Source: a candidate division FCPU426 bacterium
Lineage (GTDB): Bacteria > Oederibacteriota > Muellerivitia > Muellerivitales > Muellerivitaceae
Direction of reading: 5' to 3'
DNA: 64,000 nt
Assembly (NCBI GenBank): GCA_030041545.1
Contig: JASHNQ010000005.1
Location: forward strand, 1 to 64,000
Part shown: positions 1 to 64,000 of the stretch, piece after piece
Layout: the number at the start of each line of letters is the position of its first letter
Numbering within the stretch: the stretch's first letter is position 1
The notes under the pieces: model-generated
Seen by the model: only the letters and a program-made list of their open reading frames with translations
Told to the model about the DNA's origin: nothing
The model's database searches: none
Program-made: the position numbers and the translations under genes

Positions 1-462
1 GCCGTAGATGTTGCTCATGCCCTTGAAATTGCCCCGGCCCAGGCTGTCGCGCTCGGCCAGGAAGTCGTTCACGGTCACCACGTGCACGCCCTTGCCTTCC
101 AGGGCGTTCAGGTAAACGGGAAGGGTGGCCACCAGGGTCTTGCCCTCGCCGGTTCTCATTTCCGAGATGCGGCCCGAGTGCAGCACCATGCCGCCGATCA
201 GCTGCACGTCGAAATGCCGCAACCCCAGGGTGCGCTTGGAGGCTTCCCGAACGACCGCGAAGGCCTCCACCAGCAGGTCGTCCAGCTTCTCGCCGTGGGC
301 CAGTCGGTCCTTGAATTCGTCGGTCTTTTTGCGAAGTTCGGCGTCCGAAAGGGACTGAACCCTGGGTTCCAGGGCGTTGATTTCCTGGACTTTGGGCCAA
401 AGTTTCTTGAGCTCGCGGTCGGCCTTGCTGCCGAATATTTTGGTTAAAACGTTGCCAAACAT
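1..462 (-). CDS. secA: Preprotein translocase subunit SecA, N-terminal part (runs off window edge)
   Basis: Reverse-strand translation gives [33 protein letters not shown]...[50 protein letters not shown], the SecA N-terminus with Walker A (MRTGEGKT). Not listed in the ORF track because it is truncated. Confidence 0.95.
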
Positions 463-624
463 GTTTCCTCGATTAGGCGCGCCAGGGATCGAAAGACGCA
501 TAAGTATATGTAGTTTGAGGGGGGGGTTCAATACTGCAGCTTACCGTTGGCAGTCCACAGCCATTCGAGAGCCTCATGGCCCCGAGTCAAACCGAAGGGT
601 CGGCCGGGAAGAAAAACCCCGGTG

Positions 625-1125
625 TTAAGGAGGATTTTGCTGTCGGCTGTCGGCTGCCGACCGTTGACCGAGTTTATCCTCGATCTGCTCGATTTTTTCC
701 CGGATCGCGGCGCTTTCCCTTTCCTGGTCCAGGGCTTTCACGTCAGCTTCCCGGGCCGTCTCGCGCAGTTGGGCGGCCTGCCATCCGTTGAAAGCCAACT
801 TTCTTTTCTCGATCGCCAGTTGAAGTTCCAAGTCCGCCTGTTCCTTTTGAAGCCGGGCCCGGTCCTTCGCCGCCTTCATCGCTTTGATCCACTTTTGGTA
901 GGCGCGCTTGGCCCTTTGGTCGTAGAGGGTCGTTTCCAGGCGGGCCCGGTCCCAGGCGTCTTTTAATTTTTGGGTTTCGTCCTTGGATTTCTCCAATTCC
1001 TTAGCCGCGGTGTCGAAAGCGTTATCCAGGGATGGGGTTGGTGGTTCGGCAAAGGCAAAACCGTCAAGCCTCAGGCCCGTGGAGCCGGCAAAGAAGAGCG
1101 CGGATAGAACAAGAATTTTTTTCAA
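625..1125 (-). CDS. Secreted coiled-coil hypothetical protein
   Basis: Signal-peptide-like N-terminus (MKKILVLSALFFAGSTGL) and a long charged helical body; the C-terminal residues lie in a GTCGGCAGCCGACAG-type repeat. Confidence 0.6.
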   Translation of the reverse strand: MKKILVLSALFFAGSTGLRLDGFAFAEPPTPSLDNAFDTAAKELEKSKDETQKLKDAWDRARLETTLYDQRAKRAYQKWIKAMKAAKDRARLQKEQADLELQLAIEKRKLAFNGWQAAQLRETAREADVKALDQERESAAIREKIEQIEDKLGQRSAADSRQQNPP

Positions 1126-1137
1126 ACTTTCGCCTTT

Positions 1138-3162
<2,025 letters not shown>

Positions 3163-3167
3163 TTATT

Positions 3168-3204
3168 CCCTCTCCCTTAAGGGGAGAGGGCTAGGGTGAG
3201 GGTG
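3168..3204 (+). repeat. L-type palindromic half-site flanking the DUF559 gene (downstream side)
   Basis: ccctctcccttaaggggagagggctagggtgagggtg; inverted relative to the copy at 3545-3583. Confidence 0.85.
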
Positions 3205-3553
3205 AATTTTGAATCCGCTGGCGGATATATTCTAAAACCGCGTCAAGATTAGCAAGGGTTTCATTATTCCAAATGCGGATCACCCGAAAACCTTCTTTTC
3301 CAAGGGAAACTGTTCTGGCATCATCTTTTTCATGGTTTTTCTGGTGTTGACCTCCATCAAGTTCAATAACCAACTTCTTATCCAACGAACAAAAATCAAC
3401 GATAAAAGGGCCGATAGGCAATTGGCGCCTAAATTTGATACCAAGCAATTGGCGGGAACGCAAACGGCTCCAAAGCAATTTTTCCGCGTCGGTTTGATTT
3501 TGACGAAGGGAACGAGAAACAGGCTTAAGGCGTCTACTTCTCATCACCCTCAC
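3191..3553 (-). CDS. DUF559 domain protein (VSR-like PD-(D/E)XK endonuclease fold)
   Basis: LRQNQTDAEKLLWSRLRSRQLLGIKFRRQLPIGPFIVDFCSLDKKLVIELDGGQH...GFRVIRIWNNETLANLDAVLEYI, typical of DUF559. Start and stop codons both fall inside flanking repeat halves. Confidence 0.85.
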   Translation of the reverse strand: MRVMRSRRLKPVSRSLRQNQTDAEKLLWSRLRSRQLLGIKFRRQLPIGPFIVDFCSLDKKLVIELDGGQHQKNHEKDDARTVSLGKEGFRVIRIWNNETLANLDAVLEYIRQRIQNSPSP

Positions 3554-3583
3554 CCTGCCCCTCTCCCCTCAAGGGAGAGGGCT
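3545..3583 (-). repeat. L-type palindromic half-site flanking the DUF559 gene (upstream side)
   Basis: caccctcaccctgcccctctcccctcaagggagaggg on + strand, reverse complement of the 3168 copy. Confidence 0.85.
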
Positions 3584-3657
3584 AAAATCTCAAGAAGCAT
3601 ATCGCCAGGTTCGTGTTTTTGGACGCTTCCCAGGGTTGGACTGGAATTCGAGATTGA

Positions 3658-4437
3658 TTATTTCCCTGTTTTCAACCGCTGGGCGAGGAAGTCCGAAAGG
3701 CCCGCCGCGAGGGTCTTCTGGGCGGTGGTTTCGTAATCGTAATCGAGGCGGCGGATGGAGAGCTTCTTGGCGGTGGAATCGTACATGACGTAACAGGTCT
3801 TGGGGTTGTTGTCGCGGGGCTGGCCCACGCTGCCCACGTTCACCAGATAGCGGCACTCCTTCTGAAGTTGGCATTCCTGCTCTTCCAGGATTCGGACCGA
3901 TCCGTTCCCCCTTTGTTCGGCGATGAAGGGTTTGTGGACGTGCCCGAAGAAGCAGATGAACCCCTGGAAGTAGCGGAAATTGCGCTCCAAGTCCTCCTGG
4001 CCGGTCAAGTAATGCCATTCCTCGCTTTGGAAGGGCGAGGAATGCACCAACTGGATTTCGCCGATTTCCTCGCGCAAGCGAAGATCCTCCAGGAACCGCT
4101 GGTTTTGGGGTTTGATATGCGTTCTGGTCCAGGTGATGGCGTCCGCCGCGGGCTGGTTGAACTTGGAAAGGGGAGTCCGCCCCAGGAGGGCTGAATCGTG
4201 GTTGCCCATGACGATTTTCCAACAGTTGAGGGAGGCGATGAGTTCAATAACCTCGTCGGGATTGGCGTAATAACCCACCAAATCCCCCAGGCAGAGGTAT
4301 TCCTGGGCGCCCTCCGACCTCATGGCCTTAGCGACGGCCGTCATGGCCTCGATGTTGCTGTGGATGTCTGAAAAAATGCCGTAACGCATGACCCAGTTTA
4401 ACACAAAAAACATCCGAGCTGGCAGATCACAGGTCAC
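3658..4437 (-). CDS. Calcineurin-like metallophosphoesterase
   Basis: MRYGIFSDIHSNIEAM..CLGDLVGYYANPDE..VMGNHDSAL..GHVHKPF..VNVGSVGQPRD: all metallophosphoesterase motifs. The true start is likely the internal MRYGIFSDIH. Confidence 0.88.
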   Translation of the reverse strand: MTCDLPARMFFVLNWVMRYGIFSDIHSNIEAMTAVAKAMRSEGAQEYLCLGDLVGYYANPDEVIELIASLNCWKIVMGNHDSALLGRTPLSKFNQPAADAITWTRTHIKPQNQRFLEDLRLREEIGEIQLVHSSPFQSEEWHYLTGQEDLERNFRYFQGFICFFGHVHKPFIAEQRGNGSVRILEEQECQLQKECRYLVNVGSVGQPRDNNPKTCYVMYDSTAKKLSIRRLDYDYETTAQKTLAAGLSDFLAQRLKTGK

Positions 4438-4501
4438 GGTTTTAGGATTGCAGCCTTAAAATCTTTCCTGTCAGCCGTGAACCGTCAACTGTCAGCTGGT
4501 T

Positions 4502-4879
4502 TTAACGGATTTTTTTCTGGAGCAGGTAACTGAGGATACGCAGGCGGTTTTCCTGGCTTTCATTGAAAGCCCAGAACCGCTCCAAAGCGGGGAACTTTTT
4601 CGATTTCCGGTTCAACCGACAGAGGGTTTCACCATTCATGCGTTTCTCAAAAACAATCAGGCCGAGTTTCTCGAGCTTTTGGGCCGGTTTCATGATTTCC
4701 TCCGTGCCGCGCCCCAAAAGCTGGGCGGCGTGGGAGAGCGTTTCAACTTCCGACGTTTTTTTCGAGCAAAAAACCAGCAGGTCCCACATGACGAAGGAAT
4801 CCACCACCTCATCAATAAAGGCCCGGATGTCGCCCGGAATGTCGATTTCCACTAAGATTCCCACACTTTCCAACCACAA
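4502..4879 (-). CDS. Hypothetical protein, possibly winged-helix
   Basis: ORF with a helix-turn-helix-like stretch (ETLSHAAQLLGRGTEEIMKPAQKLEKLGLIVFEK). Confidence 0.5.
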   Translation of the reverse strand: MWLESVGILVEIDIPGDIRAFIDEVVDSFVMWDLLVFCSKKTSEVETLSHAAQLLGRGTEEIMKPAQKLEKLGLIVFEKRMNGETLCRLNRKSKKFPALERFWAFNESQENRLRILSYLLQKKIR

Positions 4880-4923
4880 AGTTCACCAAGTTCAAAAAGT
4901 TAAAACTATTGTGTGCTTCGTGG

Positions 4924-5328
4924 TTAGAGCGTTTGTTTTTCCAACTTGTCCAAAATGCCGTTCACGAATTTGCCCGATTCGTCGGTGCTGAACCTTTTCA
5001 CGATCTCAATGGCCTCGTTGATGGCCACCGACTTCGGGATTTCCGAATCGTAGAGGATCTCGTAAGTCGCCAGCCGGAGGATGTTGCGGTCCACGGCGGC
5101 CATGCGGGACAAGTCCCAGTGTTCGGCCAGGCCCCGCAAATGCCGGTCGATTTCCGCCAGGTGGTCCCAGGTGTTTCGGACCATCCGCAGGGCCATGATT
5201 TTGGCGGCCTCCGCCGCGCTTGCCTGCGGCAGGAAATTCTCTTCCAGGTCCTTCAATTGGACCGTTCCCATGTCCATTTGGAAGAGCATCTGTAAAGCCA
5301 ATTCCCGGCTTCGTCGCTTTAGCCCCAT
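4924..5328 (-). CDS. nusB: Transcription antitermination factor NusB
   Basis: RRSRELALQMLFQMD...DRNILRLATYEILYDSEIPKSVAINEAIEIVKRFSTDESGKFVNGILDKL. Confidence 0.95.
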   Translation of the reverse strand: MGLKRRSRELALQMLFQMDMGTVQLKDLEENFLPQASAAEAAKIMALRMVRNTWDHLAEIDRHLRGLAEHWDLSRMAAVDRNILRLATYEILYDSEIPKSVAINEAIEIVKRFSTDESGKFVNGILDKLEKQTL

Positions 5329-5340
5329 GTCACACTTTCA

Positions 5341-5430
5341 ATGACAGGTCCTAGGGGCCAGGCGCTAGGTTTCAGTTAAGCCTTAATGCCTTAACCTAGC
5401 CCCTAGAACCTACTGCCTAGCACCTGACTT
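5341..5430. repeat. Imperfect inverted intergenic repeat built from CTAGG/GCCTAGCACCTG words
   Basis: caggtcctaggggccaggcgctaggtttcag...cctagcccctagaacctactgcctagcacctg; a similar unit is at 50280-50372. Confidence 0.7.
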
Positions 5431-5899
5431 ATTGGATTTGATCCAACACCGACAAGGTTTCCAAAAGATGCAGGGCCGCCTCAGCCCCCTTGTTATCGTT
5501 TTTCTCGCCCGCCCGCGCCAGGGCTTGGTCCAGGTTCCCGGTGGTCAAAACGCCGAAGGCAACGGGAAGGCCCGATTTTTCCGAAAGCCTTCCCAATCCA
5601 GCCGCCACCTCGGCGGCGATATGCTCATGGTGGGTGGTTTCGCCCCGGATCACGGCCCCCAGCGCGATCACTCCCTGGAACCGCCCGGTGCCCGCCATCT
5701 TGGCGGCCGCCGCCGGGATTTCCCAGGCGCCCGGCACCCAAGCCACTTCGATGTTTTCCTCCGGCACTCCTTTCAAGGCAAGGGTTTCCAAGGCGCCCTT
5801 TAACAGTCGCCGTACGATCAGGTCGTTGAACCGGCTGGAGACGATCGCGATGCGGCGGGAGCCGCCTTCGGGTTTTCCTTCGTAGACTTTGACGGCCAT
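5429..5899 (-). CDS. ribH: 6,7-dimethyl-8-ribityllumazine synthase
   Basis: RIAIVSSRFNDLIVRRLLKGALETL..VPGAWEIPAAAAKM..GVIALGAVIRGETTHHEHIAAEVAAGL..VAFGVLTTGNLDQALARAG. Confidence 0.95.
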   Translation of the reverse strand: MAVKVYEGKPEGGSRRIAIVSSRFNDLIVRRLLKGALETLALKGVPEENIEVAWVPGAWEIPAAAAKMAGTGRFQGVIALGAVIRGETTHHEHIAAEVAAGLGRLSEKSGLPVAFGVLTTGNLDQALARAGEKNDNKGAEAALHLLETLSVLDQIQ

Positions 5900-5979
5900 T
5901 CCCCCCTCCATTCCGCGGAGAAATAAAAACGGTGGCCCGGAAGCTCCCCCAAAAACTGGCGTATTGTAATACCTTCGGG

Positions 5980-7194
5980 CTATTTTGGTTCCTTTTTCTT
6001 GCTTAAAAAATGTCCCATCTTTAAGCGTTTTGTGTCCAAATACTTGGCGTTCACGGCGTTGGGGGCGATCTCAATGGGCACCCGTTCCACAACCTTGAGC
6101 CCATACCCTTCCAATCCCACGATTTTCTTGGGGTTATTCGTTAAAAGGCGGATTTCCGATATCCCCAGGTCGACCAGGATTTGGGCCCCGATGCCGTAAT
6201 CCCTCAAGTCCGCCGGAAAGCCCAGTTTTTCGTTGGCCTCCACCGTGTCGAGCCCTGCGTCCTGCAACCGGTAGGCCTTGAGCTTGTTCAAGAGCCCGAT
6301 GCCCCGGCCTTCCTGTCGCATGTAAAGCACCACGCCCCGGCCTTCCTTCTCGATGCGGGCCATGGCCGCGTGAAGCTGCGCGCCACAATCACAGCGCAGG
6401 GATCCAAAGACGTCGCCCGTGAGGCATTCCGAATGCACCCGCACCAGCACCGGCCCGCCTCCGGACACGTTTCCCTTCACGAAGGCCAGGCTGTCGTCGT
6501 CCTCCGTTTCCGCGCGGTAGACCGCCACGTTCCACTCCCCGGTTTCGGTGGGAAGGGGTATCTCCAAAACCCGGCGGATGAGCTTTTCCCGGAGCCGCCG
6601 GTAGCGGATCAGTTCCGCGATGGTGATCACGGTCAGCCCGTGCTTATCGGAGTATTTTTTCAAATCCTCCAACCGGGCCATGGTCCCGTCGTCCTTCATG
6701 ATTTCGCACAGGATGCCGACGGGCTTGAGGCCGGCCAGGAGGGCTAAGTCCACCGTGGCCTCGGTATGGCCGGCGCGCCGAAGGACGCCCCCCTTCCGGT
6801 ATCGGAGGGGGAAAACATGGCCGGGACGCACCAAGTCGGAAGGCTTGGAGTTTGGGTCCGCCAAAATCCGGATGGCTTGGGCCCGGTCATGGGCGGAAAT
6901 GCCCGTTGTGACGCCGGCGCGGGCGTCCACCGAAACGGCAAAGGCGGTCCGGAAATTATCCTGTTGTTCCGCCACCATCATGGCCAGGTCCAGCCGCTCC
7001 AAATCCTCTGCCAGCATGGGCACGCAAATGAGTCCCCGGCCTTCCTTGGCCATGAAATTGACGGCGTCGGGGGTGACTTTTTCGGCGGCCATGACCAGGT
7101 CGCCTTCGTTCTCGCGGTTTTCGTCGTCCACCACGACCACGAATTTTCCTTGCCGGATATCCCCGATAGCCTGTTCGATTCGTTTTGTTTCCAT
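5980..7194 (-). CDS. ribBA: Bifunctional 3,4-dihydroxy-2-butanone 4-phosphate synthase / GTP cyclohydrolase II
   Basis: [19 protein letters not shown] (RibB) and [45 protein letters not shown] (RibA). Confidence 0.96.
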
Positions 7195-7335
7195 AATTAT
7201 GCCCACTTACACGAAGCCACGAAGCCACAAAGAAACCTTGGAATCCGGAAAAGAAACAAGCGGTCTATTTTTAAACAAGTCCTTCACTTCGACTTTCTCC
7301 GTGTCTTTTTGGCTTGGTGTTGGCTTTTGTTTTAA

Positions 7336-7488
7336 GAGCCGGTAACAAAATTCGTTTTTAACGCCTATCCCCCCTCTCCCTCGAGGGGAGAGGGCCGGGG
7401 TGAGGGTGGATTTTACTTGGCGAAAACACCCCTCACCCTACCCTCTCCCGCAAGGGGCGAGGGTTTAGGTTAATTTTGTTACCGGCTC
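7336..7488. mobile_element. MITE-like palindromic element, L-R type, TSD TAA
   Basis: TIR gagccggtaacaaaa...ttttgttaccggctc; flanked by taa at 7333-7335 and 7489-7491; internal L and R halves. Confidence 0.85.
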
Positions 7489-7919
7489 TAAAGGTAGGTG
7501 TCCAAAAGCACCCCCCGGATCTCGTCCAGTGTGGCCAGGATCTTCATGGAGTCCTGCTGGCCCGCCAAAAGAAGTTGGGCCAGGTTTTCCAGGGCCCCGT
7601 CCACTTTTTGCATCATCAGGTAGACCACGAATTTCCCGTCCTTCTTCTGCCCGTGCTTCTCCTCCACGCGGAAGGAGACGTTCACGACCCTGTCCATGAA
7701 CTTCTTCACCGAGGCCTTGTACTCCTCGAATTCCCGCCGGCCCTTGCTGGCGAAGAGTTTCTTGCCTTTGTCCTCGACTTCCAGGATCAGGCCGGCCAGT
7801 TCGGCCTTCAAGGACGGGTCGGACACCTTTTGGATTCGCTCGTTCAGGGCCGGCGCGAAAAGGGGCGCGATGGGCTGGGGCTTCTCGAATTCCGTGTCGC
7901 CGATTTTCTCGATTTTCAT
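7488..7919 (-). CDS. YaaR-like (DUF327) protein
   Basis: FEEYKASVKKFMDRVVNVSFRVEEKHGQKKDGKFVVYLMMQKVDGALENLAQLLLAGQQDSMKILATLDEIRGVLLDTYL resembles the YaaR/DUF327 family. Confidence 0.7.
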   Translation of the reverse strand: MKIEKIGDTEFEKPQPIAPLFAPALNERIQKVSDPSLKAELAGLILEVEDKGKKLFASKGRREFEEYKASVKKFMDRVVNVSFRVEEKHGQKKDGKFVVYLMMQKVDGALENLAQLLLAGQQDSMKILATLDEIRGVLLDTYL

Positions 7920-8527
7920 CGGTCTTTCCCCGAGGGCAGGTACACCGCCGCCAGTTTCTCCACGTACTTGGCCAGCATGTCCACTTCCACGTGGAGATAG
8001 TCCTCCGCGTTTTTGGATTTCAGGCAGGTATTCTGGATCGTGTGGGGGATAAGGGCCGCTTCCACCTCGTCCCCCCGGATATCCGCCACGGTCAGGCTGA
8101 TGCCATCCAGGGCGATGCTGCCTTTTTCCACCACATAGGGCGCCAGGGCCTCGGGAATGCGGACCCTCAGGCGGGCGCCTTCGCCCTCCGGTTCCAGCTT
8201 CAGGATTTGGGCTATGCCGTCCACATGGCCCTGGACAAAATGCCCCCCCAGGGGTTCGGATAATGTCAATGGAAGCTCCAAGTTGACGGCATCCCCTTTA
8301 TTCAACAACCCCAAAACGGTCCGTTTGAGCGTCTCAGGGACGGCCTGGAAGGAAACCAGGGGTGGCTTGACCTCCACCGCGGTGAGGCAGCAACCGTTGA
8401 CGGCCAGGCTGTCTCCGGGTTTCAATTTCCGGGAGAGATGGGGCGCTTCCAGGGAAAGCCTCAAATCAGGGCCTTTTTTTTCCGCCTTTGAAACGGTTCC
8501 CACTTCCTGAATGATTCCCGTAAACAT
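7916..8527 (-). CDS. ribE: Riboflavin synthase alpha subunit
   Basis: MFTGIIQEVGTV..GDSLAVNGCCLTAVE..GGHFVQGHVDGIAQI..GSIALDGISLTVADI. Confidence 0.95.
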   Translation of the reverse strand: MFTGIIQEVGTVSKAEKKGPDLRLSLEAPHLSRKLKPGDSLAVNGCCLTAVEVKPPLVSFQAVPETLKRTVLGLLNKGDAVNLELPLTLSEPLGGHFVQGHVDGIAQILKLEPEGEGARLRVRIPEALAPYVVEKGSIALDGISLTVADIRGDEVEAALIPHTIQNTCLKSKNAEDYLHVEVDMLAKYVEKLAAVYLPSGKDR

Positions 8528-8563
8528 TCATCACTCCAAAAACGCATTTTTCTCTCATTGAAT

Positions 8564-9661
8564 TCATAATTTGCCCCTCATTAAGAAGTCGTGGCCGATC
8601 CTCTCGACCTGGACACCCTTTAAATAAGGAGCCTGGTTGGGGTTTTCAATTCCCGCCCCACCCGCCCAAGTCGGGCCTCTTCCGCCCAATATTTTGGGGG
8701 AAACGAAAAGGGCCACTTTGTCCGCTAATTTTTCCCTCAAAAAGGAGGCGTGAACCGTTCCGCCGCCTTCGACCAAAAGGGACCGGACTTGGAGGGAGTG
8801 GAGAACTTTTAAAACGGCCTTTAACGATAGCATCTTTTGGCGCGAAGACACCCGAAAAACCAATGCCCCCCGCGCCGCCAGGGCTTTTTCCTTGCCGCGC
8901 GGGGCGTAGGCCGACGTGAAAATGACGGTTTTTGCCCTCCCCTTTAAAAGGTTGGCCCGGGGGCTTATTCGGAGTTGGGAATCCAAAACCACCCGCAGGG
9001 GCCAACCGTCCTCCCGGTGAAAACCTGGCAAGCGGACGGTTAAGGAGGGGTTGTCCGTCAAAGCCGTGCCGCTGCCCACCAAGATGGCGTCGCATTGGGC
9101 CCGCATTTCATGGGCCCTTTGGCGGGCCTGCCGGCCAGTAATCCAGCGGGAACGGCCGGAAACCGTGGCGATTTTGCCGTCCAGGCTCATAGCCGCCTTC
9201 AAAAGCACCCAAGGCCTGTCCCGGGTCACGGCAAAAATAAAGGTTTCGTTCATCCGCCGGGCTTCTTGTTCCAAAAGGCCCGTTTGAACCGCGATTCCGG
9301 CCCGGTGGAGCTTTTGAAAGCCCTTTCCCCGCACCTGGGGAAAGGGGTCCCACATGGCCGCCACCACTTTTTGGATCCCCGCCTGGATCAACGCGTCGGC
9401 GCAGGGCGGGGTCTTACCCTGATGGCTGCAGGGTTCCAAGGTCACATAAAGGGTGGCGCCCCTGGCCCTGGGACCCGCTTGGCCAAGGGCGAGGATCTCC
9501 GCGTGGGGTCCTCCGTAACGGGAATGTCCGCCTTCCCCGACAATGTGCCGCGCCTTCACCAGCACCGCCCCCACTTTGGGGTTGGGCGAAACCCAACGGC
9601 CCCGGGACTGGGCTAAATCAAGCGCACGCCGCATGAATTTCACGTCCGAATTTGCTGGCAT
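8564..9661 (-). CDS. ribD: Bifunctional diaminohydroxyphosphoribosylaminopyrimidine deaminase / 5-amino-6-(5-phosphoribosylamino)uracil reductase
   Basis: FMRRALDLAQSRGRWVSPNPKVGAVLV..GGPHAEILALGQAG..LYVTLEPCSHQGKTPPCADALI; reductase domain K(A)AMSLDGKIAT. Confidence 0.95.
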   Translation of the reverse strand: MPANSDVKFMRRALDLAQSRGRWVSPNPKVGAVLVKARHIVGEGGHSRYGGPHAEILALGQAGPRARGATLYVTLEPCSHQGKTPPCADALIQAGIQKVVAAMWDPFPQVRGKGFQKLHRAGIAVQTGLLEQEARRMNETFIFAVTRDRPWVLLKAAMSLDGKIATVSGRSRWITGRQARQRAHEMRAQCDAILVGSGTALTDNPSLTVRLPGFHREDGWPLRVVLDSQLRISPRANLLKGRAKTVIFTSAYAPRGKEKALAARGALVFRVSSRQKMLSLKAVLKVLHSLQVRSLLVEGGGTVHASFLREKLADKVALFVSPKILGGRGPTWAGGAGIENPNQAPYLKGVQVERIGHDFLMRGKL

Positions 9662-9877
9662 GAATCACCCATTTTAAAATCAGTTTTGAGTTTTCAGTTA
9701 TGAGTTCCGAGTTATTAAAAATTTTTGAACCAAAGGTTCAAAAATACGCCTTAACTCAAAACCCCATTCTAGTGGACATTTGCCAATCGGAGAACCCAAC
9801 CATTCCCCTTTTCAAACAGGGGCCCAGCGGTTAAAATCCCCCCTCGTTTATCCACTTAAATAAATAAGGAGACCTTC

Positions 9878-10501
9878 ATGTCCACTCTCGTGTTGGTCCG
9901 CCACGGCCAGTCCCAATGGAACTTGGAAAACAGGTTCACCGGCTGGGTGGACGTGCCCCTGACGGAGCAGGGCGAGAAAGAGGCCCGGCAGGCGGGAGAA
10001 AAACTGAAGGGCTGCCGCTTCGACGTGGCCTTCACCTCGGCCCTCCAAAGGGCCCAACGCACCCTGGCCCTCATCATCCAGGTGGCCGGGTTCAAAGACC
10101 TACCGGTTTACATGGACCAGGCCCTCAACGAGCGCCATTACGGAGGCCTGCAGGGCCTGAACAAGGCCGAAACCGCCGCCAAATACGGCGACGAGCAGGT
10201 CAAGATTTGGAGGCGCAGTTACGATGTGCCGCCCCCCAAGGACGAAACCGGCTATACCGAATCCCTCAAGGATACGGCGGCCCGCACCCTTCCTTATTTC
10301 GACTCCCACGTCGTTCCCTACTTGAAGCAGGGAAAGAACGTCCTGGTGGCCGCCCACGGGAATTCCCTGCGCTCCATCGTCATGCACCTGGAAAACCTGA
10401 CCAAGGAACAGGTCTTGGAATTGAACCTGGACACGGGAATCCCACGGGTTTACGAGCTGGACGGCAACTTGAAGGTCCTTTCCCGAAAAGACCTGAAATA
10501 A
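9878..10501 (+). CDS. gpmA: 2,3-bisphosphoglycerate-dependent phosphoglycerate mutase
   Basis: [74 protein letters not shown]. Confidence 0.96.
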
Positions 10502-10602
10502 CCAGTCGACAGTCCGCAATCGGCAGCAAACAATTTGCGACAAATGATTTTTAACTGGGGACTGCCGACAGGCAATTAAATTATCGATGGAGATTCTACA
10601 TA

Positions 10603-11445
10603 GTGTCCTTTCGCCTCTTATCCCTCGCCCTAATCCTAAGCTGCCTTTGGGGTTGCGCCCCCCAGCGCCAGGCCCTGAAGCCCTCAGCCCTTCCCACGGC
10701 CCAAGCCACTGCGCAGGAAACTCCGGTTCCACCGCCGGTTTTGACGGACGACCAGCTTTTGGGATTAGTGCTCCCGCCCGGAATGGTCCAGGACCCGGAA
10801 TCGGGCCAATATGCCCTTCCCCAAGTGATGGAGAGTTTTTGGAAGCTCCGCGATAAGGCGGCCCAGGAGGGATGGCGCCTGATCCTCGTTTCCGGCTACC
10901 GCTCCTTTAAGAACCAAACCCGGATTTGGAACCATTTCGACGCCCTCTATCAAAAAACCGACGCCAAGTTGGATGCCAAGAAGCGGGTGCGGGCCATCAT
11001 GAGTTTGGTTTCGGTGCCGGGCCTTTCAAGGCACCACTGGGGCACGGACCTGGATATTTCGGAGGCTGGTTTGAGGGGGCAACTGGTGAACGTACATCCC
11101 GATACCCCCGACCGGATCGTCCGGTTTTACGATTGGATGAAACTCAACGCCCCCCAATTCGGGTTTTGCAAGGTTTACTTGGGCAAGCGCGGGGCGGTCC
11201 GGGATGAGCCCTGGCATTGGAGCTACTTTCCATACTCCAGGATTTACTTCCAGCAATTCATGGCGATCCGGGATTTCCACAGGATCATGGACGCCCGCGT
11301 GCGCGACGCGCAGTACTTGATGAAAAATTTCCCCAAGGTTTTTCAAGAGGAAACCAAATCCATCAACACCGAGTGCTCGTCGGAAACTTCAAGCCAGTCG
11401 ACGGTCGGCAGTCCACAGTCGCCGGCAAAACCCCAAATCAATTGA
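10603..11445 (+). CDS. D-alanyl-D-alanine carboxypeptidase-like protein (VanY family), lipoprotein-like N-terminus
   Basis: LILVSGYRSFKNQTRIW..SVPGLSRHHWGTDLDIS..EPWHWSYFPYSR; LSCLWGC lipobox-like. C-terminal ~15 residues are encoded in a repeat. Confidence 0.88.
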   Translation: MSFRLLSLALILSCLWGCAPQRQALKPSALPTAQATAQETPVPPPVLTDDQLLGLVLPPGMVQDPESGQYALPQVMESFWKLRDKAAQEGWRLILVSGYRSFKNQTRIWNHFDALYQKTDAKLDAKKRVRAIMSLVSVPGLSRHHWGTDLDISEAGLRGQLVNVHPDTPDRIVRFYDWMKLNAPQFGFCKVYLGKRGAVRDEPWHWSYFPYSRIYFQQFMAIRDFHRIMDARVRDAQYLMKNFPKVFQEETKSINTECSSETSSQSTVGSPQSPAKPQIN

Positions 11446-11491
11446 ATTTCCAACCGTCGACTGCCGACCGCCGACCTTCAGCTGGTTCTTA

Positions 11492-11701
11492 GAGACTCTA
11501 ACAAAACCCTGTTTTTAAGAAATATCCCCCTCTCCCTTGAGGGGAGAGGGACGGGGTGAGGGTGGCAACTGCAGGATTTTCCACACCCCTCACCGGGTTC
11601 GACTCCCTTCGGTCGCTCACCGCAAGCCTACCCTCCTGCCCTGAGGCTCTCGAAGGGCTCCCGCAAGGGGCGAGGGTCTTGGGAGGTTTTGTTAGAGTCT
11701 C
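11492..11701. mobile_element. MITE-like palindromic element, L-R type, TSD TTA, carrying two extra internal inserts
   Basis: TIR gagactctaacaaaac / gttttgttagagtctc (right end ...aggttttgttagagtctc); tta at 11489-11491 and 11702-11704. Compared with the 154-bp copies it contains inserted ~33 bp (gggttcgactcccttcggtcgctcaccgcaagc) and ~23 bp (ctgccctgaggctctcgaagggc). Confidence 0.88.
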
Positions 11702-12569
11702 TTAGTCCGATAACCTTCAGCGGTTGCCGGGCCAGCCGCACTTTCAGGCGGTCACCCAACCGGAATGGCATTTCCAAGTTGGCCCCGTCGATGAACACCC
11801 GACCCTCTTTCATGTAGGAAATCACCTCCAGGGATTGGCCCGCGCCCAGGACGCCCTTCAGCAAACGGCGCGGCCCGAATTTTCTCTGATAGGCTTCCCT
11901 GACGATGAACTGGAATTTTTTCGACGATACCGGGAGGATCTTTCCCCCGGCCGAGTAAGCGGCCGCAGTGGAACCCGCCGCCGTGCTGATCCAGACGCCG
12001 CTGGACATCTGTTCTTCCATCCGGGAACCGATTTTAAGGACATAGCGCGAAGTGCCGGCGGGGCTTAGGGTGGTGACCAAGAGGTCGTTTAAAACGGGCC
12101 ATTTCCCCTTGGCGCCGTTGATTGAAAACTCAAGGCGGGGCACAGGGACCGGGCGAAGCCCGCCCTCCCAAAAATTCCTGAAAATCCGCCAAAAGCTTTT
12201 AACCTCGCACCCACTGAAACGCGCCACGCTTCGGGAGGGATCGGAGTTCACCCCCAGGACCGGCGTTTCGCGGACGTGGTGGGAGGCGTCCAACAGGGTC
12301 CCGTCCCCCCCGACCGTGACCACCAGGCTATATTTCCCATCAATGTCCTTCAACCGATGGACTTTGTCGCGCATCACCACCACTGGCGCGAACCCCTTGG
12401 CCTTGAGCGTGCGCAGCACCGTCCGCAAGGTCCGGTGGTGCCGTTGATGACTTCCTAATATGACCTTCCAATACCTGCCGGTTTTCAGGCTGCCGGGTAC
12501 CCGCCTCGAGGAAAGGTACTGGCTATAGGCGCTTTCCTTGTAAACCACCAGCACTTTGGGTTTCGCCAC
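11628..12569 (-). CDS. nadK: NAD kinase
   Basis: YSLVVTVGGDGTLLDASHHV..PVLGVNSDPSRS..SSGVWISTAAGSTAAAYSAGGKILP. A GTG start at 12569 is more plausible than the ORF-track start; the C-terminus is encoded by the inserted repeat. Confidence 0.88.
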   Translation of the reverse strand: MAKPKVLVVYKESAYSQYLSSRRVPGSLKTGRYWKVILGSHQRHHRTLRTVLRTLKAKGFAPVVVMRDKVHRLKDIDGKYSLVVTVGGDGTLLDASHHVRETPVLGVNSDPSRSVARFSGCEVKSFWRIFRNFWEGGLRPVPVPRLEFSINGAKGKWPVLNDLLVTTLSPAGTSRYVLKIGSRMEEQMSSGVWISTAAGSTAAAYSAGGKILPVSSKKFQFIVREAYQRKFGPRRLLKGVLGAGQSLEVISYMKEGRVFIDGANLEMPFRLGDRLKVRLARQPLKVIGLRDSNKTSQDPRPLREPFESLRAGG

Positions 12570-12592
12570 TAGAAACCTCGAGGAATGTTTTC

Positions 12593-13183
12593 TCAAAATT
12601 TGATGATGGATGTGATCCCCACCCGGATCATCATCACCGCGTAGGCGGCCAAAAGCAGCGCCGCCAGCTTGGAAACCACCTTGGTGCCGGTCAAGCCCAT
12701 CCATTGCATGAGGCTGGACGATCTTTTAAACACCACCCAGGAAATCAGCAGGTTCAGCGCCAAACACAACGCGATTTGAAGGGGTGAAAAGCGGTCCCGT
12801 AAAAGGATCAAGGTGGCGAAGACCGCGGGCCCCACCAAGAGCGGGATGCCGAAAGGGACGATGCCCAGGCTCTCCGAGGTTTCGGACATGGACATCATTT
12901 TCTGGTCCCAAACCACGTCCCGCAGGGCCACCACCAGCACCAAAAGCCCTCCGGCGACCTGGAAGTCCGCGTCTTTCAAGCCGAGCGCGGAGAGCACCAA
13001 GGGCCCCAGGGGGATAAAGAGGAGGCCCACGGCCCCCGCCGTGAGGATGGAAAGGTCCACCATCTTCTGCCGCCGGGCGTGGGAGATCTCGGAAGTCATT
13101 TGGATGAAGGCCGGGAGGACGCCCAAGGGGTCCATGGCGACGAAAAGCGGGAGGAAGAGGCTGAGCAGGTCGGTGAGGTTCAT
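12593..13183 (-). CDS. MarC family (UPF0056) integral membrane protein
   Basis: LFLPLFVAMDPLGVLPAFIQMTSEISHARRQKMVDLSILTA..PFGIPLLVGPAVFATLILL, six hydrophobic segments. Confidence 0.88.
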   Translation of the reverse strand: MNLTDLLSLFLPLFVAMDPLGVLPAFIQMTSEISHARRQKMVDLSILTAGAVGLLFIPLGPLVLSALGLKDADFQVAGGLLVLVVALRDVVWDQKMMSMSETSESLGIVPFGIPLLVGPAVFATLILLRDRFSPLQIALCLALNLLISWVVFKRSSSLMQWMGLTGTKVVSKLAALLLAAYAVMMIRVGITSIIKF

Positions 13184-13211
13184 GGGGCCCATCTTGGTCG
13201 GAAGTCCGAAG

Positions 13212-15539
13212 TTATTTGGTTTTCATCACGAATACCCCGTCCCAATCGGGGGGAGTGTGATGCTTTTTCATGAGGTTGCAGCGCTCGGTGAAGATTTGGG
13301 CGGGGCCGTCCTTGGGGTCCAGCTCCAGGCAGTTCTTGAAGCGTTGGATGGCCTCGTCCCACCTTTGGTTGCGGTAAAGGGCCAGGCCCTCCTCGAAAGC
13401 CTTGACCTTCATTTCTTTCGTCCCGGCCCCTTTCAACCGGTGGTCCACCAGTTCGTAGATGCGGATAGGCTCGTTTTTGCCCTTCACCTTGATCAAATCC
13501 AATTCACGGCAAAGCATGTCCTCCTTCACCCTTTGGTAGGTGCTCTCCGCGATAATGATCTCCACGTGGTATTCCTTGGTGGTGCCTTCCAGTCGGCTGC
13601 CGAGGTTCACCGCGTCCCCGATCAAGGTGTAATTTTTGATGGACTCGGAGCCGACGAAGCCCACGACCATGGGGCCCGTGTTCAACCCGATGCCGATCCG
13701 CAGCTTCTCCTTGCCTTCCATCTCCCACTTGGGATGGAGCGAGGAATGCAGCAGGTCCACCATGCCCAAGGCCGTGCTGCAGGCGCGGTAGGCGTGGTCC
13801 TGCTGGGCCGTGGGCGCGCCCCAGAAGGCCATGATGGCGTCGCCGATGTACTTGTCCAGCGTTCCCTCGGTTTGGAAAATGAGGTAGGTCATTTGGGTCA
13901 GGTATTCATTGAGGATTTCCACCACCTCGTGGGGCGTGTGCTTCTCGGAGAAAGTGGTGAAGCTGCGCACGTCGGAGAACATGACCGTCAATTCCTTTTC
14001 CTCGCCTCCCAGTTCGATGCCGGCCGGAAGCTTCAGGATCTCATCCACCACCTTGGGCGCCACCATGCTCTGGAACATTTGCTTCATGTAGCGGCTGTGC
14101 CTCACCTCGGTGCGGAACTTATAGGTGGTCAGCATCAGGAAGGTCAGGATGAGGGCCGAGGAGGGGTATGTCATGTTGATCACGAAGTTGAGTTCGCCGA
14201 ATAGGACGCAGGACAAGACGATATAAATCGCCAGGGAAAGGAGGAACCAAATGGTCCCTTGGATGGGGGTCAGGCGGGGGATGAGGTACCACATCAACAT
14301 GGCCGCCACCACGATCAAGGCGTAAGTGGATAAATCCGACGCCTTGGTCAGGAAATTCCCCGAAAGGACGTTTTCCAATACGTTGGCGTTGGTGTCCATC
14401 CCCGGGGCGTTCCGCGAAAAGGGCGTTGGGCGCACATCGCCCAGCCCCAACGCATCGGATCCAACAATCACGGCCGAACCCTTTAACTCCTGTGGATCGA
14501 TTTTCCCATCCAAAAGATCGCACGCCGAATAAGTTGGGAATTCAAAAACTTCCTTTTCCTCGTTATCCTCCATAATCTTCATGGAAAAAGGGCCGCAATA
14601 ATTGATGAGGGCGAACCCCTCGGACGAGAGAGGAATTTTCCGGTCTCCCACCTGTGCGTATTGGCCCACGTTGACCTTGATGGGATCATGGACCCCCATA
14701 AAATACCGGGCCATTTGAAGGGAGGCGTGGGGGATGGCTTCCCCCCGGTACATGATGACGGTGGGGTAATAGCGGTAGATGCCGTCGGCATAGGGGAAAA
14801 CGCGCGTGTGGCCCGAATCCAGGGTGGCTTGTTGAAGCGCTGGGATGGCGACGAGAAGGGACTGGGCATTGACGAGTTCAGTGACGGATTCGTTGACGAT
14901 TTTGATGACGCCCGGACCGAGGGTTTGGGTGACGGACTGGTCGAACTGCGCGGGGGTCATGTGGAGGTTTTCCGGTTCGGGCGTTCTTCCTTCGTTGGGG
15001 GACAAAAAAGGCTCGATCAAGAGAAAAACGTTGCCCGCGTCCCTCATGGCCGCGGCCAATTGGGCGTCCCCGTTCTGGCTCGATTGGAATTTTTCAATAT
15101 CGGCTCGGACCTTCTCGCGGATGGAATTGACGGATTTGGAGGAGCCCTGGATGGAGGCGTTCAACACCTTATCGAGCTGGGATAGCATATTTTCTTGGGT
15201 GCGTTCCGGTTCCGGGAATAAGACGTCATAAAAGATGTCCTTCACGCCGTCCGCCTTGAGCTGGCGGATCATCTGGGCGTGAATGGCGCGGGGCCATGGC
15301 CACTGACCCACTTCCTTCAGGCTTTTCTCGTCGATGGCGATTATTTTGACGGGCGCCGCGGGAGTGCGCGCTCCGCGCATGTTGAAGCGGAAGTCGATGG
15401 TTTTATTCTCAAGGGATTCGAAAAGATGCACGTCGAGCTGGTCGCAGGCGAAGAGGAACAAGATGGCGCCGAGGGCCATGAAAAACGAGGTCTTCTTGCT
15501 GTATTGGACCTTGACTTCCTTGGCGGGGGTCTCGGGCAT
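13212..15539 (-). CDS. CHASE2-domain adenylate/guanylate cyclase with C-terminal TPR-like tail
   Basis: CHASE2-like extracytoplasmic domain (KIIAIDEKSLKEVGQWPWPRAIHAQMIRQL), three TM segments, class III cyclase core (ELTVMFSDVRSFTTFSEKHTPHEVVEILNEYL..LDKYIGDAIMAFWGAP..IGIGLNTGPMVVGFVGSESIKNYTLIGDAVNLGSRLEG). Confidence 0.93.
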   Translation of the reverse strand: MPETPAKEVKVQYSKKTSFFMALGAILFLFACDQLDVHLFESLENKTIDFRFNMRGARTPAAPVKIIAIDEKSLKEVGQWPWPRAIHAQMIRQLKADGVKDIFYDVLFPEPERTQENMLSQLDKVLNASIQGSSKSVNSIREKVRADIEKFQSSQNGDAQLAAAMRDAGNVFLLIEPFLSPNEGRTPEPENLHMTPAQFDQSVTQTLGPGVIKIVNESVTELVNAQSLLVAIPALQQATLDSGHTRVFPYADGIYRYYPTVIMYRGEAIPHASLQMARYFMGVHDPIKVNVGQYAQVGDRKIPLSSEGFALINYCGPFSMKIMEDNEEKEVFEFPTYSACDLLDGKIDPQELKGSAVIVGSDALGLGDVRPTPFSRNAPGMDTNANVLENVLSGNFLTKASDLSTYALIVVAAMLMWYLIPRLTPIQGTIWFLLSLAIYIVLSCVLFGELNFVINMTYPSSALILTFLMLTTYKFRTEVRHSRYMKQMFQSMVAPKVVDEILKLPAGIELGGEEKELTVMFSDVRSFTTFSEKHTPHEVVEILNEYLTQMTYLIFQTEGTLDKYIGDAIMAFWGAPTAQQDHAYRACSTALGMVDLLHSSLHPKWEMEGKEKLRIGIGLNTGPMVVGFVGSESIKNYTLIGDAVNLGSRLEGTTKEYHVEIIIAESTYQRVKEDMLCRELDLIKVKGKNEPIRIYELVDHRLKGAGTKEMKVKAFEEGLALYRNQRWDEAIQRFKNCLELDPKDGPAQIFTERCNLMKKHHTPPDWDGVFVMKTK

Positions 15540-15554
15540 GCACCCATTCTAAAC

Positions 15555-15668
15555 GGCAATGTTAAATTTTAAATGTTAAATTTTAAATAAAGGCCGCCAT
15601 TGTTGGCTTTCAGGCCAACAATGGTTCCCATAATTTAAAATTCAAAATTAAGAATTTAAAATTGCCGT
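15555..15668. repeat. AT-rich imperfect inverted intergenic repeat (AATTTTAAAT words)
   Basis: atgttaaattttaaatgttaaattttaaataaagg...ataatttaaaattcaaaattaagaatttaaaattgcc; related unit at 57068-57175. Confidence 0.65.
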
Positions 15669-16469
15669 TCAGGATGAGGCCGAGCGGTAGTGTTTCAGCC
15701 CCGCCCGCCAAACCCAGGCCGCCAGGGCGAGGAAAACCGCCCCCAGGGTAAATCCGTAAATGACCAAGCCGCCTTGCAGCTTATGGATCAAAACCCCGGC
15801 CGGGACGTTGGAAACAATGAGCATGGGGATCAGCGTCTGCAAAAGACGCCTTAAGAGCCAGGGATAAATTTCGCCCGGGTAACGGGAAAACTGCCCGAAC
15901 TGCCAGTAAAGCTCCATCAGGTTGTTGGACCGGCCGATCCAGAAGGTCCAAACCGACAGGATGAAAAGGATGGAATAGTAGATCAGGATGCTGTTGGCCA
16001 CCAAGGCGGCGAAAAGCACCGCGCCCCCCGGGGTGACGCCGATCCCCAGCTTGCCCAGGGCGAAGAGGATAACCCCGATCCCGATGCTGCTGTTGGCGAT
16101 GGAGGCGTAATCGGTATAACGCAGGGAAACCAGGAACTGGGTGTTGATGGGCTTGATGAGGTTGAAGTCCAGGTCGCCCTGGCGGATTTGGTCGATCAGC
16201 CGCATGCAGTTGTCGTAGAAAAGGGCCTCGAAAAGCTGGGCGATGACGTGATTGGTCCCGGCCAGAACCACCATCTCCCATAGGGTCCAGCCGGCGATCT
16301 GCCCGGTCTGCCCGTACATGACCCCGATATAGATGAATTGCATGACCAGCCACATCATTTCGGTGAGAAGCCGGACCAGGAAGTTGACCTTGAACTGCAT
16401 CTCCCGCACCAGGCAGTTCTTCATCATCAGGGCGGTAAGTCTTATGTATTTCCCCACCGTTGCGATCAC
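15669..16469 (-). CDS. ABC-2 type transporter permease
   Basis: MVGKYIRL..NFLVRLLTEMMWLVMQFIYIGVMY..QGDLDFNLIKPINTQFLVS; start GTG 16469 chosen because the upstream extension of the ORF is not protein-like. Confidence 0.82.
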   Translation of the reverse strand: MIATVGKYIRLTALMMKNCLVREMQFKVNFLVRLLTEMMWLVMQFIYIGVMYGQTGQIAGWTLWEMVVLAGTNHVIAQLFEALFYDNCMRLIDQIRQGDLDFNLIKPINTQFLVSLRYTDYASIANSSIGIGVILFALGKLGIGVTPGGAVLFAALVANSILIYYSILFILSVWTFWIGRSNNLMELYWQFGQFSRYPGEIYPWLLRRLLQTLIPMLIVSNVPAGVLIHKLQGGLVIYGFTLGAVFLALAAWVWRAGLKHYRSASS

Positions 16470-16588
16470 TTTTATTCCTTTCGTTCCAAGCCGGCCATAT
16501 CGTTCAAAGTTAACAGGTAACAGCTGACAGCTCACAGCGAACCCAATTCCCTTCCTGTGATCTGTGAACCGTGAACGGTCATCTGCCG

Positions 16589-17452
16589 TTAGCCTCCCAC
16601 CGCCGAATAGCGTTTCAACCCTGCCCTCCACATGACCTGGACGACCCCGTAAAAAACGCCGACCCAGAGGAACCCCCTCCCCAAGACCGGCCCAAGATGG
16701 TCCTGCGGCACCTTGCCCATCAGGATCATGCAGGGCCAGTAGCCCTCGTACCCAAAGGGCGAAAGGAACAAAACCTGGTGGAGCGCGCGGGGGAGGATGT
16801 TCAAGGGGATGAGCTGGCCCGACATGAAAAACTCCAGCATCATGACCACGAAGAGAAAGGTGGAGATTTCCAAAAACCAGAAAGCCAGGGTGCCAATCAC
16901 GAAACAGAATTGGATTCCGATGCAGAAAGCGACGACAAGTGAAACGATGAAAGACAACCACTCCCAAAGGGTGGGCCAATGGGTGAAATAATGGCCCGTC
17001 ACCGACATGATCCAAAAGACGAAGGGGAAGGTTAAAAAGGCGATGTACCAGAAAACCAGCTTATGGGCGAGTCGGTACATCACCTGGTACCCGAAATAAT
17101 CCATAGGCTTGATCAGGTATCGGTTGAGGAGCCCGTCCTTGATGTCCTTGCTGATGTCGCTCATGGTGCCCGGCACGCTGGAAAAACCCCGGGCGATATA
17201 CATCAAGATGTTGTAAACGATCATGTCCTTGAAAGTCATCCCATGGATGGGCGCCATGCCGCGCCCCGCGTAGACGGCGTACCAAAGGAAGATCATGGTG
17301 ACCAGTGGCAGGAACCGGAAAATGGCGCCGAACACGTAGTTGGCCCGGTAGGCCATGTCCTCCTGGGTACGGGTGGAAAGGATCACCCAGTATTTGTGCA
17401 AGGGCGGCTTCCGGGCCGCCATGGTTGTTGAAATTGAAGTTGCCATTTCCAC
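16589..17452 (-). CDS. ABC-2 type transporter permease
   Basis: YWVILSTRTQEDMAYRANYVFGAIFRFLPLVTMIFLWYAVY..DIKDGLLNRYLIKPMDYFGYQVMYRLAHK; paralogue of the 15669 permease. Confidence 0.85.
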   Translation of the reverse strand: MEMATSISTTMAARKPPLHKYWVILSTRTQEDMAYRANYVFGAIFRFLPLVTMIFLWYAVYAGRGMAPIHGMTFKDMIVYNILMYIARGFSSVPGTMSDISKDIKDGLLNRYLIKPMDYFGYQVMYRLAHKLVFWYIAFLTFPFVFWIMSVTGHYFTHWPTLWEWLSFIVSLVVAFCIGIQFCFVIGTLAFWFLEISTFLFVVMMLEFFMSGQLIPLNILPRALHQVLFLSPFGYEGYWPCMILMGKVPQDHLGPVLGRGFLWVGVFYGVVQVMWRAGLKRYSAVGG

Positions 17453-17537
17453 CGCGCCTTTTCAAGTTCACAGGTGACAGGTCACAGCTCACAGGCAAAG
17501 ACGTGCCTTTTACCTGTCGGCTGTAACCCGTGATCTG

Positions 17538-18524
17538 TCAGCTGGTTTCACTGCCTTTGAACACTTTCTCAATCACTTCCTCGATGGGAACCTCCTCGAT
17601 ATTGATGTCGTCCACCTCATAGCGGGTCAAAATCTCGTTGGAGGCCCTTTGGACCAAGTCCCGTGGAACCTTGAGGACCGCCTTGCCCTTGGTGTTCTCG
17701 AGCACCTGCCCGAAGGCCGTCAGTTGTTCCGGCGGCATGCCCCCGTTCTTGAACGACACGGTGATGAGCTTGGACTGGGAAAACTGCTCCACCACGTCCC
17801 CCAAGCGGCCGTCGAAGATTTTTTTGCCGTGGTTGATGACCACCACCCTTTCGCAAAGGGCCTGGATGTCGTTCATGTAGTGGCTGGTCAGGAGGATGGT
17901 GGTTTTGGTGCGGCGGTTGTAGTCCTTGATGAATTCCCGGATGTTCTTTTGGGCCACCACGTCCAATCCGATGGTGGGCTCGTCCAGGAACAAGACCCGG
18001 GGCCGGTGCAGGAGCGAGGCGATGAGCTCGAACTTCATGCGCTCGCCCAGGGATAGTTCCCGCACCATGATGCCCAGGAGTCGCTTCACTTGCAGCAGCT
18101 CGGTCATTTCCTCCAGGGTTTCCTTGTAATCCGCGTCCGAAACCCCGTAGATTTCCTTGTTCAAGTACAGGGATTCCTGGGCCGGAAGGTCCCACCAGAG
18201 CTGGTTCTTTTGGCCCATGACCAGGGCGAATTGGCGGCGGTATTCGTTTTTGCGTTCCGAGGGGATGAAGCCCATCACCTTGGCCGTGCCGGAGGTTGGA
18301 TAAAGGATGCCGGAGAGCATCTTGAGGGTGGTTGTTTTGCCCGCCCCGTTGGGCCCCAGGAATCCCACCAACTCCCCTTCCTCGATGTTGAAGGACACAC
18401 CGTCCACGGCCCTTACTTCGGTGTACTGGCGGTTGAAGAGCCCCTGCACCGCGCCGGCCAGCCCTGGCAGGCGTTTCTGCGTACGGTAGATTTTGGAGAG
18501 GTTCTCGACTTCGATGATGGGCAT
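17538..18524 (-). CDS. ABC-2 type transporter ATP-binding protein
   Basis: GFLGPNGAGKTTTLKMLSG (Walker A), RELSLGERMKFELIASLLHRPRVLFLDEPTIGLD (signature/Walker B). Confidence 0.95.
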   Translation of the reverse strand: MPIIEVENLSKIYRTQKRLPGLAGAVQGLFNRQYTEVRAVDGVSFNIEEGELVGFLGPNGAGKTTTLKMLSGILYPTSGTAKVMGFIPSERKNEYRRQFALVMGQKNQLWWDLPAQESLYLNKEIYGVSDADYKETLEEMTELLQVKRLLGIMVRELSLGERMKFELIASLLHRPRVLFLDEPTIGLDVVAQKNIREFIKDYNRRTKTTILLTSHYMNDIQALCERVVVINHGKKIFDGRLGDVVEQFSQSKLITVSFKNGGMPPEQLTAFGQVLENTKGKAVLKVPRDLVQRASNEILTRYEVDDINIEEVPIEEVIEKVFKGSETS

Positions 18525-18612
18525 GGGTCCCTTACGCGGTTGATTCCGCCGTCCGCGCGGTTATCATAAGGAGCCGCTCAGGGATTTCCAAGTCTAAGTC
18601 TTTAGTTTATCC

Positions 18613-18750
18613 GTCATTGCGAGGATCGAACTTTGCGACGAAGCAACCTCAGTTCATGGTTGGTTTTAAGATTTGGAAGGGGCTTATGCAAACTTGGGTT
18701 GCTCTCTCGTTATCAATCGCCCATTCGGCGACTACTCGTCGCAATGACAG
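18613..18750. repeat. Palindromic element, TGTCATTGCGAG family
   Basis: cgtcattgcgagg..gcgacgaagcaacctcag...cttgggttgctc..gtcgcaatgacag; other copies at 51985 and 54719. Confidence 0.85.
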
Positions 18751-18772
18751 CTTTAATAATTTCGAGGTATTT

Positions 18773-19405
18773 ATGAACAACCCAAACACCTCGAAAATAA
18801 TCAAAGAGCTTAAGCGTCTTTATCCTGACACGCGCTGCTTCCTTCACTACAAGACGCCCTTCCAGCTTCTCTGCGCCGTCATCCTTTCCGCCCAGTGCAC
18901 GGACGAAAGGGTGAACATGGTGGCTCCCGAACTTTTCAAGGTGTTCCCCACCCCCGAAAAGATGGCGCGCGCCAAGCAAAAGGACGTGGAGAAAATCGTC
19001 AAATCCACCGGCTTTTACCACAACAAGGCCAAGAACCTTTTAGGGGCCGCTCAAGCCTTGCTGGGCTTGTACAAAGGGAAGATGCCCAAGACGATCGGAG
19101 AAATGGTGAAGATCCCGGGAGTCGGCCGCAAAACGGCCAACGTGGTGCTGGGGGAGGTTTATGGCGTTTCGGAAGGCATTGTGGTGGATACCCACGTCAC
19201 CCGGTTGAGCAACCGGCTGGGCTTCACCCGGCGCCAGGACGCGGTGAAGATCGAGCAGGATTTAATGAAGATCGTCCCGAAAGAGGAGTGGATTCATTTC
19301 TCCCACCGCCTTATCCAGCATGGACGCAAGGTCTGTGGGGCAAGAAAACCTTCATGCGGTTTTTGTACGCTCTCCCAATGGTGTCCCTCGGCATTTAAAA
19401 CTTAA
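18773..19405 (+). CDS. nth: Endonuclease III
   Basis: FHYKTPFQLLCAVILSAQCTDERVN..STGFYHNKAKNLLGAAQALL..MVKIPGVGRKTANVVLGEVYG..VDTHVTRLSNRLG; C-terminal [4Fe-4S] CGARKPSCGFCTLSQWC. Start at 18773 (MNNPNTSKIIKELK). Confidence 0.95.
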   Translation: MNNPNTSKIIKELKRLYPDTRCFLHYKTPFQLLCAVILSAQCTDERVNMVAPELFKVFPTPEKMARAKQKDVEKIVKSTGFYHNKAKNLLGAAQALLGLYKGKMPKTIGEMVKIPGVGRKTANVVLGEVYGVSEGIVVDTHVTRLSNRLGFTRRQDAVKIEQDLMKIVPKEEWIHFSHRLIQHGRKVCGARKPSCGFCTLSQWCPSAFKT

Positions 19406-19692
19406 GACCGGCCCTGCGCCGAGCCCCCAAGGCGAGGCGCAAGCATTGGGGGTGCCATTCCAAGGGAATGGTACAAGGTCCGTGACGCACGCAAGCCCCT
19501 TTGCAACGCTTGCGCCCTGGCCAAGTGGTGCCCTTCAGCATTTAAACTTAAGACCGGCCCTGCGCCGAGCCCCCAAGGCGAGGCGCAAGCATTGGGGGTG
19601 CCATTCCGAGGGAATGGTACAAGGCCTGTGACGCACGCAAGCCCCTTTGCAACGCCTGCGCCCTGGCCAAGTGGCGTCCCTCAGTGGTGAAA
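19401..19692 (+). repeat. Two tandem ~146-bp units, each carrying a decayed copy of an nth 3' end
   Basis: Unit 1 begins cttaagaccggccctgcgccgag at 19401, unit 2 at 19547. Translation contains KVRDARKPLCNACALAKWCPSAFK and KACDARKPLCNACALAKWRPS. Confidence 0.9.
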
Positions 19693-19734
19693 TCCGCCTA
19701 ATCGTTTTAGGCGGATACGGATGGCGGCTTTCGG

Positions 19735-20463
19735 TCAGTCGCCGCCGGGCGGCCCTTTGGCCCCCATTTGCCCTCCGCCGCCCAAGCCCTTATCCCAATT
19801 GCGGTCCCTGTCCGTGGGGGTGTCCTTTGCGACCGGTTCAGTCTCCACTTCCTCCGCGCCCGTTCTCATCAGGTCGTCGCCCAGGACACCGTTGGCGTCG
19901 CACACGTGGTAATGGCCATCCGGCAGGAAGACCTGGAAACTTCCGGCTTTCCGGGGGCTTTGCCACCACCAGTAACCTTGGTCGTAATAAATCCACCGGT
20001 TCGCGTAGTCATCACGCCACCAAAACCGGCCCCCCGACCACAAAACCCAATGGAAAACATCGTCCGTCCGCCAACCGTACCAATCATGGCCGTCCTTTTT
20101 GACATGGCAGTAGTTTCCCGACTTGAAAGAATGCCAATAGTATTTCTGGGATGCGCTGTCGGCCTTATTGGCCGAGGATAGCTGGTCCAAAGCCGAGGGA
20201 TCGGCCAAGTCCGCCATAGCCTGGCCCAAAGGCACGTTATCCAAGTCGTTGTCAAGGGTAACCGGGGTTCCATCAGGAGATTGGAAGGGCGCACGCGGAA
20301 GGCTGTAATGTCGTGGATCCGGAATCCTCTCCTTGACGGGAATAGAGACGGGCTTGGGAAACACGGGAGTGGGCGTCGTATCCGGCGCGGTGGCATCCTG
20401 TGCAAAGGCCGGCCCCATAAAGCCTAAAACCAGGATCAACGCGGCTGCCAAACGAGTCTTCAT
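19735..20463 (-). CDS. Secreted Trp/Tyr-rich hypothetical protein
   Basis: Signal peptide (AAALILVLGFMGPAFA); aromatic-rich YYWHSFKSGNYCHVKKDGHDWYGWRTDDVFHWVLWSGGRFWWRDDYANRWIYYDQGYWWWQ. Confidence 0.7.
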   Translation of the reverse strand: MKTRLAAALILVLGFMGPAFAQDATAPDTTPTPVFPKPVSIPVKERIPDPRHYSLPRAPFQSPDGTPVTLDNDLDNVPLGQAMADLADPSALDQLSSANKADSASQKYYWHSFKSGNYCHVKKDGHDWYGWRTDDVFHWVLWSGGRFWWRDDYANRWIYYDQGYWWWQSPRKAGSFQVFLPDGHYHVCDANGVLGDDLMRTGAEEVETEPVAKDTPTDRDRNWDKGLGGGGQMGAKGPPGGD

Positions 20464-20576
20464 GGTCTTTTACCTTTCGGGAATGATGGCATCGTGCGGG
20501 GCCTCCGGGCTCCCGTTTCAATAAAAATGATCCTTGGAACTAGCCCATAATAGCCATGTTTAGCGTCTAGAAGGTT

Positions 20577-22781
20577 ATGGAAAACACTCAGTCCACTAAA
20601 CCAACCATTCCTCCTTTTTTTAACGCTGTCGAGCCCGAAAAGACAACCTTGAGGGAATGGATTTGGCTGGCCGTCATTATACTCATTGCGGCCTTTTTGC
20701 GCCTCTGGCGGATCGACCAAAACGGCACGGGCAACTCTTATTATGCCGCATGCGTGCGCAGTATGCTGATGAACTGGCACAATTTCTTCTTTGTTTCCTT
20801 TGATCCCGCCGGTTTCGTGACCGTGGACAAACCGCCGGTTTCGCTGTGGATCCAAACGGCTTTCGCCAAACTGCTGGGTTACCGGGGTTTCATCCTGATC
20901 CTCCCCCAAGTGCTGGAAGGCATTGGCGCTTTGGCCCTGGTTTATCACTTGGTGCGCCGCCGTTTCGGTCCCTGGGCCGCCCTTTTCTCGGCCCTGCTCG
21001 TGGCCATTTCCCCGGTGAGCGTGGCCGTGGACCGCTACAACAATACGGACGCCTGCCTGGTCCTGGTTCTTCTTTTCGCGGCCTGGGCCTTCCTCAAGGC
21101 GGTTGAAACCGGAAGCCGGCCGGTTCTTTACCTCGCCCTCATCCTGGTGGGGGTCGGTTTCAACACCAAAATGATGGCGGCCTTCGTGGCCTTGCCCGCT
21201 TTTTACCTCACTTATTTTACGGGCGCGCCCTTTCCCTGGTTTAAGCGCCTCTGGACCCTTTTCGTCGGCACGATCATCCTTTTGGTCGTGGCCCTGTCCT
21301 GGCCCTTGGCCGTGGATTTGACTCCGCCTGAGCAAAGACCTTTTGTGGGCAGCACCCAGGATAATTCCATGGTCAGCCTTTCCCTCGGCTGGAACGGCTT
21401 CCAAAGGCTCCTGGCCCTGGGCCGGCGGGGCTTTCCAAGGCGTCCGGGTTTTCCGAACAACCGGGCGGCGGCCATCCCCAACCCCGCAACGCCCGCTCCC
21501 GGTGGTTCCACCACGCCCCAGGGGAACTTAGCGTCAACCTCCTCCCCCCATAATCCGATGGGGCCGGCCACCCAAGGGGCCGGTCCCGCCACCCAGGGCC
21601 TTGGACGCCGGGGAGGCGGCTTCATGGGCAGTGGAACGCCGGGCCCCTTGAGGCTTGCGGATAAAATCATGGCCGGCCAGGTCACCTGGTTCATGCCCCT
21701 GGCCCTTTTGGGTTTTGGGTCCGCTTCCCGGCGTTCGCCTTGGACTTGGCCCCTTTCACCCCTCCACCAAAATCTGGTGTTCTGGCTCGCATGGCTGCTC
21801 ACTTACGCTATGGTTTTCAGCTTTATGCGCGGGGCCATGCATCCCTATTACCTTGTCCTGATGGTCCCAGCTTTCGCCTCGCTCACGGGCATTGGTGTCG
21901 GGGCCTTGTGGCTGGACTTCCAAGGGGGGAAAAAATTCCTAATTCCCGGACTTCTTTTGACGGCGGCTTGGCAGGCCCACATTGTCTTCCAGTACCCGGA
22001 TTGGCGCCCCCAAATCTTACCCCTGCTCCTCTTGGGAGCGGCTTTGTCGGTTGCCGGTCTTTATTCAGGTTCCATCCCCCCGGATAAGGCGCCGGCCTTC
22101 CGCGAATGGATCCCGTCCTCGCTGGCCTTGGGCCTTTGTTCCCTGTTCCTTTGCCCTGTCTTTTGGGCCTTGACGCCCATCCTGGGCTCAGGCCAACCCG
22201 TGGAGGCCGATCCGGATTTGCTCAGCGGTCCCAGGGGGGCCGGAGCCTTCCGGGGTTTCGAGATGAACTTGGACACTGCCAAACTCTTGGGTTTCCTGAG
22301 GGCCCACCGTCAAGGCGAGCAATACCTGGTGGTGGCCCAAAACAGCCAGTTGGTGGCGCCCATTATCATCCAGACCGGTGAACCAGCCATAGCCATCGGC
22401 GGATTCATGGGCGGGGACCCTATCGTAACCGCCAACCAATTCGCCCGAATGGTGCAAGAAGGCCGTTTCCGGTACATGCTGTTACCGGACCCGAACCCAA
22501 ACCAGGGCAGGCCCGGGCCGGGCAATGGCCGCAATTTCGGCGGAAATGCCGGTGGTTTTGGCGGTTTCGGCTTTGGACGGGGAGGAGCCCAGGCGGACAT
22601 CGCCAAATGGGTGAGGGAACATGGAAAACCCGTGGACCCCTCCCTTTGGAAGCCGGCCCTGCCACCGGCGCCTGCCGCTCCCCAAACCCAAGCCGGAGGC
22701 CAGGGATTCCCCGGGAATTTCCGGGGCCGGGGCGGTCTGGCCAATCTCCAACTCTACGACTTGAGGCCCGACAAGGGATAA
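20577..22781 (+). CDS. Glycosyltransferase family 39-like membrane protein (YkcB/ArnT-type) with Gly/Pro-rich inserts
   Basis: WIWLAVIILIAAFLRLWRIDQNGTGNSYYAACVRSML..NFFFVSFDPAGFVTVDKPPVSLWIQTAFAKLLGYRGF; multiple TM segments; C-terminal extracytoplasmic domain. Confidence 0.85.
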   Translation: MENTQSTKPTIPPFFNAVEPEKTTLREWIWLAVIILIAAFLRLWRIDQNGTGNSYYAACVRSMLMNWHNFFFVSFDPAGFVTVDKPPVSLWIQTAFAKLLGYRGFILILPQVLEGIGALALVYHLVRRRFGPWAALFSALLVAISPVSVAVDRYNNTDACLVLVLLFAAWAFLKAVETGSRPVLYLALILVGVGFNTKMMAAFVALPAFYLTYFTGAPFPWFKRLWTLFVGTIILLVVALSWPLAVDLTPPEQRPFVGSTQDNSMVSLSLGWNGFQRLLALGRRGFPRRPGFPNNRAAAIPNPATPAPGGSTTPQGNLASTSSPHNPMGPATQGAGPATQGLGRRGGGFMGSGTPGPLRLADKIMAGQVTWFMPLALLGFGSASRRSPWTWPLSPLHQNLVFWLAWLLTYAMVFSFMRGAMHPYYLVLMVPAFASLTGIGVGALWLDFQGGKKFLIPGLLLTAAWQAHIVFQYPDWRPQILPLLLLGAALSVAGLYSGSIPPDKAPAFREWIPSSLALGLCSLFLCPVFWALTPILGSGQPVEADPDLLSGPRGAGAFRGFEMNLDTAKLLGFLRAHRQGEQYLVVAQNSQLVAPIIIQTGEPAIAIGGFMGGDPIVTANQFARMVQEGRFRYMLLPDPNPNQGRPGPGNGRNFGGNAGGFGGFGFGRGGAQADIAKWVREHGKPVDPSLWKPALPPAPAAPQTQAGGQGFPGNFRGRGGLANLQLYDLRPDKG

Positions 22782-22790
22782 ACTATTCCC

Positions 22791-24158
22791 ATGCCCAAGG
22801 ATGACGTCTTCTCCCAATGCACCTTTGTTTTTGAGGCCGGTGAAAACCTTGGTTTTCTCGCGGCCAAGCTGGGTCAAGCCCTTTACGACAATAAACCCGC
22901 CCCCCTGAAAATCCTGGTAGCCTGCCCGCCGGGCCTCAAGGCCAAAACCTTAACGAAACTCTCAGCTATCCCGCATAAAGTCGAAGTCTTGGAAGTCAAT
23001 GGCCTTTGCCATGACCTTCCGGCGCATCTGCCAACCCCTTTTTTCGCCTACCTGCCTGCCAACGCCCCTTATTGCCCCCCTTATTTGGAAAATCTGGAAA
23101 AAGCGGACACCCAAAGACCCTTTGTACGCCCCTGGATTCCCCCGGTTTCAATATCCGACACCGAATGGGCCCGGCTGGTTTACATGGCCTTCGGCTGGAT
23201 ATCCACTCCAGCCCTGCTCCAATTGCCATTGGGGAATCAACGAAGCATTGATTTACGTGATTTGGAAAGGGTTTCGCAGAAAAACGGGTTTTACCTGTCC
23301 TATCTCACCGCGCCGGCGGGCCCGCCGGCCACCCCCAAAACCCCAGGCGCCCGGCCGCCCAAGCTGACCCCACGGTCTAAAATCCTGGCCCTGGTGCCCC
23401 ACTACGATTGCCTGGACTGGCTGGGCCAGTGCCTGGACAGCCTGGTCCACCAAACCCGTCCCCCAGACGCCATCGCGGTGCTGGATGACGCTTCCCCGGT
23501 TTCCCCCATGGAGATCATGAGGGGATTTAAGGGAGTCACCCTTTTAAGAGCCGCGGAAAACTCCGGGCCCTACCGGATGCTCCAAACCGTAATTGACCGG
23601 ACGGACTTCGACGGGTATATGTTCCAGGACGCGGACGATTGGTCCGTCGTGGACCGGCTGGAGAATCTGTTAGCCGAGGCCGAGAGGGTGGGCGCCGAAT
23701 GGATCGGCACCCAAGAGTTCATGTATTTCGAGGATTCCATCCATGTTCTGCGCTATCCCCTCGACCTCAACTCCACTCCCCAGGCCTCCATCCGTCATCC
23801 GTTTTGCTACCCCAGCAGCGTCATTTCGCGGGATTTCCTAAAACGGCTGGGGGGATTCGCCTCGGGCCTTAAGTTCAGCGGGGATTTCGAGCTTTTAACC
23901 CGCGCCGTCTGGGCCGGGAAGGTCGCCAACCTCAACGAATACGGCTATTTCCGGAGGATCCGGAAGAATTCGCTGATTACCTCCGAGGCGACCGGGCTTG
24001 CCAGCCTGGCTCGCAGGGAAGTGGACTCCCAGATCGAGAAGCGGAAGGCGGAGAACCTGGCCCGCGTGATCAAGGGAGGGGTCCCTTCGCTGGAGCCGTT
24101 AAAGACCGCTGCGCCCCTGTCATTCGAGCACCTGGCCGGCCCGCCTTTGATAAATTAA
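22791..24158 (+). CDS. Glycosyltransferase family 2 protein
   Basis: ILALVPHYDCLDWLGQCLDSLVHQTRPPDAIAVLDDASP..FDGYMFQDADDWSVVDRLE; the N-terminal ~190 residues are a separate unassigned domain. Confidence 0.78.
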   Translation: MPKDDVFSQCTFVFEAGENLGFLAAKLGQALYDNKPAPLKILVACPPGLKAKTLTKLSAIPHKVEVLEVNGLCHDLPAHLPTPFFAYLPANAPYCPPYLENLEKADTQRPFVRPWIPPVSISDTEWARLVYMAFGWISTPALLQLPLGNQRSIDLRDLERVSQKNGFYLSYLTAPAGPPATPKTPGARPPKLTPRSKILALVPHYDCLDWLGQCLDSLVHQTRPPDAIAVLDDASPVSPMEIMRGFKGVTLLRAAENSGPYRMLQTVIDRTDFDGYMFQDADDWSVVDRLENLLAEAERVGAEWIGTQEFMYFEDSIHVLRYPLDLNSTPQASIRHPFCYPSSVISRDFLKRLGGFASGLKFSGDFELLTRAVWAGKVANLNEYGYFRRIRKNSLITSEATGLASLARREVDSQIEKRKAENLARVIKGGVPSLEPLKTAAPLSFEHLAGPPLIN

Positions 24159-24169
24159 AGGTTCCCGGC

Positions 24170-24275
24170 AAACTCTCGCCACGAAGTACACGAAGACCAC
24201 AAAGTGAAACCAAGGGATTTTCAATTCGTTTTTGATTTACTTTGTGTACTTTGTGACCTTTGTGGTGAGAGTTTT
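24170..24275. repeat. Inverted intergenic repeat, CACGAAG/CACAAAG family
   Basis: aactctcgccacgaagtacacgaagaccacaaag...ctttgtgtactttgtgacctttgtggtgagagtt. Confidence 0.8.
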
Positions 24276-24302
24276 AGTTTTAGGGAATATTCTTAGCCGG
24301 TT

Positions 24303-25439
24303 TTATTTCGAGTGTTTCTTGCGGAAGCCCTCCATGAATTCCATAAGCCGGTTCACGTCCTCCTCGGTCACGGCGTTGTAGATCGAAGCCCTTAATCCTC
24401 CCAGCGACCGGTGGCCTTCCAGGCCGTAAAAGCCGGCCGCGATGGATTCCTCCAGGAAGGCCTTGTCCAGTTCAGGGGTCGGCAGCCGGAAAACCGCGTT
24501 CATTTGGGACCGGTCCTTCTTGGCCGCGTGCCCCCGGAAGAATTCCGGGTGGCGGTCGATCAGGGCGTAAAGGGCCTTGGCCTTTTTTTCGTTCAGGACC
24601 GCCATTTTCTTAAGTCCCCCAACCTCGTCCCTCAACCAGCGGGCGATGAGCAAAGTGACATAGATGGAGTAAACCGGGGGCGTGTTGTAGATGGATCCCA
24701 TGGCCGCGTGGTTGCGGTAATCCAGCATGCTATGCAGGTTGTTGGGGGCGTCTTTCAACAGCTCATCCTTGAGGATAACCAGGGTCAGCCCCGCGGGCCC
24801 CAGGTTTTTTTGGGCGTGGGCGTAAACCAGGCAGAAGTCCTTGATGTCGAAGGGACGGCTCAGGAAGTCCGACGACATGTCGCAAACGCGCTTCACCTCT
24901 TTAAGCCCAGGCAGGTAGTGGAATTGCAGGCCTTCCACCGTTTCATTGGAAACGTAGTGGAAATAGGCCGCCTGGGGGTCGTAAACCAATTCCCCTTCTT
25001 CCGGCAACCGGGTGTAGCCCGTTCCCTCGCCGTCATAAAGCACCCTCACCGCCCCTTCCAGCCGCGCTTCCGGGATGGATTTGGCGCTCCAATAGCCTGT
25101 TTTCAGGTATTCGGCGGCATTCCCTTTCCCGCGCAAAAGAAGCATAGGGATCATGGAAAACTGCAGGCTGCTGCCGCCCTGGAGCTGGAGCACGTGGTAA
25201 TCGGCGGGAATATCCAGCAGTTCCCGGAAGATTTTCTCCGCTTCCTGGAGGATGGCCTTGAAATAATCGGACCGGTGGCTGATGCCCAGGATGGACTGGT
25301 TGGTTCCTGGGGCCCGAAGAACGGCTTCGCTGGCCTGTTCCAGGACTTCCTGGGGTAGCGCGCCTGGCCCCCCGGAAAAATTGAGGCTCGAGGTGGCGGA
25401 GGACTTTCGTTTTTTCTTCGGTTTATTGGGTCTTGGCAT
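24303..25439 (-). CDS. serC: Phosphoserine aminotransferase
   Basis: [69 protein letters not shown]-like..[42 protein letters not shown]. Confidence 0.95.
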   Translation of the reverse strand: [378 protein letters not shown]

Positions 25440-26349
25440 TTAACACATCCTCCAGTATTTTGCGGCTAAAAGCCGGGTCGTGAAAGGGAAAAAGCGTGGC
25501 GTTGGGCGTAAAAGTGAACTCGCTGAAATATATCCCATCCGGCAGGTCGTAAAGGTCCACCCGGACAAAGTCAAAGGGCTTGGACAGGTCCGAGGCGGCT
25601 CTCAGCATTTCGTCCCAATGGGCCGGTTTTTCAGGCAGTGGTTCGGGCAAAGGGAAGGCGTCGGTGATGGGGATATGCCGGTGCTCCGGCACGGTAAAAA
25701 GGGCCTGCCGGTGGCCGGAAAACCTTCCCTCATCGTACTGGCAAAACAGCACCCTGCCCCTGGCCGCGTAAAACCGGAAATCCGGCGGGGAGTGGTGGCT
25801 TTCGCCTTCCCCTTCCGGCCAAGGCAGGCATTCCTCCACCAGGATCTTCGGTTTGAGCCTCATGTATTGGGTCTCGTACTCGTTGAAAAAAAAATTCCTC
25901 CGGGCGAACTGGTACATCACGTAGGTTTGTTTCACGGCGGCTTGCAAGTCCCCCCGCCCCAAAAACACGATCCCTCCGGAGGCGTGGGTGGGCTTGGCCA
26001 CCAGGTTTTTGCCGACGTAAGGATATAAAAAGAGCCCCACCTGTTCCAAAGTCGTTCCCGGCGTCAGGGGCCGCACCGCCACCGTTTCGGCCGCTTTAAG
26101 CCCCGGCGAAAGCTCCACCGCCGCCTTTTTCGCCGATTCCTTATCCACGCAGGATTCCTCATAGGCCGTGAAAGGCCCGGTCATCCTTCGAAAGACGTAG
26201 TCCTCAAAGCCGGCATGGGGGGAAGCCGGCGGCAAAGGCCACCGCTGGTGCTTTTCGTAGAATCTTGGCCGGGCTAATAGCCGGACGGCCCAAAACTGCC
26301 GCCTGAGTGCCAGCCATTCCAAAAAGCTTTTAATCCACTTAACTTTCAT
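25423..26349 (-). CDS. TupA-like ATP-grasp protein
   Basis: GLFLYPYVGKNLVAKPTHASGGIVFLGRGD..KPFDFVRVDLYDLPDGIYFSEFTFTPNATLFPFHD. Start moved to MKVKWIKSF at 26349. Confidence 0.75.
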   Translation of the reverse strand: MKVKWIKSFLEWLALRRQFWAVRLLARPRFYEKHQRWPLPPASPHAGFEDYVFRRMTGPFTAYEESCVDKESAKKAAVELSPGLKAAETVAVRPLTPGTTLEQVGLFLYPYVGKNLVAKPTHASGGIVFLGRGDLQAAVKQTYVMYQFARRNFFFNEYETQYMRLKPKILVEECLPWPEGEGESHHSPPDFRFYAARGRVLFCQYDEGRFSGHRQALFTVPEHRHIPITDAFPLPEPLPEKPAHWDEMLRAASDLSKPFDFVRVDLYDLPDGIYFSEFTFTPNATLFPFHDPAFSRKILEDVLNAKTQ

Positions 26350-26573
26350 AATGCCCGAAGAGGCGTTTTGCGAAGAACCTATCCCCCCTTTGAAAAAGGG
26401 GGGCGGGGGGGTATTAGCCCTTTCAAGACCGTTCGGCAAGTCTAACTCCTCCCTTCTTCCAACGACGCTCACAGGGAAAAACCCCTGTGTACCCCCAAAA
26501 CCAACAGCCCCTCTTTCAGAGGGGGAGAATTAATGCGATCCGTGGTCTTTCAGAAATTTTGTAACCCATTTCT

Positions 26574-27368
26574 TCAAGACGGATTCCGGGGCGAAGGATT
26601 GGAATCGCCTTTGGTGGCGGGCCTCCGAATCGAGGACATGTCCCCCTTGAAATAGGTGGTCCCCGCGTGGGTAAGGGCGCTGTTTAAGTCCAGCCAGATT
26701 TCCCCGCCCATGTCCGTCCAGCGGCGGCAAAAACTGTAATCCTCGCTCAAGAGCACCCCGGTTTCCTTGTCCACCAGGCAGTTGAAGAAGGCATAACGCC
26801 ACTTGGAATTCCTTAGCTCGTCCTGGACGACCAAGTCCCGGGAATATTGAAGGTCAGGATAATGCTGGGCCATGCGCTCGATGGCTTCCCGCCGGATCAT
26901 CAAAAAGCCCGTGCCTGCGGCCTTCACCTGGGCGAAATCACCCTCGATGCGGATGTTGGAGGGGTCCACGAATTCCACCACGTAATCCAGGGTGGCCGAG
27001 GCGAGGCGCGGGTTGCCCGCCTTCGCCTGTTCCACGATCTTGCGCCAATTGAGGTTTTTCACGGGATAACCGGCGGCCGTGACGTCCTTTCCATATTCCA
27101 GGAGCCGGAAAACCTGGTGTGGCTCAAAGCCGATGTCGGCGTCGATGAAAAGCAGGTGGGTGGCGTCCTTGTTTTCCATGAAATGGGCCACCAGGTTTTG
27201 GCGGGCCCGGACGATCAACGAGTCGCCCAGGATATTCTTGACGGTCAGGGGGATTTGTTCTTGAAAACAGGCCTGCTGGAGCTTGAGGATCGAATTGGAG
27301 TAAATACCGAACATATGGCCGTCGAAACACGGCGTGGCGACCATGATGTGGGTAGGCGAGGTTGGCAA
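26574..27368 (-). CDS. Nucleotide-sugar glycosyltransferase-like protein (GT-A fold)
   Basis: MVATPCFDGHMFGIYSNSILKL..DATHLLFIDADIGFEPHQVFRLLEYGKDVTAAGYPVKNLNW; DxD-like motif. Confidence 0.7.
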   Translation of the reverse strand: MPTSPTHIMVATPCFDGHMFGIYSNSILKLQQACFQEQIPLTVKNILGDSLIVRARQNLVAHFMENKDATHLLFIDADIGFEPHQVFRLLEYGKDVTAAGYPVKNLNWRKIVEQAKAGNPRLASATLDYVVEFVDPSNIRIEGDFAQVKAAGTGFLMIRREAIERMAQHYPDLQYSRDLVVQDELRNSKWRYAFFNCLVDKETGVLLSEDYSFCRRWTDMGGEIWLDLNSALTHAGTTYFKGDMSSIRRPATKGDSNPSPRNPS

Positions 27369-27497
27369 AGCCGTCTCCGGTGGATGATGTCCATAACCCT
27401 AACGGACGTTATTGAGACGACTGCAGGAGGTTTTTAGAGCCGTGCTCAAAACCTATCATAACCCCCAAAAAGGGAATCCCTCCCGGAGCCTTTTCTC

Positions 27498-27914
27498 TTA
27501 AATCCCCTCCGTCTTAAATCCCAACGCCTGGGCGGCCCTGTTCAAGCCTTTATCATGGGTCAGGAAAACCAAATCTTCGCTTTGCTCATCCTTCCAAGAC
27601 AAAGCGGTGGAGAGGTGGATGGCGTCCAGGGTGCCGATGGCCACCGGGAAAGTTTCAGAAGCCCGGCGGAGGATAGGCGGTGTGGGTTGGAACAAATCCA
27701 CGCCCTTCATCACCTCAAACAAATCGACCCGATAGGCCAATAGCACGTCCTCGGGAATGCCTTCGGCGACTCGCATCCGGTCCAAAGTCCGGAGGCACTC
27801 CACTTCCACCAGTTGGCTTCCCACAAGATTTTCAAATTCTCTCCACCCCTCATAGGGGCTTGGCTGTTTAAGGATGATTCGGAGGATGATCGAGGAATCG
27901 AGATAAGCATTCAT
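27498..27914 (-). CDS. PIN-domain toxin (VapC-like)
   Basis: MNAYLDSSIILRIILKQ...GTLDAIHLSTALSWKDEQSEDLVFLTHDKGLNRAAQALGF; 4-bp overlap with the upstream antitoxin. Confidence 0.88.
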   Translation of the reverse strand: MNAYLDSSIILRIILKQPSPYEGWREFENLVGSQLVEVECLRTLDRMRVAEGIPEDVLLAYRVDLFEVMKGVDLFQPTPPILRRASETFPVAIGTLDAIHLSTALSWKDEQSEDLVFLTHDKGLNRAAQALGFKTEGI

Positions 27915-28186
27915 CGGTAACTTTGCCGCTCTTCCGATAGATAGCGGAGGACATCCATCTTCTTGTAGAAGGGCGCGGTAAGTTTGATCTGGTCCGGGCG
28001 GAGGGTGGCCTTACGGACCACTAATTTTCCCGGCTTGTCCGAATAAGGCACCACTTGGGCCACCGGCGTATGCCGGTCCATTAAAGTAAGGGGATGGCCG
28101 TTCCGGACATTCCTCAGGTATTCACTCAAATGGGCTTTGAAGTCCGCAATTTTGACAGTTGTTTTTTCGGCGTTTCTCATGACCAC
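27911..28186 (-). CDS. Phd/YefM-type antitoxin
   Basis: KTTVKIADFKAHLSEYLRNVRNGHPLTLMDRHTPVAQVVPY, prevent-host-death family. Confidence 0.88.
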   Translation of the reverse strand: MVMRNAEKTTVKIADFKAHLSEYLRNVRNGHPLTLMDRHTPVAQVVPYSDKPGKLVVRKATLRPDQIKLTAPFYKKMDVLRYLSEERQSYR

Positions 28187-28258
28187 ATGATGACCATTTA
28201 TGGTTAAGCTGTCAAGCCAGGTGCCCCAGCCCGTATATCCTAGGGGCGCTGCGGGGAT

Positions 28259-28360
28259 TGGAAAGCCGGAAAAATATTGGTTTGGTCCTGAATCCCAAGT
28301 GGCCGGAGAGGGCTTCAGAAAGAACCTGGCGGAAGTCCGTAGTCACTTGCAAATCCCGGC
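28259..28360 (-). pseudogene. Decayed duplicate of the 3' end of the DUF1501 gene
   Basis: Hand alignment with 28679-28780 gives about 85% identity and a frameshift; encodes RDLQVTTDFRQVLSEALSGHLG before the shift. Confidence 0.82.
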
Positions 28361-28377
28361 CCTGGGAACCGAGCGCC

Positions 28378-28505
28378 AGGGCATAAACGGCGTTCAGCGG
28401 GGTGTTCAGCGGGTCAAACGGTGTTCACCGGGGTACAAAAGGGTGTTCAGCGGGGTGCCAACAGCGTTCATCAGGGCATAAACGGCGTTCAGCGGGATGT
28501 TCACC
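28378..28505. repeat. Degenerate GTTCAGCGGGG tandem repeat
   Basis: agggcataaacggcgttcagcggg occurs twice, with further variants gtgttcagcgggt, gtgttcaccgggg, gtgttcagcgggg between. Confidence 0.8.
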
Positions 28506-28512
28506 AAGTGGT

Positions 28513-28652
28513 AGATTCTCTAAAACCTGCCCTGAAAGAGACCGGGTTACCCCCGATTTTTTGAGATTCTCAAAAACCATGCCCTGGGAGGGGCCGGGTT
28601 ATCCCTGGTTTTTGGAGATTCTCTAAAACCGTGCCTTGGGGAGGGGTTAAGA
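28513..28652. repeat. ~51-bp imperfect tandem repeat, about 2.8 copies
   Basis: Units start agattctctaaaacc / agattctcaaaaacc / agattctctaaaacc, each followed by tgccctg or tgccttg and an (a/g)ggggccgggtta-like tail. Confidence 0.75.
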
Positions 28653-29891
28653 TAGGAACCCAACCGGCGTTCCCGCTTGGAAAGCCGGGAAAATTTGGGT
28701 TTGGTCCTGGATCCCCAAATGGCCGGAAAGGGCCTCGGAAAGGACCTGGCGGAAGTCGGTGGTCACCTGTAGGTCCCGGTTCTCGAAAAGGTTCTCCGGC
28801 TCCAGGCCCGGCCAGCGGCCGTAAACCTTGCCGCCCTTCACCCCTCCGCCGAAAAGCATCATGACGCTGGCATGGCCGTGGTCCGTGCCCCGGTTGCCGT
28901 TCTCCACCAGGGTGCGGCCGAATTCGGTCATGGAAACCAAGAGCACATCGTTTGCTTGATCTCCCAAATCCCGGTAAAAGGCCGCAATGGCCCCGCCTAG
29001 ATCGGCCAGCCCCTTTTGGAGGCGGTTTTCTTCCTGGACGTGGTCATCCCACCCGCCGATATCCACAAACCCAACTTTCAACCCCGCCTTGGCCTTGATG
29101 ATGCGCGCCAGTTGGAAGAAACCCTGGCTTTCCTTGCTCTTGGGGTAACCCACGTCTTCAGCCTTTTGGGCTCCGTCCCCCAGGATCTTCTGCAAGGCGT
29201 CCACGGAGTCCCGCGTTTCCTTGCCCGCGCCCGAGAGTAATTGGTCGATGCTTTGTTCGTACATCTGTTCAAAGGTGGCTTCCTCACCCGGGCCCCCGAA
29301 AAAGCGGTAGGACTGCATATTGGTGAAGGTGGTGACCGGGAAGTCCCCCCGCAAAATGCGGGGAAGGCGCGGGCTGACCGCCACTGCCGCCAGGGAGGAT
29401 TTGGGCCGTTTGGGCAGATCCTGCATCGATCGGTTTAGCCAGCCGTCCGGCGTGGTCTTAATTCCCGGCGTGCCGGTTTCCATGTTGTCCTGGGCGTCAA
29501 AGTGGGAACGGGTGCCATCCGGGCTGCCGGCGGCCTGGACCACGGCGAATTGGCCGGACTTCCAAAGTGGCAGGAGGGGCGTCATGGCCGGATGGAGGCC
29601 AAATTGCCCGTCCAGGTCCAAAACGCCCTTGTCTTGGCCGGGCAACCCCAGGGCAATGGTGGGTCGGCTTTTTCGGTAAATGGGGTCGTTAAAGGGCACG
29701 ACGATATTCAGGCCGTCAGCCGCGCCCCGCTGGAAGAGTACAACTAGGACCTTGCTGGAGGAAGAAGGGGCTGCCGAAGCCGCGGCCCAGGCCCACCGTG
29801 GCAGGCTGTGGAAGGCCAGCCCGGCGGCCGCCGTGCCGCTGATCTTCAGGAAATCTCGGCGGGATAAGCGGATTTGTTTGGAATGTATCAT
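28647..29891 (-). CDS. DUF1501 family protein (Tat-exported)
   Basis: LSRRDFLKISGTAAAGLAF Tat-like signal; KVLVVLFQRGAADGLNIVVPF..FGLHPAMTPLLPLWKSGQFAVVQAAGSPDGTRSHFDAQDNMETG. Confidence 0.92.
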   Translation of the reverse strand: MIHSKQIRLSRRDFLKISGTAAAGLAFHSLPRWAWAAASAAPSSSSKVLVVLFQRGAADGLNIVVPFNDPIYRKSRPTIALGLPGQDKGVLDLDGQFGLHPAMTPLLPLWKSGQFAVVQAAGSPDGTRSHFDAQDNMETGTPGIKTTPDGWLNRSMQDLPKRPKSSLAAVAVSPRLPRILRGDFPVTTFTNMQSYRFFGGPGEEATFEQMYEQSIDQLLSGAGKETRDSVDALQKILGDGAQKAEDVGYPKSKESQGFFQLARIIKAKAGLKVGFVDIGGWDDHVQEENRLQKGLADLGGAIAAFYRDLGDQANDVLLVSMTEFGRTLVENGNRGTDHGHASVMMLFGGGVKGGKVYGRWPGLEPENLFENRDLQVTTDFRQVLSEALSGHLGIQDQTQIFPAFQAGTPVGFLS

Positions 29892-29991
29892 TTTAAGCCC
29901 CCCTCTAAAAACCGTTCAAACTACCAAGGCACAAGAAGGAGCAAAAAAATCCGTTCTTGGTGACTTGGTGCCCTTAGTGGTTAAATCGCCT

Positions 29992-31674
29992 TTATCTTTT
30001 TTGAAAATCCGGCGAGCCCAGCACCAGCGCGCCCAGCTTGGCCACCTGGATTTCCTTGTTCCGGTCATCCAAAACCGCGTGGGTGATTTCAGGATCCTTC
30101 AGCCTTTTCATCAACACCCGCCGGGTCGAAGAAGACACCTGGTTTTGCAGGAAGGCCCTGAAAAAACCGTTCAGTATTCTTTTCTCGTCGTTGGTTTGCG
30201 CGGCGGGCACCACCTGGGCCAGGTCCACCGTGGCTTGCGAGCGGTTGTTGCTCAAAAGCGCCAAACCGTAATTCATGCGGTTGAGCAGTTCCGCCGAGGA
30301 AATCCAACTTTTGGCGTCGTCCGGGTAGCCGGTGGGCGGCTCGCACTGGTAAAGGGGCTCACCCATGGCGGCCAGGTATTGGGAAAGCTTGACCGGGTCC
30401 TCGATTTTGGCGTTAGTGGCCCGTAGCGCGCTCACCAGGTATTCCAAGGGAGTTTTCACCTTGGCAAGGTAAACCTTAGGGCTGTAGAACTCCGGGGATG
30501 TGAAAAGCGTCCTGAGCATTTCTTTGATTTCCCCGTCGGTTTCCATGTACTTGCCCGCTACCTTTTTGACGAGGCCCTCCGGCGGATTGTCGGAAACGAA
30601 ACGGCGGCAAAGCTCGAAGGAAATGAAATGGGCCGTGGCGGGCTGCCGGCAAAGAAGGTCCAGCACCTCTTCGCCCTCATGCTCGGCCATGCTGTCCGCC
30701 TCCTCCGGGCCGAACTTTTGTCCCAAGATGACCTTTTCCCCAAGGTCGTGCATGCGCGGATGGAATTGGAATTGGAAGATCGTGGCCGGGTCAACGTATT
30801 TATGGTTGGGGTTCAACAAGAAATAGGGTCCCTGGAAGCTCCAGCCCGTCAGGGCCCTCGCCACCTCGATGACGTCCTGCTGGGTATAGCCCCCGTCCAC
30901 GCCCAGGGTGTGGAGTTCCATCAGCTCCCGCGCGTAATTTTCGTTGAGCCCCGCGTTTTGCTTGGGTTTGCCCGCCCGGTTTTCCATCATGGCCATCATC
31001 TGGGGGTAGGCCGACATCTCGTCTTCCGGCACATATCGGGGGTCCACGGTGCTATTGACGTTATCCAAGTATTCCAGCATGGCCGGGCTATGCGCCACGG
31101 CCCCCACCAGGTCCCGGAACCGGCCGAAAACGCGGGGGCGGATCACCTCCCTTTCGTAGGAAGTCAGGGTCCATTTCACCTGGTTCTTTTGGAAACTAAC
31201 GTTGAAGTGGTTGAACCAGAAGTCGGTCATGACTTCCTGGAGTTGTCGCCGGCTGTCCACGGCGCGGATGAGTTTTGCCGCGGAAAGCTCGTCCAATATC
31301 TTCCGCGGCTTTTCGTTGATGGCTTTTATCTTGTCCGGGTCCACGCCGTCAAGGTTGGCTTTCTTGAGCGCGAATGGGGCGGGCGGATAGGCCCGGAACA
31401 GGTCGTAACTGGACATCTTGAGGGTGGAATAACCTTCCAATTCCTTTTCACATGGGCTGTCGTCGATATGGCCGGGATTCAGCTGCTCATCCATAAAGGC
31501 CTTCAGGCCCATCTTCCGGACCCGGTCCAGGTCACCGGGCCTGGGGCCGAAGGTGATGCGGTTTAAAAGATGCAGGCATTTTTGTTGGTAGGTTAAGGGG
31601 GTTGCGGCGCCCAGGGCCGGCAGGCCCCAAAGGAATGGGATTCCAAGCGGCAAAAGAAGGAGCGTTTTCCTCAC
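29992..31674 (-). CDS. DUF1800 family protein
   Basis: LLNRITFGPRPGDLDRVRKMGLKAFMDEQLNPG..LQEVMTDFWFNHFNV..NENYARELMELHTLGVDGGYTQQDVIEVARALTGW; pairs with DUF1501. Confidence 0.93.
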   Translation of the reverse strand: MRKTLLLLPLGIPFLWGLPALGAATPLTYQQKCLHLLNRITFGPRPGDLDRVRKMGLKAFMDEQLNPGHIDDSPCEKELEGYSTLKMSSYDLFRAYPPAPFALKKANLDGVDPDKIKAINEKPRKILDELSAAKLIRAVDSRRQLQEVMTDFWFNHFNVSFQKNQVKWTLTSYEREVIRPRVFGRFRDLVGAVAHSPAMLEYLDNVNSTVDPRYVPEDEMSAYPQMMAMMENRAGKPKQNAGLNENYARELMELHTLGVDGGYTQQDVIEVARALTGWSFQGPYFLLNPNHKYVDPATIFQFQFHPRMHDLGEKVILGQKFGPEEADSMAEHEGEEVLDLLCRQPATAHFISFELCRRFVSDNPPEGLVKKVAGKYMETDGEIKEMLRTLFTSPEFYSPKVYLAKVKTPLEYLVSALRATNAKIEDPVKLSQYLAAMGEPLYQCEPPTGYPDDAKSWISSAELLNRMNYGLALLSNNRSQATVDLAQVVPAAQTNDEKRILNGFFRAFLQNQVSSSTRRVLMKRLKDPEITHAVLDDRNKEIQVAKLGALVLGSPDFQKR

Positions 31675-31742
31675 GGTTTTTCCTTCAGCGGATATACGAT
31701 CTTCAAGAATTAGACGAAGCGGCGTTGATGGAAGTTCAAAAC

Positions 31743-31903
31743 GGTAGTGTCTCAGTTTGAATGGCCTAATCCAACTTCACCCTCACCCCTCCCTCTCCCC
31801 TCAAGGGAGAGGGGGAAATACCCGCAAAAACCCTCGCCCCTTGGGGAGAGGGTAGGGTGAGGGGTGTCTGGGATTTTTGTTGAAACGAAACTGATGCACT
31901 ACC
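31743..31903. mobile_element. MITE-like palindromic element, R-L type, 8-bp TSD TTCAAAAC
   Basis: TIR ggtagtgtctcagttt / aaactgatgcactacc; ttcaaaac at 31735-31742 and 31904-31911. Confidence 0.9.
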
Positions 31904-32131
31904 TTCAAAACCAAGTCTTCCGACAGGAAACAGGTCCGGGAGTAAACTACCTGTTAATGGGAAACATCAAAATATCCGCCCCCTTTTATTTCGGGGGGAA
32001 AAGTGTAATAAATGGACGCCTTTTAAAATGAACCGGGTTGAATCCATTGGCCCGGTCCAATCGTCTAAAAGGCACCTGTCCGACTGGGTCACCCAGGCCG
32101 GGCCGGAAAAAAATCAGGAGGATTTGTCTCT

Positions 32132-32437
32132 ATGAGAAAGCATCTTCGGAAGCTGGTTTTGGGAGTGGGAATGCTGGGCTTGCTGGCCATGCCGATGGTG
32201 GTCAAGGCGCAAGGCATCGACTTGACCATCAATGTGGGCACGGATGACCAGGCTCATTTCGATTTCAAGGGCGGACCCGCGCACCACGACCGCTTGATCT
32301 GGCAAGCCGCCCAGCAGCTGAAAAACGCCAAGCATACCTTGTGGAAGGCCCCCAATGATTTCCATGGCCACAAGGCGGATGCCATCATGGCCATCAATCA
32401 CGCGCTGGATCAGCTGAAAGCCTGTGAGGGTATGTAA
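32132..32437 (+). CDS. Small secreted hypothetical protein
   Basis: Signal peptide MRKHLRKLVLGVGMLGLLAMPMVVKA; preceded by aggaggatttg RBS; followed by a strong terminator. Confidence 0.75.
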   Translation: MRKHLRKLVLGVGMLGLLAMPMVVKAQGIDLTINVGTDDQAHFDFKGGPAHHDRLIWQAAQQLKNAKHTLWKAPNDFHGHKADAIMAINHALDQLKACEGM

Positions 32438-32457
32438 GAATTTTTTTGAGTTTCATC

Positions 32458-32491
32458 AAAGCCACCGGCTTTGCCGGTGGCTTTTTTATTT
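32458..32491 (+). terminator. Rho-independent terminator
   Basis: aaagccaccggctttgccggtggcttttttatt: GC stem plus T-run. Confidence 0.9.
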
Positions 32492-32571
32492 GGGGTTGCA
32501 ACAAAACCCAAAATATTTTCACCACAAGCCCCTTCGGGGCCACAAAGTAAAGATATTTTTGTTAGAGTCCC

Positions 32572-33084
32572 TTAAAGTCCGTTTGGCACCGGCATCGGCG
32601 TGTCGGTCGGCTCCGAGCCCGGCGGCGGTCCCTGGAGGAATTGGCCTTCCCGGTAACGCATGAGGACTTGGCCATTTTTCGCGTAAAGGTAATCCATGGA
32701 AAGGTCCGATTCCTGGAGGGTGACCCCGAAGTTTTTCTTCAGGTTCGGGTTGAGCTTCAAGATGACCTTCAGGAAGTTCTCCAGGACGGTTTGGGAGGTT
32801 TTCGGGTCCCCTTGGGTGCCGATCACCGTGACGTCGATTCCCTGCCGGTCCGGGTTATAAACCGCCACCACGCGGCAGGTTTGACCGCCGTCAAATAGGC
32901 CGCCCGAATTTTTAGCCTCTAAAATCGTCCCAAAGGTGGTCAGGCAAGCCTGAAGGTAATAGGCCACGCTCTCACCAGCGGGGATTTCCCGGGTCTTCGC
33001 CAAGTCCCCATTGCCGGCCCAGACCCAAGCCGTTCCCAAGAGGAATAGCGCAACCGCGGTTCCAACGGTTTTTCTCAAAACCAT
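32572..33084 (-). CDS. Secreted hypothetical protein
   Basis: Signal-like N-terminus (GTAVALFLLGTAWVWA), conserved-looking soluble body. Confidence 0.6.
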   Translation of the reverse strand: MVLRKTVGTAVALFLLGTAWVWAGNGDLAKTREIPAGESVAYYLQACLTTFGTILEAKNSGGLFDGGQTCRVVAVYNPDRQGIDVTVIGTQGDPKTSQTVLENFLKVILKLNPNLKKNFGVTLQESDLSMDYLYAKNGQVLMRYREGQFLQGPPPGSEPTDTPMPVPNGL

Positions 33085-33094
33085 GACGTCCTCC

Positions 33095-34189
33095 TTACAC
33101 GTTGAACCTGAAATGCACCACGTCGCCGTCCTTCATCACGTATTCCTTGCCCTCGGTGCGCAGTTTCCCCGCCTCCCGGGCCTTCACGGCGGAGCCGGCC
33201 GCGACGAGGTCCTCATAAGAATAAACCTCGGCCTTGATGAAACCCCGCTCGATGTCCGAGTGGATCTTGCCCGCCGCCTGGGGCGCCAGGGTGCCCTTTA
33301 CGATGGTCCAGGCCTTGGACTCCATGGGGCCGGCCGTGAAAAAGGAGATCAGCCCCAGCGTTTCGTAGGATTTTCGGATGATGGCGTGAAGCCCCCGTTC
33401 CTGAATGCCCAGGTCGGCCAGGAATTGTTTCGCGTCCTCCTCCGGCAGCTCCGCCACCTCGGCCTCGATCTTGGCGGAAATGGGCAGGCAAGGGGCGTGA
33501 TGGGCGGCCGCGTAGTCCTGAAGTTCCCGGTAATGTTTGTTCTTGGAAACATCCGCCAGGTCTTTTTCCGAGACGTTCCCGATGAAAAGGAAAGGCTTGC
33601 GGGTGAGGAGGCTCAGTTCCTTGAGTTTTTTTTCCTGTTCAGGAGTGGCCGGAACCGTGACGGCCGGTTTGGCCTCCTCCAGCGCCTTCCGCGCCAAGGT
33701 GAATAAATCCCATTCCGCAACGGCTTCCTTATCCCCGGCTTTCTTGCCCTTTTCCGTCCTTTGCAGGCGCTTGTCCACGGTTTCCAGGTCGGCCAGGCAA
33801 AGCTCGGTCAGGATGATCTCAACGTCGCGGACGGGATGGATGGAGCCTTCCACGTGGGTGATGTTGGCGTCCTCGAAGCACCGCACCACCATGGCGATGG
33901 CGTCCACCTCGCGGATATGGGAAAGGAATTTGTTGCCCAGGCCCTCGCCCTTGCTGGCGCCCTTGACCAGCCCGGCGATGTCCACGAACTCCACGATGGC
34001 CGGGACCCGTTTCGCGCTTTTTTCCATTTCCGCCAGCCGGTCGATCCGCGCATCCGGCACCGTCACCACGCCCACGTTGGGATCGATGGTGCAGAAGGGG
34101 TAGTTTTCCGCAGGGGCCTTGGACTTGGTGATGGCGTTGAACAGGGTGGATTTACCCACGTTGGGCAGGCCGACGATTCCGATTTTCAA
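33095..34189 (-). CDS. ychF: Ribosome-binding ATPase YchF
   Basis: MKIGIVGLPNVGKSTLFNAITKSKAPAENYPFCTIDPNVGVV..FVDIAGLVKGASKGEGLGNKFLSHIREVDAI..IERGFIKAEVYSYEDL. Confidence 0.97.
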   Translation of the reverse strand: MKIGIVGLPNVGKSTLFNAITKSKAPAENYPFCTIDPNVGVVTVPDARIDRLAEMEKSAKRVPAIVEFVDIAGLVKGASKGEGLGNKFLSHIREVDAIAMVVRCFEDANITHVEGSIHPVRDVEIILTELCLADLETVDKRLQRTEKGKKAGDKEAVAEWDLFTLARKALEEAKPAVTVPATPEQEKKLKELSLLTRKPFLFIGNVSEKDLADVSKNKHYRELQDYAAAHHAPCLPISAKIEAEVAELPEEDAKQFLADLGIQERGLHAIIRKSYETLGLISFFTAGPMESKAWTIVKGTLAPQAAGKIHSDIERGFIKAEVYSYEDLVAAGSAVKAREAGKLRTEGKEYVMKDGDVVHFRFNV

Positions 34190-34210
34190 TGTAAAACCTC
34201 AAGCCAGGAT

Positions 34211-34348
34211 AAACCGCGAAGGCGCGAAGACCACGAATGGATTCATGGATTCAACCAAAACAAACGAGCGAATTAAAACCTGAGTTCGTCCGCCAAAACA
34301 ACCTTCCGGTTTGATTTTCTTCGCGGTCTCCGCGCCTTCGCGGTGAAA
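34211..34348. repeat. Inverted intergenic repeat, CGCGAAG family
   Basis: ccgcgaaggcgcgaagaccac...ttcgcggtctccgcgccttcgcgg. Confidence 0.8.
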
Positions 34349-34357
34349 AGCATCGCT

Positions 34358-35206
34358 TTATTGAATTTTTTGGATCAATACCGGCGTCTGGGTGGGTTTG
34401 GGCACCAGCTGAAGCGCCCAGGGGCCCGCGTTTCCGGCGGTGGAAGCCGGGGCGGCCGCGATCAACGTTTCGTCGTACCAAAGGACGGTCTTGTCCGAGT
34501 AGTCCTCCATGCGCTTGAACCGGACCGCGTAATCGCCGGCGGGCATGGGGCCCAAAAGAACCGCGGCCACGGCGTTTTGGGTGAAATCCACCTCGGGGGT
34601 ATCGGCGCCCGGCTGCAAAAGCGCCCAATAAACCCTAAAGCGGCTGGGGTCGGTGATCAGTTCCTGCGCCGGGGCGGCCACGGGTGACGTATTTCCATTC
34701 CAATGGGGCAGGTTGGTGAGGTCCGAGACAAAGTCCAGCGAGGACGAAACCCCTAAAAAATGGTTTTTCGAAAGCCATCGCTTGGTTTCTTTAACCAAGC
34801 CGTTTTCCCCCGCGTTTTGGATGAAATGGGTCAACCAGGCCAAGGCCAGGAATACCAGTAAAACACCCAAGATGGGCTTGAGCGAGGAGGACCTCGACCT
34901 CTCCGGCGCCTGTGAGTCGGGCGGCCTTGCCCGCTTGTTTTTTTTGGAAACCCCTTCCGGTTCCTTGCGGGGGGAGGTCTTAGGCGCCTTGAAAAACCAG
35001 CGGAGGATTTTCAAATCCAAGGGTTCGGAAGGAGGGTTGGCCGAAACCGCCGGCGATTTGGGACCCCCGCCGCGCAGCTGGTCCAACTCCTTCCGGGCGG
35101 AAGCGCAAAGGTTCAAATGCCGGGCCACCATGCGCCTCTCCCGGGCCGTCAGGCGGTCGTCCAAGTAGCCCCGCAATAACGGATGTAATTGTTCGCACTC
35201 GTTCAT
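34358..35206 (-). CDS. Membrane anti-sigma-factor-like protein with zinc-finger (zf-HC2-like) N-terminus
   Basis: MNECEQLHPLLRGYLDDRLTARERRMVARHLNLCASARKEL followed by one TM segment. Confidence 0.6.
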   Translation of the reverse strand: MNECEQLHPLLRGYLDDRLTARERRMVARHLNLCASARKELDQLRGGGPKSPAVSANPPSEPLDLKILRWFFKAPKTSPRKEPEGVSKKNKRARPPDSQAPERSRSSSLKPILGVLLVFLALAWLTHFIQNAGENGLVKETKRWLSKNHFLGVSSSLDFVSDLTNLPHWNGNTSPVAAPAQELITDPSRFRVYWALLQPGADTPEVDFTQNAVAAVLLGPMPAGDYAVRFKRMEDYSDKTVLWYDETLIAAAPASTAGNAGPWALQLVPKPTQTPVLIQKIQ

Positions 35207-35318
35207 GGATTTCCCGCCGTTCTTCCCGCCTTAAAAGGGGAGCCTTGACCCGGCTCATGATGCACAAAAAAGCCTCTGGAATCAAAACTAAAATGGGCTC
35301 GGCCGGTTGGCCTTTTGC

Positions 35319-35480
35319 GGTAGTGTCTCAGTTTGAATGGCCTAATCCAACTTCACCCTCACCCCTCCCTCTCCCCTCAAGGGAGAGGGGGAAATACCCG
35401 CAAAAACCCTCGCCCCTTGGGGGAGAGGGTAGGGTGAGGGGTGTCTGGGATTTTTGTTGAAACGAAACTGATGCACTACC
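35319..35480. mobile_element. MITE-like palindromic element, R-L type, 8-bp TSD CCTTTTGC
   Basis: Nearly identical to 31743-31903 (one G indel); ccttttgc at 35311-35318 and 35481-35488. Confidence 0.92.
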
Positions 35481-35596
35481 CCTTTTGCGGAAATCCGGCG
35501 ATAACCGGCAAAACAGTCTTCCTTCCCTTGACTTTTGGTTGTCGCCTGCATACCGTAGGCCAGTTGTTTAAAAAAACCACAGGGGAGGCTTGGTTT

Positions 35597-36190
35597 ATGG
35601 AGACAACTCCGATGTACATTGCGGAAATGGTCATCCGCTGGCTGCATGTGGTGGCGGGAATCTTGTGGATCGGGCTTCTTTATTTCTTTAATTTCGTCAA
35701 TGCCAACTTTGCCAAAACCCTGGACGCCGATTCCAAGAAAAAGGTAGTGCCCGAACTCATGCCGCGGGCCCTATTTTTCTTCCGTTGGGCGGCCATGTTT
35801 ACCTTTATTTTGGGACTCTTGTTGATTTACTTTGTCTATTTGGCCCCGAGTGGTGCCCGTTATGGGAATCTCATGACCAATCCTATACTGATCGGCGTTC
35901 TTTTCGGGCTTGTCATGTGGTTCAACGTCTGGTTCATTATTTGGCCCGGCCAGCGCAAGATCATCAATGGCATCAAAACGGGCAACCCCGCACCAGCCGA
36001 CGTCGTTGCCCGTGCTACCAACGCTTCCAAGCTCAATACTTATCTCTCGATTCCATTGGTTTTCTTCATGCTGGCCGGTCCTCATTTTTCTTCGCTGCAA
36101 TGGTATTGGGAATTAGTTGTGGTGGCGGTTGGTTTCGCCATTGCTTGGCATTTATACAAAATCGGGGCCAAAGTCTCCACCAACGTTTAA
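35597..36190 (+). CDS. Urate hydroxylase PuuD-like membrane protein
   Basis: MVIRWLHVVAGILWIGLLYFFNFVNANFAKTLD..LMPRALFFFRWAAMFTFILGLLLIYFVY..MWFNVWFIIWPGQRKIING; start at 35597. Confidence 0.7.
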   Translation: METTPMYIAEMVIRWLHVVAGILWIGLLYFFNFVNANFAKTLDADSKKKVVPELMPRALFFFRWAAMFTFILGLLLIYFVYLAPSGARYGNLMTNPILIGVLFGLVMWFNVWFIIWPGQRKIINGIKTGNPAPADVVARATNASKLNTYLSIPLVFFMLAGPHFSSLQWYWELVVVAVGFAIAWHLYKIGAKVSTNV

Positions 36191-36207
36191 ATTCCTTTTG
36201 TCCTAAC

Positions 36208-36246
36208 AAAAAAGGCCCTGGGTGTCCCAGGGCCTTTTTTGTTTTT
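36208..36246 (+). terminator. Rho-independent terminator
   Basis: aaaaaaggccctgggtgtcccagggccttttttgttttttt. Confidence 0.92.
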
Positions 36247-36260
36247 TTCATCCAAAGGCT

Positions 36261-36815
36261 TTAATTGATGGTCGGATGCATTCCGGGGACGTTGTTGAGG
36301 ATTTCGGAGTTGAACTCCAATTTATGGTCCAGGAAGCGCTTGAGGTAGGTCCGGCGCAGGTTCTTGAAGAACTTCTCCAGCTCCGCATCGGCGTTGTTGG
36401 ATTCCAGCGCCAAAAGATTCAAGGCGATGGCAAACGCCGTTTCCACGTGCTCGTGACGGAATTCGATGCTTTTATCCACATATTGGTTATACCGCCGGAT
36501 TCCCTTCCGATAGATATCGATGGCCTTGAGGTTGTTATTTCCCTGGTAATACTTGCCCATGAGGTAAAAAACCTCCAAATCCAGGACGTCCGAATGCTCG
36601 ATATTCTCGAATTGGTTGACGGCCTCGACGATGTGGATTTTGGAGCTGGCGTCCTGGAAATAACTGTTGAGGCAGTACTTGGCGTATCGGGCCCGCAGGT
36701 AATGGTCCTGGGGGTTCCGGCGGAGGGCCTCCTTATACTTCCGGAGTTCCACCACACGCACCAGTTTCTTAAGCAAGGACAGGAAAGGGGAAAAAATGCC
36801 GGCGATGAAATTCAT
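36261..36815 (-). CDS. TPR-like hypothetical protein
   Basis: ELRKYKEALRRNPQDHYLRARYAKYCLNSYF..VFYLMGKYYQGNNNLKAIDIYRKGIRRY: helical repeat pattern. Confidence 0.6.
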   Translation of the reverse strand: MNFIAGIFSPFLSLLKKLVRVVELRKYKEALRRNPQDHYLRARYAKYCLNSYFQDASSKIHIVEAVNQFENIEHSDVLDLEVFYLMGKYYQGNNNLKAIDIYRKGIRRYNQYVDKSIEFRHEHVETAFAIALNLLALESNNADAELEKFFKNLRRTYLKRFLDHKLEFNSEILNNVPGMHPTIN

Positions 36816-36998
36816 GGTGAAAAAAGTTTAGCACCGCTTGGAAAAGCTTGTCAAAGTTAAAGCGATTGCCAAAAAAATTTGTTAGCAATATTTTCGGCCG
36901 GTTTTGGAAGTTCATGGGCCATAAAGTCCCCCCCAGGCCTATATTTACGTGGAACAAAATTAAACAAGAACATGGGTTGTTGAAGGGCTCCTAATAAA

Positions 36999-37457
36999 TT
37001 AAAGCTCCTCGCCCGTGGACGGGCCTTGAAGGGTATGCAAGAGATCGACTTGCTGGGGGGTCAGGATTTTTTTCTCCAATTCCAGCTTGGCCTTCACTTT
37101 TTGGCTTAACCTCTGGCCGTAAAGCACGCCGATTTCCTGCGTGATCAAATCCAGCCGTGTTTGGTCCGGGTCCGGTTTCTCCAATTCGTTTTCCAACTCC
37201 ACCTCTTTCACCTTGATCTGGCCTTCGACGACGGCCATTTCCCTGCGGTAGGTGTGGCGGTTCTTCAGCACCGCCTGGCGCTGTTCGCCGGTCAGTTGGA
37301 GCTTGTCCATGATTTGGCGCCAGGTGAGGTGGGCCGACTGGGTTTCCGTCGCTTTGGCCTTGGCCGAATTTTCGGCGGGGGGGTCGGCCATGGAAAAGGC
37401 AGTCGCCGCCAAAGCCAATAAAAAGAAAACCGGCACTGCCCGCCTGTGGTTCACCAT
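36999..37457 (-). CDS. Spy/CpxP-like periplasmic protein
   Basis: Signal peptide plus KLQLTGEQRQAVLKNR and KKILTPQQVDLLHTLQ (two LTxxQ motifs). Confidence 0.65.
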   Translation of the reverse strand: MVNHRRAVPVFFLLALAATAFSMADPPAENSAKAKATETQSAHLTWRQIMDKLQLTGEQRQAVLKNRHTYRREMAVVEGQIKVKEVELENELEKPDPDQTRLDLITQEIGVLYGQRLSQKVKAKLELEKKILTPQQVDLLHTLQGPSTGEEL

Positions 37458-37474
37458 GGTGCCTCCCAGAGTTT

Positions 37475-37909
37475 TTAAAGAAGGATCTCGTCATCCGCCA
37501 GGACATTCGAATGTTCGTCATCGGTTTCCTTCAGAAGGTTGGGGGCGGAGGTGGAGGGATCCGTCAACAGGATGGGTAATTTCACCACGCCCAAATCGCG
37601 CTCAACGCCGACTGTGGGATTGGAAACGGAGAGAAGGTACTCCGCCACCGCTTGGTTGTCGCCGATGGAAACCTCGTGATAGAGGGTGCCCGTCAGGACC
37701 AGGCAGAGGCAGGCCGCCGCGACCCATCGCACCGGATGGCCCCAGGGCCTCCAGACGATGTGCCGCCCGGCGTTCGCCCGTGAGGCGATGCGTTCCTCGA
37801 TCTTGTACCAAACCCGGTTGAAAACGTCCTCACCCGGGGCCGCCTTGGCCATTTGCCTTAACGTTTTTAAGATGTTCCGTTCTTTCATGGTTCGCTTCAT
37901 GGTATTCAC
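37475..37909 (-). CDS. Putative anti-sigma factor (single TM)
   Basis: Directly downstream of the ECF sigma gene; VRWVAAACLCLVLTGTLYHEV TM segment. Confidence 0.5.
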   Translation of the reverse strand: MNTMKRTMKERNILKTLRQMAKAAPGEDVFNRVWYKIEERIASRANAGRHIVWRPWGHPVRWVAAACLCLVLTGTLYHEVSIGDNQAVAEYLLSVSNPTVGVERDLGVVKLPILLTDPSTSAPNLLKETDDEHSNVLADDEILL

Positions 37910-37918
37910 CCCGCAGCC

Positions 37919-38467
37919 TTAAGCATCTTCCTGCGAAAGCCCTTCTTTTTCCAGGATTTCCTTGAGTTGGGCCTTGGCCCGGTGGATATTGGACTTCACC
38001 GACCCCAGGGAAAGTTGAAGGGCCGACGCAATATCCTCATAGCTTAGTTCTTCCATTTCCCTCATCAAAAGGCAGGCCTTCTGCTTGGCCGGGAGCCTTT
38101 CCAGCGCCCGGGCCACCACCGGGCTTAACCCCAGGTTGACCGCCTTTTCGCTGTCTTTTTTATCCTGGACCTCCGGGGCGTTCTCAAAACCCAGGAAGGT
38201 CAGAATTTTCCGCCGCCTTAAAAGGTCCAGGCAGTGGTTGGTGGTCATGCGGTAAAGCCAAGTGCTGAAGGCCGATTCACCCCGGTAGTTCTTGATGCGG
38301 TCGAACACCTTCAGGAAGATTTCCTGCAGCGCGTCTTCCGCGTCCTGGGACGACCCCAACATCCTCCATGACAGGTTGTAAACCTTCGTCCGGTGCAATT
38401 CGTAGAGCACATGCAACCCGGCGATGTCACCTTGCCGGCAACGATCAATGGCTTCAAGTTCGGTCAT
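37919..38467 (-). CDS. ECF-type RNA polymerase sigma factor
   Basis: VYNLSWRMLGSSQDAEDALQEIFLKVFDRIKNYRGESAFSTWLYRMTTNHCLDLLRRRK..EMEELSYEDIASALQLSLGSVKSNIHRAKAQLKEIL. Confidence 0.95.
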   Translation of the reverse strand: MTELEAIDRCRQGDIAGLHVLYELHRTKVYNLSWRMLGSSQDAEDALQEIFLKVFDRIKNYRGESAFSTWLYRMTTNHCLDLLRRRKILTFLGFENAPEVQDKKDSEKAVNLGLSPVVARALERLPAKQKACLLMREMEELSYEDIASALQLSLGSVKSNIHRAKAQLKEILEKEGLSQEDA

Positions 38468-38656
38468 TCGTCACCTGGCTCGCCTATTTTTATGACGCTT
38501 CACCGGCAAAAAGTGTTGCAACTTTTGAGTTAAAACCACGGCTTTTAGGGCCATCCGGCCCTCGGACCCCTTTTTGGACATAGCTAAAGCCTAGGTCACT
38601 GAGGCCAAGGGGTCATTGGGGACTTGGAAGCCGTGGTTTTTACACTTTTGTGGTTT

Positions 38657-40132
38657 TCACGCCGTTTTGAGGAAGGTCAGGAGGCTCCGGACCATCAAAC
38701 CCGTTCCACCATAGGTGAGATAGGGGACGGCCGGGAATTCCCGTTCCAGGTAAGCGGGGCCGGCGATGTCCAGGTGGACCCAGGGGGTATCCCCCACGAA
38801 CTCCTGTAAAAAGAGGCCTCCAATAATGGAACCCGCCTCGCGTCCCCCGCCGATGTTTTTAATGTCGGCCACCTTGCTTTTGATGTCCTCACGGTACTCC
38901 TTGACCAAGGGCAGTTCCCAAATCGGCTCCCCCTCGGCTTCCGTGGCCGCCTTGACCTGCTCCAGGAGCTCGGGGTTGTTGGTCATGGCGCCTGAAACCA
39001 GGGCCCCCAGGGCCACCACGCAGGCGCCGGTCAAGGTCGCCATGTCGATGATTTGGTCCACCTTTTGCTCAACGGCGTAAGAGAGGCCGTCCGAAAGGAT
39101 CAATCTCCCCTCGGCGTCCGTATTCAAAACTTCCATGGTCTTGCCGTTCATCGCCTTCAAGACATCCCCCGGTTTGTAGGCCCTTCCCCCGGGCATATTC
39201 TCGGTGGTGGGGATGATACCGTGGACCTCGGCGTTGGGCTTCAGCTTGGCCAGCTGGCTGAAGATCCCCAAAACCGCTGCGGCGCCCGACATGTCCATTT
39301 TCATGGTTTCCATGGAACCTGCCGGTTTCAAGGACAGCCCGCCGGAATCAAAAGTAATGCCCTTTCCCACCAGGGCCACCGACTTCTTGGGTTTCCCCTG
39401 GGGCTTGTAGTGCAGGTGGATCAGGTAGGGTTCCTGGGCGCTTCCGATATTGACCCCCAGGATGCCTCCCGCGCCCATCCGTTGAAGGTCCTTTTTGGTG
39501 TAAAGCTTGATCCGGATGGGGCCCTTGGCGATTCTCCGGGCCGTTTGCGCTAAAACCTTGGGCGTCACGTCGCTGGGCGCGCCGTTGATCAAATCGCGTG
39601 CCAGGAGGGTACCTTCGCCGTAACTCAGGGCCGTCGAAAGGGCCTTTTGGGCCGCGGCCAATGAATCCGGGACCACCTTTAATTCCAGTTTTTGGAGGCC
39701 CTTAGGCGCGTCCTTGAGTTGGGTCTTGTAACGGGTGAATTGATAAGAGCCCAGCAGAAGACCTTCGGCAAAAGCCTTTAGGTAGTCCGCTTGGAACGGC
39801 CGAGGCCATTCCAGGGCCGCCCCTTCCAACCGAATTTCACGCGCCTTTCGCGCAAGCCGCCCGCCCGCCCGGCGCAGGGTTTCGGCCGTTGCCTCCGGTT
39901 TGGTGCCCAGGCCCAAAGCGACGATCTTTTCGGCGGGCCCTTGGACGGCGTGGTAAACCGCCACTTGGCCTTCCTTGCCTTGGAACCCTTCCTCTTCCAT
40001 GGCTTTGCGGATGGATTCCGGGGCCTTTCCGGGGACGTTTAAAAAGCCGGACTCCTTCTCCCAACCCATGTAGACCCAGGTACGGGGAACCCGGGAGCGG
40101 TTGATGCGGGTGGCGGCGGAAATTTGGATCAC
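38657..40132 (-). CDS. pepA: Leucyl aminopeptidase (M17)
   Basis: LVGKGITFDSGGLSLKPAGSMETMKMDMSGAAAVLG..NTDAEGRLILSDGLSYA..MATLTGACVVALG. GTG start at 40132 assumed. Confidence 0.94.
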   Translation of the reverse strand: MIQISAATRINRSRVPRTWVYMGWEKESGFLNVPGKAPESIRKAMEEEGFQGKEGQVAVYHAVQGPAEKIVALGLGTKPEATAETLRRAGGRLARKAREIRLEGAALEWPRPFQADYLKAFAEGLLLGSYQFTRYKTQLKDAPKGLQKLELKVVPDSLAAAQKALSTALSYGEGTLLARDLINGAPSDVTPKVLAQTARRIAKGPIRIKLYTKKDLQRMGAGGILGVNIGSAQEPYLIHLHYKPQGKPKKSVALVGKGITFDSGGLSLKPAGSMETMKMDMSGAAAVLGIFSQLAKLKPNAEVHGIIPTTENMPGGRAYKPGDVLKAMNGKTMEVLNTDAEGRLILSDGLSYAVEQKVDQIIDMATLTGACVVALGALVSGAMTNNPELLEQVKAATEAEGEPIWELPLVKEYREDIKSKVADIKNIGGGREAGSIIGGLFLQEFVGDTPWVHLDIAGPAYLEREFPAVPYLTYGGTGLMVRSLLTFLKTA

Positions 40133-40225
40133 AATGACCTCCGATTCAGCGGAAATGAAAGGACTGCGGATTGGCGGGTATTTTATCCAAGGAACGGGAA
40201 AAGATACAAGGAAACGCTGGGGACG

Positions 40226-40299
40226 GTAGCGCATCAGTTTTAAAAATCCCCCTCTTTCAGAGGGGAAAAGGAAGCACAACATCCAACTGACGCACTATC
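40226..40299. mobile_element. Short MITE-like element with 8-bp TSD CTGGGGAC
   Basis: TIR ggtagcgcatcagttt / caactgacgcactatc; ctggggac at 40218-40225 and 40300-40307; ends related to the GGTAGTG family, core different. Confidence 0.8.
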
Positions 40300-40311
40300 C
40301 TGGGGACGGGG

Positions 40312-41034
40312 TTATCCAAGGAAGACATCGAGCAATTTTTGTTTGCGAAGCCTCTTTTGGATCAGCCCAAGGGCTTTGTCCAATTTTTCCTTGTTGCCCG
40401 GCAGGTGGGGCCAAGGGCTCGCGCCGGAGGGATGGGGGATGGGAATGACCCAAGCCGTGCCGCCCGGAAGGTCCTTCCGGAACTCTTTTCCAATGACATC
40501 GGAAAACTTGTGGGGACCCAGGATGCGCTCAATGGCCAACCCGCCGATGAGGACGACCACCGAGGGGCCCAGCAGACGCAGGGCTTCCTCCAGGTAGGGG
40601 GCACAGTTGGCCACTTCCTGGGGGTTGGGTTTGCGGTCGCCCTTTCCATGGGCCGCCTTGCCGGGATAGCACTTGGTGACCGCCGTGATATAGGCGAAAC
40701 GGCGTATCTTTTCCTCCGTGATCCCCAGGGTCCCCAGCCACTGGAACAAGCGCTTGCCAGCGGTCCAAGCGAAGTTTTTTTGGGCCGCCGGCTCCCGAAC
40801 ACCCGGGGCCTGGCCAATGAGGAACAAACCGCCTTTTTTCGCCCGGCCCGTGCCGGACACGGGGCAGTTCCCGCCTTGGGGGAAGCATTTGGTACAGGCT
40901 CGGATCCTCCGGTGAAGTTCGTCGAGTTTCCCCCCGGGGGAAGCAGGAGGGTCAATTGGAATTGCCGCTGGAATCGTTGGGGGAGCCGTCGTCCTTGGCG
41001 TTGTCCGTTTTGTCGGTATCCGGGGCGGATTCAT
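40312..41034 (-). CDS. Uracil-DNA glycosylase, family 4-like
   Basis: CTKCFPQGGNCPVSGTGRAKKGGLFLIGQAPGVREPAAQKNFAWTAGKRLFQWL..ITAVTKCYPGKAA..PNPQEVANCAPYLEEAL..IPIPHPSGASPWPH. Start uncertain because it overlaps the next gene. Confidence 0.82.
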   Translation of the reverse strand: MNPPRIPTKRTTPRTTAPPTIPAAIPIDPPASPGGKLDELHRRIRACTKCFPQGGNCPVSGTGRAKKGGLFLIGQAPGVREPAAQKNFAWTAGKRLFQWLGTLGITEEKIRRFAYITAVTKCYPGKAAHGKGDRKPNPQEVANCAPYLEEALRLLGPSVVVLIGGLAIERILGPHKFSDVIGKEFRKDLPGGTAWVIPIPHPSGASPWPHLPGNKEKLDKALGLIQKRLRKQKLLDVFLG

Positions 41035-42052
41035 CCTTCACCGTATAAGCCTTGGCGGCCTCGGGGTCAACGTCTTTTAACTCATCCAAGGCCATTTTCA
41101 GGTTTTCCACGTGGTAGGAAGGATCGATGGAATTCATCTGGTAGAAGGCATCCACCGCCTTTTTCAAATCGGCGTCCCCGCCGCCGCCGGACTGGTAAAG
41201 AACCCAGTTGTTCCAGCCCAAATTGTTCAAATAAACCTTGTTTTTGGGCTGGTTCTCGACCGCTTCCTCGAAGTACGGCTCCGCCTTGGTGGGCCGCCGG
41301 GCGTCCAAAAGCAGCTTCCCGCGCCGGTTGGCCGCGGCGGCTCTTCCGGAATGGGAACGGGCCATGGTCCCGGCCTTTTCCAGGACCTTCAAGGCTTGGT
41401 CGATTTGGCCCTCCTCCTCCAGCTTATCGCTTAAATCCAGCAGGGCCTTGAGGTTCAATCCCGCGGTGTCGGCCTCAGCCGGTGGAGTGGCCTGGGCCTG
41501 GCCTTCTTCTCGGGTCAGGGCGGCTTTGGCGCTTTCCAAATCCTCCTGGTTTTCACCGCTGGCTTCCAGGTTCTTGACCGACTCCTTCAGGTCATCGACT
41601 GTTCCCGTGCCGTATTGGTAAAGGTCGTATTCCACCGCCCCCAAGTTCTTCAAGGCCAGTTTGTTGTCGCCATTTTCCTCAATGGAACGGGCAAAAGCTC
41701 TTTTAGCGGCCTCCAATTTCCGGCCCTTCAAATAAGCCCAGCCCTGCGCGTTGGCCGCCTGGCTCTTGGCCTTGTCGCCCGAAGCCAAATCCTCCGCCGC
41801 GCCGTAATCGGCGACAGCCTCCTCGAACTTGCGGTTTTTCAACGCGTCATTTCCCGCGGCATAGGCTTCCTTGAAGGATTTAAACGAAGCGGCGGGGATC
41901 CCCTGGGAAGGGGCGCCTTGCGCTGAATCACCGGTTCCGGCGGAAGAAGGGGAGGCCGGTTTGTTGTCTTGCGCCGAAGCCACCATCGGCGCCAAGAGCA
42001 GGGCCAAGAGCCAGTCGAAATGGAACTTTCGCATGCTTTCCTCCCAGGACAT
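40952..42052 (-). CDS. Secreted TPR-repeat protein
   Basis: Signal-like N-terminus; TPR-like repeats (AYAAGNDALKNRKFEEAVADYGAAEDLASGD; QIDQALKVLEKAGTMA). Confidence 0.7.
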   Translation of the reverse strand: MSWEESMRKFHFDWLLALLLAPMVASAQDNKPASPSSAGTGDSAQGAPSQGIPAASFKSFKEAYAAGNDALKNRKFEEAVADYGAAEDLASGDKAKSQAANAQGWAYLKGRKLEAAKRAFARSIEENGDNKLALKNLGAVEYDLYQYGTGTVDDLKESVKNLEASGENQEDLESAKAALTREEGQAQATPPAEADTAGLNLKALLDLSDKLEEEGQIDQALKVLEKAGTMARSHSGRAAAANRRGKLLLDARRPTKAEPYFEEAVENQPKNKVYLNNLGWNNWVLYQSGGGGDADLKKAVDAFYQMNSIDPSYHVENLKMALDELKDVDPEAAKAYTVKDESAPDTDKTDNAKDDGSPNDSSGNSN

Positions 42053-42207
42053 TTTTGCATCCGGTTATTTTACTTCGCCGGTGGGTTCCAGCCAACTTCC
42101 CCTGACTCGAAAATTCCCTTTGTTTTATTGTTTTATGGGCCGAAATGTATTATTTTCAAGCCCATTGCTTCCAGCGGAATTTTTAATTTTTTAAGGAGGA
42201 ACCGTCA

Positions 42208-43248
42208 ATGTTGACCCAGAAGCGGACTTGGATCGGCCTGGCCTTCATCCTCGTAACTTTTTACTTCCTCTTCCGCAATATCGATAAAGACAAGCTGATC
42301 GCCGCGTTTTCCCATTTCCACCTGGTTTGGCTGGTTCCCGCCCTCGCCGTTTATCTTTTGGGCTACGTGATCCGCGGCTTTCGGTGGGTGGTCCTGCTTT
42401 CCCCCGTCAAGAAATGCGCCTTCCAAAGCCTTTTTCCCACCCTCATCATCGGCTTCATGGCCAATAACGTGCTCCCGGCCCGGGCCGGGGAGTTCATCCG
42501 GGCGCACCTGAACGGGAAAAAGGAAGGCATCAGCCGCAGCGCCTCCTTCGCCACCATCGTATTGGAACGCCTTTTCGACGGCCTGACCATGATCATCCTG
42601 CTTTGGGCGGCTTTGGGTTCGGGACGCCTCCCGATCAACGAAGCCATGATGTCGCCCGGCATCCAACATGCCATCGACTGGTCCCCTTACGTTTTCGGGG
42701 CCGCCTTTCTGGTTCTCTTCGCCTTGGTGCTTTTCAAGGAAACGGCGGTCACTGTCGTCCAATTTTTCATCCGGCTAGCCCCCGCTAAGTTTCACGGTCC
42801 GATGGAGAAGCTGGCCCATACTTTCATCGATGGACTCCATATTCTAAAAAACGCGAAGGAAACGCTGATGGTCCTTTTAACCTCCCTAGCCGCCTGGACC
42901 TGTGAGTTTTCATCCTACTATCTCATGGCCGTTGGAATGGGCATCGCCCCCAACCCCTTGAACTTATTTTCCGCGGCCCTGCTCATGGCCATCGTCAATT
43001 TAGGAATCCTCATCCCCAACGCCCCGGGCGGCATCGGTTTGTTTGAGTTCCTGGGCGCGGGGCTTCTTTGCGTGTCCTTCAAGGTCGCCAAGGAAACCGC
43101 GGTGGGATATATGTTTTTGGTCCATTTCCTGGTCCTGGTGCCCATCATTCTCCTGGGACTTTATTACTCGGCCCGTGAGCACCTCCAGTTGGGCCGTTTG
43201 GAAGCGGAACGGGAACGGGAAAAGACCGAAGAAAAGGGCCATCCATGA
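42208..43248 (+). CDS. Lysylphosphatidylglycerol synthase TM region / UPF0104-like membrane protein
   Basis: KTWIGLAFILVTFYFLFRNID..YLLGYVIRGFRWVVLLSPV..FMANNVLPARAGEFIRAHL..PNAPGGIGLFEFLGAGLL; RBS aggagga. Confidence 0.85.
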   Translation: MLTQKRTWIGLAFILVTFYFLFRNIDKDKLIAAFSHFHLVWLVPALAVYLLGYVIRGFRWVVLLSPVKKCAFQSLFPTLIIGFMANNVLPARAGEFIRAHLNGKKEGISRSASFATIVLERLFDGLTMIILLWAALGSGRLPINEAMMSPGIQHAIDWSPYVFGAAFLVLFALVLFKETAVTVVQFFIRLAPAKFHGPMEKLAHTFIDGLHILKNAKETLMVLLTSLAAWTCEFSSYYLMAVGMGIAPNPLNLFSAALLMAIVNLGILIPNAPGGIGLFEFLGAGLLCVSFKVAKETAVGYMFLVHFLVLVPIILLGLYYSAREHLQLGRLEAEREREKTEEKGHP

Positions 43249-44561
43249 AAGTGGGCATCGTGGGCGCGGGCGTGGCGGGCCTGACCGCGGCCTACCGTTT
43301 GGCCCAACAGGGCCATGAAGTCGAGGTTTTTGAGGCCTCGGACCACGTGGGGGGCCTGGCCGCCGGGTTCCCGGTGGCGGGGACCACCCTGGAAAAATAC
43401 TACCATCACCTTTTCACCAGCGACGTCTGCATCCGGGGGCTCGTGGACGAACTGGGTATCCGCGATAAACTGCACTGGCTGACCAGCCAGATGGGCGCAA
43501 CGAACAAAGGAAAGATTTATCCCTTTGGGACTCCTCAACAAATCCTGAGTTTTTCTCCGCTTCCCTTTTGGGAACGGGTCTGGTTCGGCCTCATTGGCCT
43601 TTACCTGGGCAAAAAAAACGATTGGAAGGAATTTGAAAGCATTACCGCCGTCGAATGGATGAAAAAACATTCCGGGCCCAACGCGTGGAAAATGATTTGG
43701 GAACCCTTGCTGAAAGGAAAATTCAACCGCTATTTCGACAAGGTCGCCATGGCTTGGCTTTGGGCGCGGATCCACACGAGGTTTTCTTCCAGGAAGGGAA
43801 GCAAGGAAAAGCTGGGATATTTCCAGGGCGGGTTCGAGGTTTTTCACCACGCCTTGGCGGAGGCGGTCCAGAAAGCTGGGGCGAAGATCCACTTCGAGAG
43901 CCCCATTCAGCGGATTCTGGTTCAAAACGGAAAATTCAAAGGCCTCCAAATCGGCGGGCAGGAAAGGGACTTTGACCGCCTGGTCTTCGCTGCGGCCACG
44001 CCCATTCTCCTTAAAACCTGCCCCGATCTTCCCGAGGATTACAAGAAACGGATGACCCAGCTCGATTTCCTGGGCGCCCAGTGCCTGATCCTGGTCATGA
44101 AACAAAAGTTCAGCGGCATGTATTGGATCAACATCACCGACCCGGATATCCCCATACTCGCCTTAATTGAGCATACCAATTTCGCCCCGCTCGACTGGTA
44201 CCAGGGCAAGCACCTCATGTATGTGGCCAATTACCTTCCCCAAGACCACAAATACTTCAAGATGAAGAAGGAGGAAATCCTCGCCGAACTCTTGCCATGC
44301 CTTCAAAGGATCAACCCGGCTTTTAATGAAAGCTGGCTGGTGGAATATTACCTGTTCCAGGACCTATATGCCCAACCCGTGGTCCCACTGCGCTACAGCG
44401 AGGTCAAGCCCACCTACGAAACGCCTATTGAGAATCTTTACCTTGCCAACATGGCGCTGGTTTACCCGGAGGACCGGGGCACGAATTTCGCGGTAGACGT
44501 GGGCAACAAGGTTTCCCGTTTGGTGGACCCCGCCGTTTCCATACCCACTTTCAAGGAGTAA
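43245..44561 (+). CDS. FAD-dependent amine oxidase/protoporphyrinogen oxidase-like protein
   Basis: MKVGIVGAGVAGLTAAYRLAQQGHEVEVFEASDHVGGLA; 4-bp overlap with the upstream gene. Confidence 0.85.
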   Translation: MKVGIVGAGVAGLTAAYRLAQQGHEVEVFEASDHVGGLAAGFPVAGTTLEKYYHHLFTSDVCIRGLVDELGIRDKLHWLTSQMGATNKGKIYPFGTPQQILSFSPLPFWERVWFGLIGLYLGKKNDWKEFESITAVEWMKKHSGPNAWKMIWEPLLKGKFNRYFDKVAMAWLWARIHTRFSSRKGSKEKLGYFQGGFEVFHHALAEAVQKAGAKIHFESPIQRILVQNGKFKGLQIGGQERDFDRLVFAAATPILLKTCPDLPEDYKKRMTQLDFLGAQCLILVMKQKFSGMYWINITDPDIPILALIEHTNFAPLDWYQGKHLMYVANYLPQDHKYFKMKKEEILAELLPCLQRINPAFNESWLVEYYLFQDLYAQPVVPLRYSEVKPTYETPIENLYLANMALVYPEDRGTNFAVDVGNKVSRLVDPAVSIPTFKE

Positions 44562-44564
44562 TTC

Positions 44565-44757
44565 ACCGCGAGGCCCTTCGGGAGCCCCAGGGTTAACGCG
44601 AAGGCGGCGAAAAATTCTTTTCACTTCGAACGGCCAAACCCATCCTGCTTTTTGGTCTTTTATCACTTTCTTATGGTAATATCTTTTCGCTTTTACGCGG
44701 TCATTCCTTCGCGGTCTTCGCGTTAACCCTGGGGCTCCCGAAGGGCTTCGCGGTTAA
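44565..44757. repeat. Long-armed inverted intergenic repeat, CGCGAAG family
   Basis: accgcgaggcccttcgggagccccagggttaacgcgaag ... cttcgcgttaaccctggggctcccgaagggcttcgcggtt. Confidence 0.85.
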
Positions 44758-44778
44758 ATAAGTTTTGAGGAGATTAAC

Positions 44779-45486
44779 GTGCCGAAGGTTTCATCCCTTT
44801 CCGTCTTTTTCCCCTGCTACAACGAGGAAGCCAACGTCGAAAACATGGTGCGCAAGGCCCAGGGCATCCTTCCCGAGGTGGCCCTGCAATATGAAATCAT
44901 TCCGGTCAACGACGGCAGCAAGGACAAGACGGGGGAAATCATCAACCGCCTGGTCCAGGAGGACCCACATGTCCATCCCGTCCACCACGAAAAAAACAAG
45001 GGTTACGGGGGCGCGGTGGTTTCCGGCTACAACGCCGCCAAGTATGATTACGTCTTCTTCACGGACGGCGACCTTCAATTTGATTTAAGGGAAATCACGC
45101 TGCTGATCGAGAAGCTGGATGAGGGGGATCTGATCCTGGGTTACCGCAAGAACCGCCGGGACCCCTGGCACCGGAAGCTGAACGCTTTCATGTGGGGTTC
45201 CCTGGTGAAGTTCCTATTCGGTTTCCAGGTCCGCGACGTGGACTGCGCCTTCAAATTGATCAAGCGGAGGGTCATCGACAAGGTTCAACTGAGCGCGGGC
45301 GGGGCCATGGTTTCCACGGAACTCTTGGCCCGGGCCAACAAGGCGGGTTTTAGGTTCGTGGAAGTGGGGGTGACCCACTACCCCCGCGTGGCGGGCTCCC
45401 AGACCGGCGCGAACCTGAAGGTGATCCTTCGCGCCTTCAGTGAGCTCTTCAAGCTCTACGGCAAAATCAAGAACCAACCGAAATAA
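44779..45486 (+). CDS. Glycosyltransferase family 2 (dolichol-phosphate mannosyltransferase-like)
   Basis: SLSVFFPCYNEEANVENMVRKA..PVNDGSKDKTGEIINRL..NKGYGGAVVSGYNAAKYDYVFFTDGDLQFDLREI. Confidence 0.93.
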   Translation: MPKVSSLSVFFPCYNEEANVENMVRKAQGILPEVALQYEIIPVNDGSKDKTGEIINRLVQEDPHVHPVHHEKNKGYGGAVVSGYNAAKYDYVFFTDGDLQFDLREITLLIEKLDEGDLILGYRKNRRDPWHRKLNAFMWGSLVKFLFGFQVRDVDCAFKLIKRRVIDKVQLSAGGAMVSTELLARANKAGFRFVEVGVTHYPRVAGSQTGANLKVILRAFSELFKLYGKIKNQPK

Positions 45487-45525
45487 ACGTCAGCCCACAG
45501 CTGACAGTCCACAGTTCACGGCTAA

Positions 45526-45679
45526 GAGACTCTAACAAAACCCTGTTTTTAAGGAATATCTCCCTCTCCCTTGAGGGGAGAGGGATGGGGTGAGGGTGGC
45601 AACTGCAGGGTTTTCCACACCCCTCACCCTACCCTCTCCCGCAAGGGGCGAGGGTCTGCGGCGGTTTTGTTAGAGTCTC
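45526..45679. mobile_element. MITE-like palindromic element, L-R type, TSD TAA
   Basis: 154 bp, identical by eye to 56227-56380; taa at 45523-45525 and 45680-45682. Confidence 0.92.
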
Positions 45680-45745
45680 TAAGTCTCAAATCGCACCTTC
45701 ACCGTCTTCCCTGTCGACCGTGAGCTGCCGGATGTGAGCTGCCTT

Positions 45746-46690
45746 TTAGCTTTGGGCGGTAAGCGCGGTGATGTGGGTTTTGGCGCTTTGGATCAATTCA
45801 GGATCCTTCGAATACTGAAGCACTTTTTGCATGGCATCGACAGCTTCTGGTTTTTTCCCAAGTTCCTCATAAGTAACCGCCAAATTGTAATAAATTTGCG
45901 GGTCGCCGGAACGCAAAGTCGCGGCTTTCAGTAGGGGCGGCAGGGCGTCGTCGGCCTGCCCTTCTTCCAAATAGGTGCTTCCCAGGTAAAATTCATAGTC
46001 GGCGTTATGGTCATTGAGGGATACGGCTTTCTGGAAAAGTGGAAGGGCATCGTCATAATTTCCCGCCTGGAAGTACATCACACCCAGGTTGTTGGTGGCG
46101 TCCGCGTGGTTGGGGTCGAACCGCAAGGCCATTTCATACATCCGCACGGCCGCGTCGTTCATTTCGAACCGCGCGTAAAGGTATCCCAGGCCGAAATAAG
46201 CCTTGGCGAAGGTCGGGTCGATCATCAGGGCTTGTTTCAGGTAATTGAAGGATTCGTGGTAATGCTGGTGGTCGTACTGGATCTTCCCCTTTTCATAAAA
46301 GGACTCGGGATCCCCATACTCCACCGCGGGTTTCTCGCCGATCGGTACCGGGGCCGCTGGGGGACGGACGGCATGGTGGACGTGATGCGGAACCCTGGCC
46401 AAAATGGGTTCCTTGACGATATTGGCTTTCGCGGTCTCGCTCCACCTCCCCGTCCAATGGGTAGCTTCCATCCAAAAGCCGAAAACGATCAACAAAAGGA
46501 TCAGCAGCACCCAAAGGACATCCACCACGTCCCGGGCTGCGTCCTTGGCCCCGAATTTCCGGGCGTCTTCGGCGGCGGCCTTGGCCTTGGCCGGGCCGGC
46601 CGCGGCGGCTTTGGGAAGCTCGGTGCCGCATTTGACGCAAATTTTAGTGCCGTCGGGATTTTCCGCGTGGCAAGCCGGGCAAACGATCAT
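45746..46690 (-). CDS. Zinc-ribbon plus TPR membrane protein
   Basis: MIVCPACHAENPDGTKICVKCGTELP zinc ribbon; one TM; TPR repeats (AYFGLGYLYARFEMNDAAVRMYEMALRFDPNHADATNNLGVMYF). Confidence 0.82.
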   Translation of the reverse strand: MIVCPACHAENPDGTKICVKCGTELPKAAAAGPAKAKAAAEDARKFGAKDAARDVVDVLWVLLILLLIVFGFWMEATHWTGRWSETAKANIVKEPILARVPHHVHHAVRPPAAPVPIGEKPAVEYGDPESFYEKGKIQYDHQHYHESFNYLKQALMIDPTFAKAYFGLGYLYARFEMNDAAVRMYEMALRFDPNHADATNNLGVMYFQAGNYDDALPLFQKAVSLNDHNADYEFYLGSTYLEEGQADDALPPLLKAATLRSGDPQIYYNLAVTYEELGKKPEAVDAMQKVLQYSKDPELIQSAKTHITALTAQS

Positions 46691-46808
46691 TGAAACTCCT
46701 CAACCGTTTTGAGTTCTAAAGTTGTTGTTATTTCGGATCCGTAAACGAATCAAAATTTTAAATTAGGGCGGTGTTAATTTAACCCGCTGCGGCGAAACCT
46801 GTCAACGT

Positions 46809-48017
46809 TCAATTAGGGGGGAATTCGCCGCCGCCGTCCAAACCTTCGGCCGACGCCTTCATTCTTTGGGCCAATCTCTCCATTTGCCCCAAACCGTCCT
46901 CCACAACCTCAAACTTGGCCTTCACGTGGTCCCCGGCCACGTAGATCTTGTTGATCAATTGCAGCAGCAGTTCGTTGTCGTTGCGCTGGTCGTCCAAAGC
47001 CTGGGAAATCTCGCCCAAAAGGCCGCCCGCCTTGCGCACGGACTTGACGATGTTCATGAAAACGTCGCCCGCGTTATAAACCACGTTGACGTTCTCCTCG
47101 ATTTTTCCGGTGGTGCTGATCAGCGAAATGGCGCTGGCCGTCTTGGCCCGGATGTCGTCCACCAGGTGTTTGACGTCCGCGGAGGCCTTGGCCGAGGCTT
47201 CCGCCAGGGTCTTGATCTCGCTGGCCACCACCGCGAAGCCCTGTCCATGCTCCCCGGCGCGGGCCGCCTCAATGCCGGCGTTCAAGGCCAGGAGGTTCGT
47301 CTTGCGGGCGATGGAAGTGATGGAGGCGAGGAACTCGCCGATCTGGTCGGAAGCCAGGTTGAGCTGCTGGATGACCTCGGCCGAGGAACCGATGGTGGCC
47401 TTGATCTCGGTCATGGCCTTGATTTCCTTGCCGACCGACTTGATCCCGTCGGTGGCGGAACGGGCGGCCGCGTCCGTGTCGAGGGCCACCTTCTTGCTGT
47501 CGTTGACGATGAGTTCGTTCAATTGAAGCAGCGACTTGTTGATGCGGCCGGCCTTCTCGATGGTCGAGGACCATTCCCGCAGGGTGTCCCGGAAGATCCG
47601 GAAAGCCTGGGCGATCTTTTCCTGTTCCTGGGCAAACTCCTTCAGGTCCGCGGCCATGTCCCGCCCCAGCCGTTCCACGGGGCGGGGGGCGTCGGGGGGC
47701 GGGGCATCGGGGGTGGCGGGCCTTTCCAGGCAGGCCCTTAAGGCGGACCCGATGGGATCCTCCTCTTTTTCCGCCCGGACCAGGGACTCCTTCAAGGGCT
47801 CGGGGGTGCCGGGGGATTCGGCCAGCTCCCTCACGCTCCGGATTTGCCGGTTCCGCCACTGCCGCCACAAGGCCGCGGCCGCGGCCCAGGCCGCCAAGGT
47901 TCCCAGGAAGACACCCCAAGGTTGGTTTAAAAACCTCAGCGCCCACCCGAGGAACGCGCCGGCGGCCAACACGAGGGGCCAGCGGGGTGGAAAAAGGTCC
48001 CGGGGGGAGACATTCAT
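46809..48017 (-). CDS. Methyl-accepting chemotaxis protein-like
   Basis: [64 protein letters not shown], the MCP signalling hairpin. Confidence 0.92.
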
Positions 48018-48024
48018 GGGCGGA

Positions 48025-48396
48025 TTATCGGCCGTTGGACAGGTGGGCCAAGTAGTTTTTCAGGGACTCCACGTCGTCTTCCTTCATCGCTAAAAAATGG
48101 AGGCCGCCTCCCGTTTCATTGGACCAGACCACCTCGGCGAAAGCGGAAATAAGGGAGGATTTTTCGGGGATGGATATATCCAGGCGCAAAATGCTCCCGA
48201 TATTGAGGACCTGCTCGGCGACGATGTAAAGGCCTCCCAGGCTCACGTCCAGGGTGCGGGTGGTTTGTTCCCTCTTTTTGCGCTCAAAAACCGTTTCAAG
48301 TTCTTTTTGATCCTCGATGACGCGGTACTTGACGGGGATCTTGACCGAAATGCGGGGATGGATCCTTTTTTCAACGAACATATTGGCTTCAGGCAT
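48025..48396 (-). CDS. PilZ-domain protein
   Basis: [20 protein letters not shown]...[29 protein letters not shown]: RxxxR and DxSxGG motifs. Confidence 0.85.
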
Positions 48397-48412
48397 GACG
48401 GCTCCTTGGCGT

Positions 48413-49405
48413 CTAAATCGGTCTAAATATCATCGCTATCGAAAAAAGCCATCCAGAATCCGGGCGGTAGATCGGTATCCCAAACTCAAAGGGAAAGTAA
48501 GAAACTGAGATGTCAGCTGAAAAGTCTTTATCCACCCTCACAACGCCCCCGGCCTTGGAAAAAAAAAGCGTGTCGGTAGTTTGCGTTGTCTGGCCCAGGT
48601 AGTTAGGCTCGTTCAAACCGTAACTCAAAGGCTGATGGTTGAACTCCATCAAACCGCTCCATCGCATGCTCAAATCATAATAAAGGCTGACAAACCGCTG
48701 GGCCACGTGATGGATCAGGTATTCGACCCGCGCCTCGGCCAGGACATTATCCGGCCATTGAAAGGTTCCCGCCCCCAAAATGCTGGTGGCGCTCAATTCG
48801 ATCGGCTGGGTATGTTGATAGTGTATACTTTGAAAAAAGGAAAATCCACCCACTTGTTGGGCCAGCGCCACGCCGATGGCTTCCTCCGGCGCGCCCTTCC
48901 CGGTGGAAAGGATGGGATAAGACAGGGTGAAAGGGTTGGTGCCCGTGGCGAAACGGTACCACCCGTCCACGCCCAGGAAATTCCCCTTCTGCCGGTTGCC
49001 CGCCAGTAAATAAGTACCCCCCACCTCCAAGTCCCCCATATCCGCCACATTGTGGGTGTTGCCTCCGGGGTCCACCAGGGCGTTGGCCTCGAACGGTAAA
49101 GTCACCCTCCACTGCAGCTGGTCCGTGGCCCAACCTTTGGCCTGGACCCCGTATTCGATGCTGCGGACGTTGTAAACGGTGGGGTTGGGTAGGCCAGAAA
49201 GCTGCTGGACTCCATTGAAGAAAAAATCCGGCAGCCCCGAGTTCACCAAATAAAAACTGGGCTTCTCCTCCCGGAAAAAGCTGATGGAAAAAGGGTCGCG
49301 TGAAAAATCAAAGATAGGGTAAGGGTCCAATTCCAAAGCGGTGCCGTAGGAAGGTCCGAGAAAGAGGAGGCAAAGGAATAAAGGAAGGATGGAATCTTTT
49401 TTCAT
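48413..49405 (-). CDS. Outer-membrane-like hypothetical protein (possibly DUF3187-like)
   Basis: Signal-like N-terminus and alternating beta-barrel-like pattern; family assignment tentative. Confidence 0.5.
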   Translation of the reverse strand: MKKDSILPLFLCLLFLGPSYGTALELDPYPIFDFSRDPFSISFFREEKPSFYLVNSGLPDFFFNGVQQLSGLPNPTVYNVRSIEYGVQAKGWATDQLQWRVTLPFEANALVDPGGNTHNVADMGDLEVGGTYLLAGNRQKGNFLGVDGWYRFATGTNPFTLSYPILSTGKGAPEEAIGVALAQQVGGFSFFQSIHYQHTQPIELSATSILGAGTFQWPDNVLAEARVEYLIHHVAQRFVSLYYDLSMRWSGLMEFNHQPLSYGLNEPNYLGQTTQTTDTLFFSKAGGVVRVDKDFSADISVSYFPFEFGIPIYRPDSGWLFSIAMIFRPI

Positions 49406-49631
49406 GGAGCCCCACAGGCAGAGCCCGTGGCACCTTTATGGCCCGCCTACGCCAAGGCTTCGGCGGGCATCCTTTCACAACTTGGCGGAATCCGCCGTAG
49501 CGATTCGACTGAGCTCGTCGAAGTCCTTCCCGCTTTCCCCACGGGCCATACCCAAAGAACCAAGGCGAAGGCGGATGGCTGGGCTGGCCCCAAACCCATC
49601 ATCCTAGAGGTCGTTTCAAAATCCAACCTCG

Positions 49632-50267
49632 TTAAAAGGCGTAGGCCAGGCTGGCGTTGGGCCGGGGCTCGATCCCGAAGTTGAGGGTTAAGTAGTTCTT
49701 TTGGTTGTACTTGGCCGCCGCATCCGAGGAATCCTGGATTCCAAAACCGTAAACCGCCAGGGTGGCTAACCCGAAGAGGTTGCCCGCGGTCTCGTTTTTC
49801 GCCCGGACGGCTACGTTTTGGTTGTCCGTTTCGCTTGAAGGGATGGTTCCGCTGACATCGGGAACCAGTTGAAGGTTGTCGATAGTCTGCCAAAGGCAGA
49901 TGCCGAAAAGGGCCGCTAAAACCACGCCTTTGGCCGGATCCCCCGCGTAGACCTCCCCCGACCCCGGCACAACGACGGAAAAAAGGGCCGCCGCCGTTGG
50001 GTCCACGGATTTCAAACCGGGCCGGGGGGTGGGAGTGGCCGTGGGAACCTGGACGGCGGGGGCTACCACCGGCGTGGGGGTGGCCGTTTCAAAGCCTTCA
50101 GGCTCCATTTGTTGGAGATCAATGGTCGGAATGGGGGTGGGGGTGGCGTTGGGCACGTTCCAAAAAGTAGGCGCGGCCTGGAGAAGGCAGGGCAAAACCC
50201 ATACCGCCGCGAACAGGGCCTTGAATTTCATAGGCATTAAGGTATCCCGAGGCTTCAGGCCTGTCAA
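49632..50267 (-). CDS. Membrane-associated hypothetical protein with Pro/Thr linker
   Basis: Signal peptide; ATPTPIPTIDL..ATPTPVVAPAVQVPTATPTPRPG linker; AALFSVVVPGSGEVYAGDPAKGVVLAALFGICLWQ. Confidence 0.6.
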   Translation of the reverse strand: MTGLKPRDTLMPMKFKALFAAVWVLPCLLQAAPTFWNVPNATPTPIPTIDLQQMEPEGFETATPTPVVAPAVQVPTATPTPRPGLKSVDPTAAALFSVVVPGSGEVYAGDPAKGVVLAALFGICLWQTIDNLQLVPDVSGTIPSSETDNQNVAVRAKNETAGNLFGLATLAVYGFGIQDSSDAAAKYNQKNYLTLNFGIEPRPNASLAYAF

Positions 50268-50279
50268 GGAAACACCTGA

Positions 50280-50372
50280 AGGCAGGTTCTAGGCGTTAGT
50301 ACAAGGTTCTAGCAAGGCCCTCAAGAGTTTTATGACCAACCTAGCACCCAGAACCTAGCGCCTAGTGCCTGC
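50280..50372. repeat. CTAGG-word inverted intergenic repeat
   Basis: ggcaggttctaggcgttagtacaaggttctag...cctagcacccagaacctagcgcctagtgcctgcc. Confidence 0.75.
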
Positions 50373-50374
50373 CC

Positions 50375-51958
50375 TTAGAACCTGACAAACCTCAAATCCT
50401 GGATGTGGGGGATTTCCCGAAGTTCGGCCATAACCTTGTCCGGCACCTCGTTGTCCACGTTGACCATGGCGATGGCGGTTCCCCCCACGGCCTGCCGCCC
50501 CACGTAAAGCCCCGCGATGTTCACGTTGTTGCTTCCCAAGATGGTCCCCAACCGGCCCACGATGCCGGGCCGGTCGTGGTGGGCCATCCAAATCATGTTG
50601 CCCTCGGGCGTGAAATCGGTGGTGTTGCCGTCCAGGTTGACGATCCGGAATTCCTTTTTGCCGAACACCGTGCCCGAAATGGAATGGGTGGCCTTTTCGT
50701 TGGTGACGGTGACCGTGATGAGCGAGGAATAATCCTGGACCGCGTTGTGGACGGTCTCGGAAATCTCGTAACCTCGCTCCTTGGCGATGAAAAGGGCGTT
50801 CACGTAATTGACCGCCTCGCTCATCCCCTTTTGGAGGATTCCCTTGACCAGGCTCAAGGTCAGGGGTTTGGGGTCGAAGCGGGCCACTTCCCCGTTGTAT
50901 TCCACATGGATTTTCTTGATATAGGACTCGGCCAGTTGGGCGTGGAAGGAACCGATTTTTTCCACCAGGGTCAGGTAGGGTTTCAACTCCTCCAAAATCT
51001 TGGGATCCAGGGATGGCATGTTGACGGCGTTGCGCACCCGCCCGCCCTTCAAGGCCTCCACCATCTGTTCAGCCACCACCACCGCCACATTCACTTGGGC
51101 TTCCTGGGTGGCCGCGCCCAAGTGGGGCACGCAAACCACGTTCTCCAGGGTTAAAAGCAGGCTGTCAAAGGGCGGTTCCTTCTCGAACACGTCCAAGGAC
51201 GCGCCGGCTACCTTTCCGCTTTTCAACGCGTCGTAAAGGGCCGCCTCGTCAATGATTCCGCCACGCGCGCAGTTGACCAGGCGCACGCCGTCCTTCATGG
51301 CCGCGATTTCCTTGGCCCCGATCAAACCTTTGGTCTCCTTGGTCAGGGGCGTGTGCACGGTGATGAAATCCGCCCGGCGGATGATCTCGTCCAAGGTAAC
51401 GATCTCGAACTCATGGCCCTTGGTCTTGGCCGGATCCACGTAGGGGTCATAGGCCAGGATGCGCATGCCCAAGCCGATGGCCTTGCGGGCCACGTTGGTT
51501 CCGATGCGGCCCAACCCGACAACGCCCAACACCTTCTCGTTCAATTCGCAGCCGATGAACTTGCTGCGCTCCCATTTTTTCTCCTTGAGGGACTGCTGCG
51601 CCTGGGGAATCTTGCGGGCCATGGCCATGAGCATGGCGATGGTGTGTTCGGCCGTGGAGATGGTGTTACCATCCGGCGTGTTCATCACGATGATGCCGCG
51701 CTTGGTGGCGGCCTCCAGGTCCACGTTGTCCACGCCCACGCCGGCCCGGCCGATGATCTTCATCTTGGTGGCCGCTTGGATCAAATCCGCCGTGGCGGTG
51801 GTCCCGCTTCGGATGACCCAGGCGTCGTAATCGCCCAATACTTTCTTAAGGTCTTCGGGGCTTTTTCCGATATGTTCGTCGGCTTGGAAGTCCTTTTCTT
51901 TCTTGAAGACTTCCATGCCCTGGTCGGAAAGCTTGTCGGTGATAAGAACCTTGAACAT
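50375..51958 (-). CDS. serA: D-3-phosphoglycerate dehydrogenase
   Basis: VGRAGVGVDNVDLEAATKRGIIVMNTPDGNTISTAEHTIAMLMAMARKIPQA..VGLGRIGTNVARKAIGLGM..VNCARGGIIDEAALYDAL; ASB and ACT domains. Confidence 0.96.
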   Translation of the reverse strand: MFKVLITDKLSDQGMEVFKKEKDFQADEHIGKSPEDLKKVLGDYDAWVIRSGTTATADLIQAATKMKIIGRAGVGVDNVDLEAATKRGIIVMNTPDGNTISTAEHTIAMLMAMARKIPQAQQSLKEKKWERSKFIGCELNEKVLGVVGLGRIGTNVARKAIGLGMRILAYDPYVDPAKTKGHEFEIVTLDEIIRRADFITVHTPLTKETKGLIGAKEIAAMKDGVRLVNCARGGIIDEAALYDALKSGKVAGASLDVFEKEPPFDSLLLTLENVVCVPHLGAATQEAQVNVAVVVAEQMVEALKGGRVRNAVNMPSLDPKILEELKPYLTLVEKIGSFHAQLAESYIKKIHVEYNGEVARFDPKPLTLSLVKGILQKGMSEAVNYVNALFIAKERGYEISETVHNAVQDYSSLITVTVTNEKATHSISGTVFGKKEFRIVNLDGNTTDFTPEGNMIWMAHHDRPGIVGRLGTILGSNNVNIAGLYVGRQAVGGTAIAMVNVDNEVPDKVMAELREIPHIQDLRFVRF

Positions 51959-51984
51959 TTTTTACCCCTGGTAAAAATTTTAAA

Positions 51985-52152
51985 TCGCTGTCATTGCGAG
52001 GAGCGACCCGCGAATAGCGGGAAATTTGCGACGCGGCAACCTCAGTTTTAAAAAGGCGAAGCAGCCGTTTGGGGAAAAGGCTTATTTAGACTGAGGTTGC
52101 TTCGTCATAAACGCCTCACTATTCGTGAGGCATTCCTCGCAATGACAGCGAT
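51985..52152. repeat. Palindromic element, TGTCATTGCGAG family
   Basis: aatcgctgtcattgcgaggagcgac..gcgacgcggcaacctcagt...actgaggttgcttcgtc..cctcgcaatgacagcgatt. Confidence 0.88.
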
Positions 52153-52166
52153 TTTCACGCTGAAAA

Positions 52167-53321
52167 TTATAAATTTTCAGCTAAAAGAACTTCTTCGGAA
52201 GCCTTGACCCCAGCCCCCAGTGGCACCTTATGTCCCACCTTATGCATCACCATTTCCAGGGTGGCAACACCCAGGATGACATCCGATCCATCCACGTAGC
52301 CTAAATGTCCGATGCGGAAGACTTTACCCTTCACTTTTCCCTGCCCTCCCGCGATGCTGATGCCATAGGTATCCCGGAAGGTTTTGTTGATAAGCCCGCT
52401 GTCAATTCCATCCGGAGCTATTACCGAGGTTAGAGCCGCCGAAGGCGCCGTGGGAGCGAACAGCTTCAATCCAAGGGCCGTAACCCCTGCTCTTGTGGCC
52501 TTGGCAAGCCCCGCGTGCCGCTTCCAAACGTTCTCAACGCCCTCTTCCTTTATGATTTCCAGGGCTTTTTTAACCTGGATCACCAGGGAAATAGCCGGCG
52601 TAAAGGGCGTGTCCGGCATCTTTTCCTCGGTCAACTTTTTCAACGCCTTGTCATAGCTGAAGTAATAGCGGGGATTCTTGGCGCTCTTGCTCTTTTCCAC
52701 CGCCGAGGGTTGGGCGCAGACAAAACCCAGGCCCGGCGGGATCATGAAACCCTTTTGGGAACCCGACAAAATCAAATCCACTCCCCAGGCATCGGTTTCG
52801 CAAGGAACAGCCCCCAAGCCCGAGATGGCGTCCACCACGACCAAGGCGCCGGCCTCATGGGCCACCTTGGCCAAGGTTTGAATGTCGTTGACGTTGCCGG
52901 TGGAAGTTTCGTTCAAGGTTGTGAAAACCAGTTTAACTTCAGGGGAAGCCTTCAGTCGTTTGCGGACTTCCTCAGGATCAACGGCCTGGCCCCATTCGCA
53001 CTCGTAAAGATCGGCCTGTACCCCGAAAACCTGGCAAATATCTTTCCAGCGGTTGCCAAAATGGCCGGAAGAAGCCACCAAAACCTTCTCCCCCGGCGAA
53101 GTCAGATTGGCTACAGCCGACTCCATGGCCCCGGTTCCCACCGAGGCAAAGGTCATCACCGGCTGTTTGGTGCGGAAAAGCATCTGCAGCCCCTCATGGG
53201 CGGCCTTGAAAATGGCCTGAAATTGGGGCGTCCGGTGGTGGATGATCGGCATACTAGCCTCGGCCAGCACTTCAGCTGGGATAGGGGTGGGCCCTGGGGC
53301 CATAATGTATTTCTTACGCAT
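52167..53321 (-). CDS. Class V aminotransferase (serine-pyruvate / alanine-glyoxylate type)
   Basis: MAPGPTPIPAEVLAEASMPIIHHRTPQFQAIF..TTLNETSTGNVNDIQTLAKVAHEAGALVVVDAISGLGAVPCETDAWGVDLILSGSQKGFMIPPGLGFV; start MRKKYIMAPG at 53321. Confidence 0.92.
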   Translation of the reverse strand: MRKKYIMAPGPTPIPAEVLAEASMPIIHHRTPQFQAIFKAAHEGLQMLFRTKQPVMTFASVGTGAMESAVANLTSPGEKVLVASSGHFGNRWKDICQVFGVQADLYECEWGQAVDPEEVRKRLKASPEVKLVFTTLNETSTGNVNDIQTLAKVAHEAGALVVVDAISGLGAVPCETDAWGVDLILSGSQKGFMIPPGLGFVCAQPSAVEKSKSAKNPRYYFSYDKALKKLTEEKMPDTPFTPAISLVIQVKKALEIIKEEGVENVWKRHAGLAKATRAGVTALGLKLFAPTAPSAALTSVIAPDGIDSGLINKTFRDTYGISIAGGQGKVKGKVFRIGHLGYVDGSDVILGVATLEMVMHKVGHKVPLGAGVKASEEVLLAENL

Positions 53322-53462
53322 GAAAACCTCGTTTTGATGGGTAGCTGGTGGCCCGTCCACCGAAGCCGCCTGTCCTCCGAAGCCTTGGCGAAAGAGGATG
53401 GCGTAGGTGGGAGGGAGGGTGATAGGGCACTTTTGCTAGGTTTTGGGCCAAATCTGCCGACA

Positions 53463-53480
53463 TTGTGAAATGTTTCACAA
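53463..53480. promoter_or_regulatory. CRP/FNR-like operator palindrome
   Basis: ttgtgaaa-tg-tttcacaa; contains the exact TGTGA-N6-TCACA pattern. Confidence 0.45.
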
Positions 53481-53785
53481 AGTTGAGGTTAGTATAATGA
53501 CTGTGAAGGGAGTGTCAAGGGAGTCGTTGTTCGGTTCCGTTTTCACCTGTGAAGGTGAATTGGAGATAGCAAGCTTGATTAAAAGTTACCAAAGCTTGCG
53601 CTATTATTCGGAAAGACTTTTGTTACACCCTACAATGTAGTGTTCACAAAATATCTTCCGGTTTTCAAAAGGTAAGCTGAAATAATCGGCGCCATCTTCC
53701 TAGGACTTCAAAAATCCGCCTAAGGGCAACCACAAAAATCAAAGGACCCTTTTAAAAAATCCGCCCAAAACTCTACGCAAATCCG

Positions 53786-54727
53786 TCAGCTTCTTACAAT
53801 TGTTACTCGGACAAAATCCATGATTAATTGGCCGACTTCTTCCGGTTTTTCTTGAGGAACCAAGTGCCCAGTTGCCGGAACTACTTTCATGATAGCCCTG
53901 GGATTGGCCTTTCTAAAGGCCTTTTCGCCATCCGCAGTAAAGGTATTTGAATTCTCTCCCCGGATAACCAACGTGGCTTGTTGAAGCTGTTTTGCGAATT
54001 TCCAGACATCGGTTGGGATGGTCCTGTAAATCTGTGCTTCCCACTCGGGCGGATAAATAAGGTGCACCCCACCTTGCGAGGAAGGCGCGGCGATACTTTC
54101 CGTGTAGGTTTTTACCATCTCATCCGACCAATTCTTGAAAAGTTGCCGACCCCTAAAATAATCATAGGCCGCCCGGGAGCTTTCCCACTCCCTTTTTCGC
54201 CGCAATGCACCTTTAATCAAAAAAGAGCGTTCTTCATAGCCAAAAAACTTCAAAAACTTCATCCTCCATAAAATCCAGGGCGAAAGCAGGGTGGGGTCAA
54301 TGAGGATCACGTGGCTGAAAAGCTCGGGTTGCTTGACGGCGGCATAGAGGGTCAACACACCACCTAGGCTGTGGCCAATACCAACAACCTTTCCACCACC
54401 CTCACCCCAACCCTCTCCCCTCAAGGGAGAGGAGGCGCTTCCACTAAAACCCTCGCCCCTTGCGGGAGAGGGTAGGGTGAGGGGTGACGTCAGGGTTTTA
54501 AGCCCATCAACCATATCCTCCGCCAATTGGGACCAATGCTTAAGCCATTGAGGCGGGGTATTACCCCACATGGGACGAATGGGAATGGAAACGACGTGGT
54601 AATGCGGGAAAAGTGGTTCTAAGGTTTTTTGGTAGGTCGGCGGAAGAAAACCATTCGCGTGGGCCAGGTGGAGGAGAGGCTTGGTGGAACCGGGGTTGAA
54701 TTCAAATAAATTGTAATTTGCTGTCAT
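53786..54727 (-). CDS. Alpha/beta hydrolase with in-frame repeat insertion
   Basis: LLHLAHANGFLPPTYQKTLEPLFPHYHVVSIPIRPMWG..VVGIGHSLGGVLTLYAAVKQPELFSHVILIDP..VVPATGHLVPQEKPEEVGQLI. Confidence 0.88.
   Translation of the reverse strand: MTANYNLFEFNPGSTKPLLHLAHANGFLPPTYQKTLEPLFPHYHVVSIPIRPMWGNTPPQWLKHWSQLAEDMVDGLKTLTSPLTLPSPARGEGFSGSASSPLRGEGWGEGGGKVVGIGHSLGGVLTLYAAVKQPELFSHVILIDPTLLSPWILWRMKFLKFFGYEERSFLIKGALRRKREWESSRAAYDYFRGRQLFKNWSDEMVKTYTESIAAPSSQGGVHLIYPPEWEAQIYRTIPTDVWKFAKQLQQATLVIRGENSNTFTADGEKAFRKANPRAIMKVVPATGHLVPQEKPEEVGQLIMDFVRVTIVRS
54394..54487. repeat. R-L type palindromic repeat inside the hydrolase coding sequence
   Basis: ccaccctcaccccaaccctctcccctcaagggagagg...ccctcgccccttgcgggagagggtagggtgaggggtga, translated TSPLTLPSPARGEGFSGSASSPLRGEGWGEGGG. 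Confidence 0.9.
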
Positions 54728-54899
54728 TGCGATCTGGCTTCGCCAAGGCTACGCCAGACGGGGGAGTTGAAGACGACTTGTGGACCGTAGTGGCGTAGGC
54801 CCAAGCAACCCCAGTTCAAAATAAAGAGGTCAAAAACGCAAACAACCCATGGACTGAGGTTGCTTCGTCGCAAAATTCGCTCCTCGCAATGACAGCCAT
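54719..54899. repeat. Palindromic element, TGTCATTGCGAG family, overlapping hydrolase start codon
   Basis: tgctgtcattgcgatctgg...ggactgaggttgcttcgtcgcaaaattcgctcctcgcaatgacagcc. Confidence 0.85.
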
Positions 54900-54905
54900 C
54901 ACGTT

Positions 54906-56180
54906 TTAAGCTGTGTTTTCCCCGCGGCCCTTTTGGTAGACCAGGATGGGCTCTTCCCTCTTGAGGATGACTCCTTCGGTAATGACCACTTCCTTGATGT
55001 CCTTGCGGGAAGGAATGTCGTACATTAATTCCATCATCACTTCTTCCAGGATGGAGCGCAGGCCGCGGGCGCCGGATTGGCGCTTGATGGCCTCGCGGGA
55101 AACGGCCTTGAGGGCCTCGGGCGTGAACTTGAGCTTGACGTTTTCCATCTCGAAATAGCGCTGGTATTGCTTGGTGAGGGCGTTTTTGGGCTCGGTCAAG
55201 ACCCGCACGAGGGCGTCTTCGTCCAGTTCGTGCAAGGCGGCCACCACGGGCAGCCGGCCGATGAACTCGGGGATGAGGCCGAACTTGATGAGGTCCTCGG
55301 GTTGGACCATCTCGAATAACTCTCCCAGTTTCTTTTCCTGGCGGCTCAAGGCCTCGCCCTTGAAGCCGATGCTGCGCCGCCCCAGGCGGTTCTCGATGAT
55401 CTTCTCCAGCCCCACGAAAGCCCCGCCGCAGATGAAGAGGATGTTGCTGGAATCCACTTTGATGTATTCCTGGTGGGGATGCTTGCGGCCTCCCTGGGGT
55501 GGGACGTTGACTTCGGTGCCCTCGATGATCTTCAAAAGCGCCTGTTGCACGCCCTCGCCCGACACGTCGCGGGTAATGCTGGGGTTCTCGGACTTACGGC
55601 TGATCTTGTCGATCTCGTCGATGTAAATGATCCCCCGCTCCGCCCGTTTGACGTCGAACTCCGAATTCTGCAGGAGCTTCAAAATAATGTTTTCCACGTC
55701 CTCGCCCACGTAGCCGGCTTCCGTGAGGGTGGTGGCGTCCGCCACGGCGAAAGGAACGTCGAGAATCCGTGCCAAGGTCTGGGCTAAAAGGGTCTTCCCC
55801 ACGCCCGTGGGACCGATCAAGAGGACATTGCTCTTCTGGAGTTCAACGTCGTCCGGCCCGTTCTTGACCAGGAGGCGCTTGTAGTGGTTGTGGACCGCCA
55901 CGGAGAGGATTTTCTTGGCCTTTTCCTGGCCAATCACGTATTCGTCCAGGATTTCCTTGATCTCAAAGGGCTTGGGAACCGAAAGCCGACCCTTGGGGGC
56001 CGCGCCCTTGGCTTCCCCCTTGTCTTCTTCCTTCAGGATATCGTTGCAAAGGGCCACGCACTCGTTACAGATGTAGACCGTCGGGCCCGCGACGAGTTTC
56101 TTGACCTCGTCCTGGGTCTTGCCGCAGAAGGAACACCGCAAGAAGGAAGATTTGTCTTTTTCGCCCGCCATTAAAATCAA
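54906..56180 (-). CDS. clpX: ATP-dependent Clp protease ATP-binding subunit ClpX
   Basis: [84 protein letters not shown]. Confidence 0.97.
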
Positions 56181-56226
56181 CTCCCAGGTATTAGGTTTCA
56201 GGCATTAGCTAAAACCGAGACTTTTA

Positions 56227-56380
56227 GAGACTCTAACAAAACCCTGTTTTTAAGGAATATCTCCCTCTCCCTTGAGGGGAGAGGGATGGGGTGAGGGTGG
56301 CAACTGCAGGGTTTTCCACACCCCTCACCCTACCCTCTCCCGCAAGGGGCGAGGGTCTGCGGCGGTTTTGTTAGAGTCTC
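56227..56380. mobile_element. MITE-like palindromic element, L-R type, TSD TTA, between clpP and clpX
   Basis: 154 bp identical by eye to 45526-45679; tta at 56224-56226 and 56381-56383. Confidence 0.92.
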
Positions 56381-56448
56381 TTAGAATTCGACGTTGTATT
56401 TTACTGCTTTTTGCCGTCCCTGGCACCTGATACCTGACACCTGATTTG

Positions 56449-57060
56449 TTACTTTTTCTTGACATCCGGCCGTTTATTTAAAATGTCGTCAATTAAGCCG
56501 TAATCCTTGGCTTCCTGGGCGGTCAAGAAATGGTCCCGCTCCACGTCCTCCTCGATCTTCTCGATGGGTTGCCCCGTATGGAAAGCCAGGATCTTATTGA
56601 GACGTTCCCGGGTCTTCAGGATTTCCTTGGCGTGGATTTCAATATCGGTGGCCTGGCCCTGGGCGCCCCCCGACGGCTGGTGGATCATGATCTGAGCGTT
56701 GGGGAGGGCGAATCTTTTGCCTTTGGCGCCGGCGGTCAAAAGCAGGGCCCCCATGCTGGCGGCCTGCCCCACGCAAATGGTGGAAACCGGCGCCTTCATA
56801 AACTGGATGGTGTCGTAAATCGCCATGCCCGACGTGACCACGCCGCCTGGGCTGTTGACGTAGAGGTTGATGTCCTTGTCCGGATCCTCCGACTCCAAAA
56901 ACAAGAGCTGGGCGATGATGGTATTGGCGACGTCGTCATTGATGGGCGTGCCCAATATGACGATCCGGTCCTTCAAGAGCCGGGAGTAGATGTCGTAAGA
57001 CCTCTCACCCCGGTTGGTTTGCTCCACAACAATGGGAATTAATGCCATCTCATCCTCCAA
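56449..57060 (-). CDS. clpP: ATP-dependent Clp protease proteolytic subunit
   Basis: [101 protein letters not shown]. Confidence 0.97.
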
Positions 57061-57178
57061 GGAACCTTAATTATGAATTTTGAATGTTGAATTGTGAATT
57101 AAGGAAATTTTCAACCGGAGATTGAAAATTCTTCAACAATTTAGAATTCAAAATTAAGAATTCAAAATTTGCCGCTTT

Positions 57179-58462
57179 TTAAGCGGCGTCCACCTTCGCC
57201 TGCGCGATCAGAAAATCCAGGGTCTTCTCGTATTGGATCCAATCCTCGATGGACTCCATATTGCCCTCCTGCTTCAAGTACCGCTTCACCACGTCCGCCG
57301 GCTGGCCTGAGCTTTGGGCAACCTTTGCGTAATAAGCCTCCAGGTCCTTGTCGTCGCAATGGATGTTTTCCGCTGTCCCGATTTTCTCGACGATCAAGGC
57401 CATATGGACGTTTTTCCGGGCCACCGGCCGGAGATTCTCGACGAATTCCTTCTTCTGCTGGTCGGTCAGCTTGTTGGCGTCGACGCCCTGGCGCTTCAAC
57501 CGGTCCACGCTTTGCTGCACCAGCCGCTGGTGCTCCATGTTGACCAGCGAATCCGGAACGTCAAAGGGATGGAGGGTCAGAAGCTTCTCTCCGATCTGTT
57601 CGACCATCTTGGACCTCTGCTCAACGTTCTTTGAAGATTGGATCTGGGCTTCCAGTTTCTCGCGCAGTTCCTTTACGGTTTCGCACTTCCCCACGTCCTT
57701 GGCGAATTCATTGTCCACCATGGGAAGTTTCTTTTCCTTTATCTCGTGGGCTGCCACCGTGAACTCGGCTTCCTGGCCCGCGATTTCCTTTTTCCCGTAG
57801 TCCTTGGGGAAGGTTATTTTAAAAGTTTTGGTCTCCCCCTTTTTGATCCCTTCGAGGTTCGTCTCAAAATCTTTCAATAAATTACGGCTCCCCAAAAGCA
57901 CGGGATAGCGGGAAGCCTTTCCGCCCTCAAAGGGTTTTCCGTTGATTTTCCCATCGAAGTCCATGACCAGGAGATCGCCTTCCTTGGACGGCCGGTCTTC
58001 CACGGGGACGTATTGGGCCATCTGTTCTCGTAGGTTTTCCAAGGCCTTATCCACTTCCTCTTCCGTCGCCGAGGTTTTTTCCTTCTTGATTTTCAGGCCC
58101 TTGTAATCCTTGAGCTGGAAATCGGGCTTGATTTCCACCGTGGCGATGAACTTGAGCGGAGACCCTTCCTCGAATTGGAGGTTGGAAATCCGGGGCTGGG
58201 CCACCGGGTCTATTTTTTGTTCGATCAGCACCGAACGGAAAAACTCAGGTAGTTCATGGTGGAGGATTTCTTCCCGGACCGTGGACTTGTATTGTTTTTT
58301 AATCACGTCCAGCGGGGCCTTGCCTTTGCGGAACCCGGGAAGTTTGGCCTCGCGGGAAATGCGGCCGTAAATGTCGTCCACCTTGCTTTGGACGGCTTCC
58401 GCCGGGACCTCCACGTGAACTTCCCTGGCGCAACCGGAAACGTTATTCACGCTGACTTTCAC
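57179..58462 (-). CDS. tig: Trigger factor
   Basis: EVPAEAVQSKVDDIYGRISREAKLPGFRKGKAPLDVIKKQYK..DRPSKEGDLLVMDFDGKINGKPFEGGKASRYPVLLGSRNLLKDFE; upstream of clpP-clpX as is common. Confidence 0.95.
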   Translation of the reverse strand: MKVSVNNVSGCAREVHVEVPAEAVQSKVDDIYGRISREAKLPGFRKGKAPLDVIKKQYKSTVREEILHHELPEFFRSVLIEQKIDPVAQPRISNLQFEEGSPLKFIATVEIKPDFQLKDYKGLKIKKEKTSATEEEVDKALENLREQMAQYVPVEDRPSKEGDLLVMDFDGKINGKPFEGGKASRYPVLLGSRNLLKDFETNLEGIKKGETKTFKITFPKDYGKKEIAGQEAEFTVAAHEIKEKKLPMVDNEFAKDVGKCETVKELREKLEAQIQSSKNVEQRSKMVEQIGEKLLTLHPFDVPDSLVNMEHQRLVQQSVDRLKRQGVDANKLTDQQKKEFVENLRPVARKNVHMALIVEKIGTAENIHCDDKDLEAYYAKVAQSSGQPADVVKRYLKQEGNMESIEDWIQYEKTLDFLIAQAKVDAA

Positions 58463-58697
58463 GACGGCTCCTTAAGCTTAGATGATGGTTAGTGGCCCGC
58501 CAACCGTAGCTGGGATATGACAGGCGGCCCTCCTTCGCCAAGGCTACGGAGGACAACCTTCGTTAAGTTCCTAATTCCTTCAAGGAAGAGAAAGTTTGGC
58601 CTGCCAACCGGAGCTGGGCATTCAACAATGTCCCCCTTCGCTAAAGCTTCGGGGGACAACCTTCGCAAACTATTATAAAGTTCAATGAAGCGAAGGT

Positions 58698-58782
58698 TGG
58701 TGCGAGGGGAGGGAGTTGAACCCTCACGGGTTACCCCGCCAGAACCTAAATCTGGTGCGTCTGCCAATTTCGCCACCCTCGC
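58698..58782 (-). tRNA. tRNA-Leu (anticodon UAG)
   Basis: gcgagggtggcgaaattggcagacgcaccagatttaggttctggcggggtaacccgtgagggttcaactccctcccctcgcacca; anticodon stem CCAGA/TCTGG, loop TTTAGGT, class II variable arm, encoded CCA. Confidence 0.95.
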
Positions 58783-59252
58783 AATTAAACGAGCGGCGAA
58801 ATTTATTTCGCCGCTAAATTATATTTAAGAAAGGTGGTACGTACCCGGTTTCCTTGATTAACCGCAACATATTGTCAAACCGGGTGCGCCACCCTCACAT
58901 TAAGCCCGTGGCGATAGAATAGCCACAGGCTTAAGTTTTGGGTTCTAAGTTCTTAATTTTAAGTTGTGATGGCTTTCGATTTGGATTACAAATTGAAAAC
59001 TAACTTAAAATTTAACACTCAAAACTTAAAACTAAGACGTTAAAACAGGCCCCATCTTAGCGGTGGCACCATCCTGCGTCAATTTAGGAAGTCCACATCC
59101 CGCTTGGAAAAACCCCAAAAAATTCATTCCCAAACCAAATGGGGATGAGGTCAAATACGCTGGGTTGATAGTATGTTTCGCAACCTCCCGTTTCAATACC
59201 GCCAGGACATATATTATGTTTGAATCAGCCCATTTAGGACACGTGAACCGGA

Positions 59253-60842
59253 ATGAAACCCAATGAGATAACCCAAGTTGACCTTGCCATCATCGGGGGC
59301 GGCATCAATGGGGCAGGCCTGGCGGCCCAAGCGGCCCGGGCCGGGCTATCCCTGGCCCTTTTGGAGAAGGGCGACTTTGCTTCCGGCACCTCCAGCAAAT
59401 CCACCAAACTGGCCCACGGGGGCATCCGTTACCTGGAACAATACCGCTTTCCGCTGGTCTTCGAGGCCCTGCACGAGAGGCGCCGCCTGATCGGGCTGGC
59501 GCCCCACCTGGTTCACCCGATTTCTTTCCTCTTGCCGTCCTACAAGGGGGATCAACGCCCGGCCTGGATGGTTCACGCGGGCTTGTGGCTCTACGACCTC
59601 CTGGCCGGGACCCAAAATATCGCGAGGCACCGTTGGTTTTCACCCGATCAGGCCCTTCAGCGGGCCCCGGACTTGGAACCGCGAAACCTGGCGGGTTGCG
59701 GCCTCTATTATGACGCCCAGGTCAACGACGCCCGGCTGGTATTGGAAAACATCCTGGCTGCCGAGGAAAACGGGGGCCGTTGTTTCAATTACTGCCGCGT
59801 CACCCAAATCGACCGCCAGTCGTCCCAAATCCGGGTCTTCTTCCACGATGAGCGATCGGGACAGGACGGGACCCTGGCGGCCTCCTGCCTGGTGAATGCC
59901 TCCGGTCCCTGGGCCAACCTCACCGCCAAGCTTATTTCCGAGGGTTGCCTTCAGTTGGTGCGGCCCACGCGGGGGACCCACATCGTGGTTCCTGAGGTTT
60001 TGCGCGACCACGCGGTTTTGGTAATGTCCCGCGCGGACAACCGGGTCATTTTCATCATCCCCTGGAGGGGCTACAGCCTTGTCGGGACCACGGATCTGGA
60101 CGACCCTGGCGACCCGGACAAGGTGAGTCCCACGGAGGAAGAAATCGCGTACCTTTTGAAGGAAGCTTCCAGGGTTTTACCCAAGTCCTCATGGGACCGG
60201 AACCGGGTGATTGCGGCCTTTGCGGGCCTCAGGCCCTTGGCCTGGTCGGACGGTGGGAGCACCTCGTCGGTTTCCCGGGAGGATAAAATCCTGGCCAGCG
60301 GCAATTTGTTCACCATCGTGGGCGGGAAGCTGACCACCTACCATTCGATGGCCCAAAAAACCCTGAGGATCATCTTGGGGCATTTGGGAAAAAAGGCGAA
60401 TGTCTCCCACCCTGACCGCCTGCCGGGCACGCCCCTCAAACCCTGGGGGTTATTTTTAAAAGAAGAAACCTCCCGCTGGGTTCCGGCCTATGGCATCCAA
60501 GGGGAACAGGCGGATCATTTGGCCCGTCTTTACGGCCAAAGGGCTGAAGCGGTATTAAGGCTGGCGCGGGCCGAACCGCGCCTTTCACAAAGGCTGCATC
60601 CCTCCCGGCCCGAGATCCTGGCCCAGGTAAACTACGCCGTCCGGGACGAAAAGGCTCTCCACCTGGAGGACGTACTCCTCAGGCGGCTGGAAATCGGATA
60701 CAGCGGGGAACGATGGGGGGAAGCGGCCGAAAAGTCGTCCCGCCTCATGGCGGAGCTCTTAGGATGGGACGAGGCAAAGCGCCGGGCGGAACTGGATCAA
60801 TACCGCCAAAGCCTGTTCCCACCCCCTGACGCTCAACCTTGA
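59253..60842 (+). CDS. glpD: Glycerol-3-phosphate dehydrogenase
   Basis: VDLAIIGGGINGAGLAAQAARAGLSLALLEKGDFASGTSSKSTKLAHGGIRYLEQYRFPLVFEALHERRRLIGLAPHLVHPI..GTTDLDDPGDPDKVSPTEEEIAYLL. Confidence 0.95.
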   Translation: MKPNEITQVDLAIIGGGINGAGLAAQAARAGLSLALLEKGDFASGTSSKSTKLAHGGIRYLEQYRFPLVFEALHERRRLIGLAPHLVHPISFLLPSYKGDQRPAWMVHAGLWLYDLLAGTQNIARHRWFSPDQALQRAPDLEPRNLAGCGLYYDAQVNDARLVLENILAAEENGGRCFNYCRVTQIDRQSSQIRVFFHDERSGQDGTLAASCLVNASGPWANLTAKLISEGCLQLVRPTRGTHIVVPEVLRDHAVLVMSRADNRVIFIIPWRGYSLVGTTDLDDPGDPDKVSPTEEEIAYLLKEASRVLPKSSWDRNRVIAAFAGLRPLAWSDGGSTSSVSREDKILASGNLFTIVGGKLTTYHSMAQKTLRIILGHLGKKANVSHPDRLPGTPLKPWGLFLKEETSRWVPAYGIQGEQADHLARLYGQRAEAVLRLARAEPRLSQRLHPSRPEILAQVNYAVRDEKALHLEDVLLRRLEIGYSGERWGEAAEKSSRLMAELLGWDEAKRRAELDQYRQSLFPPPDAQP

Positions 60843-60916
60843 CAGGGTAGGGGTCGCAGCCCTAGCTTAGCTTGCGCTTTCAAGCCGAACGTCAATGCCC
60901 TTGGAAAGGATTCGTC

Positions 60917-61843
60917 ATGGAAAAAGTGGTCATTATCGGCTCCGGCCCGGCCGGCTACACGGCCGCGCTTTACGCCTCCCGCGCCAATTTGAATCCCCTC
61001 TTGATCGACGGCCCCCAGCCCGGCGGCCAGTTGACAACAACCACCGAGGTGGAGAATTTCCCCGGCTTTCCCGATGGCGTCCAGGGCCCCCAATTGATGG
61101 ATAACATGAAGCAACAAGCGGCCCGCTTCGGCACCCGCTACAAGACCGGCTTCGTGACCAAGGTGGATTTTTCTAAGCGGCCCTTCCGGCTTTGGGTGGA
61201 CGAGAAGGAAGAACTGGAGGCCGAGGCCGTCATCATCTCCACTGGCGCTTCCGCCAAATACGGAGGCGTTCCCCGGGAGATGGAAATGGTGGGCCACGGC
61301 GTTTCCGCCTGCGCCACCTGCGATGGTTTTTTCTTCAAGAACCAAGACATCGCGGTGGTGGGCGGCGGCGATTCGGCCATGGAGGAGGCCACCTTCCTGA
61401 CCAAATTCGGGAAAAGCGTGACCCTGATCCACCGGCGGGAGGAATTCCGCGCCTCGAAAATCATGCTGGAGAGGGCCAAGGCCAACCCCAAGATCCGCTG
61501 GATGACGAATGCCGTGGTGACCGAATTGGTAGGGGAAAAGGAACTCAAGGGCGTCAAGGTCAAAAACCTCAAAACGGGCGAGGAAAAGATCCACTCCTTC
61601 ACGGGCCTCTTCTTCGCCATCGGCCACACTCCCAACACCAAACTCTTCAAGGGCCAATTGGACATGGACGAAGTGGGGTACCTGAAATTGCCCAACCCGC
61701 CCCGGACAATGACGAATATCCCCGGCGTTTTCGCCGCCGGCGACGTGGCCGATCACTATTACCGGCAGGCCGTCTCCGCCGCCGGGATGGGCTGCATGGC
61801 CGCGATTGAGGCCGAGCGCTGGCTTTCAGAACACGGAAAGTAA
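60917..61843 (+). CDS. trxB: Thioredoxin reductase
   Basis: KVVIIGSGPAGYTAALYASRANLNPLLIDG..SACATCDGFFFKNQDIAVVGGGDSAMEEATFLTKF..GVFAAGDVADHYYRQAVSAAGMGCMAAIEAERWL. Confidence 0.96.
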   Translation: MEKVVIIGSGPAGYTAALYASRANLNPLLIDGPQPGGQLTTTTEVENFPGFPDGVQGPQLMDNMKQQAARFGTRYKTGFVTKVDFSKRPFRLWVDEKEELEAEAVIISTGASAKYGGVPREMEMVGHGVSACATCDGFFFKNQDIAVVGGGDSAMEEATFLTKFGKSVTLIHRREEFRASKIMLERAKANPKIRWMTNAVVTELVGEKELKGVKVKNLKTGEEKIHSFTGLFFAIGHTPNTKLFKGQLDMDEVGYLKLPNPPRTMTNIPGVFAAGDVADHYYRQAVSAAGMGCMAAIEAERWLSEHGK

Positions 61844-61864
61844 CGCAAATCCGAAAGTTCCTTG

Positions 61865-63181
61865 TCAGGCGGAAGGAATTTGCTGCAGGTATTGGGTATT
61901 GATGTCCACGCAAAGGATGCGCAACAGGTCCTCCGCGTCCTTGAAGGCCCTGGCAAAAGTGACGCAGGAATTGCCGGTGGCCAGCGAGAGGTAAGGTTCG
62001 CTGATATAAGTTGATTTTTTAAGACCCCCATCGATCAGCATATAAAAATAATCCTTCATCGTGTGGTCCGTTCCCTTTTGGGCCGGGCGGAAGATGGAAT
62101 GGTTTTTGGGAGGTGTCTCGATCTTCCCAAAAACCGTTTCCGAAACCTGAAATCCTTTTTCGTCCAGGACATAAAGGCATTCCACCACCGGAAAGTAATG
62201 GACCATTTCCGCAAGCTTGAGGTCGAAGTGGTCCTGCGTGATCTTAGAAAGCTCGATTTGGATTTCACGGGTCATGAGCTCGTATTTCCGCAAGTTGAAT
62301 CGCTTGATGTTGAGTTTCTGGAGGACCATTTCCTTGAACTTCCGGAACAACTCCTCCATCCTTTCGTTGGCGGAATCATCGTCGATTTGGTCATAACTCT
62401 GGGGTTTTGAAAAATAATACCCCTGCGCCAGGTCCACTCCCGCCTCCAGCAGGTAAAGGCCTTCGGCTTCGGTTTCGATCCCTTCCGCAAGGATCAAGGC
62501 CCCGATCTTATGGGCCAGTCCCACCAATGACTTGAACACTTCTTGTTTATGGAAGTCATCTTGGATGCCCTGGACCAGGTAGCGGTCGATCTTGAGGATG
62601 TCGGGTTTCAGGAGCGGGATTCGGTTCAAGTTGGAATGACCCGCCCCCACGTCGTCCAAGGCGATCAAGAAGCCATAGTCCCGGTAGGTTCGGATGAACT
62701 TCTGCAGTTCCCCGACGTCCCGGACGTTGGACTCGATGATTTCCAGCGCGATGGAGGCGGGGTTTAGCCCCAGGGAGGTCGTTTGGTGGATCAGGTTCCC
62801 CGATCCCACCACCCCCTGGTCGATCACCGAGGCCTCAAAATTCAACGACAATAGGCGGCCGGGCCTTTCCACGGCGATTCCACGGAAATACTCCATTGCT
62901 TTTTTGCGGCAAAGCCGGTCCAGGTGCAGGGTCAGCCCCTTTTCCGCCGCCTCGTAAAACAATTCCGGCGGGGGTATGAACCCGCCGTTCCCGGGATAGA
63001 TGCCGCGCGCCAGACCCTCATATCCCACAATGGCTTTCTTCCGGACGGAAATAATGGGTTGGAAATGGACGGCAACGGATTCCCCAGCCAAGATTTGGCT
63101 CAAATCGAATTCAGGCGAGGGCATTATTTTTTTCATAGCTTTTTGTTTAGATACCGTTCGTTTCATGATGGTTAAAAACAC
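61865..63181 (-). CDS. EAL-domain protein (possible c-di-GMP phosphodiesterase)
   Basis: VAVHFQPIISVRKKAIVGYEGLARG..SIALEIIESNVRDV..LIALDDVGAGHSNLNRIPLLKPDILKIDRYLVQGI..LILAEGIETEAE. Confidence 0.9.
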   Translation of the reverse strand: MFLTIMKRTVSKQKAMKKIMPSPEFDLSQILAGESVAVHFQPIISVRKKAIVGYEGLARGIYPGNGGFIPPPELFYEAAEKGLTLHLDRLCRKKAMEYFRGIAVERPGRLLSLNFEASVIDQGVVGSGNLIHQTTSLGLNPASIALEIIESNVRDVGELQKFIRTYRDYGFLIALDDVGAGHSNLNRIPLLKPDILKIDRYLVQGIQDDFHKQEVFKSLVGLAHKIGALILAEGIETEAEGLYLLEAGVDLAQGYYFSKPQSYDQIDDDSANERMEELFRKFKEMVLQKLNIKRFNLRKYELMTREIQIELSKITQDHFDLKLAEMVHYFPVVECLYVLDEKGFQVSETVFGKIETPPKNHSIFRPAQKGTDHTMKDYFYMLIDGGLKKSTYISEPYLSLATGNSCVTFARAFKDAEDLLRILCVDINTQYLQQIPSA

Positions 63182-63392
63182 TGGCCTTTAGATCAATAAG
63201 CGTGCCAAACCGGAGGTGTTTGAAAACTCGGGACATTTTCCGAGCCTGTTTTGCCGGGCCGAAAAGTTGCTCCACATTTGATTCGAAACAACAAAAGTGT
63301 TGCGGTTTTTCCGAAATAGAATCCCTAAAGTTAAATGATTAAACCGCTGAAAACTGGCACAAGGGTTGCTTTCAATGGGCTAGGAGGTGGCC

Positions 63393-64000
63393 ATGGAAAC
63401 TCTTTCTTCTGAAAATGTTCCCCCGACTGAAACCGATCTTCTCTCGCTGATCGAACAACGAAGCGCGGCGACTTTTTACCAGCCGGTGATTTCCATCAAA
63501 AAAAAATCCGTTATTGGCCTGGAAACGGTGGGCCGCGGGATTGATCCCGAAAGCCGCAGCCTGATTGAGGCGGACAAGCTTTACCAGCTCTCCAGCGAAA
63601 AGAATAAATCCTTGGATTTGGACCGGTTATTCCGCCTCAAAGGGTTGGAGGGGTTCGCCGAAATCCAGTCCAAGATGCCGGGTTTGATCCTGTTCCTGGG
63701 TATCGAGACGTCCGTCCTGACCCGGGAGGTGGTGGGATCCGGACATCTTTTGGGAATGGTTCAAAACTTGAAGTTGGATCCCTATTCCATCGCTGTGGAT
63801 CTCTCCAAATCCGAAACCAAGGATCCGGACGCCGCCAGGACCTTCGTGGAGAATTACCGGGGCAATAACTTCTTGATCAGTATGAGGGACGTGGACACCA
63901 GCCGGGAAAGCCTGGACCGCGTCCTGCGTTTGACGCCCGACATATTAAAGCTGGACCCCGCCTTGGCCGCCAACCTGTCCAAGGACTCCTACAAGAAGGA
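63393..64000 (+). CDS. Degenerate EAL-domain protein, truncated by window end
   Basis: METLSSENVPPTETDLLSLIEQRSAATFYQPVISIKKKSVIGLETVGRG...NNFLISMRDVDTSRESLDRVLRLTPDILKLDPALAANL; RBS aggaggtggcc. Not in the ORF track because it is open at the edge. Confidence 0.85.
   Translation, partial: METLSSENVPPTETDLLSLIEQRSAATFYQPVISIKKKSVIGLETVGRGIDPESRSLIEADKLYQLSSEKNKSLDLDRLFRLKGLEGFAEIQSKMPGLILFLGIETSVLTREVVGSGHLLGMVQNLKLDPYSIAVDLSKSETKDPDAARTFVENYRGNNFLISMRDVDTSRESLDRVLRLTPDILKLDPALAANLSKDSYKK

Follow-up and report, generated by a model that had tools for sequence, protein, structure and literature searches.

The window, the whole stretch of 64,000 nucleotides analysed here, contains at 3165-3590 a small gene for a nuclease of the DUF559/YcjD family, which is situated between two inverted copies of a palindromic repeat. 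This unit comprises three features:

3191-3553, minus strand: DUF559/YcjD-family PD-(D/E)XK nuclease gene, 120 aa (open reading frame, Pfam match, residue conservation)
3547-3581, minus strand: putative triplex element of BoxC type located 5' of the gene, made up of a hairpin (3581-3559), the linker GCA and a mirror tail (3555-3547) that runs into the gene
3168-3202, plus strand: inverted putative triplex element of BoxC type located 3' of the gene, made up of a hairpin (3168-3190), the linker CTA and a mirror tail (3194-3202) that runs into the gene

In each of the bracketing copies CCCTCTCCC and GGGAGAGGG form a perfect hairpin of 9 bp; a linker of 3 nt and the G-rich tail GGGTGAGGG follow. 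The order is CCCTCTCCC-TTAAG-GGGAGAGGG-CTA-GGGTGAGGG in the element 3168-3202 (plus strand) and CCCTCTCCC-TTGAG-GGGAGAGGG-GCA-GGGTGAGGG in the element 3547-3581 (minus strand), and the two 38-nt inverted-repeat arms of the unit are 92% complementary. The GTG start codon (3553-3551) lies inside the tail of the 5'-side element, and the TAG stop codon (3193-3191) forms the linker of the 3'-side element. The original prediction, that the reading frame is bounded by inverted copies of the repeat and starts and stops inside half-sites, is thus confirmed. Since the 3.8-Mb genome contains 101 occurrences of the palindrome core and none of the reversed pattern used as a control, the bracketing of the gene is not due to chance.

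Every clear DUF559 copy of the source genome, a draft from candidate phylum FCPU426, is bracketed by inverted repeats. The second gene (C60:2668-2979) has inverted copies of the R type on both sides. The third (C85:57070-57392, loci L003/L004) is broken by a TAG codon and a frameshift; it is bracketed by a different repeat family (CCCCACTTTGAAAAAGGGGGGAAGAGGGGGATTTAG; CCCCACTTTGAAAAAGGGGG type; AAA-GGGGG), which follows the same plan of a hairpin plus a mirror tail. A fourth match in this genome (C114), weak and partial, has no bracketing repeat.

The window protein matches the whole Pfam domain DUF559 (PF04480) with E=2.6e-39 and 133.9 bits, the curated cut-off being 20.6 bits. Four residues, E24, E64, D66 and H70, do not vary among 54 relatives, and D53 is near-invariant (at least 90%); by analogy with Vsr these five are presumed to be catalytic. 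An AF2 model (pLDDT 85.7, pTM 0.81) is closest to the DUF559 protein of N. gonorrhoeae (PDB 3HRL, TMt 0.86), followed by the catalytic domain of I-Bth0305I (3R3P, 0.72), with Vsr lower. The model and the conserved acidic and histidine residues thus indicate a PD-(D/E)XK/Vsr fold with an intact core, as had been expected from the sequence. The protein is not a canonical Vsr mismatch endonuclease, as it reaches only 20.2 bits against TIGR00632 (cut-off 97.85). DUF559/YcjD (PF04480, COG2852) has hitherto been known only as a predicted nuclease, with no role assigned (PMC1189080). It had also been supposed that proteins of this family often end in SPSP-like tails translated from the repeats. The window gene (...NSPSP*) and E. 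coli H240 (...NRRSPSP) do have such tails, which are common but not universal, a crude count giving 53 of 148.

Structure of the repeat

Repeats of the BoxC/PIT/triplex type have been described since the 1990s without known function or spreading agent. Judged by its sequence, the window repeat is this known BoxC/PIT/TM_ECO intrastrand-triplex motif. Both elements at the DUF559 gene conform to the published consensus of a C-rich arm, a loop of 3-6 nt, a G-rich arm, a linker of 3 nt and a G-rich third strand, given as CCCTCNCCCN3-6GGGNGAGGGN3GGGNGAGGG (Holder et al. 2015, PMC4666352). The window repeats in general fit the pattern with linkers of 2-3 nt; they form inverted pairs and have two linker types, and inverted BoxC pairs were reported always to join two linker types (PMC4666352). 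Their number varies strongly between close relatives, just as E. coli strains have very different numbers of BoxC (29 copies in 55989, 1 in IHE3034; PMC4666352). The repeat described here differs from the published account in being tied to a nuclease gene, since neither a mobility gene or activity near the BoxC repeats nor a function was found there (Holder et al. 2015, PMC4666352). It differs further in that DUF559 is accompanied in other phyla by many more arm and tail types that follow the same mirror rule. Rfam contains no family for the window repeat.

The tail mirrors the 3' arm, with G opposite G and A opposite A or T, which is what would be expected for G.G-C, A.A-T and T.A-T triples. 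The mirror match between an element's own arm and tail exceeds that of permuted pairs with z=17.8; reading arm and tail as a direct repeat gives a weaker signal (z 8.0), and this reading was rejected. Two variable positions covary between arm and tail in 38 of 38 (p 4e-11) and 37 of 38 cases (p 2e-8). For this count the tails were anchored by a pattern independent of the mirror rule, because anchoring on the first GG blurs the column counts through the variable linker length.

In elements with long linkers the linker is self-complementary although its sequence varies (mean longest stem 5.1 vs 3.2 in shuffled linkers). As these linkers are hairpins of varying sequence, the conserved feature would seem to be a folded single strand. 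For the single-stranded E. coli motif a stable purine-motif triplex has been demonstrated in vitro by CD and NMR; no stable triplex was evident from duplex or in vivo data (PMC4666352). For the window repeats it is the mirror covariation that speaks for triplex folding, and a G-quadruplex is a possible alternative for the G runs. At one locus, L209 in genome G228, a DUF559 gene lies between inverted repeats whose linker is enlarged into a long complex structure.

Co-occurrence of DUF559 and the repeat

The flanks of DUF559 genes were compared with those of other small genes in many phyla, the loci being picked either for their similarity to the window protein or for having the best E-value. 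A strict triplex element lies within 150 bp of 122 of the 144 DUF559 genes, compared with 10 of 234 small open reading frames (p ~8e-63), so the predicted enrichment withstood this check. Inward-facing elements on both sides were found for 46 of the 144 genes and for none of 576 control reading frames. The best inverted repeat across the gene scores at least 30 at 28 of 75 DUF559 loci; among 3748 size-matched windows of the same loci only six reach this score. The two elements of one DUF559 gene also resemble each other (0.82 vs 0.64 in permuted pairs, permuted maximum 0.72).

At 80 DUF559 loci from named genomes the upstream sequence mostly consists of a hairpin plus tail whose sequence is lineage-specific. 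Arm/tail variants beside DUF559 include CCCTCCCCC/GGGTGGGGG, CCTTCTCCC/GGATGAGGG with a mini-hairpin as linker, CCCCTCTTA/GGGGAGTTA and CCCCCTTT/GGGGGATTT. The hosts belong to the Pseudomonadota, Nitrospirae, Deltaproteobacteria, Omnitrophota, Spirochaetes, Chloroflexi, Planctomycetes, Patescibacteria and Elusimicrobia. None of 13 distant DUF559-like or Vsr-like matches has a strict element beside it; on this sequence evidence the link appears to be specific to the compact DUF559 family.

At the genome level we searched one set of 398 Pseudomonadota genomes, a species-level sample, for DUF559, Vsr and a generalised repeat pattern; the statistics ignore kinship. At least three repeats were found in 94 of the 116 genomes with a strong DUF559 match (E<=1e-20) and in 20 of the 282 others (odds ratio 56, p ~4e-49). 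The strong-DUF559 genomes hold 4757 of the 5274 repeat copies (90%), and the reversed-pattern control is near zero. Repeat abundance is consequently not independent of DUF559 presence. Fifteen strong-DUF559 genomes do not match the repeat pattern, and at least some of these have other mirror-tail types (e.g. G421, locus L193). Conversely, many repeats without an intact DUF559 gene were found in G229, G088, G271, G105 and G302 and, within FCPU426, in G019 and G022. These repeats are possibly relics after loss of DUF559 or the product of a different agent.

Vsr has no independent association with the repeats (odds ratio 1.6, p 0.40, among DUF559-negative genomes), and the odds ratio for DUF559 is about 50 both with and without Vsr, so that Vsr is ruled out as an equally good predictor. 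Among 74 of the Pseudomonadota genomes Y1/RAYT genes are likewise not associated with the repeats (odds ratio 0.65, p 0.44); in the same 74 genomes the odds ratio for DUF559 is 142. Carriage by phages or plasmids was rejected as a route: DUF559 occurs in 1 of 50,697 phages and in 44 of 72,556 plasmid records, several of the latter being megaplasmids or chromosome-sized.

We considered whether the brackets could be ordinary GC-rich terminators or attenuators, with the genome-level link reflecting shared ancestry. Hairpins are indeed common after genes and were present in 33% of the downstream regions of control reading frames. The DUF559 genes are enriched, however, for a hairpin plus mirror tail with a defined orientation, over many phyla, and upstream placement predominates (a hairpin upstream in 86% of 79 genes). 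PIT elements have moreover been reported to have neither terminator nor promoter activity (PMC4666352), and Vsr and Y1 show no such link in the same genomes. A role as terminators only is rejected by the orientation of the elements and by the controls, and we regard the whole explanation as hardly credible.

The DUF559 protein of E. coli is YcjD. The gene is present in 3366 of 5426 complete genomes (~62%) at one place, sapF-ycjD-fabI, and almost always once per genome (3367 places in all). Places similar to BoxC (blastn) have a median of 19 in 36 listed ycjD carriers, one of them being ycjD itself, compared with 2 in 21 non-carriers (p 1e-9). Carriers and non-carriers are not independent strains, because BoxC counts follow phylogroups, as does the alternation of ycjD with the efflux operon eefRABCD in the sapF-fabI interval (PMC12817139). 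Some non-carriers have more BoxC-like places, namely O157:H7 (11), XDL (11) and VCSW7 (15). Repeat-rich genomes lacking DUF559, such as O157:H7 and VCSW7 here and G229, G088 and G271 above, must either have lost the gene earlier or owe their repeats to another agent. The sapF-fabI interval is that of loci L253 and L254; O157:H7 has no ycjD. In other Enterobacteriaceae BoxC is often found at the 3' end of the DUF559 gene and is sometimes translated as SPSP.

Gene-free copies and insertion polymorphism

The window also contains copies of the repeat that do not enclose a gene:

7372-7463, unstranded: gene-free inward pair, L then R, ~23 bp apart, within the TIR-bearing MITE-like element 7329-7492
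11528-11562, plus strand: L element of the larger MITE-like copy 11491-11704; site empty in G028
31780-31863, unstranded: tail-out pair in the GGTAGTG...CACTACC-ended element 31742-31903
35356-35440, unstranded: tail-out pair in the GGTAGTG...CACTACC-ended element 35318-35480, near-identical to the 31742 element
45562-45654, unstranded: gene-free inward pair (L-R) in an element of 159 bp with TIRs
54396-54483, unstranded: tail-out BoxC pair, in frame in the alpha/beta-hydrolase gene 53786-54727 (minus strand)
56263-56355, unstranded: gene-free inward pair (L-R) in the element 56220-56384, with 99% identity to the 45525 copy; G028 lacks it

Two further repeats were seen in the window, a tandem pair of 144-bp direct repeats that are 94% identical (19395-19684) and a long imperfect inverted repeat with 74-nt arms and a 25-nt gap (51982-52154).

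Several of these places are polymorphic. G028 and/or G027 lack, at the orthologous places, the gene-free elements found at 7.4, 11.5, 45.5 and 56.2 kb; the pair 7372-7463 is missing from both. The DUF559 unit itself, which adjoins ligA, is present in the source genome (G000) and in one congener, G028; in another, G027, the same place is empty, so that the proposed comparison of relatives did reveal presence and absence of the unit. The pair in the hydrolase gene has no TIRs and adds about 30 residues (SPLTLPSPARGEG...SPLRGEGWGEGGG) directly before the GHSLGG nucleophile motif. As the orthologue in G027 has no BoxC pair, comparison of the two genes suggests an insertion into a conserved hydrolase gene.

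It had been proposed that the gene takes the place of the spacer in elements of 154 bp and that the gene-free palindromes derive from the DUF559 unit. The first of these proposals holds for the geometry, as the tails point inwards in both. The elements of this type at 7329-7492, 11491-11704, 45519-45683 and 56220-56384 are, however, L-R pairs in MITE-like elements whose TIRs belong to the TTAAGAGACTCTAACAAAACC type (diverged in the 7329 copy), whereas the gene lies between L and inverted L. The 154-bp element is therefore not simply the gene unit minus the gene. A derivation of the gene-free palindromes from the unit was not established, the element that appears to have inserted by itself being the tail-out pair of ~100 bp and several tail-in pairs riding in TIR MITEs.

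The TIRs point to another alternative: a different transposase, RAYT/Y1 or that of the TIR MITEs, could spread the repeats, with DUF559 as cargo. Several window copies do lie within TIR elements, those in MITEs could be moved in this way, and the source genome carries Y1 genes. Y1 presence, on the other hand, does not predict the repeats (p 0.44), G027 and G029 contain the repeats but lack Y1 altogether, and the TIR families of the window were not seen in the inspected flanks of DUF559 genes. RAYT/Y1 was rejected as the spreading agent on the ground that its presence is unlinked to the repeats, and we consider the explanation as a whole very improbable.

A candidate companion nuclease

The original prediction of a companion of the repeats is strongly supported by the flank enrichment, the co-occurrence in genomes, the difference between E. 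coli carriers and non-carriers and the presence or absence of the unit at ligA. We think it fairly probable that DUF559 (YcjD in E. coli) is a dedicated companion nuclease of the BoxC/PIT/TM_ECO intrastrand-triplex repeats, which it would cut and mobilise. Because gene and repeat co-occur across hundreds of genomes, DUF559 is likely to be the agent that spreads or maintains the repeat, and a role as mobiliser is our best inference. In such a process the single-stranded repeat, for example on the lagging-strand template, would fold into a hairpin plus third strand, and YcjD/DUF559 would recognise the folded DNA at the junction of hairpin and tail and nick it there. PD-(D/E)XK enzymes form no covalent intermediate; the copying of the paired element of ~100 bp to a new place would for this reason be completed by host repair or replication. 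The DUF559 gene would remain mostly single-copy and chromosomal and rarely move, the repeats spreading in trans as in RAYT/REP. To our knowledge PD-(D/E)XK nucleases have no strand-transfer chemistry, and the companion role therefore leaves the copying step unaccounted for.

Causality could also be reversed, the nuclease being kept because repeats are present. DUF559 would then serve genome maintenance by removing hairpins or triplexes that form obstacles at the repeats; repeat-rich genomes would keep it, and something else would spread the repeats. The association of gene and repeat is symmetric, Vsr-fold enzymes act in repair, PIT elements have been reported to block DNA polymerase in vitro (PMC4666352), and the gene is mostly single-copy and chromosomal, all of which would suit such a function. 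It fails to account for the position of the gene between inward-facing brackets (46 of 144 vs none of 576) and for the matching type of both brackets of one gene, and we regard it as rather unlikely.

The second alternative is a selfish endonuclease of the homing type that copies its gene into repeat pairs, the brackets being split target sites that protect it. The closest solved nuclease domain outside DUF559 is that of the Vsr-like homing endonuclease I-Bth0305I (PDB 3R3P), the gene is placed between two half-elements, and the empty ligA site of G027 is of the unoccupied kind into which homing would spread. Yet the copy number does not rise with the targets, as there is one fixed ycjD in 3366 E. 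coli genomes despite about 20 repeats, and the rarity of repeats where the DUF559 gene is absent is left unexplained. DUF559 differs from I-Bth0305I also in having no fused DNA-binding domain, intron or intein and in its fixed single locus in E. coli, flanked by multicopy repeats. Homing is in our opinion improbable.

The nearest functional analogue of a companion nuclease is found in the REP-RAYT systems, which are alike in layout, single-copy companion and abundance link (PMC3116915, PMC8266576, PMC3733652). REP/REPIN-RAYT (TnpA_REP, REPtron) likewise has numerous palindromes that carry a conserved single-stranded appendage and form inverted pairs (PMC2817692, PMC3116915, PMC8266576). In both systems the companion gene is mostly single-copy and chromosomal and adjoins its cognate repeats, its presence tracks repeat abundance and the repeat type follows the companion gene. 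DUF559 thus shares two traits with the companion genes of the REPtrons, cognate repeats on its flanks and a presence that predicts how abundant these are. The differences lie in the enzyme and the appendage. According to the Pfam and PDB matches DUF559 has the PD-(D/E)XK/Vsr fold, with neither an HUH motif nor a catalytic tyrosine, and for this fold we know of no strand-transfer chemistry. The appendage of the DUF559 unit is a third-strand mirror tail of 9-11 nt, and its elements contain no GTAG (or CGTC) tag. As both defining RAYT features, the HUH/Y1 enzyme and the GTAG tag, fail, DUF559-BoxC would by analogy work like a REPtron but is not one.

A search of the open-access literature at the level of titles and abstracts, with subscription papers outside its scope, yielded no link between DUF559/ycjD/COG2852 and these repeats. 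The parts are known, and the connection between DUF559 and BoxC appears to be new. We would put at about even the chances of the broader proposal, that an HUH-independent second class of repeat plus companion exists across bacteria, including YcjD-BoxC of E. coli, in which a Vsr-fold nuclease spreads the repeats by recognising a hairpin able to form a DNA triplex and cutting it in the single-stranded state. If this is true, the domain of unknown function DUF559 would receive a role, and the large differences in repeat number between E. coli lineages would in part be explained. REP-RAYT-like partnerships would then have arisen with an unrelated nuclease chemistry, a DNA triplex being the likely recognition structure. 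With a companion nuclease in ~62% of E. coli genomes, the spread of BoxC becomes testable in K-12.
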